Source: Verrucomicrobia subdivision 3 bacterium UBA7542 (GTDB lineage: Bacteria; Verrucomicrobiota; Verrucomicrobiia; Limisphaerales; UBA11358). Taken from it: a DNA stretch of 39,381 nt. The stretch spans positions 1-39,381 of the forward strand of contig DLMG01000345.1 in assembly GCA_002479245.1 (NCBI GenBank), written 5' to 3'. The notes beneath the pieces are model-generated. The model saw only the letters and a program-made list of their open reading frames with translations, was not told the origin of the DNA and searched no databases. A program made the position numbers and the translations under genes. This document shows positions 1 through 39,381 of this stretch, piece after piece. How positions within the stretch are numbered: position 1 is the stretch's first letter; every line of letters begins with the position of its first letter.

Positions 1-236
1 ATGGCGATGACGTCGTCGGGAATTTGTATTCCGCCCAGTTGAACAACTTCCGCGCCGAATTGCGCAGCCTTGGCCTGGGTCACGTCCGCCGGGCGAATGA
101 GCTTGTTGGCCAGCATCAAATCCACCACGCCCACGCCTGATGCCTTGGCTTCGGCGCGCGTCTCGGCGACCTGCTCGGCGGTTACAAAGCCGAGGTCCAC
201 CAATGTATCCACCAGATAATCGTCTTGTTCTGCCAC
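1..236 (-). CDS. PilB/GspE-type secretion ATPase, N-terminal fragment
   Basis: Only about 78 N-terminal codons are inside the window; the gene runs off the left edge. Reading the minus strand from a GTG at 236 gives a helical domain (VDTLVDLGFVTAEQV, then KAAQFGAEVVQL and IQIPDDVIA) that resembles the MshEN/T2SSE N-terminal domain of type IV pilus assembly and type II secretion ATPases. The GTG is chosen because an in-frame TGA lies 13 to 15 bases upstream and the reading starts naturally there. In this family the N-terminal domain contacts the inner-membrane platform and the missing C-terminal half holds the Walker motifs. A cytoplasmic motor of this type would fit the pseudopilin found elsewhere in the window. 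The family assignment rests on a short stretch and is moderate. Confidence 0.6.
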   Translation of the reverse strand, partial: MAEQDDYLVDTLVDLGFVTAEQVAETRAEAKASGVGVVDLMLANKLIRPADVTQAKAAQFGAEVVQLGGIQIPDDVIA

Positions 237-418
237 GATGTTTTTGCATCACACGGTATCACAACCCGCCGCGGTATGCTCGTAGAAGTTATTCAGCCGG
301 GGTGTGCCCTGTCAATGCCGACCCCTGATTCTTTATTGAAATTTTAGCAACTTTTTTTGACGCCGGCGCCGGTGGTTTGCTGTTGCCATATCCCCGCCGG
401 TCAAATAAGTGTGTCGCC
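237..418. other. Divergent intergenic region
   Basis: This short gap separates the divergent PilB/GspE-type gene and the GH127 gene. It should hold both promoters. AT-rich stretches around 325-360 (runs of A/T including a T7 tract) could be promoter elements, but no clear -35/-10 pair was identified. A GC-rich self-complementary patch (GCCGGCGCCGG) sits at about 362-372. Confidence 0.4.
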
Positions 419-2434
419 ATGGAAACCGCCTTCTCCGGTTGTCGTTTTTTTGCCGGTGTGTTCACCGCCATTTTCAGTCTCAATTTGCTGGCGGCCGGCC
501 CGCCGCCGCAGGATTACCCCATCCGGCCCGTGCCGTTCACCGCCGTCCATCTCAACGACGCTTTTTGGGCGCCCCGCCTCGAAACCAACCGCGCCGTCAC
601 CATTCCCCATGCCTTTGGACAGTGCCAGGCGTCCGGGCGCATGGACAATTTTGAACGCGCGGCGGCCGTGTTGCGCGGCGAGAACCTTGAGAACCGCAAA
701 CCGCCGGGATTTCCATTCGACGACACCGACCCTTACAAGGTCCTCGAAGGCGCCTCCTACGCGCTGGCAGTCCACCCTGATCCCCAAATGTCGGCCTATC
801 TCGACTCGCTTATCGCCAAGTTTGCCGCCGCCCAGGAACCGGACGGTTATCTTTACACCACCCGCACCATTGATCCCACACATCCGCACCCCTGGGCCGG
901 CACGAACCGGTGGGTGAATGACCCCGAGTCAAGCCACGAACTTTACAACGCCGGACATCTGTTTGAAGCCGCCGCCGCGCATTACCAGGCCACCGGCAAA
1001 ACCAACCTGCTCAACCTCGCGCTCAAGGAAGCCGATTTGCTCTGCCAAACCTTCGGCCCGGACACCAACCAATTGCATCTCTGGCCCGGACACGAAATCG
1101 TCGAAATGGGCCTCGCCCGGCTTTATCGCGTCACCGGCAACCCGCGTTACCTCAACCTCGCGAAATATTTCATCGACGTGCGCGGCACCCGGCCGGGCGG
1201 CGACGACTACCATCAATCGCGCATCCCGCCAGTGGACCAGACCGAGGCCATCGGTCACGCCGTGCGCGCCGGTTATCTTTACAGCGGCATGGCCGACACC
1301 GCGGCCCTGACCGGCGACCCGCAGTACGTCCGGGCGATCGATACGATCTGGGAAAACGCGGTGGGCAAAAAACTTTACCTCACCGGCGGCATTGGTTCGC
1401 GCGCGCAAGGCGAAGCCTTTGGTGACAACTATGAATTGCCCAACCTCACCGCCTACAACGAAACCTGCGCGGCGGTGGCCAACGTTTTCTGGAACGAGCG
1501 CCTCTTTCTGCTGCACGGCGATGCCAAATACGTGGACGTGTTGGAACGCACGCTTTACAACGGGCTCCTCTCCGGCGTCTCGCTCGACGGCACGAAATTC
1601 TTTTACCCCAACCCGCTCGAATCCGACGGCTCACACCAGCGCCGACCGTGGTTCGGCTGTGCCTGCTGCCCGGGCAATATCACGCGTTTCCTGCCGTCGG
1701 TGCCCGGCTACGTTTACGCGCAAGCGGGCGACACCCTTTACGTCAACCTCTACGCCGGCAGCACGGCCGACTTCAAATTGCGGAACGGGCGCGCGGTCAA
1801 AATCACGCAGGAGACCCGGTACCCTTGGGACGGCGCGGTCAAAATGACCGTCCAATTGGACTGGCAGAAAAGCGCGAAGTTCACCCTCAACGTCCGCATC
1901 CCCGGCTGGGCGCGCAACGAAGCGGTGCCGGGCGGTCTCTACATATTTTGCGATTCGGTGAACGAACCGGTCACCCTCACCGTCAATGGCCGGGAAATGC
2001 CGACCAGGCTCGACCAGGGCTACGTGAGCCTGGATCGCGCGTGGAAGTCCGGCGACGTGATTGAACTTGATCTGCCCATGCGCATCCGGCATGTGGCGGC
2101 CAGTGAAAATGTCCCGGCCGACCGCGGCCGGGTCGCCTTGCAGCGCGGGCCGATCGTGTTTTGCGCCGAGTGGCCCGACACCCCGAACGGCAAGGTGCGC
2201 AAACTGTTGTTGCCCGACGACCAGCCGCTCACCACCCGGTTCGACCCAGCATTGCTCAACGGCGTCCAGGTCATCGAAGGCAAGGGCTACAACGTGGCCA
2301 CCAACGAATTCGGAAAAACCTTCAAACGCCTGCAGGAATTCAAAGCCATCCCGTATTTTGCCTGGGCGAACCGCGGGCCGGGCGAAATGATCGTCTGGAT
2401 CGCCAATTCGGAGAGCGCCCTGCACGCGCCATGA
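419..2434 (+). CDS. Secreted GH127 beta-L-arabinofuranosidase
   Basis: Predicted to release beta-L-arabinofuranose from plant glycans in the periplasm or outside the cell. The family is recognised by an all-helical (alpha/alpha)6 sequence and by the zinc/cysteine site: E348 and C350 in NETCAA and C416-C417 in GCACCPGN. These line up with Glu338, Cys340, Cys417 and Cys418 of the characterised enzyme HypBA1, where the first Cys of the CC pair is the nucleophile. A C-terminal beta-sandwich follows. The ATG at 419 is preferred to the upstream TTG at 377 because it starts a typical signal peptide (hydrophobic core ending LNLLAAG). It is about 671 aa, normal for the family. A GH2 gene follows 99 bases downstream on the same strand, suggesting cotranscription. 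GH127 members also include other specificities, so the exact substrate is not fixed. Confidence 0.85.
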   Translation: METAFSGCRFFAGVFTAIFSLNLLAAGPPPQDYPIRPVPFTAVHLNDAFWAPRLETNRAVTIPHAFGQCQASGRMDNFERAAAVLRGENLENRKPPGFPFDDTDPYKVLEGASYALAVHPDPQMSAYLDSLIAKFAAAQEPDGYLYTTRTIDPTHPHPWAGTNRWVNDPESSHELYNAGHLFEAAAAHYQATGKTNLLNLALKEADLLCQTFGPDTNQLHLWPGHEIVEMGLARLYRVTGNPRYLNLAKYFIDVRGTRPGGDDYHQSRIPPVDQTEAIGHAVRAGYLYSGMADTAALTGDPQYVRAIDTIWENAVGKKLYLTGGIGSRAQGEAFGDNYELPNLTAYNETCAAVANVFWNERLFLLHGDAKYVDVLERTLYNGLLSGVSLDGTKFFYPNPLESDGSHQRRPWFGCACCPGNITRFLPSVPGYVYAQAGDTLYVNLYAGSTADFKLRNGRAVKITQETRYPWDGAVKMTVQLDWQKSAKFTLNVRIPGWARNEAVPGGLYIFCDSVNEPVTLTVNGREMPTRLDQGYVSLDRAWKSGDVIELDLPMRIRHVAASENVPADRGRVALQRGPIVFCAEWPDTPNGKVRKLLLPDDQPLTTRFDPALLNGVQVIEGKGYNVATNEFGKTFKRLQEFKAIPYFAWANRGPGEMIVWIANSESALHAP

Positions 2435-2533
2435 CGGAACGCGGCGGCGGCCAAAGCCCCGGTCGCACGCCGTTAATTTTGACGACAGATTTTGGCATTG
2501 CCTTTGCGGGTTTGATACTTAACTTCGTCGGCT

Positions 2534-5419
2534 ATGAAAGCCACCGCCTTTTTCCGCCTTTCCCTGGTCACCGCGCTTTTCGCAACTCTGACTGCCGGCC
2601 TTTTTGCCGCCGACACCAACTCGGCGCCGCGCGAACGCCGGTTGCTCGACTTCGGCTGGAAATTTCACCTTGGCAACGAGTGGGGCTTCGCCTACGGCCT
2701 GGACAAGGCCGGCACCGGCAGCGGCCCCGCCAGCAAATCGTACAGCGACGCGAGCTGGCGCACGGTGAACCTGCCGCACGACTGGGCGGTCGAACTGCCC
2801 TTCGACCCGGGCGCCAACGACAGCCACGGGTTCAAACCGGTTGGCCCCGGCTTCGCCCGCAACAACGTCGCGTGGTATCGCCGCACGTTTGATCTGCCGG
2901 AGTCCGACGCCGGCAAACGCATCTGGCTGGAGTTCGACGGCGTGTTCCGCGACGCGGAAGTGTTCGTCAACGGCTGGTTCGTCGGCCATCACGAAAGCGG
3001 TTACAGCAGCTTCCGCTACGACATCACCGACCTGGCCAATGTCGGCGGCAAAAACGTCGTCGCGGTGAAGGTGGACGCGTCGCGATTCGAGGGCTGGTTC
3101 TACGAAGGCGCCGGCATTTACCGCCACGTCTGGCTGGTGACCACCGTACCGCTCGCCATCGCCCCGGATGGAATTTTTGTTTACAGCAAATTCAAGAACA
3201 ACGTGCCTGCCGGCCCGGCGGAAATTCACGTTCAAACCCGGTTGTTGAATTCCCAGACCAACGCCGTCCACGCCGTGGTAAAATGCGAAATCATCGCGCC
3301 CGGCGGAAAATCCGTGGTGAAGTTCAAGAAGCCGGAAACTGTAAACGGCGCGGCGCACCGGGAGGTGAACCTCGACACCAAGGTTTCCAGCCCCGTGCTG
3401 TGGTCGCCCGAATCGCCCTCGCTGTACCAGCTCGTCACCACCGTCGAAAGCAACGGAAAGGTTGTTGACCGCCAGGAAACGCCGTTCGGCATCCGCACTG
3501 TCGCGTTCGACGTGGAAAAAGGATTTCTGCTGAACGGCAAGCCGTACGAACTCAAGGGCACGTGCAATCACCAGGACCATGCGGGCGTCGGCGCGGCGCT
3601 GCCGGATGCCCTGCAGTATTTCCGCGTTGCGAAACTCAAGGAAATGGGTTGCAACGCGTATCGCACGTCGCACAACCCGCCCACACCGGAGTTGCTCGAG
3701 GCCTGCGACCGCCTCGGCCTGCTGGTCATGGATGAAAGCCGCCTGCTCGGCAGCGACGAGGAAAATCTGCGCCGCTGGGAAGGCCAGATCCGGCGCGACC
3801 GGAACCATCCCAGCGTCGCCATCTGGTCCATCGCCAACGAGGAATTCCGGGTGCAAGGCACTCCCACCGGCAAACAGGTCGCCCAAACGATGCAGAATTT
3901 GGTCAAGCAGCTCGACCCGACGCGACCGGTGACCTATGCCGCGCCGGTCGGCAATGAATTCGAGGGCATCAATTCCATCATCGAAGTCCGCGGCTGGAAT
4001 TATCATATCGGCACGAACGACATGGACGCCTATCACGCGGCACATCCGGCCCAGCCCAACGTCGGCACGGAACAGGCCAGCACCGTGAGCACCCGCGGCA
4101 TTTACGGAAACGACAAAATCCGCGGTTACGTGAGCGCCTACGACGCCAACGCGCCAGAGTGGGCAAACCGCGCCGAGGCGTGGTGGAGTTTCTTCGCTCC
4201 GCGTCCGTGGCTCTCCGGCGGGTTCATCTGGACGGGCTTCGATTATCGCGGCGAGCCGACGCCCTACGGCTGGCCGTGCATCAACTCGCACTTCGGCGTG
4301 ATGGACACCTGCGGTTTCCCGAAGGACAACTTTTATTATTACCAGTCGTGGTGGACGGACAAACCCGTTTTGCATCTGTTGCCGCATTGGAACTGGCCGG
4401 GCAAGGAAGGCCAGGCCATTGACGTTTGGTGCTACAGCAACTGCCGGGAAGTTGAATTGTTCCTCAACGGCCAAAGCCTCGGTCGGAAAACGATGGAACC
4501 AAATTCGCATCTGGCCTGGATGGTGAAATACGCGCCCGGTGTGCTCTCGGCCAAAGGTTACAACGGCGGCAAAGTTATTGCCGAAACAAAAATTGAAACG
4601 ACCGGCGAACCCGTTGCCGTCCAACTGACCCCCGACCGCTCCACCCTCAACGCCGACGGTGAGGACGTGAGTGTGTTCACGGTTTCCGCGACCGATGCGC
4701 AAGGCCGCGTCGTGCCAGTGGCAACAAACCTGGTTCGTTTTGAATTGAACGGTCCGGGAAAAATCCTGGGCGTGGGCAATGGCGATCCAAGCTGTCACGA
4801 ACCGGACGTGTTTTTATCGCAACCGATCATGCGCACCGTCCCGTTGAATGACGGCTGGCGCTGGAAAAAAACGTCCAACGTGTATGACTCAAAGCTCGCC
4901 GAATTCAAACCGAATTTTGACGATTCCGCCTGGGAGACGGCAAACCCTCAATCCGACAGCGGCCCGCTGGGAGAGCGCGACCAGGCGGTTTTCCGCGTGA
5001 AAATCCAGGTGACGGAGTCGGACCTTGCCGCCCGGGCGGTGGAATTGCGCTGCGGCATGATTGACGAGGATGGCTGGGTTTATGTGAACGGCAAGCAGAT
5101 CGGCGAATCGCATGACTGGCAGTCGCCCGCCGTCTTTGATTTGAAGCCGTTCCTGCATCCGGGCGAAAACACCATCGCCGTGGCGGTGGCGAACTGGAAC
5201 GGAGCGGGCGGACTCAACAAGGGTGTGACGCTGGAATTTCAGGAAAAGTCCATTGCGCCGGCATGGCAACGCAGCGTGTTCAACGGCCTCGCGCAAATCA
5301 TTGTGCAATCCACGAAGGAATCCGGCGCCATCAGACTGACCGCCAGTGCGGACGGTTTGTCGCCGGCCACCGTGTCCGTGCCATCGCAGCCCTGCACGTC
5401 CCGGCCGGCGGCGCCTTAA
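2534..5419 (+). CDS. Secreted GH2 beta-galactosidase-like hydrolase with inserted jelly-roll domain
   Basis: A 961-aa glycoside hydrolase family 2 protein with a signal peptide (residues 1-26), the N-terminal sugar-binding jelly roll (about 35-210), an Ig-like domain, and the TIM barrel (about 330-600). The acid/base glutamate is E436 in IANEE and the likely nucleophile is E513 in VGTEQAS; HNPPTPE and GFIWTGFDYRGE are family-typical. After a DUF4982-like domain, a segment of about 140 residues (roughly 755-900) resembling another galactose-binding jelly roll (GWVYVNGKQIGESHDW) interrupts the C-terminal Ig-like domain: GVGNGDPSCHEPD before it and RSVFNGLAQIIVQST after it are normally adjacent in this family. 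Likely a beta-galactosidase acting on galactan or arabinogalactan side chains, though GH2 also includes glucuronidases and others. It belongs to the + strand hydrolase run. Confidence 0.85.
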   Translation: MKATAFFRLSLVTALFATLTAGLFAADTNSAPRERRLLDFGWKFHLGNEWGFAYGLDKAGTGSGPASKSYSDASWRTVNLPHDWAVELPFDPGANDSHGFKPVGPGFARNNVAWYRRTFDLPESDAGKRIWLEFDGVFRDAEVFVNGWFVGHHESGYSSFRYDITDLANVGGKNVVAVKVDASRFEGWFYEGAGIYRHVWLVTTVPLAIAPDGIFVYSKFKNNVPAGPAEIHVQTRLLNSQTNAVHAVVKCEIIAPGGKSVVKFKKPETVNGAAHREVNLDTKVSSPVLWSPESPSLYQLVTTVESNGKVVDRQETPFGIRTVAFDVEKGFLLNGKPYELKGTCNHQDHAGVGAALPDALQYFRVAKLKEMGCNAYRTSHNPPTPELLEACDRLGLLVMDESRLLGSDEENLRRWEGQIRRDRNHPSVAIWSIANEEFRVQGTPTGKQVAQTMQNLVKQLDPTRPVTYAAPVGNEFEGINSIIEVRGWNYHIGTNDMDAYHAAHPAQPNVGTEQASTVSTRGIYGNDKIRGYVSAYDANAPEWANRAEAWWSFFAPRPWLSGGFIWTGFDYRGEPTPYGWPCINSHFGVMDTCGFPKDNFYYYQSWWTDKPVLHLLPHWNWPGKEGQAIDVWCYSNCREVELFLNGQSLGRKTMEPNSHLAWMVKYAPGVLSAKGYNGGKVIAETKIETTGEPVAVQLTPDRSTLNADGEDVSVFTVSATDAQGRVVPVATNLVRFELNGPGKILGVGNGDPSCHEPDVFLSQPIMRTVPLNDGWRWKKTSNVYDSKLAEFKPNFDDSAWETANPQSDSGPLGERDQAVFRVKIQVTESDLAARAVELRCGMIDEDGWVYVNGKQIGESHDWQSPAVFDLKPFLHPGENTIAVAVANWNGAGGLNKGVTLEFQEKSIAPAWQRSVFNGLAQIIVQSTKESGAIRLTASADGLSPATVSVPSQPCTSRPAAP

Positions 5420-5466
5420 AAAATACCGGCGCGCTGAAAACCCGCGCAAATTTCTTTACGGGTTAT

Positions 5467-5500
5467 ACAAAACTTTGTCGCATATGCGACAAAGTTTTGT
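5467..5500. repeat. Perfect 34-bp palindrome, copy 1
   Basis: The arm ACAAAACTTTGTCGCAT is followed directly by its exact reverse complement, with no loop. Each arm contains the imperfect palindrome ACAAAACTTTGT. The element lies 47 bases after the GH2 stop codon and ends on the first base of the PaaX-type gene's TGA (5500-5502, minus strand). An identical copy lies at the other end of the same gene (6328-6361). It has no T-run, so it is not a standard intrinsic terminator. It may be a regulator-binding site or one boundary of a gene cassette. Confidence 0.95.
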
Positions 5501-6291
5501 CATGACGTGGATGGATTAAAGGTGCGCAATTGTCGTCCGGCTTCCCGGAGCACCTTGATCCGCCGGCGCCACACCTGTTGCCCCAAGTAACCGGGCGGCA
5601 GGATTCGTTCCGGCAGGAGCGGATCACATGTCACCGCGTCCAGCCACGCTTCGCGCTCCGCTGCTGCCCAACACCGTAACGCCTTGGCCGCCGCTTCGTT
5701 TCCAAGCGCCCCGCCCGGCCGCTCGCCAAGGATTTTCAAATGCCGGGCATAACGGTGATTGATTTGTTCGAAGTCCCAGGCCCCCGCGACGATTTCAGCG
5801 TCGGATTCCCCCGCGCACGGTCGCGCCTCCAACAGGATGAGTGATTCCACATTGATTTTACCGCCTACGAGGACACGTTTTTCTTCCTCCAGCGAATCAG
5901 GTGTAATCCAGACGCTGTTTTGCAAATAGCCGAAGCCTTTATCGTGGAGATAGCGTCGTAATTGTGCGCGCTGTGAATTTTGTGTGGTTGGAACATCGAA
6001 CAGCACGAGCCGCCAGCGACCGTCCCATTCGCGCGCCCATCCAGCCTGTGGGTCACGTCCGCCCATCGCGTGCAGGCGCCCCTGCCAGGTAAGCCGATAC
6101 GTACGGTCATCAAGCGCAGCAGGATCACGCTCGACCAGTTGCTGCGTCTCCAGCGTGGCCACCTGCCGCAGCAGGTTGTTGCGATAGGCCCAACTCTCGT
6201 AGGAGTCCGTGAGGTTGCGGAACGTGGGCCGGGCCAACATTTCGACGGACCAGAGGAGGAAATTTAGAAATTCTTCCGTTTGAGGTTTCAT
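5500..6291 (-). CDS. PaaX-family transcriptional regulator
   Basis: A 263-aa protein with the three-part PaaX layout. It has an N-terminal winged helix (about 1-75), a central Cas2-like ferredoxin-fold domain (about 90-180, with WDGRWRLVLFDVP and GFGYLQNSVWITP) and a C-terminal domain (WDFEQIN...Y, then DPLLPERILPPGYLGQ). E. coli PaaX represses phenylacetate catabolism in response to phenylacetyl-CoA; no such genes are present here, so the ligand is unknown. The start at 6291 (MKPQTEEFLNF) is chosen because the open frame further upstream translates through the palindrome and adds a non-homologous tail. The gene is inverted in the middle of an otherwise + strand hydrolase series. Identical 34-bp palindromes lie 37 bases upstream of its start and directly on its stop codon. 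The upstream copy suggests autoregulation and control of the divergent GH3 gene (inference). Confidence 0.85.
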   Translation of the reverse strand: MKPQTEEFLNFLLWSVEMLARPTFRNLTDSYESWAYRNNLLRQVATLETQQLVERDPAALDDRTYRLTWQGRLHAMGGRDPQAGWAREWDGRWRLVLFDVPTTQNSQRAQLRRYLHDKGFGYLQNSVWITPDSLEEEKRVLVGGKINVESLILLEARPCAGESDAEIVAGAWDFEQINHRYARHLKILGERPGGALGNEAAAKALRCWAAAEREAWLDAVTCDPLLPERILPPGYLGQQVWRRRIKVLREAGRQLRTFNPSTS

Positions 6292-6327
6292 GGCGGGATA
6301 TTGGCAAGAGCAGGCAAGTAATGCCAT

Positions 6328-6361
6328 ACAAAACTTTGTCGCATATGCGACAAAGTTTTGT
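6328..6361. promoter_or_regulatory. Perfect 34-bp palindrome, copy 2 (candidate operator)
   Basis: Identical in all 34 bases to the copy at 5467-5500. It lies in the 140-base divergent region between the PaaX-type gene (start 6291) and the GH3 gene (start 6432). It extends outward by a further GCCAT/ATGGC pairing with a single bulged base. Its position is that of an operator controlling both genes, and PaaX family members bind palindromic operators. The pairing with the distal copy would also allow DNA looping. That PaaX is the binder is an inference. Confidence 0.65.
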
Positions 6362-6431
6362 AATGGCTGACACACCATCGTATGACAAAAACATGTTGGC
6401 GCGCATCATTCCTGCCGTGTAATTTGGGCTC

Positions 6432-9149
6432 ATGCAATGGACGATTCTTTGCGCGCTGGCAGGTTTCACCGTCTGCCTTTCAACCAGCATCGCCTTCGCC
6501 GACGAGGAAAACTGTGTGGCCTGCGACCGGAAGGTCCTGGTCAGCGGCCAGTTCGAACACGGCCGGGGACATGAAAGTCTGGCAATTACCGGCGCACCGA
6601 AACGCGGCGAGGAAGCGTTCCGCGAGGAAATTTACGGAACCAATTTCACCGTGTCCGTCCCCAATCTGCCGGCGGGCAAATACACTGTCCTCGTCGGGCT
6701 TGTAGAAATCGTTTTCACCAACGCCGGCCAGCGCGTGTTCGACATCACCTGCGGCAGCCAGACGCTTGCGCACAACCTCGACGTTTTCACCGCCGCCGGC
6801 GGCGCGGGCCGGGTCCTGCTGCTGACCAACCGGATTGATTTTCCCGGGGATGCCGCGCACGGGCCATTCACGCTCACCTTCACCGGGCACACCAACGCGG
6901 CCAAGCTGAACACGTTCGAACTTAAGGATGCCTCCGGCCTGTCCCTCATTTCGATGTCGGCGGCGGATTTGATCAACGCTGAAGACGCCGCCGCGTTGCA
7001 ACCGCCCGTCGTCACCGGACCGGAAATCTGGAAGGACGCCGCGCAGCCTGTCGCCGCGCGCGTGGAGGACCTGGTGCGCCGCTTGTCGCTTGCCGAAAAA
7101 GTGCAGCAGATGCGGAACACGGCCCCGGCCATTCCGCGGCTGGTCATTCCCGCCTACGATTATTGGAATGAATGCCTTCACGGCGTCGCGCGGGCCGGCG
7201 TCGCCACGGTTTTCCCCCAGGCCATCGGCATGGCCGCCACGTGGGACACCCCGCTCCTGCGTGAAACCGCCGGGGTCATCGCCACCGAAGCCCGCGCCAA
7301 GCACAATGACTACGTTGCCAGACACAACGGCGACAGCGCGCGCTATTACGGTCTCACGTTCTGGACGCCAAACATCAATCTCTTCCGCGACCCACGCTGG
7401 GGCCGCGGCCAGGAAACCTACGGCGAAGACCCGTTTCTCACCGCCCGGCTCGGTGTGGCGTTCATTCGCGGGCTGCAGGGCGACGATCCGAAATACGTGA
7501 AGGCCATGGCCGGCGCGAAACATTTTGCCGTCCACAGCGGGCCGGAACCGGAACGCCACCGTTTTGACGCGACGCCGTCCGAATGCGATTTTTACGAGAC
7601 GTATCTGCCGCAATTCGAGGCCGCTGTCCGCGAGGGCCACGTCGGCGCGGTGATGGGCGCCTACAATTCCGTCTATGGCCGGCCGGCCTGCGCGAACCCG
7701 TTGCTGCTCACGGAACTTCTGCGGAAACAGTGGGGTTTTGACGGCCATGTCGTTTCCGATTGCGGTGCGATTTATGACATCTATGCGAATCATAAATTCA
7801 CGGCCACGCCAGCGGAGGCCGCAGCCGCGGCGGTCAAGGCCGGTGACGACCTTTGCTGCGGCAGGGATTACAACTCGCTGGTGCGCGCAGTTAAAAAGGG
7901 TTTGATTTCGGAAGCGGAAATCAACACTGCGGTCGGTCGCGTGCTGGAAGCGCGGTTCCGGCTGGGACTGTTTGACCCGCCGGCCATGGTGCCGTACGCG
8001 CGAATTCCCATCACGCAAAACGACACACCCGCCCACGAGGCGCTGGCGCTGAAGATGGCGCGCGAATCCATCGTGCTCCTGAAAAATGACCGCCTGCTGC
8101 CACTCGACCGCACGAAAATCAAACGCATTGCTGTCATCGGCGCCAACGCGGATTCCGTGGTGGTGCTGCTCGGCAATTACAACGGCACCCCGGCCCGGCC
8201 GGTGACCATTCTCGACGGCATCAAAAGTGTCGCCGGCACGAACGTCGAGGTGGTTTACGAACCGGCTTGTCCGCTGGCGTTGAGCCGGGACGCGATGGAC
8301 AAGCCCGACACCAAGTTATGGACCAAGGCCATCGCCGCCGCGTGGATGTCGGACGTGATTATTTACGTCGGCGGCATCAGTTCCCAGCTCGAAGGCGAGG
8401 AAATGAAGGTGGACTACGACGGCTTCAGCGGCGGCGACCGCACGGAGATTGAACTGCCGGCGGTGCAAAACGAACTGCTCGAGGCGTTGCAGGCCATCGG
8501 CAAGCCCGTCGTGTTCGTCAATTGCAGCGGCAGCGCCATCGCCATGCCGGGAGCCACCAACCTCACGGCGATTTTGCAGGCGTGGTATCCGGGCGAACAA
8601 GGCGGACGCGCCGTGGCCGACGTGCTGTTCGGCGATGTGAATCCCGCCGGACGTTTGCCGGTCACTTTTTACCGCGCCACCGCCGACCTGCCGGCCTTTG
8701 ACAATTATTCGATGTCCAACCGCACCTACCGTTATTTCAACGGCCGGCCGGACTTCGCCTTTGGCCACGGTTTAAGTTACACCAAATTCGATTACAACAG
8801 CCCGAAGCTCAACGGGACAAATTTCACGGCGAACGACATGATCAAACTCACGTTTTCGCTGCTGAACGCCGGCGCGTGGGACGGCGATGAGGTGGCGCAG
8901 GTTTATTTCCGGCACGTGAATTCTGCCCAATCCCAGCCCCGGCTCGCGTTGTGCGGCTTTGTGCGGATTCATTTGCAGGCCAACCAGGGGGGCAGAATCA
9001 CCATGGACATTCCGGCGGAACAGTTCCGCAGTTGGGACCCGGCCAAAAAGCAATACACCGTCGAGCCTGGCGACTATGTATTGCTTGTTGGCGCAGCGTC
9101 CGATGACATCCGCCTGCGCCTGCCGCTGAAAATCACCGCCGCAAAATGA
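6432..9149 (+). CDS. Secreted GH3 beta-glycosidase (xylosidase/arabinofuranosidase type) with malectin-like N-domain
   Basis: A 905-aa exported enzyme. A signal peptide (1-23) is followed by a malectin/CBM57-like beta-sandwich (about 30-165, GTNFTVSVPNLPAGKYTV), which may bind carbohydrate. The GH3 barrel spans about 185-520 (DYWNECLHGVARAG, WTPNINLFRDPRWGRGQETYGEDP, KHFAVHSGPE). The catalytic nucleophile is D443 in VVSDCGAIYD. Then come the (alpha/beta)6 sandwich (LLKNDRLLPL, SQLEGEE) and an Fn3-like domain at the C-terminus. The DPRWGRGQETYGEDP block and overall layout are those of beta-xylosidases or alpha-L-arabinofuranosidases rather than beta-glucosidases. A CVAC motif close to the mature N-terminus is unusual. 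It is transcribed divergently from the PaaX-type gene, with a 34-bp palindrome 70 bases before its ATG. Two GH95 genes follow. Confidence 0.88.
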   Translation: MQWTILCALAGFTVCLSTSIAFADEENCVACDRKVLVSGQFEHGRGHESLAITGAPKRGEEAFREEIYGTNFTVSVPNLPAGKYTVLVGLVEIVFTNAGQRVFDITCGSQTLAHNLDVFTAAGGAGRVLLLTNRIDFPGDAAHGPFTLTFTGHTNAAKLNTFELKDASGLSLISMSAADLINAEDAAALQPPVVTGPEIWKDAAQPVAARVEDLVRRLSLAEKVQQMRNTAPAIPRLVIPAYDYWNECLHGVARAGVATVFPQAIGMAATWDTPLLRETAGVIATEARAKHNDYVARHNGDSARYYGLTFWTPNINLFRDPRWGRGQETYGEDPFLTARLGVAFIRGLQGDDPKYVKAMAGAKHFAVHSGPEPERHRFDATPSECDFYETYLPQFEAAVREGHVGAVMGAYNSVYGRPACANPLLLTELLRKQWGFDGHVVSDCGAIYDIYANHKFTATPAEAAAAAVKAGDDLCCGRDYNSLVRAVKKGLISEAEINTAVGRVLEARFRLGLFDPPAMVPYARIPITQNDTPAHEALALKMARESIVLLKNDRLLPLDRTKIKRIAVIGANADSVVVLLGNYNGTPARPVTILDGIKSVAGTNVEVVYEPACPLALSRDAMDKPDTKLWTKAIAAAWMSDVIIYVGGISSQLEGEEMKVDYDGFSGGDRTEIELPAVQNELLEALQAIGKPVVFVNCSGSAIAMPGATNLTAILQAWYPGEQGGRAVADVLFGDVNPAGRLPVTFYRATADLPAFDNYSMSNRTYRYFNGRPDFAFGHGLSYTKFDYNSPKLNGTNFTANDMIKLTFSLLNAGAWDGDEVAQVYFRHVNSAQSQPRLALCGFVRIHLQANQGGRITMDIPAEQFRSWDPAKKQYTVEPGDYVLLVGAASDDIRLRLPLKITAAK

Positions 9150-9173
9150 CCGGGGCGGCTTGACCCTGTCATC

Positions 9174-9243
9174 GTTTGGAGTTCCGCGTTCACGCGGTAA
9201 AGCTTGTTTCTCCACCCGACCGCCTGAAGGCGGAACTCCAAAC
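9174..9243. repeat. Paired-palindrome REP-like element, copy A
   Basis: The element begins with GTTTGGAGTTCCGC and ends with its reverse complement. Each arm carries its own small palindrome next to the shared end: CCGCGTTCACGCGG on the left and CCGCCTGAAGGCGG on the right. The centre is a short spacer. The same design with a related end sequence occurs at 38297-38360. It lies 24 bases after the GH3 stop codon and before the GH95 gene, and could act as an attenuator or mRNA-end stabiliser between them. The architecture is like a REP doublet (REPIN); no transposase is nearby. Confidence 0.75.
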
Positions 9244-9347
9244 GGATCGTGTCCCGTTGTTTGCAGACGGCGTCGGATTACATCGCGCCATGACCCGACG
9301 CTGCAAAAAACCTCGCCCCCGGAAACAGAACTGAGAGGATGTCTCGC

Positions 9348-11807
9348 ATGAGCCGCATTTTCAAAAAATTCATGCCGGCCGTCTGCGTGTTGTTTTTTTC
9401 CATTTTAACCCAGGTCCACGGCGCTTCCGGCGGAACCACGAATTTCCTTCCGGCCTTCACCGGGGAATTTTCAGGCGAGGCCCCACCACCGGCGGAACCG
9501 TTGAGTCTGTGGTACCGCCAACCCGCGACCAATTGGGTCGGTGCGCTGCCCGTTGGCAACGGACGGCTCGGTGCGATGGTTTTCGGCGGCATCGCCCGCG
9601 AGAAACTTCAACTCAACGAAGACACGCTCTGGGCCGGCGGGCCGTATGACCCGGACAACACCAACGCGCTCGCGGCACTGCCGGAAGTGCGCCGGTTGAT
9701 TTTCGACGGCAAATACGCCGAGGCGCAAAAATTGGCGGGCCAAAAAATGATGGCCAGGCCGCTCAAGCAGATGCCCTATGAAACGGTCGGGGATTTGTTC
9801 CTTGAATTTCCAGCCGCTGCGCCCGTGGAAAATTACCGCCGTGATTTGAATCTCGACACCGCCGTCGCCAGCGTCACTTACACCAGCGGTGGCGTGAAAT
9901 TCACACGTGAACTTTTCTCCAGCCCGGTGGACCAGGTCATCGTCGTGCGGCTGACGGCAGACAAGCCCGGCCAGATTACTTTCACCGCCGGAATGGATAC
10001 GCCACAACGAGCCACGATTGAAGCCGAAGACGGCGATACGCTGGTGATGAGTGGCACCAATGGCAGTTCAAGTGGCATCAAGGGCGCGCTGAAACTCCAA
10101 GCCCGCGTTCGCGTGCTGCCAATTCATGGAAAAATATCGGCGGACGCGGACAAAATTTCCGTCACCAAGGCTGATTCCGCCACGCTGCTCGTCGCCGCTG
10201 CCACGAGCTACAAGAATTACAAGGACGTGAGCGGCGATCCCGAAGTCATCGTCAAAAAACAAATTAGCGCCGCCGGTAAAAAATCCTTCGACGATTTGCT
10301 CAAGGCGCATGTCGCGGAACATCAAAAACTTTTTCGACGGGTCGCATTAAACCTCGGGGAAACGGACGCGATGCAGTTGCCGACGGACGAGCGGATTGCG
10401 CATTTTAACGACGGTAACGACCCGCAGCTCGCCGCGTTGTATTTCCAATTCGCGCGATATCTGCTGATTTGCAGTTCGCGGCCCGGCGGCCAGCCCGCAA
10501 ACTTGCAGGGTCTCTGGAACGGTTCCATGACGCCGCAGTGGGACAGCAAATACACCATTAACATCAACACCGAGATGAATTACTGGCCCGCCGAGCCGGG
10601 CAACCTGAGCGAATGTGTCCAGCCGCTCACCGCGATGGTGATGGACCTCACGCAAACCGGCGCGCACACGGCCAGGGTGATGTATGGCGCACGCGGCTGG
10701 GTGGTCCATCACAACACGGATTTGTGGCGCGCCACCGCGCCGATTGACGGCCCGCAATATGGCCTGTGGCCGATGGGCGGCGTGTGGCTCCTGCAAAACC
10801 TTTGGGAACACTATCAATTCACCGGCGACAAAAAGTTCCTGAAAAATATTTATCCGGCCATGCAGGGTTCGGCGCAATTCTTCCTCGACACGCTCGTCGA
10901 GGAACCCACCCACCACTGGCTCGTCACCTGCCCGTCGCTGTCGCCGGAAAACCCGCACACCAACAACGTGAGCCTTTGCGCCGGGCCGGCGATGGACCTG
11001 GAAATTTTGCGCGACCTTTTCGCGAATTGCATTCAAGCCTCGGAAATTCTTGGCCGGGACAAAAATTTCCGCCAACAACTCGCCGCCACGCGCGCCCGGC
11101 TCGCGCCGCTGCAAATTGGCTCCTCCGGACAACTACAGGAATGGCTGGAAGACTGGGACACGAATGCGCCGGACATCCATCACCGCCACGTCTCGCACCT
11201 CTACGGTTTGTTTCCCAGCGACCAGATTGATTTTTACACCATGCCCGAACTGGCCGCCGCGGCGAAGAAATCGCTGGAGATACGCGGCGACAAGGCGACC
11301 GGCTGGGCGACGGCCTGGCGCATCAATCTTTGGGCGCGCCTGCACGACGGCGATCGCACCTACGGCATTTTGAAATTTCTGTTGAGTCCGGAGTTCACCT
11401 ACCCGGACCTGTTCGACTCGTGCCCGCCGTTTCAGATTGACGGCAATTTCGGCGGCGCTTCCGGCATCGCCGAAATGCTGCTGCAAAGCCAGCAACGCGA
11501 ACTCCGAACCCCCATCCTTCGCCCAGAGGCTACGGAGGGCAGGCCGGACTCCGAACTCCGAATTCTGGATCTGCTGCCCGCGCTGCCGAAGGCCTGGCCC
11601 AACGGCAGCGTGAAAGGCTTGCGCGCGCGCGGCGGCTTCGAAGTGGACATGGCCTGGACGGATGGGAATTTGACTTCCGCCACCTTGCACTCGCTCCTTG
11701 GAAATCCGTGCCGGGTCCGTTACGGTGAAAAAACTGTTGAACTGAACATCAAATCCGGTGGCACTGTCCACCTGGACGGCAACCTCCAATCAAACCACAA
11801 ACCTTGA
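9348..11807 (+). CDS. Secreted GH95 alpha-L-fucosidase/alpha-L-galactosidase, carrying a repeat insertion
   Basis: An inverting exo-glycosidase of family 95, which removes alpha-1,2-L-fucose or alpha-L-galactose from plant polysaccharides such as xyloglucan or pectin. The family is clear from N405 and N407 in [13 protein letters not shown]534 in SLSPENPH and D698 in FQIDGNFGG. These match the Asn421/Asn423/Glu566/Asp766 set of Bifidobacterium AfcA. The ATG at 9348 is chosen over that at 9339 because GAGAGG (9333-9338) is then 9 bases upstream. It opens with a signal peptide. Compared with the neighbouring paralogue it contains 18 extra residues (about 722-739) between the conserved EMLLQS and [10 protein letters not shown] blocks. 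These are encoded by a 54-base repeat insertion (see findings). The insertion lies between conserved motifs and the reading frame is kept, so the enzyme may remain active. The next gene overlaps by TTGA. Confidence 0.88.
11509..11562. repeat. 54-bp in-frame insertion with 10-bp flanking direct repeat
   Basis: The decamer GAACTCCGAA at 11499-11508 recurs at 11553-11562, exactly 54 bases later. Removing one unit restores continuity with the GH95 paralogue next door. The inserted body contains the quasi-palindromic CCTTCGCCCAGAGGCTACGG and the right end carries the tandem heptamer ACTCCGA twice. The segment encodes 18 residues in frame. It looks like a small mobile repeat with a target duplication, or a slippage product. 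Confidence 0.7.
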
Positions 11808-14050
11808 AAAAATTTCTTCTCGCCACGCTGATCATTCTGGGCGCCGGAGCGGCATTGAATGCCGGCGATCTTGTACTGTGGTACCAGCAGCCGGTGGGCA
11901 GCACGTTCAATGGCACGGCGCCGCCTTTCATCAACGAAGCGCTGCCCATCGGCAACGGACGGATTGGCGGGCTGATTGCCAGCGGCACGGCCCGCGAACA
12001 GATCGTGCTCAACGAGGACAGCCTGTGGATCGGCGATGAAAACCCCTCGGGCAACGACAGCACCATGGGCTCCTACCAGTGCCTGGGGAACCTGTTCATC
12101 AATCTGCCGGGACATGAAAACCTCGCGAATTACCGGCGGGACCTCGACATCGGGAACGCGCTGGCGCACGTCGGCTACCAGTCGGGCGGCGTGAATTACC
12201 GGCGCGAATATTTTTGCAGCCATCCTGACGGCGTCCTCGTTGTGCGGCTCACCGCCGACCGGCCCGGCAGTTACACCGGCAGCATCGGATTGAGCGATGC
12301 CCATGGCGCGCAAACCGGCGCCGGGAAAAACCGCCTGGCTTTTGCGGGCGCGCTCACCAACGGCCTGAAATACGAGGCGCAATTGATCGCGCTCCCGGAC
12401 GGCGGTTCGCTGCGAACCAACGGCGCGACCCTCGAATTCAAAAACTGCAACGGCCTCACGCTCATCGTCGCCGCGGGCACGGACTACGCCATGGATTACG
12501 CCGCGAAATATCGCGGCGAAGACCCGCACGCGCGCGTGACCAAACAGGTCGAAAAAGCCGCCGCCAAAAAATACGACGACCTCAAGGCCGCTCACGAAAA
12601 GGATTTTCATTCGTTGTTCGACCGCGTCGCACTTGACCTGGGCCAATCCTCCGCCGAACAGCTTGAGCTGCCCACCGACGTGCGCAAGGCCCTGGCCGTC
12701 GGCATAACGGACCCCGGCCTCGAAGAACTGCTGTTCCAATATGGCCGCTACCTGCTCATCTCCTGCTCGCGTCCCGGTGGCCTGCCGGCAAATCTGCAGG
12801 GCCTCTGGAACGACGACAACAATCCGCCGTGGCATTCCGATTACCACGCGAACATCAACGTGGAGATAAATTACTGGCCCGCCGAAGCAGCCAACCTGTC
12901 CGCGTGCCATCAGCCGTTCTTCGACCTCGTGCTGAGCCAGTTCCCGGCCTGGCGCAAGGCCACCGACGCCTCGCCCGAACTCAAGACGCCCGCCGGAGCG
13001 ATGACCACGCGCGGCTGGGCCATCCGCACCTCGCACAATATCTACGGCGGCATGGGCTGGAAATGGGACAAGACGGCCAACGCCTGGTACTGCCTCGGCT
13101 TCTGGGAACATTACGCCTTCACCGGTGACAAAAAGTTTCTGAAGCACACAGCCTGGCCGGTGATGAAGGAAACCTGCGAATTCTGGATGGACCATCTGCA
13201 AACATTGCCCGATGGCCGGCTGGTCGTGCCCAAAGGCTGGTCGCCCGAACACGGCCCAGTTCTGGACGGCGTGAGTTACAACCAGGAAATCGTCTGGGAC
13301 CTGTTCAACAACACCGTCGCCGCGGCGGATGCGCTCGGCACGGACAAGGCGTTTCGCGATAAAATCGCCGCGATGGGCGACAAGCTGGTCACGCCGGGAA
13401 TCGGCAGTTGGGGCCAGTTGCTCGAATGGATGACCGAATTACACGACCCGAAATATCCGGAACTCGACACGACCAACGACCATCACCGCCACACGTCACA
13501 TCTGTTTGCGGTGTATCCCGGCCGGCAGATCAGCGTCGTCAAAACGCCCCAACTGGCGGCGGCGGCGAAGGTTACCATCAACGCGCGCGGCGTTGCGCCG
13601 GACAGCGACGTGCGCGAATGGTCGTTCGCGTGGCGCACCGCTCTTTTTGCGCGTTTGCACGACGGTGAAGACGCGCACCAGATGCTCCAGCAGTTGTTTG
13701 CCGCCCGCAACACCTGCCCGAACCTCTTCGGCCTGCATCCACCGATGCAGATGGACGGCAACTTTGGCATCACCGCCGGCATGTGCGAGATGCTGCTGCA
13801 ATCCCACGAAGACGAAATCAATCTGCTGCCCGCGTTGCCGAAAGCCTGGCCCGATGGCAGCGTGAAAGGCCTGCGCGCCCGCGGCGGCTTCGAGGTGAAC
13901 CTGGCTTGGAAGGACGGCAAGCTGGTTTCCGCCACCGTGCATTCGCTGCTCGGCAACCCCTGCCGCCTGCGCTACGGCGACGGGACTCGCGACGTGAAAA
14001 TTCCAAAGGGCGGAACGTTTCAGTGGGATGGCCAGCCGGGATTGAACTGA
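11804..14050 (+). CDS. Secreted GH95 glycosidase, second paralogue
   Basis: A 748-aa paralogue of the preceding GH95 enzyme, sharing its key residues: N350 and N352 in [13 protein letters not shown]482 in GWSPEHGP and D651 in QMDGNFG. The residues 1-22 form a signal peptide. No ATG precedes the conserved VLWYQQP region in a suitable place; the best start is the TTG at 11804, which overlaps the stop of the previous gene (TTGA). This suggests translational coupling of the two enzymes. No strong Shine-Dalgarno sequence is visible. The two paralogues are only moderately similar across their length, so they probably differ in specificity (fucose versus L-galactose, or different linkages) rather than being a recent duplication. 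It is the last gene of the + strand run and converges with the DUF2264 gene 31 bases on. Confidence 0.86.
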
Positions 14051-14081
14051 AACAAATTGCCGCAGCCCGCCAATGTTGAAT

Positions 14082-15356
14082 CTACTTTCCGCTGCCGCCG
14101 GGATTGGCCAGGGCATGGTCCGCCGGGAGATTCTGGCCGGACCAGATTTTGCGTGAAGTCCAGTCCGCGGCCAGCCCGTTCCAAAACGCATGGCTGGCGG
14201 GCAATCCCAGCGGCAAAAAGACAAACGTGCAGAGATAAAGGCTGCCGGTGCTGATGTAGGGTTCCGCCAAGGCCGACTGATGGCCAGCCAGACCGACCCG
14301 CAACCAGCCATCGGCATCGAAGGTGTCCGCCGCCCCCAAAGTGCGCCGGATCACTGCCGTCAACGCCGCCCGCACCTGAGGGGGATTGATGTTCTCCGGC
14401 AATTCATCGCGCAACGCCATTTGCGCCAGTAATTGGAACGCGCCGCACCGGTAGGTGATGGAACGGCCAATCGCCGGATAGCTGCCGTCCGGGGCAATCA
14501 GGCGTTCCTGCACGGCCGCATAACGTCGCGCCCGTTGCCGCACCGCACCGAGCAGCTCCGCCCAACGGTTGGAAACCCTGCCGATGTGTTCCAACACGTC
14601 CAGCAGGAACGGCTGGATGACGAAACTGTTGTAATAGTCCCAGTGGAATTCCGCGCCGTCGCCATACGTTCCGTCGTCTTCATACCATTGTTCGAAGGCG
14701 CGAATGGCGGTTTCAATGGGCTGCGGCTGCCAGGCTTCGCCGATGCTGGCGAGAAAGGTTTCGATCATCGCGGGAAAAAGCAGCCAGTTGCTCTGGCCGG
14801 GCTTGAGGTTGCGGGTTGATTTCAATGCCGTCACCAGCCGTTCCTGCGTCGGCTTCTCCAATTTTCCCCAAAGCCCACCCGGCGACCGCAAAAAAGCATG
14901 AGACAGAAACGCCGCATCCACCAGACACTGTCCGTCGGCGGTGAAGTTGATGTAGTCCGGCGATTGCGGGTCCGTCGCCTGGGCCAGTCCCCGGCGGGCG
15001 AAGTCGGCGAAACGGCGTCCCATCTCCGCTTCCTCCGCGGTTTTGTCCGCCAACTCCAGCCACGGCGCAATGCCCGACAACGTGCGTCCTATCGCTTCGA
15101 GATGCGTCACCTTGCGCCGCCCGGCGACATCGCCAGCCGGGCATTCCACCGGCATCCGCTCGCGCAGTTTGCCGGCTGCCAGACTGCTCAACACCGGCCC
15201 GGCGACCCGTTCGAGCATTTTCAGCCAATAGGCCCGGTCGTCTTTGACACTGGAAAAATCATCTTTCGCCACGACCGGGGTGGCGCTCAGTTTGGGCAAG
15301 ACGAGAAAAGTGCCCGCGATCCCCAAATCCCGAAAAAACCGGCGGCGCGAGTTCAT
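14082..15356 (-). CDS. DUF2264 (GH154-like) exported hydrolase
   Basis: A 424-aa protein beginning with a twin-arginine signal (SRRRFFRDLG) followed by a hydrophobic stretch, so export in the folded state is likely. The mature part matches the DUF2264 family: DDRAYWLKMLERVAGPVL, RTLSGIAPWLEL, FEQWYEDDGTYGDGAEFHWDYYNSFVIQP. DUF2264 proteins include GH154 beta-glucuronidases known from gut Bacteroides acting on rhamnogalacturonan or arabinogalactan side chains, which fits this pectin-related window. The start codon overlaps the stop of the upstream gene as ATGA, implying translational coupling. The family is confident; the glucuronidase activity is inferred by membership. Confidence 0.8.
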   Translation of the reverse strand: MNSRRRFFRDLGIAGTFLVLPKLSATPVVAKDDFSSVKDDRAYWLKMLERVAGPVLSSLAAGKLRERMPVECPAGDVAGRRKVTHLEAIGRTLSGIAPWLELADKTAEEAEMGRRFADFARRGLAQATDPQSPDYINFTADGQCLVDAAFLSHAFLRSPGGLWGKLEKPTQERLVTALKSTRNLKPGQSNWLLFPAMIETFLASIGEAWQPQPIETAIRAFEQWYEDDGTYGDGAEFHWDYYNSFVIQPFLLDVLEHIGRVSNRWAELLGAVRQRARRYAAVQERLIAPDGSYPAIGRSITYRCGAFQLLAQMALRDELPENINPPQVRAALTAVIRRTLGAADTFDADGWLRVGLAGHQSALAEPYISTGSLYLCTFVFLPLGLPASHAFWNGLAADWTSRKIWSGQNLPADHALANPGGSGK

Positions 15357-16654
15357 AAATGGAAACGCCGGTCAGGTTTCGGCCGGATGCGGCAACGCCT
15401 CGCGTTCGCAGCGGGCGTATTTGGCAATCGAGCTTTGCAGACACCGCGGACGGAATCCGATTTGAATGCGCAGTTGTCCGGGTCACACACAAAAAAGTAC
15501 CCACAAGCGGCTAGGGTGACAGGACAATAAAAGCCGCGCTGCTGGTGGCACAATTTGCCGATTCCGCCACCGAATATGCAGCGATGACACTGGAGTTTTC
15601 CACACATGTTCGGCACGAAGTTGAAAGTGACGTCTAACTGTTCAGGGTAGAAAGTCGCACCCTGACCTTCCATTTGCGTGTGGATTGCGCGGATTGTCCG
15701 CGGCATGTCCCAACTCTTAGGTATTGAGCCAACGTGCGGGGAGAACAGACCGTCCCGAAAGATGGGATCGTTATTCCAGACATCTCCAGGCAGTTCCATC
15801 ATGGCGAGTGCCGCTTTCTCAACATTCTTGCGACTCCAACGAGGCGCTTCGTCAGTGTCGATCTGTTCCAGTGCTCCAACCAAGTAACTGTTGAACTCGT
15901 CGCTTTTGAGATAGTCGCGAATCGAACACCAGAGACGTTTTTTTCTGTGGGTGCTAAATGCACTGTTAAGATCTGCAACGAACACTTTGGAATTTCGGAG
16001 AAACGCGCTTAGCTGCTCTTCGAGACCGGTCTTCAGCTTCAGTTCAGCCATCCGGTCTTGTACTTCCCCTGCTTTCACGATGCCGATATCCATGTACGTG
16101 AGGAAATGGAAAGCGGCCGCCAGCTTGCGGATAGCAATTCCTTGATTAGTTTCGCCGTGTACGACCAAGTAAATGAATTGCGTAAAGCTACGCTCAGCCA
16201 ACCGGTCTAGTATAAAAAGCGTGCGATAGATCGAGAGCGTGTCAGCAGGCATGTATCGGGAGGCAAACTTTACTGGCCCGGAGTCAATCGCATAGAATTT
16301 GAGGCGCGGGTTGGCCCGTACCAACGGGCATTCCAGCCGAAGGCCTCCCTGTGCCGGGAGGTGATCATCAAGCACGGTCCGTTCAGGAGTCTTGCGACGC
16401 TTTGTGAAGTCTCTGACCAGATGTGATAAGACATAACCACCCACATCCCAGACTCGTTGGAATGCGGTCCCACGGTCCGTTATGTAGCACAACCAGTGCG
16501 TAAGGAGTTTCTCGTCAGGCGTGAAGTCCTCCTCGCAGTAATTGATGAGGTTATAGTTGCCGGTGTCGCTCCAGCGAGCGTCGTCGAGAGCGGAGAAAAT
16601 CCGCAGAATATTCCTCAGTTTGGACGAATCCTTGATTTCAATCGATTTCGACAT
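15353..16654 (-). CDS. Unrecognised 433-aa protein with cysteine-rich C-terminal cluster
   Basis: I do not recognise a named family. The protein has no signal peptide or membrane segment, so it is probably cytoplasmic. The N-terminal two thirds is mostly helical with many aromatic residues (LDDARWSDTGNYNLINY, LLTHWLCYITDR, YMPADTLSIYRTLFILD). Residues about 350-410 carry at least nine cysteines (MCGKLQCHRCIFGG, GKLCHQQRGFYCP, CDPDNCAF), suggesting a zinc or iron-sulfur site. The last 30 residues are arginine-rich and may be a non-conserved extension. It lies between the sugar kinase gene (gap 37 bases) and the DUF2264 gene (ATGA overlap). The coding sequence looks noticeably more AT-rich than the neighbouring hydrolases, suggesting separate acquisition. 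No function is claimed. Confidence 0.75.
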   Translation of the reverse strand: MSKSIEIKDSSKLRNILRIFSALDDARWSDTGNYNLINYCEEDFTPDEKLLTHWLCYITDRGTAFQRVWDVGGYVLSHLVRDFTKRRKTPERTVLDDHLPAQGGLRLECPLVRANPRLKFYAIDSGPVKFASRYMPADTLSIYRTLFILDRLAERSFTQFIYLVVHGETNQGIAIRKLAAAFHFLTYMDIGIVKAGEVQDRMAELKLKTGLEEQLSAFLRNSKVFVADLNSAFSTHRKKRLWCSIRDYLKSDEFNSYLVGALEQIDTDEAPRWSRKNVEKAALAMMELPGDVWNNDPIFRDGLFSPHVGSIPKSWDMPRTIRAIHTQMEGQGATFYPEQLDVTFNFVPNMCGKLQCHRCIFGGGIGKLCHQQRGFYCPVTLAACGYFFVCDPDNCAFKSDSVRGVCKARLPNTPAANARRCRIRPKPDRRFHL

Positions 16655-16691
16655 AAATTATATTCCCAAAAGATGTCAGCCAAAAGCATTG

Positions 16692-18344
16692 TCATCTTTT
16701 CCCACAAAGTTGGTCGAGTGCCGTGCGCTCACACGCGGCGTATTTTTCAATCAACTGGTCATAGACTTTTGTGGCCTTCGGGTTCGGGCGGATTTCGCTG
16801 TTGGGAACCGGGTCGGTAAAACCGGCCACGACTTTTTCCCATTTTGGCTTTTTCCCGGTCTGGACGAGCCAGCCGTGCGCGGCTCGCAACGCGGCGCCGA
16901 GGGCCGCGCTCTTGGAAACCTCGATGCGCTCGACCCGGCAGTTCATCACGTCGGCCATGATTTGCAAAATGGGTGAAGTCTGCGAAGCCCCGCCGGTGGC
17001 AAAAATACGATCCGGCGACACCTTCATCCATTGCGAGTGCAGCCGCATGGACATCATCTGCGCCTCCACGATGGCGCGGCAGTTTGCCGCGGCGTCTTTT
17101 TCATCGAGGTCGAACCGGTGGATGCCCGGCCGGTTCACGCGCGGAACAATCTCGGCCTCAAACCACGGCAGCAGTATGCCGCCGTTGTTGCCCGGTGGTG
17201 CGGCCTTCAGCGCTTCGCCGAATTTTTCCCAATCCTTGATGCCGTAGGCGTCGCGGATTTTTTCCCGGGCGAGCGACCCGTTCTTAAAACAAATCAACGT
17301 CATGTAATCGCCCGTCGGCGAACCGAACACGTGGCCTTCGCCGTGCTCGTCGGTCCGGCATTTCTTCATGGAGCCGAAATACGTGTCGCTGGTGCCGAGG
17401 CTGATGGCGACCATGCCTTCGCGGATCAAACCCAGCCCGACCACGCTGCACGGATTGTCACCCGACCAGACCAACGTCTGCGCTTCGGGATTCAGGCCGA
17501 ATTTTTTGACGAAATACGGACTGACCGCGCCGACGACTTTCCAAGATTCGGCGAGCGGCGGCAGTTTCAGTTTCAAATCCGGCGCGGTGGCCGCCAGCGC
17601 GCCTGTGTGCCAGACCTTTTTGCGGATATCCATCAGGTTCATGCCCGCGCCGTCGCCGTAATCAATCGGCGCGATTTTGCCGGCGAGCAGCGACGCCATA
17701 AACGAGCTGACCAGCGCAATGCTCGCGGTCCGGGCATAGGCTTCCGGTTCGGTCTTGTAAAACTTGCGGATTTGCGGACCGGTGAAGCGCTCGAACGTGT
17801 CTGAGCCGGTGGCCTCGGCCGTGGCCTTGATGCCACCGAGCTTTTTCCGGATTTCGGCGCATTCAACGGCGGTCGAGGAATCCATCCAAATGGGCGAGGT
17901 TGGCCGCGAAAAAATGCCGTCCGCCTTCGTTCCCGTCTTCGCCCGGTTTCGACGCGGCAGGTCACTTCGGCGCGACAAGCGCAAATTTTCGACCAAAGGT
18001 TTTTGCGGGTCCAATTTCGCCAGCGCCTCGGCGGCGTGGTCGTTGAGATAAACCGAGCCGTGCTGCTGGCCGCTGCCGCTGATGGCCAGGATTTGGCCCA
18101 GCGCGACGCCGTCCTTTTTCATTTCGGCGAACAGCCGGTCGAGCGCCTCGGCCCACATCAACGGCGAGCTGCGTTTGACCAGCGGGTCGGCATTGGGCAG
18201 CACGCCGTTCCGGGTGCCGTATTGCGGCAGCGCCTGGTCGAAGTTCAGTGATTTTTCGTGGATGACCTTGCGCGTGTCGAGGTCAATGACGACGGCGCTC
18301 AGGCTTTGGGTGCTGGAATCGAGTCCGAGAAATAATTTGGCCAT
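16692..18344 (-). CDS. xylB: Xylulokinase-like FGGY carbohydrate kinase
   Basis: A cytoplasmic ATP-dependent sugar kinase of about 550 aa, most like D-xylulokinase of the XYLB branch. Recognisable FGGY features are LFLGLDSSTQSL at the N-terminus, ISGSGQQHGSVYL, SPIWMDSSTAVEC, LVWSGDNPCSVVG with the catalytic aspartate, AISLGTSDTYFG, and the C-terminal FATGGASQTSPILQIMADV signature. The start at 18344 (MAKLFLGL) is preferred to the frame's earlier start at 18398, which would add a non-homologous leader. A highly basic stretch of about 25 residues (SRRSDLPRRNRAKTGTK region, encoded around 17920-17995) sits in a surface loop before the conserved SPIWMDSST motif and looks like an insertion. The kinase would feed xylose- or arabinose-derived ketopentose into the pentose phosphate pathway. 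No isomerase gene is in the window. Confidence 0.82.
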   Translation of the reverse strand: MAKLFLGLDSSTQSLSAVVIDLDTRKVIHEKSLNFDQALPQYGTRNGVLPNADPLVKRSSPLMWAEALDRLFAEMKKDGVALGQILAISGSGQQHGSVYLNDHAAEALAKLDPQKPLVENLRLSRRSDLPRRNRAKTGTKADGIFSRPTSPIWMDSSTAVECAEIRKKLGGIKATAEATGSDTFERFTGPQIRKFYKTEPEAYARTASIALVSSFMASLLAGKIAPIDYGDGAGMNLMDIRKKVWHTGALAATAPDLKLKLPPLAESWKVVGAVSPYFVKKFGLNPEAQTLVWSGDNPCSVVGLGLIREGMVAISLGTSDTYFGSMKKCRTDEHGEGHVFGSPTGDYMTLICFKNGSLAREKIRDAYGIKDWEKFGEALKAAPPGNNGGILLPWFEAEIVPRVNRPGIHRFDLDEKDAAANCRAIVEAQMMSMRLHSQWMKVSPDRIFATGGASQTSPILQIMADVMNCRVERIEVSKSAALGAALRAAHGWLVQTGKKPKWEKVVAGFTDPVPNSEIRPNPKATKVYDQLIEKYAACERTALDQLCGKR

Positions 18345-18396
18345 GGAAATTTGAATATGTCGTTTGCTCCCGATTGGGTAACAATAAATTTGAACC

Positions 18397-18735
18397 ATGC
18401 AATCGAAAACTGCGTTTTGGCTTCATTTTCATAGTATTGTCCTGCTCTGCGCGGTTGCGGCGCCCACCGCACCGACCCAGGCTGCGTCGGCCGCCGTCGC
18501 GCTGAAGCGCTCTGGCGCGCCGCCGGAGGCTTCGTCGAGGCGAGTTGCCCGGCACGCGCTTGTGACGCGACACAACGGAGCGATGGTGTTTACGACGAAA
18601 TAGAACGGAATTCTTGTGGCTAATGAAGTGAATCTTCCTGTTGTCGGCGAATACTTCTCCAGTGACGTGTACCTGCCGGCTGCCCCGACGAGAAATTCGT
18701 CGCCCTTTGTGTGGGTGAATCCAGCAGAAAAATGA
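18397..18735 (+). pseudogene. Degraded open frame with signal-like start and an in-frame stop
   Basis: From an ATG at 18397 a frame begins with a hydrophobic segment (HSIVLLCAVAAPTAP), passes through a low-complexity alanine/arginine region and stops at 18601-18603 (TAG). The same frame then continues for 42 codons with protein-like content (NGILVANEVNLPVVGEYF, SSDVYLPA, FVWVNPAEK) to a TGA at 18730-18732. This looks like the remains of a secreted protein gene, possibly an esterase-like one, but no family can be named. It could also be non-coding by chance. The divergent promoter of the kinase gene should lie between 18345 and 18396. Confidence 0.3.
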
Positions 18736-19011
18736 TCACGGATAAATCAACCGGAGAAAAACACTGCCGTTGGCCGGATTGATGGGGATGAAAATCTGGT
18801 TTGCAAGTTGTGAATTGGGGACGACGGCCCAATTCGTGCCGAGACCTTTGCTCAAACTGTTTGTTTGGATTTGCAACGACCAGCCGAGATGGTCTTGCGG
18901 CCAGGAAAGTTGCAACTGGCTCCCGCTGATCCGGGCGGCCAGGCTTGTTGAATCCAGGGAAGGCAAGGGCGCGGCTCCACCCACAGGCCGACCATTCTCA
19001 GGGGTTGGCAA
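18736..19011 (-). pseudogene. Orphan C-terminal module of a secreted verrucomicrobial protein
   Basis: This minus-strand frame of 91 codons encodes only a C-terminal module: SGSQLQLSWPQDHLGW, LQIQTNSLSKGLGTNW and NQIFIPINPANGSVFLRLIYP. It matches the last 75 residues of the GH28 protein at 22560-24806 almost block by block, also at the DNA level. There is no catalytic part: an in-frame TAA lies immediately upstream (19012-19014) and no ATG starts the frame. It is therefore a truncated remnant of a larger exported protein, perhaps left after deletion or recombination between repeats of the module. Confidence 0.7.
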
Positions 19012-19166
19012 TTAACCAGCCCCAACCGAAACGAACATTCGCGGAGTGCCCAATTTTCAAAGCTGATTGCAAAAAAATGATGATGACAAATCCGGGAAGC
19101 AGGATAGAGTTAAATTAACCAGTAAAAGTAACAATTCAGAGAACCCTAAAAGAAAGTTGTAATATT

Positions 19167-19994
19167 ATGAAACGTTTATCTTTGGTGGCTGTCGGTGTCA
19201 GTTGCATGCTTTTCCAGAGTGCTTATGGAACGCTGCTGTTTTCGGATGGATTTAACTATGACTCCGGGGGTCCCCTCGCCGGCAATGTCAATCCTGGGAG
19301 TGGTGACACTTGGGGCGTTGGAAACAGTGCCATGACGATTGGCAGCGGCAATTTGACTTACCCGGGTTTGGAGGACTTGGGAGGCAACGATCTCTCAATC
19401 GTTTGGAATGGCGGAACCGCCGGCTCTGTTACAAACGGTTTTGCAAATATTACCAGTGGGACCATTTATTATTCCTTCCTCCTTGACGTCACCACGGCTC
19501 CCGGTGGCAACAGCTACCTGACTTCGTTGAATCCGGGCACCTCCACCCCGAACGGCAGTTCTGATGCCATCTCAATGTACTTTGGAACTGTCACTGGCGG
19601 TGGTGGTTACAGATTGGGCGTGCGCGGTGGGGGTGCTTCCGCTGTTTATACATCTTCCAGCACTCCCTATTCCTTGAGCACCACCTATCTCGTCGTTTTG
19701 GGATATAATTTTAATGGGGGCGTGGCTGCTAACAACCTGTCCCTGTGGATTGATCCGACTAGTTTTGGTGGCAGCGCGCCGACAGCCACTTTGACCTTAA
19801 CCCCAACCACGGTGGCGACCGGCATTGACAATGTAGGCTTCAAGGTTCAAAGCAGTGTTGCCGGTGCATTTCTCGTTGATAACCTTCTTGTTGGCACGAC
19901 GTGGGCGGACGTAACGGTACCCGAACCTACGACGTTCGCTTTGGCTGGTTTGGGCCTGCTCGGTTTGGTTATTGCGCGCCGGATACGCCGGTAA
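19167..19994 (+). CDS. PEP-CTERM sorting-domain protein
   Basis: A 275-aa exported protein with an N-terminal signal peptide (MKRLSLVAVGVSCMLFQSAYG) and the tripartite C-terminal PEP-CTERM signal: VPEPTTFALAG, a hydrophobic helix (LGLLGLVIA) and a basic tail RRIRR. Proteins of this type are sorted by an exosortase, which cleaves near the PEP motif; no exosortase gene is in the window. The body is rich in Gly, Ser, Thr and Asn and probably forms a concanavalin-like beta-sandwich (FSDGFNYDSGGPLAGN, FYVDNLLVG-type end), a layout common in verrucomicrobial PEP-CTERM proteins and in the N-terminal region of the PATR protein below. AAGAAAG at about 19150 is a plausible ribosome-binding site. A strong terminator follows at 20019. 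Confidence 0.88.
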   Translation: MKRLSLVAVGVSCMLFQSAYGTLLFSDGFNYDSGGPLAGNVNPGSGDTWGVGNSAMTIGSGNLTYPGLEDLGGNDLSIVWNGGTAGSVTNGFANITSGTIYYSFLLDVTTAPGGNSYLTSLNPGTSTPNGSSDAISMYFGTVTGGGGYRLGVRGGGASAVYTSSSTPYSLSTTYLVVLGYNFNGGVAANNLSLWIDPTSFGGSAPTATLTLTPTTVATGIDNVGFKVQSSVAGAFLVDNLLVGTTWADVTVPEPTTFALAGLGLLGLVIARRIRR

Positions 19995-20018
19995 TATCGG
20001 TTGTTATTTTATTCATGA

Positions 20019-20056
20019 CAGGCGCTGGTAATTTTCCGGCGCCTGTTTGGTTTTTC
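20019..20056 (+). terminator. Rho-independent terminator after PEP-CTERM gene
   Basis: A 10-bp stem CAGGCGCTGG / CCGGCGCCTG (one G-U pair in RNA) with a 7-base loop is followed by TTTGGTTTTTC. It begins 25 bases after the PEP-CTERM stop codon and separates that gene from the TPR gene. Confidence 0.85.
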
Positions 20057-20105
20057 AGAGTGACCCAGCCGATCAACAGCGGATTGTTCCACCGGCAAAT
20101 TAATA

Positions 20106-22394
20106 ATGGCATTCACAAGCGCTGCCGGACAAAATCACTCGAAAAGCATGGCCGCTCCCAAATTACAGTCCTTCTCCACAGGCCCGGATGGTAAATGGAC
20201 AGTTCCCGGCATCTGTGTCCTTCTGGCGGTGGCGGTGTTCATGGTTTTCGGCCAAACCCTTCGTTACGGGTTCGTCAATTTCGATGACGATGGTTATTTT
20301 TCCTCCAATTATCATGTCAAGGCCGGGTTGACCTGGAGTGGTGTGTCATGGGCTTTTCGGACGGGATACGCCAGCAACTGGCATCCGCTGACGTGGTTAT
20401 CGCTCATGCTCGACGTGGAATTATTTGGAACCGGTCCGTCAGGCCCGCATCTGACCAATCTAATCCTGCACGCGGCCAACGCGATGCTGTTGTTTCTCCT
20501 GTTAAAGCGATTGACTGGCACCCTATGGCCCAGTGCCTTTGTCGCGGTGCTGTTCGCCATTCATCCGCTCCATGTGGAGTCGGTGGCGTGGGTGTCCGAG
20601 CGCAAAGACGTATTAAGTGGGTTGTTCTTCATGCTGACACTGTTGATGTATGCGCGGTATGCACAGAATTGTGCCAAGAGTCAGGTGTCAGGTGTCAGGT
20701 GGTTGGGATCGCGCGACTATTGGCTTGCGGTTCTGTTTTTCGCGTTGGGACTGATGAGCAAGCCGATGCTGGTGACGCTGCCATTTGTGCTTTTGTTGCT
20801 GGATTACTGGCCGCTCGGAAGGGTGACAAGTGACAAGTGGCGGGTGACAAGATTCCGAATTCCTGTCCCTCAACTCTCATCTCTCAACCATTTACTACTG
20901 GAAAAGCTGCCGTTTCTTTTGTTGAGCACGGCTTCGTGCGTGGCAACCGTCATTGCCCAAAGGGAAGCCATCAAGTCCATGATCGTCCTGCCTTTTACCC
21001 TCCGGCTCAACAATGCCCTGGTTTCCGTTGTCACCTACATCACGCAGATGGTCTGGCCGGCCAACCTGGCTGCGTTTTATCCCTACCGATTCGATACGCC
21101 AGCCTGGCAGATCACGGGTGCTGGTGTGTTGCTGCTCTTCATAACCGTGCTGGCATTCCGGACCGCCCAGCGATTCCCCTATTTCCTGGTTGGCTGGCTG
21201 TGGTATCTCGGGATGCTGGTGCCAGTGATTGGATTGGTTCAAGTCGGAGGCCAGGCACATGCCGACCGTTACACCTACCTGCCGCAAATCGGCCTATATC
21301 TGGTCATTGTCTGGGTGATCAGGGATTGGACAGCCGGCTGGCGTTGGCGTCGTCCGGCGCTGGGAATGGCGGCATTCAGCGTGGTGGCCGTCCTGATGGT
21401 CTGTTCCCTGAAACAAACGGCCTATTGGCAGAGCGACGAATCTTTATGGACACATGCCCTGGCCTGCACTTCGGAAAATTACACCGCCCATAACAACCTC
21501 GGTTATGTGCTGGTTGCCCAAGGCCAACCTGCCGAAGCCATCAAACACTATCAGGAAGCCCTGGCAATCAACCCCAATTACTCGGAGGTCATCAATAATC
21601 TGGGCACGGCACTTCTTAACCAGGGACGGTTGGATGAAGCGGCTAAATATTATCACCGGGCCCTCGAGATTTATCCCGACTTTGCCGAGGCCTACAATAA
21701 CCTGGGCATCCTGTTGACGAAACAAGGTCAGACCGTCGAAGCCATCGAACAATATCGGAAGGCCATTGAACTCAACCCCAGCCGTGCAGAGTTTTACAAC
21801 AACCTGGGCAACCTGCTGTCCAAACAAGGCCGAACCGACGAGGCCATCGAGCAATTTCAGAAAGCGCTTGAGGTTGCACCGGACAATGCGAAGGTCCGTT
21901 TCAATCTGGCCAATATTTTGACCGCCAAGGGACGGTGGGACGAGGCCATTGAACAGTATCAGCAGGCACTGAAACAGATGCCGGACTCCATCCATGCCCA
22001 CTATCAACTGGGCCTGGCGTTGCAAAGCCGGAGCAAGTTCGCAGCGGCCATCACACAGTTTCAGAAGGTTCTCGAACTTGATCCCAAGCATGTTACGGCT
22101 CGAAATAATCTGGCCTGGTTGCTGGCCACCTGTCCGGAGAACTCGTTGCGCGATGGGAAAAAAGCGGCGGAACTGGCACAACAGGCCGTGCAACTTTCCG
22201 GCGGCAAGTCTCCGGAGATTCTGGACACGCTCGCGGCGGCCTATGCCGAGGCTGGGCGATTTCCTGAAGCGGTCGCGACGGCCCAACGGGCGTTGGATCT
22301 CAGTGCCGTGCAAAACAACAAACCCCTGGCTGAAGTCATCCAAAACCAGCTCAAGCTCTATGAAGCCAATTCCCCTTACCACGAACAACCGTAG
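20106..22394 (+). CDS. Polytopic membrane protein with TMTC-like glycosyltransferase half and TPR half
   Basis: A 762-aa protein. Residues about 30-450 contain around ten hydrophobic segments and resemble GT-C fold glycosyltransferases of the TMTC/PMT type: the first external loop carries the acidic motif GFVNFDDDGYF, followed by NWHPLTWLSLMLD, LTNLILHAANA and FAIHPLHVESVAWVSERKD. Residues about 455-690 form six to seven TPR units (YNNLGILLTKQGQTVEAIEQY and similar). In animals, TMTC proteins with this layout O-mannosylate cadherins, so this may be a lipid-linked-sugar protein O-glycosyltransferase, with the TPR half outside binding target proteins (inference). Two loops (residues about 192-200 and 240-262) contain heptanucleotide tandem repeats. 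It follows a PEP-CTERM gene. The start at 20106 is tentative; 20148 is an alternative. Confidence 0.75.
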   Translation: MAFTSAAGQNHSKSMAAPKLQSFSTGPDGKWTVPGICVLLAVAVFMVFGQTLRYGFVNFDDDGYFSSNYHVKAGLTWSGVSWAFRTGYASNWHPLTWLSLMLDVELFGTGPSGPHLTNLILHAANAMLLFLLLKRLTGTLWPSAFVAVLFAIHPLHVESVAWVSERKDVLSGLFFMLTLLMYARYAQNCAKSQVSGVRWLGSRDYWLAVLFFALGLMSKPMLVTLPFVLLLLDYWPLGRVTSDKWRVTRFRIPVPQLSSLNHLLLEKLPFLLLSTASCVATVIAQREAIKSMIVLPFTLRLNNALVSVVTYITQMVWPANLAAFYPYRFDTPAWQITGAGVLLLFITVLAFRTAQRFPYFLVGWLWYLGMLVPVIGLVQVGGQAHADRYTYLPQIGLYLVIVWVIRDWTAGWRWRRPALGMAAFSVVAVLMVCSLKQTAYWQSDESLWTHALACTSENYTAHNNLGYVLVAQGQPAEAIKHYQEALAINPNYSEVINNLGTALLNQGRLDEAAKYYHRALEIYPDFAEAYNNLGILLTKQGQTVEAIEQYRKAIELNPSRAEFYNNLGNLLSKQGRTDEAIEQFQKALEVAPDNAKVRFNLANILTAKGRWDEAIEQYQQALKQMPDSIHAHYQLGLALQSRSKFAAAITQFQKVLELDPKHVTARNNLAWLLATCPENSLRDGKKAAELAQQAVQLSGGKSPEILDTLAAAYAEAGRFPEAVATAQRALDLSAVQNNKPLAEVIQNQLKLYEANSPYHEQP
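20680..20705. repeat. Heptanucleotide tandem repeat in TPR gene, site 1
   Basis: The unit GTGTCAG occurs as a partial copy, two complete copies and a diverged copy (GTGGTTG). It lies in frame in a loop between membrane segments of the TMTC/TPR protein and encodes SQVSGVRW. Confidence 0.8.
20823..20891. repeat. Heptanucleotide tandem repeats in TPR gene, site 2
   Basis: The unit GTGACAA occurs four times (third copy GTGGCGG) at 20823-20850. A second heptamer series, CAACTCT-CATCTCT-CAACCAT, follows at 20871-20891. Both are in frame in the loop following the conserved LLLLDYWPLGR motif. Confidence 0.8.
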
Positions 22395-22559
22395 CCATCA
22401 TCCTTGCTCATCTTTGAATGACCGGCAAAAACAGCGCAATCCCTAACCAGGCCGGAAATGGCGTGGCGAACAATTTCCTGATTCACGACGCCGATCAGCT
22501 GGAAAAGTATTTCAGCCGCGGCGATTACCGGACGGAGCCCGAAATGATTTTGACCCTGG
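22395..22559. other. Convergent gap between TPR gene and GH28 gene
   Basis: A short + strand frame begins at 22418 and reads protein-like for about 45 codons (NNFLIHDADQLEKYFSRGDY) but runs into the antisense of the GH28 C-terminus. I do not call it a gene. No clear terminator is visible here. Confidence 0.4.
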
Positions 22560-24806
22560 TTATGGATACACCATCCGGAGAAAAACGGAGCCGTTGGTTG
22601 GATTGATGGGGATGAAAATCTGGTTGGTGGCCGTAGAATTGGGCACGTTCACCCAGTTGGACCCCAAACCCGCGTTAAGACTGTTGGTTTGAATCTGCAA
22701 GTGCCAACCGAGATGATCCTGCGGCCAGGACAGTTGCAATTGGCCACCGTCGACTTGCACGACAATATTGGTTGGCGCCGATGAAGGCAGCGGTGCGGCG
22801 CTGGCCTGCAGGGAGTTGGTGCTCTCGCCGCCGGAGACCGCCGTGACGACGTAATAATAAGTCACGGCATTGGTCACCGCCGCGTCGGAATAGTTGGTTG
22901 TTGTTATGCCGCTGAAAATGGCAGGGTAAGGTCCGCCGTCGGTCGTACCGCGTTTGAGATTGTAACTGGTCGCGCCCGCAACGGCATTCCAATTCAAAAT
23001 GATCAACAGGTTCGTTCCTGTCGCCGTGAAATTTGTCGGGGCTGAAGGCGCGGGCAAAGTCACGACCAGTTTCACCTGTCCGGTGCTGCTGGTGTCGAAG
23101 GCGTAGTTGTAGCCTGCGGGCGTCGAGCCGAGAACGGGAAGGTTGCCGCTTAAATTACCGGTGTAGGTCAGCAGGATATACGTGCCCACCCCGAACCCCG
23201 CGCCGTTCGTCACGTTGATGGTTCCACCCAATGCCAGGTTGCCCACCACTGCCACCCGATTGGTGTTGGGGTCCAGCACATAATTCAACACGGTACTGGG
23301 GAACAACATGAAATTGTTGCTGATGGTAAGGATGCTGTCAGCGAGGGTCACGGGGCCATCATCAATGGCATTGGTGTTTTGGAGCGACGCCTGGGCGTTG
23401 TAAAAAGCCAGGCTGTTACCATAACCGTTGGTGGTCAACCCGTCGAGCGTGACGAGGTTGGTGGCAAACACGCTGTTGGTGATGATGAGTTGCGCGTTGT
23501 ACAACAGGAAGGTAGTGGTGCCGTTGGGCACGATGATTTGGGAATCGGCAAACTGGAAGCCGCGAGCGTTGTAAACATCAAAGGATTTTGAGGCCGTGAT
23601 GTTGACATGGCTTAAAAGGATGTTGGTGGCGGGCACTTCCATGCGCGCCCAAATGATGCCCGCGATGCCACCGCTGGCCACCGTCGCGTTCACGTTGCTG
23701 ATGGTGATGTTGCGCCAGACCGGGACAGTGGCAGTGGTAACGGCCTGGGTCGAAGCGAAGTACGGTGAGACGCTGGTGGGCGTGCCGAATTGGCCGCCGC
23801 TGGCATAATAGCTGTAAATGACAATTGCACCGTCCACGATGTTGGTCATCCCGATGTTATAGTAGTTGAGATTCTGCGCGATACCGCCTTCACCGCTGCC
23901 ACCGGTGCTGTTGGTATTGGACTTCATACGAATGCCATAGTCCGTGCCAATGTTGGTGCAGTTGATCACCGTGAGGTTTGACACGCCGCCAGCAGTGTTG
24001 CTGCCAATGGACACACCATGGCCGGCGCCAAAGGCGCAATTGGTGACAATGGTGTCAGAGGAGGGAACGCCGGCACTGCTGGTTCCGAGAGCAATGTTAT
24101 CGTCGCCGTCGCTGATGGAGCAATTTTGGATCAGACAATTGGTCCCGACCAAATCAATGCCGTCTGTGTTGGGGGAAGTCCCGGGCGTGTTGATGGTGAT
24201 TCCCTGAATCGTGATGTTCCCGCCGCCGCTCTTGAAGGCGATGTGCATCTTCGGCGGGTTTTGCAGGGTGACATTCTGGATCAGCACCCGCTGGCATTTG
24301 CTCAAGCTGATCATGTAGGGCCGCTGCGAGGTGCTTAGCCCACTCCACCAACCGGTCGCGGTGGCCTGCCCATCAATCGTGCCCGAACCGCTGATCTCGA
24401 CGTTGGTGATGCTGGAGCAGGTGATGAAATCCGATGGCGATGTTCCTCCCGGGTATGTGCCATAGGGCAACATCGCCAGGGTCGCATTGGTATCAATTTG
24501 CAGGTTGACATTGTTCTTGAACGTGAGCGGACCGCACAAAAACGCGCCCGGCGTGCCCGGCGCGGGAATCCTGACCGTGCCGCCGTAAAAACCATTGGTA
24601 TTACCTCCCGTTGCCGCCGCGTTGATGGCATTCTGAATGGCGGTGGTATTGTCGGTCGTGTCATTCGTCGCGTTGTAAGGCGCGTTGGTGATGGTGATGA
24701 TGTTGTTGGTATTGATGTTTGGCAGTGTCGGCGCAGCCAGCGCCGTTGAAACCAATGCGAACAACCCGGCACACGCCGGCGAGAACGACAGATAGTGACG
24801 CAACAT
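22560..24806 (-). CDS. Secreted GH28 polygalacturonase-like pectinase with FnIII and C-terminal module
   Basis: A 748-aa exported right-handed beta-helix hydrolase of family 28, acting on the galacturonan or rhamnogalacturonan backbone of pectin. Family motifs in order: NTDGID, DGDDNIAL, GHGVSIGS and RMKSN; the three aspartates of the first two motifs are the catalytic set. A signal peptide ends at about residue 25. After the helix (to about 570) come an FnIII domain (about 580-670; SAPTNFTATGTN, SYNLKRGTTDGGPY) and a final 75-residue module (QLQLSWPQDHLGW, NQIFIPINPTNGSVFLRMVYP) which recurs as an orphan at 18736-19011. It is the last of three GH28 genes in a row (46-base gap to the previous). 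TATAAT on the minus strand at 24840-24835 could give an internal promoter. Confidence 0.88.
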   Translation of the reverse strand: MLRHYLSFSPACAGLFALVSTALAAPTLPNINTNNIITITNAPYNATNDTTDNTTAIQNAINAAATGGNTNGFYGGTVRIPAPGTPGAFLCGPLTFKNNVNLQIDTNATLAMLPYGTYPGGTSPSDFITCSSITNVEISGSGTIDGQATATGWWSGLSTSQRPYMISLSKCQRVLIQNVTLQNPPKMHIAFKSGGGNITIQGITINTPGTSPNTDGIDLVGTNCLIQNCSISDGDDNIALGTSSAGVPSSDTIVTNCAFGAGHGVSIGSNTAGGVSNLTVINCTNIGTDYGIRMKSNTNSTGGSGEGGIAQNLNYYNIGMTNIVDGAIVIYSYYASGGQFGTPTSVSPYFASTQAVTTATVPVWRNITISNVNATVASGGIAGIIWARMEVPATNILLSHVNITASKSFDVYNARGFQFADSQIIVPNGTTTFLLYNAQLIITNSVFATNLVTLDGLTTNGYGNSLAFYNAQASLQNTNAIDDGPVTLADSILTISNNFMLFPSTVLNYVLDPNTNRVAVVGNLALGGTINVTNGAGFGVGTYILLTYTGNLSGNLPVLGSTPAGYNYAFDTSSTGQVKLVVTLPAPSAPTNFTATGTNLLIILNWNAVAGATSYNLKRGTTDGGPYPAIFSGITTTNYSDAAVTNAVTYYYVVTAVSGGESTNSLQASAAPLPSSAPTNIVVQVDGGQLQLSWPQDHLGWHLQIQTNSLNAGLGSNWVNVPNSTATNQIFIPINPTNGSVFLRMVYP

Positions 24807-24852
24807 GATTGTTACAACGATTTTGGCTATAGGAATTATACCACGATTTGAA

Positions 24853-26208
24853 TCATTTTGCCGGTTCCAGCGAACAGTTCACCAGCTTCACGTCGGCATC
24901 CTGGACCACATCCGGTTTGGCCACCTGCTTGAAGGTCGAATTGTAAATCCGCACGTTGCTGATTTCGGCGCCGGGAAATCCCCGGACGTTCAGCACGCGG
25001 GGAGTATGGTCAACGGCGATGTTTTCCATCTCCACATTGCGCGCGACCGGCCTGTAAATTCCGTTGGTCCCTTCTTCGTAGAGAAAATCAATCTGTAAAA
25101 CGGAATCCGCCACCCGGCCCACGTTCACATTCCGCATGAAGATGTTTTGAATGACACCGCCCCGGACGGCATTGGACTTCAACCGCAGTGCGCAATTCAA
25201 GCGCGGGCTGCTCATCTCGCAGTTCTCCACAAACACATTGCTGCAACTGCCAGAAATCTCGCTGCCGATGGCCGTGCCGGCGTGGCCGTCGCGCATGGTG
25301 CAATCGCGGATGACCAGATTCACCGATGGCACGCCCACGCGACGGCCATCGTCGTTGCGGCCGGACTTGATGGCGATACAGTCATCCCCCGTGTCGAACA
25401 GGCATTTTTCAATCAGCACGTCGCGGCAGCTTTCCGGGTCGCAACCGTCGTTGTTCGCACCATGCGAAACGATGTTCACGCCCCGCACGATGACATTGGT
25501 GCAAAGCACCGGATTGATCTCCCACATGGGCGAGCGGAGGAGGTAGACGCCTTCCACCAGCACGTTGCGGCAACGGTTGAATTGGATGAAGTTCGGGCGC
25601 AAATAATCGCCTTCACCAAACCGGCGTTGTTCGACGGGCACCCCGTCCCTGGCCATTTTTTTAAGACGTTCATTGGCGGCCTTTTGCGTGTTGGCATCGG
25701 CTCCCTTTCCACCCTTCCACGACAGCCAGTTTTCCCCGGTGGCCTGGCCGTCCAGCGTGCCTTCACCGGTCACCGCGACATTGTTCTGACCGAAGGCATA
25801 AATGAACGGCGAATAATTATAGCATTCGACGCTTTCGAAACGGCTGAAGACCGCGGGCAAATAGGCCCTGGGATCCGTCCTGAATTTCAGCGTCGAGCCG
25901 GCGTCGAGATGCAAATTCACACCACTTTTCAAATGAATCGCGCCGGTGAGGAATTCCCCGGGAGGAACCACCACGCTGCCGCCACCCGATCCGGCACAAG
26001 CGTCAATCGCCCTGCCGATCGCCACGGTACAATCGGTCTTGCCGCCGGCCGTCGCGCCGTAATTCGTGATGACAAAATCACGCGCGGGAAACACCGGCGC
26101 CTGGATGCGCGCCAGAATTTCTGGCACCTGCGCCCATTCAGCCTGCTCCGCGCGGAGCAGCGGGGTTGCGAGCAACGTGATTAGAAAAAGTGGAATTGTT
26201 TTTTCCAT
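24853..26208 (-). CDS. Secreted GH28 exo-polygalacturonase-like enzyme
   Basis: A 451-aa member of glycoside hydrolase family 28 with a signal peptide (1-20, MEKTIPLFLITLLATPLLRA). Motifs: NNDGCDPESC, TGDDCIAIKSG, DGHAGTAIGSE and LRLKSN. NNDG(C/I)DPES and the GHA form of the third motif are typical of the bacterial exo-acting branch (exo-poly-alpha-galacturonosidase and related enzymes), which releases galacturonate or digalacturonate from chain ends. This distinguishes it from the other two GH28 genes, which have NTD-A/G-ID and GHG. It is the middle gene of the three-gene - strand operon, with gaps of 27 and 46 bases. No accessory domain follows the helix. Confidence 0.88.
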   Translation of the reverse strand: MEKTIPLFLITLLATPLLRAEQAEWAQVPEILARIQAPVFPARDFVITNYGATAGGKTDCTVAIGRAIDACAGSGGGSVVVPPGEFLTGAIHLKSGVNLHLDAGSTLKFRTDPRAYLPAVFSRFESVECYNYSPFIYAFGQNNVAVTGEGTLDGQATGENWLSWKGGKGADANTQKAANERLKKMARDGVPVEQRRFGEGDYLRPNFIQFNRCRNVLVEGVYLLRSPMWEINPVLCTNVIVRGVNIVSHGANNDGCDPESCRDVLIEKCLFDTGDDCIAIKSGRNDDGRRVGVPSVNLVIRDCTMRDGHAGTAIGSEISGSCSNVFVENCEMSSPRLNCALRLKSNAVRGGVIQNIFMRNVNVGRVADSVLQIDFLYEEGTNGIYRPVARNVEMENIAVDHTPRVLNVRGFPGAEISNVRIYNSTFKQVAKPDVVQDADVKLVNCSLEPAK

Positions 26209-26235
26209 GGTCCGATTTTGTTTGTTGGTTCCCGT

Positions 26236-27543
26236 TTATTTCTGCGGATTTTCCAACCCCTCGATTTCGGCGTTTTCAGCGCTAAAAGCCGGGCCGCTTT
26301 TTACCGTCACCGAAGAATTTTTGAATTGGATGCCTTTGGCATTATGAATCGTCAGGCCTGTGTTGGCCGAGAGAATTACATTTTCAAAAACGACGTTCGA
26401 AATGCAACTGTTCGGCAAACCTAGAATGACGCCCGCCGATTTCTGGCAGGTGGCCTTGAGGTTGGTGACGCGGATGTTGCGGTAAACCGGAATTTTTTCA
26501 CCGGCAGATGGCGCGCTGGTTTCTTTTGGGGGAGATGACCGCACAGCGTCTTTGGCGGAATTGTTCATGTAGTAACAGGTGAACGTGATGGCCGGATCCA
26601 CATTCTTCATGGTGAGGTCGCTGTAACTGATATTCTCTACAATTCCGCCCTTGCCGCGCTGGGATTTGATGCGGATGCCGTTCTCGGTGTTTTCAAAAGT
26701 GCAATTTTTCACGGTCACGTTGCGCACTCCGCCGGCGGTTTCGCTGCCGATGGACATCCCATGTCCGTGCAGAAATGTGCAATCGGTCACGGTGATGTCT
26801 TCGCTGGCGAACTCGCGACCGGCGACTTTCTTTCCCGCCTTGATCGCCACGTTGTCGTCGCCCACGTCAATCCGGCATTTGGTGATTAAAACATTTTTGC
26901 AGGCGCTTGGATCAATCGCATCCGTGTTCGCTGCATGTTCCGGCGCAAGAATTGTTACATTGGAAACAACAACTCCTTCGCAATCGGTTGGGACAAAATG
27001 GAACTTGGGCGAGTTTTGCACCGTGAGGTTTTCCAAGCGGACGTTTTTGCAGCGGGTCAGCACAATCAGATTCGGGCGCGGCAGCGTGTAACCGGAAACT
27101 TTCTGGCGGGCTTTCTCGGCTTCTTCCCACCAGACCGCGCCGTTGCCGTCAATCGTGCCTTTGCCAGTGAAAGTCACGTCCGTCAAATCCTTGCCGCTGA
27201 TGAACGGGATGAAATCACCGCCGCCCTTGAGAAAATCCGATTGCGTTGGCGAAGCCAGCAGCGTGGCGCCCGCTTCGAGCAACATCGTGGTTTTGGTGCG
27301 GATGGTGATCGGCTGGCTCAGATAAATTCCCGGCGAAAATTTCACGGTGGCGCCACCGGCCCGGCCACAAGCCTCCAGGGCTTTTTGAATGGCGGCGGTG
27401 TCGAGTGTCCTGCCATCGCCTTTCGCGCCAAACTGGCGGACGTCAAATACTTTTGACCCGTCAGCGGCTTGGAGCGAAATGGCAAAAAAAAGAAAAACCC
27501 ATGTGGCGGTGCTGGCCAAGCGCATATGGAAAGTAAAATGCAT
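26236..27543 (-). CDS. Secreted GH28 polygalacturonase-like enzyme, first gene of operon
   Basis: A family 28 pectinase of about 435 aa with motifs NTDAID, VGDDNVAIK, GHGMSIGSE and RIKSQRG, which contain the three catalytic aspartates and the conserved His and Lys. The N-terminus VFDVRQFGAKGDG is the standard GH28 opening after a signal peptide. The ATG at 27543 is preferred because GGGA lies about 8 bases upstream; starts at 27564 and 27525 are possible. Being first in the three-gene series, its promoter should lie in 27544-27920. Likely an endo- or exo-polygalacturonase or rhamnogalacturonase; the sequence does not decide. Together the three genes give complementary modes of backbone cleavage. 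Confidence 0.88.
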   Translation of the reverse strand: MHFTFHMRLASTATWVFLFFAISLQAADGSKVFDVRQFGAKGDGRTLDTAAIQKALEACGRAGGATVKFSPGIYLSQPITIRTKTTMLLEAGATLLASPTQSDFLKGGGDFIPFISGKDLTDVTFTGKGTIDGNGAVWWEEAEKARQKVSGYTLPRPNLIVLTRCKNVRLENLTVQNSPKFHFVPTDCEGVVVSNVTILAPEHAANTDAIDPSACKNVLITKCRIDVGDDNVAIKAGKKVAGREFASEDITVTDCTFLHGHGMSIGSETAGGVRNVTVKNCTFENTENGIRIKSQRGKGGIVENISYSDLTMKNVDPAITFTCYYMNNSAKDAVRSSPPKETSAPSAGEKIPVYRNIRVTNLKATCQKSAGVILGLPNSCISNVVFENVILSANTGLTIHNAKGIQFKNSSVTVKSGPAFSAENAEIEGLENPQK

Positions 27544-27920
27544 TAATTGGTCCCGGCTGAACACACCAATTTGAGCAAATCAGTTTTAAAAAAATGCACT
27601 CCCATACCGCCGGCTTTCCTTGCAAACCACGTCGGCAATTTTACAACCGGTTGGGTTGATATGCAGTCAATCCACAGCCGTTCCTTGATGCCGACGTCTG
27701 GCCGCACCGGATTTTTTTGACAAGAACGTCAACCGTCACTCCGGAAAGCCGGGTAATTTTTCGCATTGGCGCAGCGGAAGTCATAGCGCATACAAGTTTC
27801 CCGGACCGGCATGGACGACTTGAAATCCAACGGCATATCAATGAAACCAATCGAAGCGGGGTGCGTTTGGCAATGGAAGGTTTCGAGAAAAGAAGCGTTG
27901 CGAATCGTGCAGAAAGCATC
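27544..27920. other. Intergenic region upstream of GH28 operon
   Basis: About 380 bases without a recognisable gene. Open frames here are short and resemble no family. It should contain the promoter of the GH28 operon; AT-rich patches occur at 27575-27600 and 27708-27722. Several weak dyads are present but none is convincing enough to call. Confidence 0.4.
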
Positions 27921-27959
27921 AAAAAAGAACCGCCAGTGGAGCGTTTTCTCCACCGGCGG
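27921..27959 (-). terminator. Rho-independent terminator of PATR protein gene
   Basis: On the minus strand a 12-bp stem (CCGCCGGTGGAG pairing with CTCCACTGGCGG, one mismatch position) with a 6-base loop is followed by TTCTTTTTTG. It begins 23 bases after the stop codon of the PATR protein gene. Confidence 0.9.
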
Positions 27960-27981
27960 CCTTGTCTTGCAAATCTGCTGA

Positions 27982-30900
27982 TTAAGGCAGGTCCAAAAGA
28001 TAGAACCTGTCGGGCACACCCGGCACGATGGAGTTCGTAACCGAGAATGCGCCTCCCGTGATGAAGGTGTTGGTAAATATGCGTGTCCAGCTCGATAACG
28101 GCGCAGCCACGTTGGTCGAAGACAGAACATAGTACGTGCCGCCCGCACTCCCAGTACCATTGGTGCCGCTGAATACCAGGTTCGCGCCGCTGAGAATTAT
28201 GGATGTAATCACCGGCTTGGCAACGGTGAGGGAAGCCACCGAGATGCTGCCATCCGTAGCCAGGTTGTTGTTCCATGTCACGCTGCCGCCGGTCACGGTC
28301 AACGCGGCACCATTGGTCAGCGCCTTGTTAAACAGCTTGAACTTGTCCCCGACCACCAAGGCAGTCGAACCGGCGTTCGTCACGATCAACGTTCCGATGC
28401 CACCATTGGTCAGTGTGCCGCTGACCGACGCGACGTCATTGGACTGTGGTGATAGCGACTTGTTAAGTTTGAAGAACAGGTTGCCGTTCAAGGTGAGACC
28501 GCCGTTCATGGCAAGCGTGCCGATGGCGGAAGTGCCGGGGGCGAGAGTGCCGCCAGACGACACCGTCACCGGTCCGAGAACGGCACCGGAGCCACCGAGC
28601 GTGCCACCCGCCACCGTTACGGTGTTGGTGCCAATTTGTCCGTTCACCAGCAACGTGCCGTTACTGATGGTCGTCGGGCCGGAGTAAGTATTGATTGCGC
28701 TCAATACCAGCGTGCCCGCACCGATCTGTATGATGCCAAAGCCCAGGCTGTTATCACTGATAACGCCGGAAATTGTGCTTGGAGTGGTGGTGTTTTGCAC
28801 ATTGATTGTCCGGTTGGTGGGACCAGTGTTGTCCGTGCTCGAGAGGATAAACGAGCCGGCAAGAGTCAGGCTGTTGCTGCCGCTGAGGGTCAAGGTTTCA
28901 GTGTTTGTGGCGCTGGTATAAGTGATGGTGTTGGCAATCGTGTGGGCGCCTCCGCTGGCAAACAAGTGACTTTCGCCACCTTCGCTACCTACAGTAATGC
29001 CCACCATGCCCGTGCCCAGCGGACTGGAATTTGGCCAATTTGCAGCATCTGTGCCCACGCCGACATTGCCACTGCTGAGGAGAACGCTGTAGCCACTCGG
29101 CCCATTGCCATTATTATCCACACCACTGTCATTGAATGTATTGGCGGCATTATTAAAGATGACACTCCCATTACCGCGCGGCACAAACTGCCCACCGGTG
29201 CCGGTAATGAGACCGTTGTAAACCTGAACGCCATTGGTGCCGTTATAAGGAGCAAGCTGAACTTCATTGCCAACGGTGGTAATTTCAATCGGAGCATTGT
29301 TGGTAAAAAATCCGTATAGCCGAATTCTATCCGCCGTTGCACTGGTATCCCATTTGTCATAAATGGTGAGCGTCGCACCAGACGACCCGGTCAATGCATT
29401 TAATATGACAAAGGCATATGATGAGGTTCCATCAATTTGGAGAGTGCTGTTGGCGGTAACATTGATATTGCTCAAGCCAACAGTTGTTGAACCCGATTTT
29501 AACCCCATTTCCAATGTTCCACCGGCCAACGTCACGGTGCCGATGCCGAGTGCCCTCTGGCCGGAGTCATCAACAATCACCCTGCCACTGCTGATGATTG
29601 TGCCCCCGGTATAGCTGTTTGCGTTGCTGATTGACAGTGTGCCTGAACCGTTCATGAGCAAAGAAACCGGCCCGGCAATATAGCCGCTGCCATTCATGAA
29701 ATAACTCTTGGAGGCGGTTTCATTGATTGAGCTGGGCGCCAAAGCACCAACCAAGGTCACGACTTGATTGGTTGAAGAATCATCAAAAGTTACGTTATCG
29801 CCCTCGTTGAAAACCACAGCACTGCCGGCACTGTTGGTCCAGTTGGCAGTGGTGGCCAAATCCCAGTTCGTATTGGGATTGCCCCCCTGCCAGACCAGGT
29901 TCGCCGGCGCGGCGAGGGTCAACGCCGCGATTGGAGTTGAAGTGGCTGCCAGACCGCAACTGTTGGTGATGATCACATAATAACCATTGGCGGCCGTGGC
30001 GGCGTCGGCAGTGGTCGCCGGAGAAATGACGAGCATATTGGTTTGGGCGCCGGATACATTGCCACCATTGCTCAGGCCGGTTCCATTTTTATACCATTGA
30101 TAATTCAACCCGTTGCCGGTGGCGGTCACAGAGAAGGTTGCATAGCCATTGGTAGCGACCGTTATCGAGCTCGGCTGGGTGGTGATGTTCGGTCCGGCCA
30201 GGACTGTCACGACGGCGTTGCTATTCATCCAGCCGACATTACCACTGACTGTGTTGCTCGCCAACACGGTGTAAACCCCGGAAACCGATTGCGACCCGAA
30301 GCTGACGGCGGAACCAGTGCCGGTGACGGTTTGTCCGGAGAATGCACTGTTGATGTAAAGCCAATAGACATTGCCCGTAACTGAGCTGCTCAAACCAACA
30401 GGAAATACTTGGCCCGGACACCCGGCGCCGCCGCCCGTCACGTTGAAGGTGGGCCCGGGCGCAGGACCCGTTGGCGTCACAACCGACCAATTACTGCCCA
30501 CACGAAGTTCGTCAAACAGGTTGGTGGAAATGACCGAGCCGCCTTGTCCGGTGCCGTATATAAGACACAAGCCTTGCAGTGTGGGCGGAGCGGTCATCGG
30601 GCCGCCGGTGCCATCGCCGGGGTTGGAGTTGGTGGTATAGATGGTCGGGGCCGGGATGTTGGCGTCGTTGCCCAAGGAGGTCGGATTGACCCAAAGGTCC
30701 ACCTCCCCTCGATTTGTGTTTATATTATTTGTAAACACGTAGGCCAGCACAATAAAGTAGGTATTGCCGGGGGTCAAAGCACTGGTTGTGTTTGTCAACG
30801 GGTAGGTGTTGTTGTGCACATCAAACTGCAACTGGCCGGTCGGGGTGACCCAAACGGAGACCCCGCTGCTGCCGCTCGCTGAACTGATGGTCGCGGTCTC

Positions 30901-31314
30901 GACCTCACCAATGATGGGGCGGGCGGCGGTGGGCAGTGATTGAATGTTCAAAAGGAATGAGAGGTAATTCGTCCCGCTGGTCTGTGGCGGAAACGGTGCG
31001 GCGGTGCTTCGACCGACAGCTGTGGGTCCCATTATTCCTCTGGGAGGACTATACGGATCGGGAGCCAGGCCGGGATAACTCAAGGCATAGTTGGTGCTAA
31101 CGAAAGGGCTGCTATTGGTGCTCATGCTGTTGCCCGTGCTCCAATTGGTGTACACCTGCTGGCAATTAAAGGGGTCTTGGGTGGATGTGTTTTTCCCGAT
31201 CCAGACGCCTTCCGGGTATTCGCCAAACGGTTCATAAACCGGAAACGAGAATTGCGCCTGGGCGCTCTGAATAAGGAGCAGAAGGCCGCACATTCCGATG
31301 ATTTTTTTAAACAT
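27982..31314 (-). CDS. Large secreted protein with Ig-like domain and autotransporter-associated beta-strand repeats
   Basis: A protein of about 1110 aa, with a signal peptide MFKKIIGMCGLLLLIQSAQA, chosen as start over upstream frame extensions; the ATG at 31335 (MRKNPTPMFKK) is possible too. Layout: N-terminal concanavalin-like region (to about 290), Ig-like domain (about 375-465; NITTQPSSITVATNGYATFS, NYQWYKNGTGLSN), a long beta-helical part with PATR units (SISNANSYTGGTIISSGRV; LSAINTYSGPTTISNGTLLV), then a C-terminal module (YYVLSSTNVAAPLSSW ... RFYLLDLP) frequent in verrucomicrobial exported proteins. There is no autotransporter beta-barrel, so surface delivery must be by another route. 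A role in adhesion to plant polysaccharide is possible (inference). It follows a pseudopilin gene and has its own terminator. Confidence 0.82.
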   Translation of the reverse strand: MFKKIIGMCGLLLLIQSAQAQFSFPVYEPFGEYPEGVWIGKNTSTQDPFNCQQVYTNWSTGNSMSTNSSPFVSTNYALSYPGLAPDPYSPPRGIMGPTAVGRSTAAPFPPQTSGTNYLSFLLNIQSLPTAARPIIGEVETATISSASGSSGVSVWVTPTGQLQFDVHNNTYPLTNTTSALTPGNTYFIVLAYVFTNNINTNRGEVDLWVNPTSLGNDANIPAPTIYTTNSNPGDGTGGPMTAPPTLQGLCLIYGTGQGGSVISTNLFDELRVGSNWSVVTPTGPAPGPTFNVTGGGAGCPGQVFPVGLSSSVTGNVYWLYINSAFSGQTVTGTGSAVSFGSQSVSGVYTVLASNTVSGNVGWMNSNAVVTVLAGPNITTQPSSITVATNGYATFSVTATGNGLNYQWYKNGTGLSNGGNVSGAQTNMLVISPATTADAATAANGYYVIITNSCGLAATSTPIAALTLAAPANLVWQGGNPNTNWDLATTANWTNSAGSAVVFNEGDNVTFDDSSTNQVVTLVGALAPSSINETASKSYFMNGSGYIAGPVSLLMNGSGTLSISNANSYTGGTIISSGRVIVDDSGQRALGIGTVTLAGGTLEMGLKSGSTTVGLSNINVTANSTLQIDGTSSYAFVILNALTGSSGATLTIYDKWDTSATADRIRLYGFFTNNAPIEITTVGNEVQLAPYNGTNGVQVYNGLITGTGGQFVPRGNGSVIFNNAANTFNDSGVDNNGNGPSGYSVLLSSGNVGVGTDAANWPNSSPLGTGMVGITVGSEGGESHLFASGGAHTIANTITYTSATNTETLTLSGSNSLTLAGSFILSSTDNTGPTNRTINVQNTTTPSTISGVISDNSLGFGIIQIGAGTLVLSAINTYSGPTTISNGTLLVNGQIGTNTVTVAGGTLGGSGAVLGPVTVSSGGTLAPGTSAIGTLAMNGGLTLNGNLFFKLNKSLSPQSNDVASVSGTLTNGGIGTLIVTNAGSTALVVGDKFKLFNKALTNGAALTVTGGSVTWNNNLATDGSISVASLTVAKPVITSIILSGANLVFSGTNGTGSAGGTYYVLSSTNVAAPLSSWTRIFTNTFITGGAFSVTNSIVPGVPDRFYLLDLP

Positions 31315-31375
31315 TGGGGTTGGGTTTTTTCTCATAATTCGGGTTGGGTTGGGTTTTTCCCCCATCAGTTGGGGT
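31302..31375. repeat. Short direct repeats around start of PATR protein gene
   Basis: GGGTTGGGTTTTT occurs twice (31318-31326 region and 31345-31362), the second with an additional GGGTT unit, giving GGGTTGGGTTGGGTTTTT. On the coding strand this gives two C/A-rich segments directly before the proposed ATG at 31314. Confidence 0.5.
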
Positions 31376-31401
31376 ACCGTTCAATTTATTATAAACCTGT
31401 T

Positions 31402-32304
31402 TTATTGAGCATAAGCTCCACTGCCAGTAACCTGCTCCGTCCCCCCTCTGCCGTCAAAATAACCAAAGCTGCGAACAGTTTTATGCACTGGATTGATGGC
31501 AGCGCCCGGTTTGGCTAATGAGGAGTCGGCAAGTTCGTCAGCGTCCCCAACTGCCCACAGATCAGAAGGCGACACCCCGGCACGTCTGATTTGGTTCAAG
31601 TTCAACGGTTCATGGCCGTTCGAGCCGCTGGCGGCGTCATTTTTACCAAACGGTTCCGGACCTAATTCGGACCCCTGTGTACCCATCGTATTATTTTTTG
31701 GAAAGGCAGCGTCCAACAATGCTTTCGCCCCGTTTGCCCCGGTGCCTATGTTTACGGCATAGGATCCCATCGCATTGCCGTTTTGGGCATAAGACTGATA
31801 ATTATCATCAGAGGGATTCACAAGGGTGGAGGCTGAGTCGATATTGGCCGGCCCCCAGAGGCTCGTCCAGGACGGGCATATGAATACTTTGACAACAAAG
31901 TTTGAAGTGGTTCCAACAGTTTTGGGATCCGGCAGGGTTAGATATTGCCATATATATACCGGCAACCATTTCAAGCACCCCCCCGTATGCACGCCGTTGT
32001 AAACCGGAACCTGGCCATAAGTAAGTCCATAGTTCACACCCGGATTTCCACGGCAGCCCGGGCCCGGCGGACACTGATCGTTATAATCGTTAAAATACAT
32101 CTGCAGCGCCAAACAGGTTTGCTTCATGTTGGCCGTGCAGTTCATCAAATACGCCTTGCGCTTGGCCAGAGCGAGCGCCGGCATCAACATTGCCGCCAAA
32201 ATGGCGATGATGGCGATGACCACCAGCAGCTCAATCAGCGTAAAGGCCACGCGCCGGTTGACCCTTTGGTCTGTCTTTTTGTAAAAACAATTCAAATTTT
32301 TCAC
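31402..32304 (-). CDS. Type II pseudopilin-like protein (prepilin N-terminal methylation motif)
   Basis: A 300-aa protein of the large verrucomicrobial/planctomycete family of pseudopilin-like secreted proteins. The prepilin peptidase motif is VA|FTLIELLVVIAIIAILAAML, with Glu at +5 and the hydrophobic helix following. Position -1 is Ala rather than the usual Gly. The C-terminus holds HKTVRSFGYFDGRGG, the usual H-x-DG end motif. Translation starts with GTG at 32304; there is no ATG upstream of the motif. A PilB/GspE-type ATPase is partly visible at the left edge and could belong to the same export apparatus. The family is highly expanded in this phylum and its members probably decorate the cell surface; its place directly upstream of the PATR gene suggests a shared surface role (inference). 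Confidence 0.8.
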   Translation of the reverse strand: MKNLNCFYKKTDQRVNRRVAFTLIELLVVIAIIAILAAMLMPALALAKRKAYLMNCTANMKQTCLALQMYFNDYNDQCPPGPGCRGNPGVNYGLTYGQVPVYNGVHTGGCLKWLPVYIWQYLTLPDPKTVGTTSNFVVKVFICPSWTSLWGPANIDSASTLVNPSDDNYQSYAQNGNAMGSYAVNIGTGANGAKALLDAAFPKNNTMGTQGSELGPEPFGKNDAASGSNGHEPLNLNQIRRAGVSPSDLWAVGDADELADSSLAKPGAAINPVHKTVRSFGYFDGRGGTEQVTGSGAYAQ

Positions 32305-32506
32305 TGCTTGAAAACTACCATTTTATTTCTGCCACTGAGTTTCAAAAATTTTTAAAAAGTTGTTTCTGGAAACACGGATGAGCAAAAATAACGCATATTT
32401 TACCATTTGGAAATGGCGAAGGTTTGCAAAGTTATTTGAAAAAAGCGCACAAGCGTGCGGAAAAGCTTGTAAAATCGGGTGCTTCGTTTTAGTGTGCCGT
32501 CAAAAT
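32305..32506. promoter_or_regulatory. Divergent control region with two 14-bp dyads
   Basis: This AT-rich gap separates the divergent pseudopilin and XylR-like regulator genes. It contains two perfect 6-2-6 inverted repeats, TGTTTCTGGAAACA (32361-32374) and CCATTTGGAAATGG (32403-32416), whose centres are 42 bases apart, that is four helical turns and on the same DNA face. They are candidates for binding by the adjacent XylR-like regulator. A further ACAAGC-N10-GCTTGT dyad lies at about 32449-32470. Confidence 0.45.
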
Positions 32507-33700
32507 ATGGCCAAAAGACAAAAGCGCGTCCTCCTGGCTCTCGGCTGGTATGATTACCATTTGCATCAGGGCATTGAGAAATATGCGCGGGAACAAGGCT
32601 GGCATCTTTACGCCAATATGGCCCGGGAAAAGGTGATTCCCTGGGGCTGGGAAGGCGATGGCGTTCTGGCCTGGCTCGGCGCGGGCGACGACCTCGCGGA
32701 ATTTGTCAAAGCCGTCAACAAGCCGACGGTGGATTTCAGCCTGCGGCGTCCGCAATTGAACTTTCCCCGCGTGCTGGAAGATCACGCGCACGCAGCGCAA
32801 CTGGTTGCCGACCATTTTCTGTCCCGCGGCTTCACCCATTTTCTTTTCTACAGCGACATGGACAACTGGTCTTATGAGGAGCGCGGCGAAGGGTTCATCA
32901 ACGCGTTGAAACACGCCGGACACCACGCCAACTGGCTCCGCTGGCACCAGTCGGCGGCTTTCACGACCGGCCGCGATGAATGGAAACAAAAGCGCAAATG
33001 GCTCGCAGCGGAAATGAAAAGGGCACCCAAGCCGCTCGCGGTTTTTGCCGCGAACGACCAGCAGGCGTTGGACGTGCTCGAATCTTGTGAGAGCGTGGGC
33101 ATAGCCATTCCCGAACAGGTCGCCATCATCGGCGCGGAAAATTATCTGCTGGCGCCGGATGCCATGCGCACGCCCATTTCCAGCGTGGACACGAATCTGG
33201 AGACCCTGGGTTATCGCGGCGCGGAACTGCTGGACAATTTGATGAACGGCAAACCGGCGCCCCCCAATCCCATTCGCATCCCTGCCGCGGGAATCGTTGC
33301 CCGCAAGAGCAGCGACATCCTGACCATCGCGCACAGGGGCGTGGCCCGGAGCCTGCGCCACATCTGGGAGCACAGCCACGAACCCATCTGCGTCAAAGAC
33401 CTGGTCGGGGTCGCCGCGATGTCGCGGCGCGGGCTGCACATGGCGTTTCTGGAACATCTCGGGCGTACGCCCGGACAGGAACTTCAGCGCGTGCGGATTG
33501 ACCGGGCCAAACAATTGCTGATCAGCTCAAACCATAAAATTGAGACGATCGCCGGGATGTGCGGCTACCAAAGTGCAAACAGCTTTTGCATCGCTTTCAA
33601 ACGCGTCACGGGAATGTCGGCCAAAACATTTCGCAAAAAAACCCCGGGCTTCGGACTGGCCTATGAAATGGCCCGGAAAAACAAACCCGGCCAGAAGTGA
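32507..33700 (+). CDS. XylR-like regulator: sugar-binding domain plus AraC-type HTH
   Basis: A transcription factor of about 397 aa with the E. coli XylR layout: a LacI/periplasmic-binding-like ligand domain (about 5-275; KRVLLALGWYDYHLHQGI, VFAANDQQALDVLESCESVG) followed by an AraC-family double HTH (about 290-390; VKDLVGVAAMSRRGLHMAF, IDRAKQLLISSNHKIETIA, SANSFCIAFKRVTGMSAKTF). The ATG at 32507 is chosen because upstream starts (32378, 32360) add a cysteine-rich leader not expected in the family. It lies 23 bases before the pectin esterase gene on the same strand, so it probably regulates the pectin module in response to a sugar or sugar acid. The ligand cannot be told from sequence; members of this type are abundant in Verrucomicrobiota beside glycan genes. 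Confidence 0.88.
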   Translation: MAKRQKRVLLALGWYDYHLHQGIEKYAREQGWHLYANMAREKVIPWGWEGDGVLAWLGAGDDLAEFVKAVNKPTVDFSLRRPQLNFPRVLEDHAHAAQLVADHFLSRGFTHFLFYSDMDNWSYEERGEGFINALKHAGHHANWLRWHQSAAFTTGRDEWKQKRKWLAAEMKRAPKPLAVFAANDQQALDVLESCESVGIAIPEQVAIIGAENYLLAPDAMRTPISSVDTNLETLGYRGAELLDNLMNGKPAPPNPIRIPAAGIVARKSSDILTIAHRGVARSLRHIWEHSHEPICVKDLVGVAAMSRRGLHMAFLEHLGRTPGQELQRVRIDRAKQLLISSNHKIETIAGMCGYQSANSFCIAFKRVTGMSAKTFRKKTPGFGLAYEMARKNKPGQK

Positions 33701-33723
33701 CGTTCCTTTCCGAAATCCTCCAA

Positions 33724-35487
33724 ATGAACCGTTTGTTTTTCCTCGCGCCGGTCGTTTGGATTTTTTCCTGTCTGCATCTGGAGGCGCAGACGAATCTGTT
33801 TGTCGCCGCCGATGGCAGTGCCCCATTCAAATCCGTGCAGGAGGCCGTCATGTCCGTGCCGTCGGGCAGCAACACGAATCCCGTCATCATCCACATCAAG
33901 CCGGGCGTTTACAAAGAGTTGATTTACATCCAGCGCGAGAAACGCTTTTTCAAATTGGTCGGCGAGAGCGCGACGAACACGGTGCTGACTTTTGGTTTGT
34001 ATGCCAGCCTCACCAACTTTGACGGCAAGCCGATGGGAACTTTTCACACGCCTTCGACGACGATTGACGCGGACGATTTCACGGCGGAGAACCTCACGTT
34101 TGAAAATTCCGCAGGCGCGGTCGGGCAGGCCTTGGCCATCCGCGTGGACGGCGACCGCGCCAGTTTCCGCAACTGCCGTTTTCTCGGCTGGCAGGACACG
34201 ATTTTGCTCAATCGCGGACGGCAGTATTTTGAAAAATGTTACATCGCCGGCGCGGTGGATTTTATTTTTGGCGCGGCGACGGCGTGGTTTGAGAAATGCC
34301 ACATTAACTGTCCCGGCAGCGGCTACATCACCGCCGCCTCGACGCCGGTTGACGAACCCTTTGGGTTTGTTTTCGCGAATTGCAAAATCACCGGGGCAAA
34401 GCCGGACGTGAAAACATTTCTCGGCCGGCCGTGGCGGATTTACGCCAGCACGATTTATCTGAACACGGAAATGTCCGGGGTCGTCCGCCCGGAAGGCTGG
34501 AACGACTGGAAAAAGCCGGGGGCGCACACCACGGCGCGTTACGCGGAGTTCAACAACACCGGTCCGGGCGCGAGTCCGACGACCCGGCCTGACTGGATCA
34601 AACAATTGACCCCAGCCGAAGCGGAAAAAATCACGGTGGAAAAAGTTCTTGGCGGCGGGGATGGTTGGAATCCGGTTGCGATTCAAAATTCACCGTTCGG
34701 AGCCAACCGTTTGAACATCGAATACGGCGAGGCGGGTGGTGAAAAATTATTGCTCGACGCGCACGTTCCCGACGGTGAAGGAAAATTTCCCGTCGCGATC
34801 ATCGTTCACGGCGGCGGCTGGGGCAATGGCGACAAAGAGACAGACCTCGTGCCGGTCTTCGCGCCGGTCGCGACGAATTTCACCTGGTTCACGATCAATT
34901 ACCGGCTCGCACCGACGAACCGCTGGCCGGCGTGTTTTGAAGACGTGCAAACGGCGATTCGTTGGGTGAAACAACACGCGGCGGAATTCAAGGGCGATCC
35001 GAACCGCATCGCGCTATTGGGTTATTCCGCCGGCGGCCAACTGGCGACGCTCGCGGCGATGTTGGCAAAAAAAAACACGCAAGTGCAGGCGGTCGTCGGG
35101 TTCGCGCCGCCGACAGATTTGGTCGCTGACGCGCAACGGCGCGGCAGTCTGGACCAATGGCCTTCGATGAAAAAACTTTTGGGCCGCGATGGGTTGGACG
35201 ACGGGACGTTGAAGTTGTTGGTGGAAATTTCCCCGATCCATCACGTCAGGCCGGGGCTGCCGCCCTTTTTATTGATTCAGGGCAACACGGACAAAACGGT
35301 TGCTTACGACTTGACGCTGGAGTTTCAGGCGAGATTGAAGGCGGCTGGCGTTCTCTGCGATTTGATCACCCTCACAAACGCGCAACATCGCATCGCCGAT
35401 TGGGACAAAGTTGCCCCGGGCTTTCAGGCAAAAATGATGGCGTGGCTGGGAGAAAAATTGACGGCGGAAACACCCGCGAAAAAATAA
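33724..35487 (+). CDS. Secreted bifunctional pectin esterase: CE8 pectin methylesterase fused to alpha/beta-hydrolase esterase
   Basis: A 587-aa exported two-domain protein. After a signal peptide (1-20, ending HLEAQ), residues about 22-315 form a CE8 pectin methylesterase: GQALAIRVDGDR, GWQDTI (Q157, acid/base D158), GAVDFIFG (nucleophile D179) and LGRPWR (R235). Residues about 330-585 form an alpha/beta-hydrolase of the BD-FAE/acetyl-esterase type: oxyanion motif HGGGW, nucleophile S435 in GYSAGGQ, then GNTDKTV and NAQHRIADW supplying Asp and His. The first domain removes methyl esters from homogalacturonan; the second probably removes acetyl groups (inference), so one polypeptide would prepare pectin for the GH28 enzymes. 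ATG 33724 is preferred to GTG 33697, which overlaps the regulator's stop. Converges with the uronate epimerase gene. Confidence 0.9.
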   Translation: MNRLFFLAPVVWIFSCLHLEAQTNLFVAADGSAPFKSVQEAVMSVPSGSNTNPVIIHIKPGVYKELIYIQREKRFFKLVGESATNTVLTFGLYASLTNFDGKPMGTFHTPSTTIDADDFTAENLTFENSAGAVGQALAIRVDGDRASFRNCRFLGWQDTILLNRGRQYFEKCYIAGAVDFIFGAATAWFEKCHINCPGSGYITAASTPVDEPFGFVFANCKITGAKPDVKTFLGRPWRIYASTIYLNTEMSGVVRPEGWNDWKKPGAHTTARYAEFNNTGPGASPTTRPDWIKQLTPAEAEKITVEKVLGGGDGWNPVAIQNSPFGANRLNIEYGEAGGEKLLLDAHVPDGEGKFPVAIIVHGGGWGNGDKETDLVPVFAPVATNFTWFTINYRLAPTNRWPACFEDVQTAIRWVKQHAAEFKGDPNRIALLGYSAGGQLATLAAMLAKKNTQVQAVVGFAPPTDLVADAQRRGSLDQWPSMKKLLGRDGLDDGTLKLLVEISPIHHVRPGLPPFLLIQGNTDKTVAYDLTLEFQARLKAAGVLCDLITLTNAQHRIADWDKVAPGFQAKMMAWLGEKLTAETPAKK

Positions 35488-35520
35488 TCGCGGATAAATG
35501 CCTGTGCGTTGTGTCCGCGA
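35479..35520 (-). terminator. Probable terminator of tagaturonate epimerase gene
   Basis: On the minus strand TCGCGGA pairs with TCCGCGA across a 19-base loop and is followed by TTATTTTTT, 7 bases after the stop codon of the epimerase gene. The long loop lowers confidence. On the plus strand the hairpin lacks a T-run. Confidence 0.5.
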
Positions 35521-35527
35521 TGAGCCT

Positions 35528-36841
<1,314 letters not shown>

Positions 36842-36854
36842 AAGTTGATAGTTA

Positions 36855-36871
36855 TTGTTTGAATGAAACAA
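36855..36871. promoter_or_regulatory. Candidate operator upstream of uxaE
   Basis: An inverted repeat TTGTTT-GAATG-AAACAA lies 14 bases before the chosen uxaE start, in the 5' leader or promoter. The arms resemble the TGTTTC/GAAACA dyad ahead of the XylR-like regulator, which is a weak hint of common control. Confidence 0.35.
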
Positions 36872-37505
36872 ACTCTTATAAAACCACCGCGAGTGACATC
36901 GTGTTCTTTTGCAAAATTATATGAAAATTATGCACTGGCGTCTCACCGGTTTGATGGTTGAGGGTTGAAAAAGAATTGGCTTGCGGGTTTGGACCCGGTC
37001 ACCAGGCGGGGTATGAAAAATCAAACCCAACGCAGGCCAACGCCGGGCTGTTGATGGTGTAATTGCCGCTCTCGTGGTCGTCGTTGGCGAAAAGATAGAC
37101 CTCCCAATGTTGATAATCCACCGGCACTGGATCATCAGTCAAAAACGGCGGGGCAGCGAATGTGCGCGTTGCCAGAATCAAATTCAAACAAACGTTCACC
37201 GAGACGCAGCGGGCATGGCGCTTGCCACTTGGCTCTGGCTAGGATTTGTGTCGGCTCCCGTCCAGGTTCGGCCAGGATGATTCAGGAGCCACCTTGAACT
37301 CGCACAAGTAGGAGGGTGCCATTTGCTTCGCCCGGGCCCGGCTTGATCACCTTCTCCTACCAGCCATTGCCCCTGCCGGAAACCAAGTCAAAAGCGTGTT
37401 GAGATGCCGAAAAGTGGCTTAGAAGTGGCTCAGTTGGATTTTTTTGATTCAATAACTTGGGTGTGAAAAACTCATAAAACTATTGAAAACATTGAACAAA
37501 ATAAG
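36872..37505. other. Gene-poor region between uxaE and tRNA-Arg
   Basis: About 630 bases without an intact gene. It contains the uxaE promoter, the outer-membrane protein remnant at 36999-37199, a GC-rich non-coding stretch to about 37390, and an AT-rich stretch (37430-37505) directly downstream of the tRNA. No integrase or attachment-site repeat was seen. Confidence 0.5.
36999..37199 (-). pseudogene. Remnant of an outer-membrane transporter-like (Phenol_MetA_deg-type) gene
   Basis: A 66-codon minus-strand frame reads PPFLTDDPVPVDYQHWEVYLF after a degenerate signal peptide (VCLNLILATRTFAA). This P-P-F-x-T-D-D-P motif is the typical mature N-terminus of a family of about 280-residue outer-membrane beta-barrel proteins annotated as transporters. 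Similarity ends after about 40 residues and the frame stops at 36999, so more than 200 residues are missing. It is a truncated relic; a complete outer-membrane protein of related type lies at 38378. Confidence 0.65.
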
Positions 37506-37582
37506 TGGCGCACCCATCAGGAGTTGAACCTGAAACCTGCTGATCCGTAGTCAGCCGCTCTATCCAATTGAGCTATGGGTGC
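37506..37582 (-). tRNA. tRNA-Arg (anticodon ACG)
   Basis: The minus strand folds as a full cloverleaf: acceptor GCACCCA/TGGGTGC, D-stem GCTC/GAGC, anticodon stem GCTGA/TCAGC with loop CTACGGA (anticodon ACG, read as ICG in the cell), T-stem TCAGG/CCTGA with loop TTCAACT. A G discriminator and an encoded CCA follow (37509-37506). It decodes the CGU, CGC and CGA codons. Confidence 0.97.
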
Positions 37583-37650
37583 ATCAAAAAGGAAAGGTAA
37601 ATTACAAACCGGAGGCCGTCTGTGCAAGGAATTTTACCCGGTCCGGCAAT

Positions 37651-37965
37651 TCAGTCCTTGAAAAGGTTCCGTAGCGCCAGCGCCAGAATCGTCAGCACCA
37701 GCATCAAGCCGCTCGGCATGAATTTTTTCGTCTTCGCCAGCCGCACCGCGAACACCACGAGCAGCGCCGCCAGGATGACGTTCGCCAGTCCGCGCGCGAA
37801 CGCCGGTTGAAACACACCCGGCACCGCCGTCAATACCAGCGCCGCCGCAAATACCGACGACGAGATGAGCGACACCTTGCTGCCCGCCTTCAGAAAACCA
37901 ATCAGCCCGCCGAGCAACAGCAGGACGATATAAACCCACAGGACTTTGTCTGCGAAATTATGCAT
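37651..37965 (-). CDS. TMEM14 family (UPF0136) small membrane protein
   Basis: A protein of about 104 aa made of four hydrophobic helices: VLWVYIVLLLLGGLIGFLKAG, SVFAAALVLTAV, LANVILAALLVVFAVR and LMLVLTILALALRN. The G-G-x-x-G-F-x-K-A-G-S and AVR-KTKKFMP(S/A)G motifs identify the TMEM14/UPF0136 family, whose molecular role in bacteria is unknown. ATG 37965 is preferred to a TTG three codons earlier. It is 15 bases after the CPXCG gene on the same strand and probably cotranscribed with it. Confidence 0.85.
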   Translation of the reverse strand: MHNFADKVLWVYIVLLLLGGLIGFLKAGSKVSLISSSVFAAALVLTAVPGVFQPAFARGLANVILAALLVVFAVRLAKTKKFMPSGLMLVLTILALALRNLFKD

Positions 37966-37980
37966 CGCGCGCAAGCTGCC

Positions 37981-38160
37981 TCAATTTCCCGCCACGTCCA
38001 AGCTCAGAATTTCACCCGGCTCGCACTCGGCCACCACGTCGAACGGATGGCAGCACACCTCGCAGTCCGTTGTGAACTGCTGGCTCGGCACGCTCGTGTC
38101 CACCACCAGTTCGAACGCCTGCCCGCAGAATGGGCATTGGATCTTCCCGGAAACTTCCAT
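37981..38160 (-). CDS. CPXCG-motif cysteine-rich small protein
   Basis: A 59-aa protein with two cysteine pairs, CPFCG near the N-terminus (residues 9-13) and CEVCCHPF (33-40). This is the Cys_rich_CPXG family of small zinc-ribbon-like proteins, found in many Gram-negative bacteria; the function is unknown. The ATG at 38160 is the only suitable start and the protein has the family's usual length. It lies just upstream of the TMEM14-type gene. Confidence 0.85.
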   Translation of the reverse strand: MEVSGKIQCPFCGQAFELVVDTSVPSQQFTTDCEVCCHPFDVVAECEPGEILSLDVAGN

Positions 38161-38296
38161 GCACCAACCTCGCCCGCTCGCGGCTGATTTGCAAATCCCT
38201 TGCGTTCAGCAAACAAGGGAACACCCGGCATAATATTAAGCAAGCAACTTGAAACGGGTATGTCCAGGCGCCGTGGCAGAGAGGGCGAAGAAATTG

Positions 38297-38360
38297 GTTT
38301 GGTGTCCCGCCTTCAGGCGGTTCTGTGCGTTCAAACACCCTAAACGGGTGGACACCAAAC
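38297..38360. repeat. Paired-palindrome REP-like element, copy B
   Basis: The element opens with GTTTGGTGTCC and closes with its exact reverse complement GGACACCAAAC. Each arm has its own inner palindrome: CCGCCTTCAGGCGG on the left (the same core as in copy A at 9174-9243, in reverse) and CACCCTAAACGGGTG on the right. It lies 17 bases past the stop codon of the outer-membrane protein gene. Confidence 0.75.
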
Positions 38361-38377
38361 AGAACGCCGCGCCCGGT

Positions 38378-39262
38378 CTAGAACCGCTTCGTAAGGGTCA
38401 ATGTGACGGCGTTGCCCTGCGCCCGGTTCTCCGCCATGAATTCGTAATTGTAGCGGAGCGAGACGAAGAACATCTGCTTCGGAAAAGCCACGCTGACTTC
38501 CGGGCCGACGGCCGCCACGCGGTTGCGGCTGCTGGCTGGCGAGCCGCTGTTGGCGGTCACCTGTTGCTGGTAATAGCCCACCATGCCAAGGTCAACCACT
38601 TTGCACACGCCCTTGCTGACGCCCCATTCCAGCGTGTAGGCATCTCCGGGTGTAACGTGCGTGTCGCGTTGTTCGGTGTTGAACTCGTAACGGTTCAACG
38701 CCGAGACTGCCCAAGTCTTTTCCTCATCAATATACCAGGTGGCTCCGGCGGTTTGCATGAATGTCCAAAAGCCCGCGCCAATGCGCGTGGTGGGCTGGGG
38801 AGCGGAATCGCCCGTGGGTGCCCAAACGCCGCTGCCGACCGCAAAGTCAAACTGTTTGATATGCCAGGAGAGCGTGCCTTCGCCAAAAAAGTCGCCGATG
38901 CCGAAGGTGGTGCTGCTATATCCCGGGAATCCCAAGTGTTGATCAACCAGCGGCAGCAGGGCGTCTACGCCGACGTACCCGCCGAGGAATTTTGTGTCCG
39001 TGATCCAAATCACGCGGGGTATGTTCGCGTAAGTGAAGGCGTCGAGGTTTGGAATTTGGCGATTCTGGCCGGACGGGTCGTTTATTTGGCCGGCCCAGTA
39101 GAAGTAATTGTAGTCGCGGAAATAAACCCCTGGCGGCGGCAGCGAGGCGCCCTTGATGCCTTCAGAGCCAGGCACATATTGGGCCGAGGGTTGGGCCTGC
39201 AAAACACCCGGCAGCGTCACAAACGAGGCCGCCAGCAAGAGGAATTGAATTCGAGTTTTCAT
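38378..39262 (-). CDS. Outer-membrane beta-barrel protein, Phenol_MetA_deg/transporter type
   Basis: A 294-aa exported protein with a signal peptide (1-23, ending GVLQA). The body is a series of alternating beta-strands (FGIGDFFGEGTLSWHIKQFD, AVGSGVWAPTGD, WYIDEEKTWAVSALNRYEFN, YTLEWGVSKGV) ending with LTLTKRF, where the C-terminal Phe is typical of BAM substrates. The pattern VG-GVWAPTGD...G.GFWT.M...G..WY fits the Phenol_MetA_deg family of putative outer-membrane channels, often annotated as transporters. The substrate is unknown. It lies 35 bases downstream of trpB on the same strand but its role is probably unrelated. A REP-like element follows the gene. Confidence 0.75.
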   Translation of the reverse strand: MKTRIQFLLLAASFVTLPGVLQAQPSAQYVPGSEGIKGASLPPPGVYFRDYNYFYWAGQINDPSGQNRQIPNLDAFTYANIPRVIWITDTKFLGGYVGVDALLPLVDQHLGFPGYSSTTFGIGDFFGEGTLSWHIKQFDFAVGSGVWAPTGDSAPQPTTRIGAGFWTFMQTAGATWYIDEEKTWAVSALNRYEFNTEQRDTHVTPGDAYTLEWGVSKGVCKVVDLGMVGYYQQQVTANSGSPASSRNRVAAVGPEVSVAFPKQMFFVSLRYNYEFMAENRAQGNAVTLTLTKRF

Positions 39263-39297
39263 GGTTGTGGGTTGTTGTGTGTCTTTAAGTTGTTGTT

Positions 39298-39381
39298 TTA
39301 AACATCCTGCAGTTTTCCGGTGAGGTAGGTTTCATAGGCGCTCAGGTCGAGCAACCCGTGTCCGGACAGATTGAAAAGAAT
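39298..39381 (-). CDS. trpB: Tryptophan synthase beta chain (TrpB2-type), C-terminal fragment
   Basis: The last 27 codons are present, with the rest beyond the right edge. The sequence ILFNLSGHGLLDLSAYETYL is the typical C-terminus of the TrpB2/TrpB-like PLP-dependent enzymes (LSGHG with D-x-x-AY). The family joins indole and serine to make tryptophan. The identification rests on this short but characteristic motif. Confidence 0.75.
   Translation of the reverse strand: MLFNLSGHGLLDLSAYETYLTGKLQDV

What the first reader, a model, noticed from the sequence alone, without database searches (positions are those of the whole stretch)
5467..6361. PaaX-type regulator gene bracketed by two identical perfect 34-bp palindromes
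The same loop-free 34-base palindrome (arm ACAAAACTTTGTCGCAT) occurs exactly once at each end of the regulator gene: one copy ends on its stop codon and the other sits 37 bases before its start. Identity in all 34 bases at both ends is far beyond chance. Two readings are possible: a paired operator allowing a DNA loop that encloses the gene, or a minimal mobile or rearranging cassette that carries a regulator and its own operators. The gene is inverted within a co-directional hydrolase run, which supports the cassette reading.
Basis: partly seen in the sequence, partly recalled or inferred. Interest (0 to 1): 0.75.

Follow-up and report, generated by a model that had tools for sequence, protein, structure and literature searches.

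The report
Palindrome-bounded mobile Cas2-like gene cassette
A small bacterial gene related to the CRISPR protein Cas2 sits between two copies of a long mirror-image DNA sequence, and comparison with relatives suggests that gene and palindromes form a mobile unit whose palindromes are also scattered around the genome, resembling known REP repeats but with an unrelated protein.

Summary
The cassette reading gains support; the paired-operator reading loses. (1) Many relatives in the class are bracketed by long palindromes that differ between loci but match across one gene: flank similarity >=18 in 28 of 45 loci versus 33 of 1980 cross-locus pairs. (2) In same-genus G023 the cassette lies between gyrase/topoisomerase-type B and A genes; its homology to the window runs palindrome to palindrome only. 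(3) Same-genus G329 has the GH2-GH3 junction with one palindrome and no gene. (4) Palindromes are dispersed: 19 sister-type and two extra window-type copies here; 74 in G309, with 22 doublets of 75-77 bp period in 35 loci. This resembles REPIN/RAYT systems, but the gene is Cas2-fold and PaaX-like, not a Y1 transposase. That the protein recognises or moves the palindromes is inferred. No target duplication was seen; gain versus loss in G329 is unresolved.

The parts
5467..5500 (.). Palindrome copy 1 (34 bp, perfect), 3' end of the cassette; overlaps the stop codon by one base
6328..6361 (.). Palindrome copy 2 (34 bp, perfect; 36 bp if 6327-6362), 5' end of the cassette, 36 bases before the start codon
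5500..6291 (-). PaaX-like, Cas2-fold gene (263 aa): winged-helix-like N-terminus, PaaX_M Cas2-like core with D99, R108, Q124, S126, PaaX_C-like end
   Evidence: Pfam; alignment; model; fold search; N-terminus by weak matches to MarR-type chains
5467..6361 (-). Inferred mobile unit (palindrome-gene-palindrome); DNA homology to the copy in G023 covers 5468-6354 only
2534..5419 (+). GH2 glycoside hydrolase, left neighbour; part of the junction that holds one palindrome and no gene in G329
6432..9149 (+). GH3 glycoside hydrolase, right neighbour

Best explanation
5467-6361 is a single-gene mobile cassette bounded by two copies of one palindrome. The same palindrome family is spread through the genome as solo, REP-like copies, and in a related genome as REPIN-like doublets. 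Shown by sequence: bracketing in many relatives, different sites, homology ending at the palindromes, a junction with one palindrome and no gene, dispersed copies. Inferred: the encoded Cas2-fold, winged-helix protein recognises its own palindrome (as double-stranded dyad or extruded hairpin) and, using a Cas2-type metal site around D99, nicks or joins at it, thereby spreading palindrome-bounded DNA including its own gene. It would thus work like a RAYT/REPIN pair with an unrelated protein. Binding at the upstream copy may also autoregulate the gene.
For: Bracketing: of 45 loci (window included) with one long match and full flanks, palindrome score >=8 upstream in 34, downstream in 27, both in 23, versus 2 of 173 stretches elsewhere in the same loci and 6 of 450 shuffled flanks; flank similarity >=18 in 28 of 45 versus 33 of 1980 cross-locus pairs (Fisher p 1.6e-34). 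The second gene of this genome (C160) has its own different pair. Different site: G023 cassette between DNA_gyraseB/Toprim and DNA_topoisoIV genes, homology to the whole window limited to 5468-6354. One-palindrome junction without gene: G329. G064: two contigs share 141 identical bases ending at the outer palindrome edge, then unrelated flanks. Dispersal; the ~110-bp doublet of G309 recurs at 72-83% identity with ends near the outer palindrome edges. In this genome solo copies are rarely divergent (7 convergent, 1 divergent versus 3 and 10 background, p 0.0075). D99, R108, Q124, S126 are invariant in 43 of 43 aligned relatives; E. coli PaaX shows E, L, A, S there (read by eye; E stands next to a gap).
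Against: No target-site duplication was noticed (no dedicated search was made). Polarity in G329 is unresolved: about 40 bases left of its palindrome align poorly to both G000 and G031. Much of the dispersal is not recent: 6 of 19 sister-type sites in this genome have a palindrome at the same place in G031 or G329. G329 keeps 5 palindromes with no gene match, and G211, G416, G420 carry 1-2 related palindromes and are not among the 41 genomes with a protein match. 17 of 45 loci do not reach flank similarity 18. Two pairs of loci within one genus each share an upstream neighbour (L036/L037, L027/L030), so some copies stay put. In G309 the gene context of solo copies does not differ clearly from background (16 convergent, 22 tandem, 2 divergent versus 15, 25, 5). 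The two copies are not consistently inverted (4 inverted, 3 direct, 15 undecided). Compensatory two-arm changes were a minority (6 versus 27 single-arm). The Cas2-type residues also occur in a fixed-locus clade, so they do not mark mobility. No biochemical evidence that the protein binds or cuts anything.
Confidence: 0.6

Rival explanations
1. Ordinary PaaX-type autorepressor with two operators, possibly bridged by a DNA loop, and the solo palindromes as its regulon.
For: PaaX_M/PaaX_C domains and best fold match E. coli PaaX; the upstream copy lies 36 bases before the start; protein-specific dyads would also explain matching pairs; in a fixed-locus clade 4 of 5 loci have an upstream palindrome and none a downstream one, the fifth having too little upstream sequence; 10 of 18 intergenic solo copies of this genome are tandem and could lie in promoter regions.
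Against: 7 of 18 intergenic solo copies lie between convergent genes; the downstream copy sits at the gene's end; arms of up to 24 bp exceed usual operators (general knowledge; for the arms); the unit is found at different sites with homology ending at the palindromes; palindromes persist without a detected gene in G329; doublets of fixed 75-77 bp period in G309.
Confidence: 0.2
2. The palindromes are REPs spread in trans by a Y1 tyrosine transposase encoded elsewhere; the PaaX-like gene became trapped between two copies and moves by host recombination.
For: 5 of 6 genomes searched carry Y1_Tnp matches, 12 of the 43 matches in G000; 1 of 30 Y1 loci scanned has a related palindrome within 4 mismatches (L263 of G258). 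The verrucomicrobium O. terrae is reported rich in GTAG repeats (PMC3733652, passages).
Against: G064 has no Y1_Tnp match yet has the cassette ends and palindromes; 29 of 30 Y1 loci scanned (of 43 matches) lack the four palindrome types tested; chance trapping does not explain why relatives carry differing pairs that match across the gene.
Confidence: 0.12
3. The palindromes are bidirectional terminators or nucleoid-organising repeats under selection, unrelated to the gene.
For: Perfect hairpins; 7 of 18 intergenic solo copies between convergent genes.
Against: A terminator 36 bases upstream of the start codon makes little sense; the sister-type palindrome occurs in 3 of 49 genus genomes, two of which hold the gene; palindromes differ from locus to locus while matching across one gene.
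Confidence: 0.05

Closest known systems
REPIN / RAYT (REPtron) systems
   Same: One gene flanked by palindromes that are also dispersed, mostly between genes; doublets of regular period (75-77 bp, some 119-121 bp in G309; the two commonest spacings in P. fluorescens SBW25 were 71 and 110 bp, PMC3116915 passages).
   Different: The bracketed gene is not a Y1/HUH tyrosine transposase but Cas2-fold/PaaX-like; no GTAG beside the window palindromes; doublets seen in G309, not in this genome.
PaaX phenylacetate repressor (E. coli, PDB 8a39)
   Same: Best fold match and homologous over most of the length.
   Different: Below the PaaX equivalog cut-off; the E. coli protein lacks D99, R108 and Q124; best palindrome in 130 bases upstream of E. 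coli paaX scores 4.5 (downstream not examined, paaY overlaps).
Cas2 of CRISPR-Cas
   Same: Cas2-like core with Asp at the end of its first strand (93-99) and an L-Q-x-S segment; Cas2 chains among the Foldseek matches, at E 0.02 and above.
   Different: Cas2 model just below its cut-off (22.4 versus 24.5); has additional N- and C-terminal domains; CRISPR arrays and cas1 were not looked for.

Membership tests
PaaX repressor (TIGR02277 equivalog) | Score above the equivalog cut-off | tested here: not met
   59.6 versus 264.55 bits
PaaX repressor (TIGR02277 equivalog) | PaaX_M central domain | tested here: met
   71.2 bits, cut-off 24; 43 of 43 relatives in A1
PaaX repressor (TIGR02277 equivalog) | PaaX_C domain | tested here: inconclusive
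   Window protein 19.8 bits, cut-off 22; 42 of 43 members of A1 at E<=0.01
PaaX repressor (TIGR02277 equivalog) | Next to phenylacetate degradation genes | tested here: not met
   The five neighbours scanned are GH127, GH2, GH3, GH95, GH95
REPIN/RAYT | Bracketed gene encodes a Y1/HUH tyrosine transposase | tested here: not met
   Only PaaX_M and weak PaaX_C in the window protein
REPIN/RAYT | Palindromes flank the gene and are dispersed | tested here: met
REPIN/RAYT | REP doublets of regular period | tested here: inconclusive
   Met in G309: 22 pairs at 75-77 bp among 35 loci chosen around its palindromes; no doublet seen among the copies of this genome
REPIN/RAYT | Conserved GTAG-type tetranucleotide 5' of the palindrome | tested here: not met
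   No GTAG beside either window copy
REPIN/RAYT | Protein cleaves its own palindrome | not testable with these tools
   Needs biochemistry
Cas2 | Score above the Cas2 equivalog cut-off | tested here: not met
   22.4 versus 24.5 bits
Cas2 | Asp at the end of the first strand of the ferredoxin-like core (position recalled) | tested here: met
   D99 ends strand 93-99 in the model; 43 of 43

The most novel reading that the evidence does not exclude
A Cas2-fold protein without Cas1 and without a Y1/HUH transposase is a self-sufficient mobilising enzyme of a new class of minimal transposable element: it recognises perfect palindromes, moves palindrome-bounded DNA (its own gene or ~110-bp doublets), and co-evolves with its palindrome so that each lineage has a private palindrome type. 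This would give Cas2-type proteins a mobile-element role independent of Cas1.
Probability: 0.4. Interest if true: 0.93.

Novelty: new variant of a known kind. Interest (0 to 1): 0.78.

Why it matters
If the protein drives dispersal, it is a second, unrelated solution to the REPIN/RAYT way of life and, as far as the searches below show, the first described mobile element whose only gene is Cas2-like, which bears on where Cas2 came from. Even without catalysis it would change how many metagenome proteins now named as phenylacetate regulators are read (1719 relatives at E<=0.001, 120 listed). Of 8 paper searches, the two aimed most directly returned none: 'PaaX' with 'Cas2' as whole words, 0 papers; at least two of 'PaaX-like', 'PaaX family', 'Verrucomicrobi', 0 papers. 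The library holds no bioRxiv preprints and few subscription papers, so prior description elsewhere is not excluded.

Tried and rejected
Regulon reading of solo palindromes: tested by gene context (heuristic gene calls of my own, small background) and disfavoured in this genome; G309 showed no clear difference from a background drawn from the same loci. CRISPR-like array reading of the 76-bp doublets: dropped because spacers are similar to each other. Cas2-type residues as a mark of mobility: rejected, since the fixed-locus clade L063-L067 keeps them. Symmetric arm changes as general proof of hairpin selection: weak (6 two-arm versus 27 one-arm), although the window pair and the G031 pair differ symmetrically (CGCATATGCG versus CCCACGTGGG). 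Orientation of the two copies: undecided. Empty site for a private solo copy: G031 lacks the palindrome at the L216 site, but the intergenic sequence (93 versus 191 bases) aligns poorly. A relative of G309 for empty-site tests: the family search covered G309 alone. Phages: no match; viral contigs: no relative by the peptide-pattern scan; plasmids: 3 distant matches. Synteny: 26 of 1081 locus pairs share a similar neighbour ORF; 10 are within the fixed-locus clade L063-L067, 5 link L051 to it, 11 are others. PMC4424350 (passages) did not help.

Definition used: 'intact' means one tblastn piece of more than 150 residues, not absence of stops; L020 and L046 carry an in-frame stop and stay in the 45. 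Of 59 loci with a hit, 47 were 'intact' and 45 of these had full flanks; L063 and L031 were dropped for short flanks. Four fixed-locus loci (L064-L067) are among the 45. The G031 and G023 copies came later and are not counted.

Full report
Observation. The two 34-bp sequences at 5467-5500 and 6328-6361 are identical perfect palindromes. They bracket a minus-strand gene (5500-6291, 263 aa) with a PaaX_M Cas2-like domain within a plus-strand run of GH127, GH2, GH3 and two GH95 genes. Copy 1 overlaps the stop codon by one base; 36 bases separate copy 2 from the start codon.

Bracketing occurs in many relatives. A search of 384 class genomes found relatives of the protein in 41 (own genome included), sometimes several per genome and some broken. 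Long palindromes flank many of these genes; their sequence changes from locus to locus but is alike on both sides of one gene. Among 45 loci with usable flanks (window included), 34 have a palindrome upstream, 27 downstream and 23 on both sides at score >=8, against 2 of 173 stretches elsewhere and 6 of 450 shuffles; flank-to-flank similarity reached 18 in 28 of 45, against 33 of 1980 cross-locus pairs (Fisher test). The 45 include paralogues and are not independent. The second PaaX-like gene of this genome (contig C160) has its own, different pair. By contrast five relatives of one genus (L063-L067) keep the same downstream neighbour (80-86% identity where L063 is compared with the other four); four have an upstream palindrome at score >=8, the fifth (L063) has only 23 bases upstream, and none has a downstream one. 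They look like ordinary fixed genes.

The unit is found at different sites. Among 49 same-genus genomes the protein was found in G000 (two genes), G031, G023, G064 (two C-terminal pieces at contig ends) and, weakly, G234. G031 has it at the window's own site between GH2 and GH3 (86% identity). G023 has it elsewhere: between a gene with DNA_gyraseB and Toprim domains and one with a DNA_topoisoIV domain. BLASTN of the 3.8-kb G023 locus against the whole window gives one match, window 5468-6354, i.e. palindrome to palindrome. In G064 two contigs share 141 identical bases (gene end plus palindrome), after which the flanks are unrelated; two right flanks mean at least two copies of that end.

A site without the gene. 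G329 (flanks 85% and 89% identical) has GH2 and GH3 adjacent with one palindrome between them and no gene match in the genome (94% complete). Its right flank is 95-97% identical to the window's outer right flank, while about 40 bases to the left align poorly to both G000 and G031, so gain and loss cannot be told apart. In G016, more distant, the matches to the two genes are 93 bases apart and no palindrome shows in the alignment or the pattern search. Divergence is mosaic across the site: Ks between G000 and G031 is 0.79 for the GH2 part, 0.31 for the gene and 0.15 for the first 326 GH3 codons; between G000 and G329 it is 0.50 and 0.35 for the GH2 and GH3 parts. This suggests past recombination around the site.

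Palindromes are dispersed. This genome has four window-type palindromes (three exact, one with two mismatches) and 19 of a sister type whose core reads CCCACGTGGG in place of CGCATATGCG. In 49 genus genomes the sister type occurs only in G000 (19), G031 (8) and G329 (5); the G023 and G064 cassettes have types of their own. Both palindromes of the G031 cassette are of the sister type and both window copies are of the other type, so both ends differ together and symmetrically. Six of the 19 sites in this genome have a palindrome at the same place in G031 or G329. Four copies lie in a longer dispersed repeat; the one on C236 has the window-type core while its three relatives (L201, L213, L214) have the sister core, as if the core had been replaced. 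In the wider class one related palindrome consensus, at up to 3 mismatches, occurs in 10 of 384 genomes: 7 of these gave a protein match (G064, G248, G258, G309, G314, G075, G086) and 3 did not (G211, G416, G420), with 74 copies in G309, 21 in G258 and 1-6 in the others. Palindrome types of other relatives were not counted genome-wide. In G309, 35 loci examined hold 22 pairs spaced 75-77 bp, and some spaced 119-121 bp. The ~110-bp doublet is a repeat family of 72-83% identity whose ends lie near the outer palindrome edges.

Not promoter operators in general. With gene calls made by a simple codon model, 18 intergenic solo copies of this genome were placed: 7 between convergent genes, 10 tandem, 1 divergent, against 3, 19 and 10 in background gaps (convergent versus divergent p 0.0075). 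Two further copies fell in predicted coding and one at a contig edge. The background is small and the gene calls are mine. G031 gave 2 convergent, 2 tandem, 1 coding, 1 edge; G329 1 convergent, 4 tandem; G309 16 convergent, 22 tandem, 2 divergent, 1 coding, 2 edge, against 15, 25 and 5 (convergent, tandem, divergent) in a background drawn from the same loci, so no clear difference there.

The protein. The model (mean pLDDT 83.5) matches E. coli PaaX (8a39) and M. tuberculosis Rv0674 (3kfw) best; Cas2 chains follow at E 0.02 and above. D99 at the end of the first core strand, R108, Q124 and S126 are invariant in 43 of 43 relatives. The aligned E. coli PaaX positions are E (next to a gap), L, A and S; Rv0674 has T, R, R and G (read by eye). 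This is compatible with a Cas2-type metal site (position recalled from general knowledge). The fixed-locus clade keeps the same residues, so they mark the protein branch, not mobility.

Comparison with known systems. REPINs are REP doublets thought to be mobilised by RAYTs; a REP was found in the DNA flanking each RAYT examined, and the commonest spacings in SBW25 were 71 and 110 bp (PMC3116915: abstract and passages). TnpA-REP proteins act on the palindrome and a GTAG tag to varying degrees (PMC8266576, passages). GTAG repeats are reported abundant in O. terrae, a verrucomicrobium (PMC3733652, passages). The present system matches in architecture but fails two features: the Y1/HUH transposase and the GTAG tag. 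Y1_Tnp matches exist in 5 of 6 genomes searched, so a trans-acting Y1 transposase remains a rival, but G064 has none and 1 of 30 Y1 loci scanned (of 43 matches) had a related palindrome.

Verdict. Bracketing, dispersal and homology ending at the palindromes are shown by sequence. Mobility of the unit is the best explanation of the site differences. That the Cas2-like protein is the mobilising factor is inferred from its place between its own palindromes and is untested.

Noticed in passing
L072 (G000:C160) 7395-8183: Second PaaX-like gene of the same genome (about 40% identical), bracketed by a different palindrome (ACAATTAATGAAATAGCTATTTCATTAATTGT downstream, an imperfect relative upstream).
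   Followed up: partly
L001 (G000:C236) 1496-2953: A type I restriction HsdR-like reading frame (HSDR_N, ResIII) stops about 65 bases from a window-type solo palindrome that lies in a dispersed repeat; the repeat may have disrupted the gene.
   Followed up: partly
L004 (G000:C397) 1499-1701: A variant solo palindrome (core CGTAAATGCG) lies about 175 bases upstream of an HTH_17 + PTS_EIIA_2 gene.
   Followed up: no
L063-L067: A genus (f68/g112) with a PaaX-like gene beside one conserved neighbour; four of five have an upstream palindrome, the fifth lacks enough upstream sequence, and none has a downstream one: a natural contrast to the bracketed type.
   Followed up: partly
window 4798-5247: In the GH2 gene, identity to G031 falls to 62-66% while the stretches on either side are at 81-87%, suggesting recombination or replacement of a GH2 segment.
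   Followed up: no
G309, e.g. L113, L128, L136, L137: A second doublet class with 119-121 bp period next to the 76-bp class.
   Followed up: partly
L192 (G064:C54) near 530-600: A solo palindrome followed by sequence resembling the 3' end of the G064 cassette, possibly a decayed copy.
   Followed up: no
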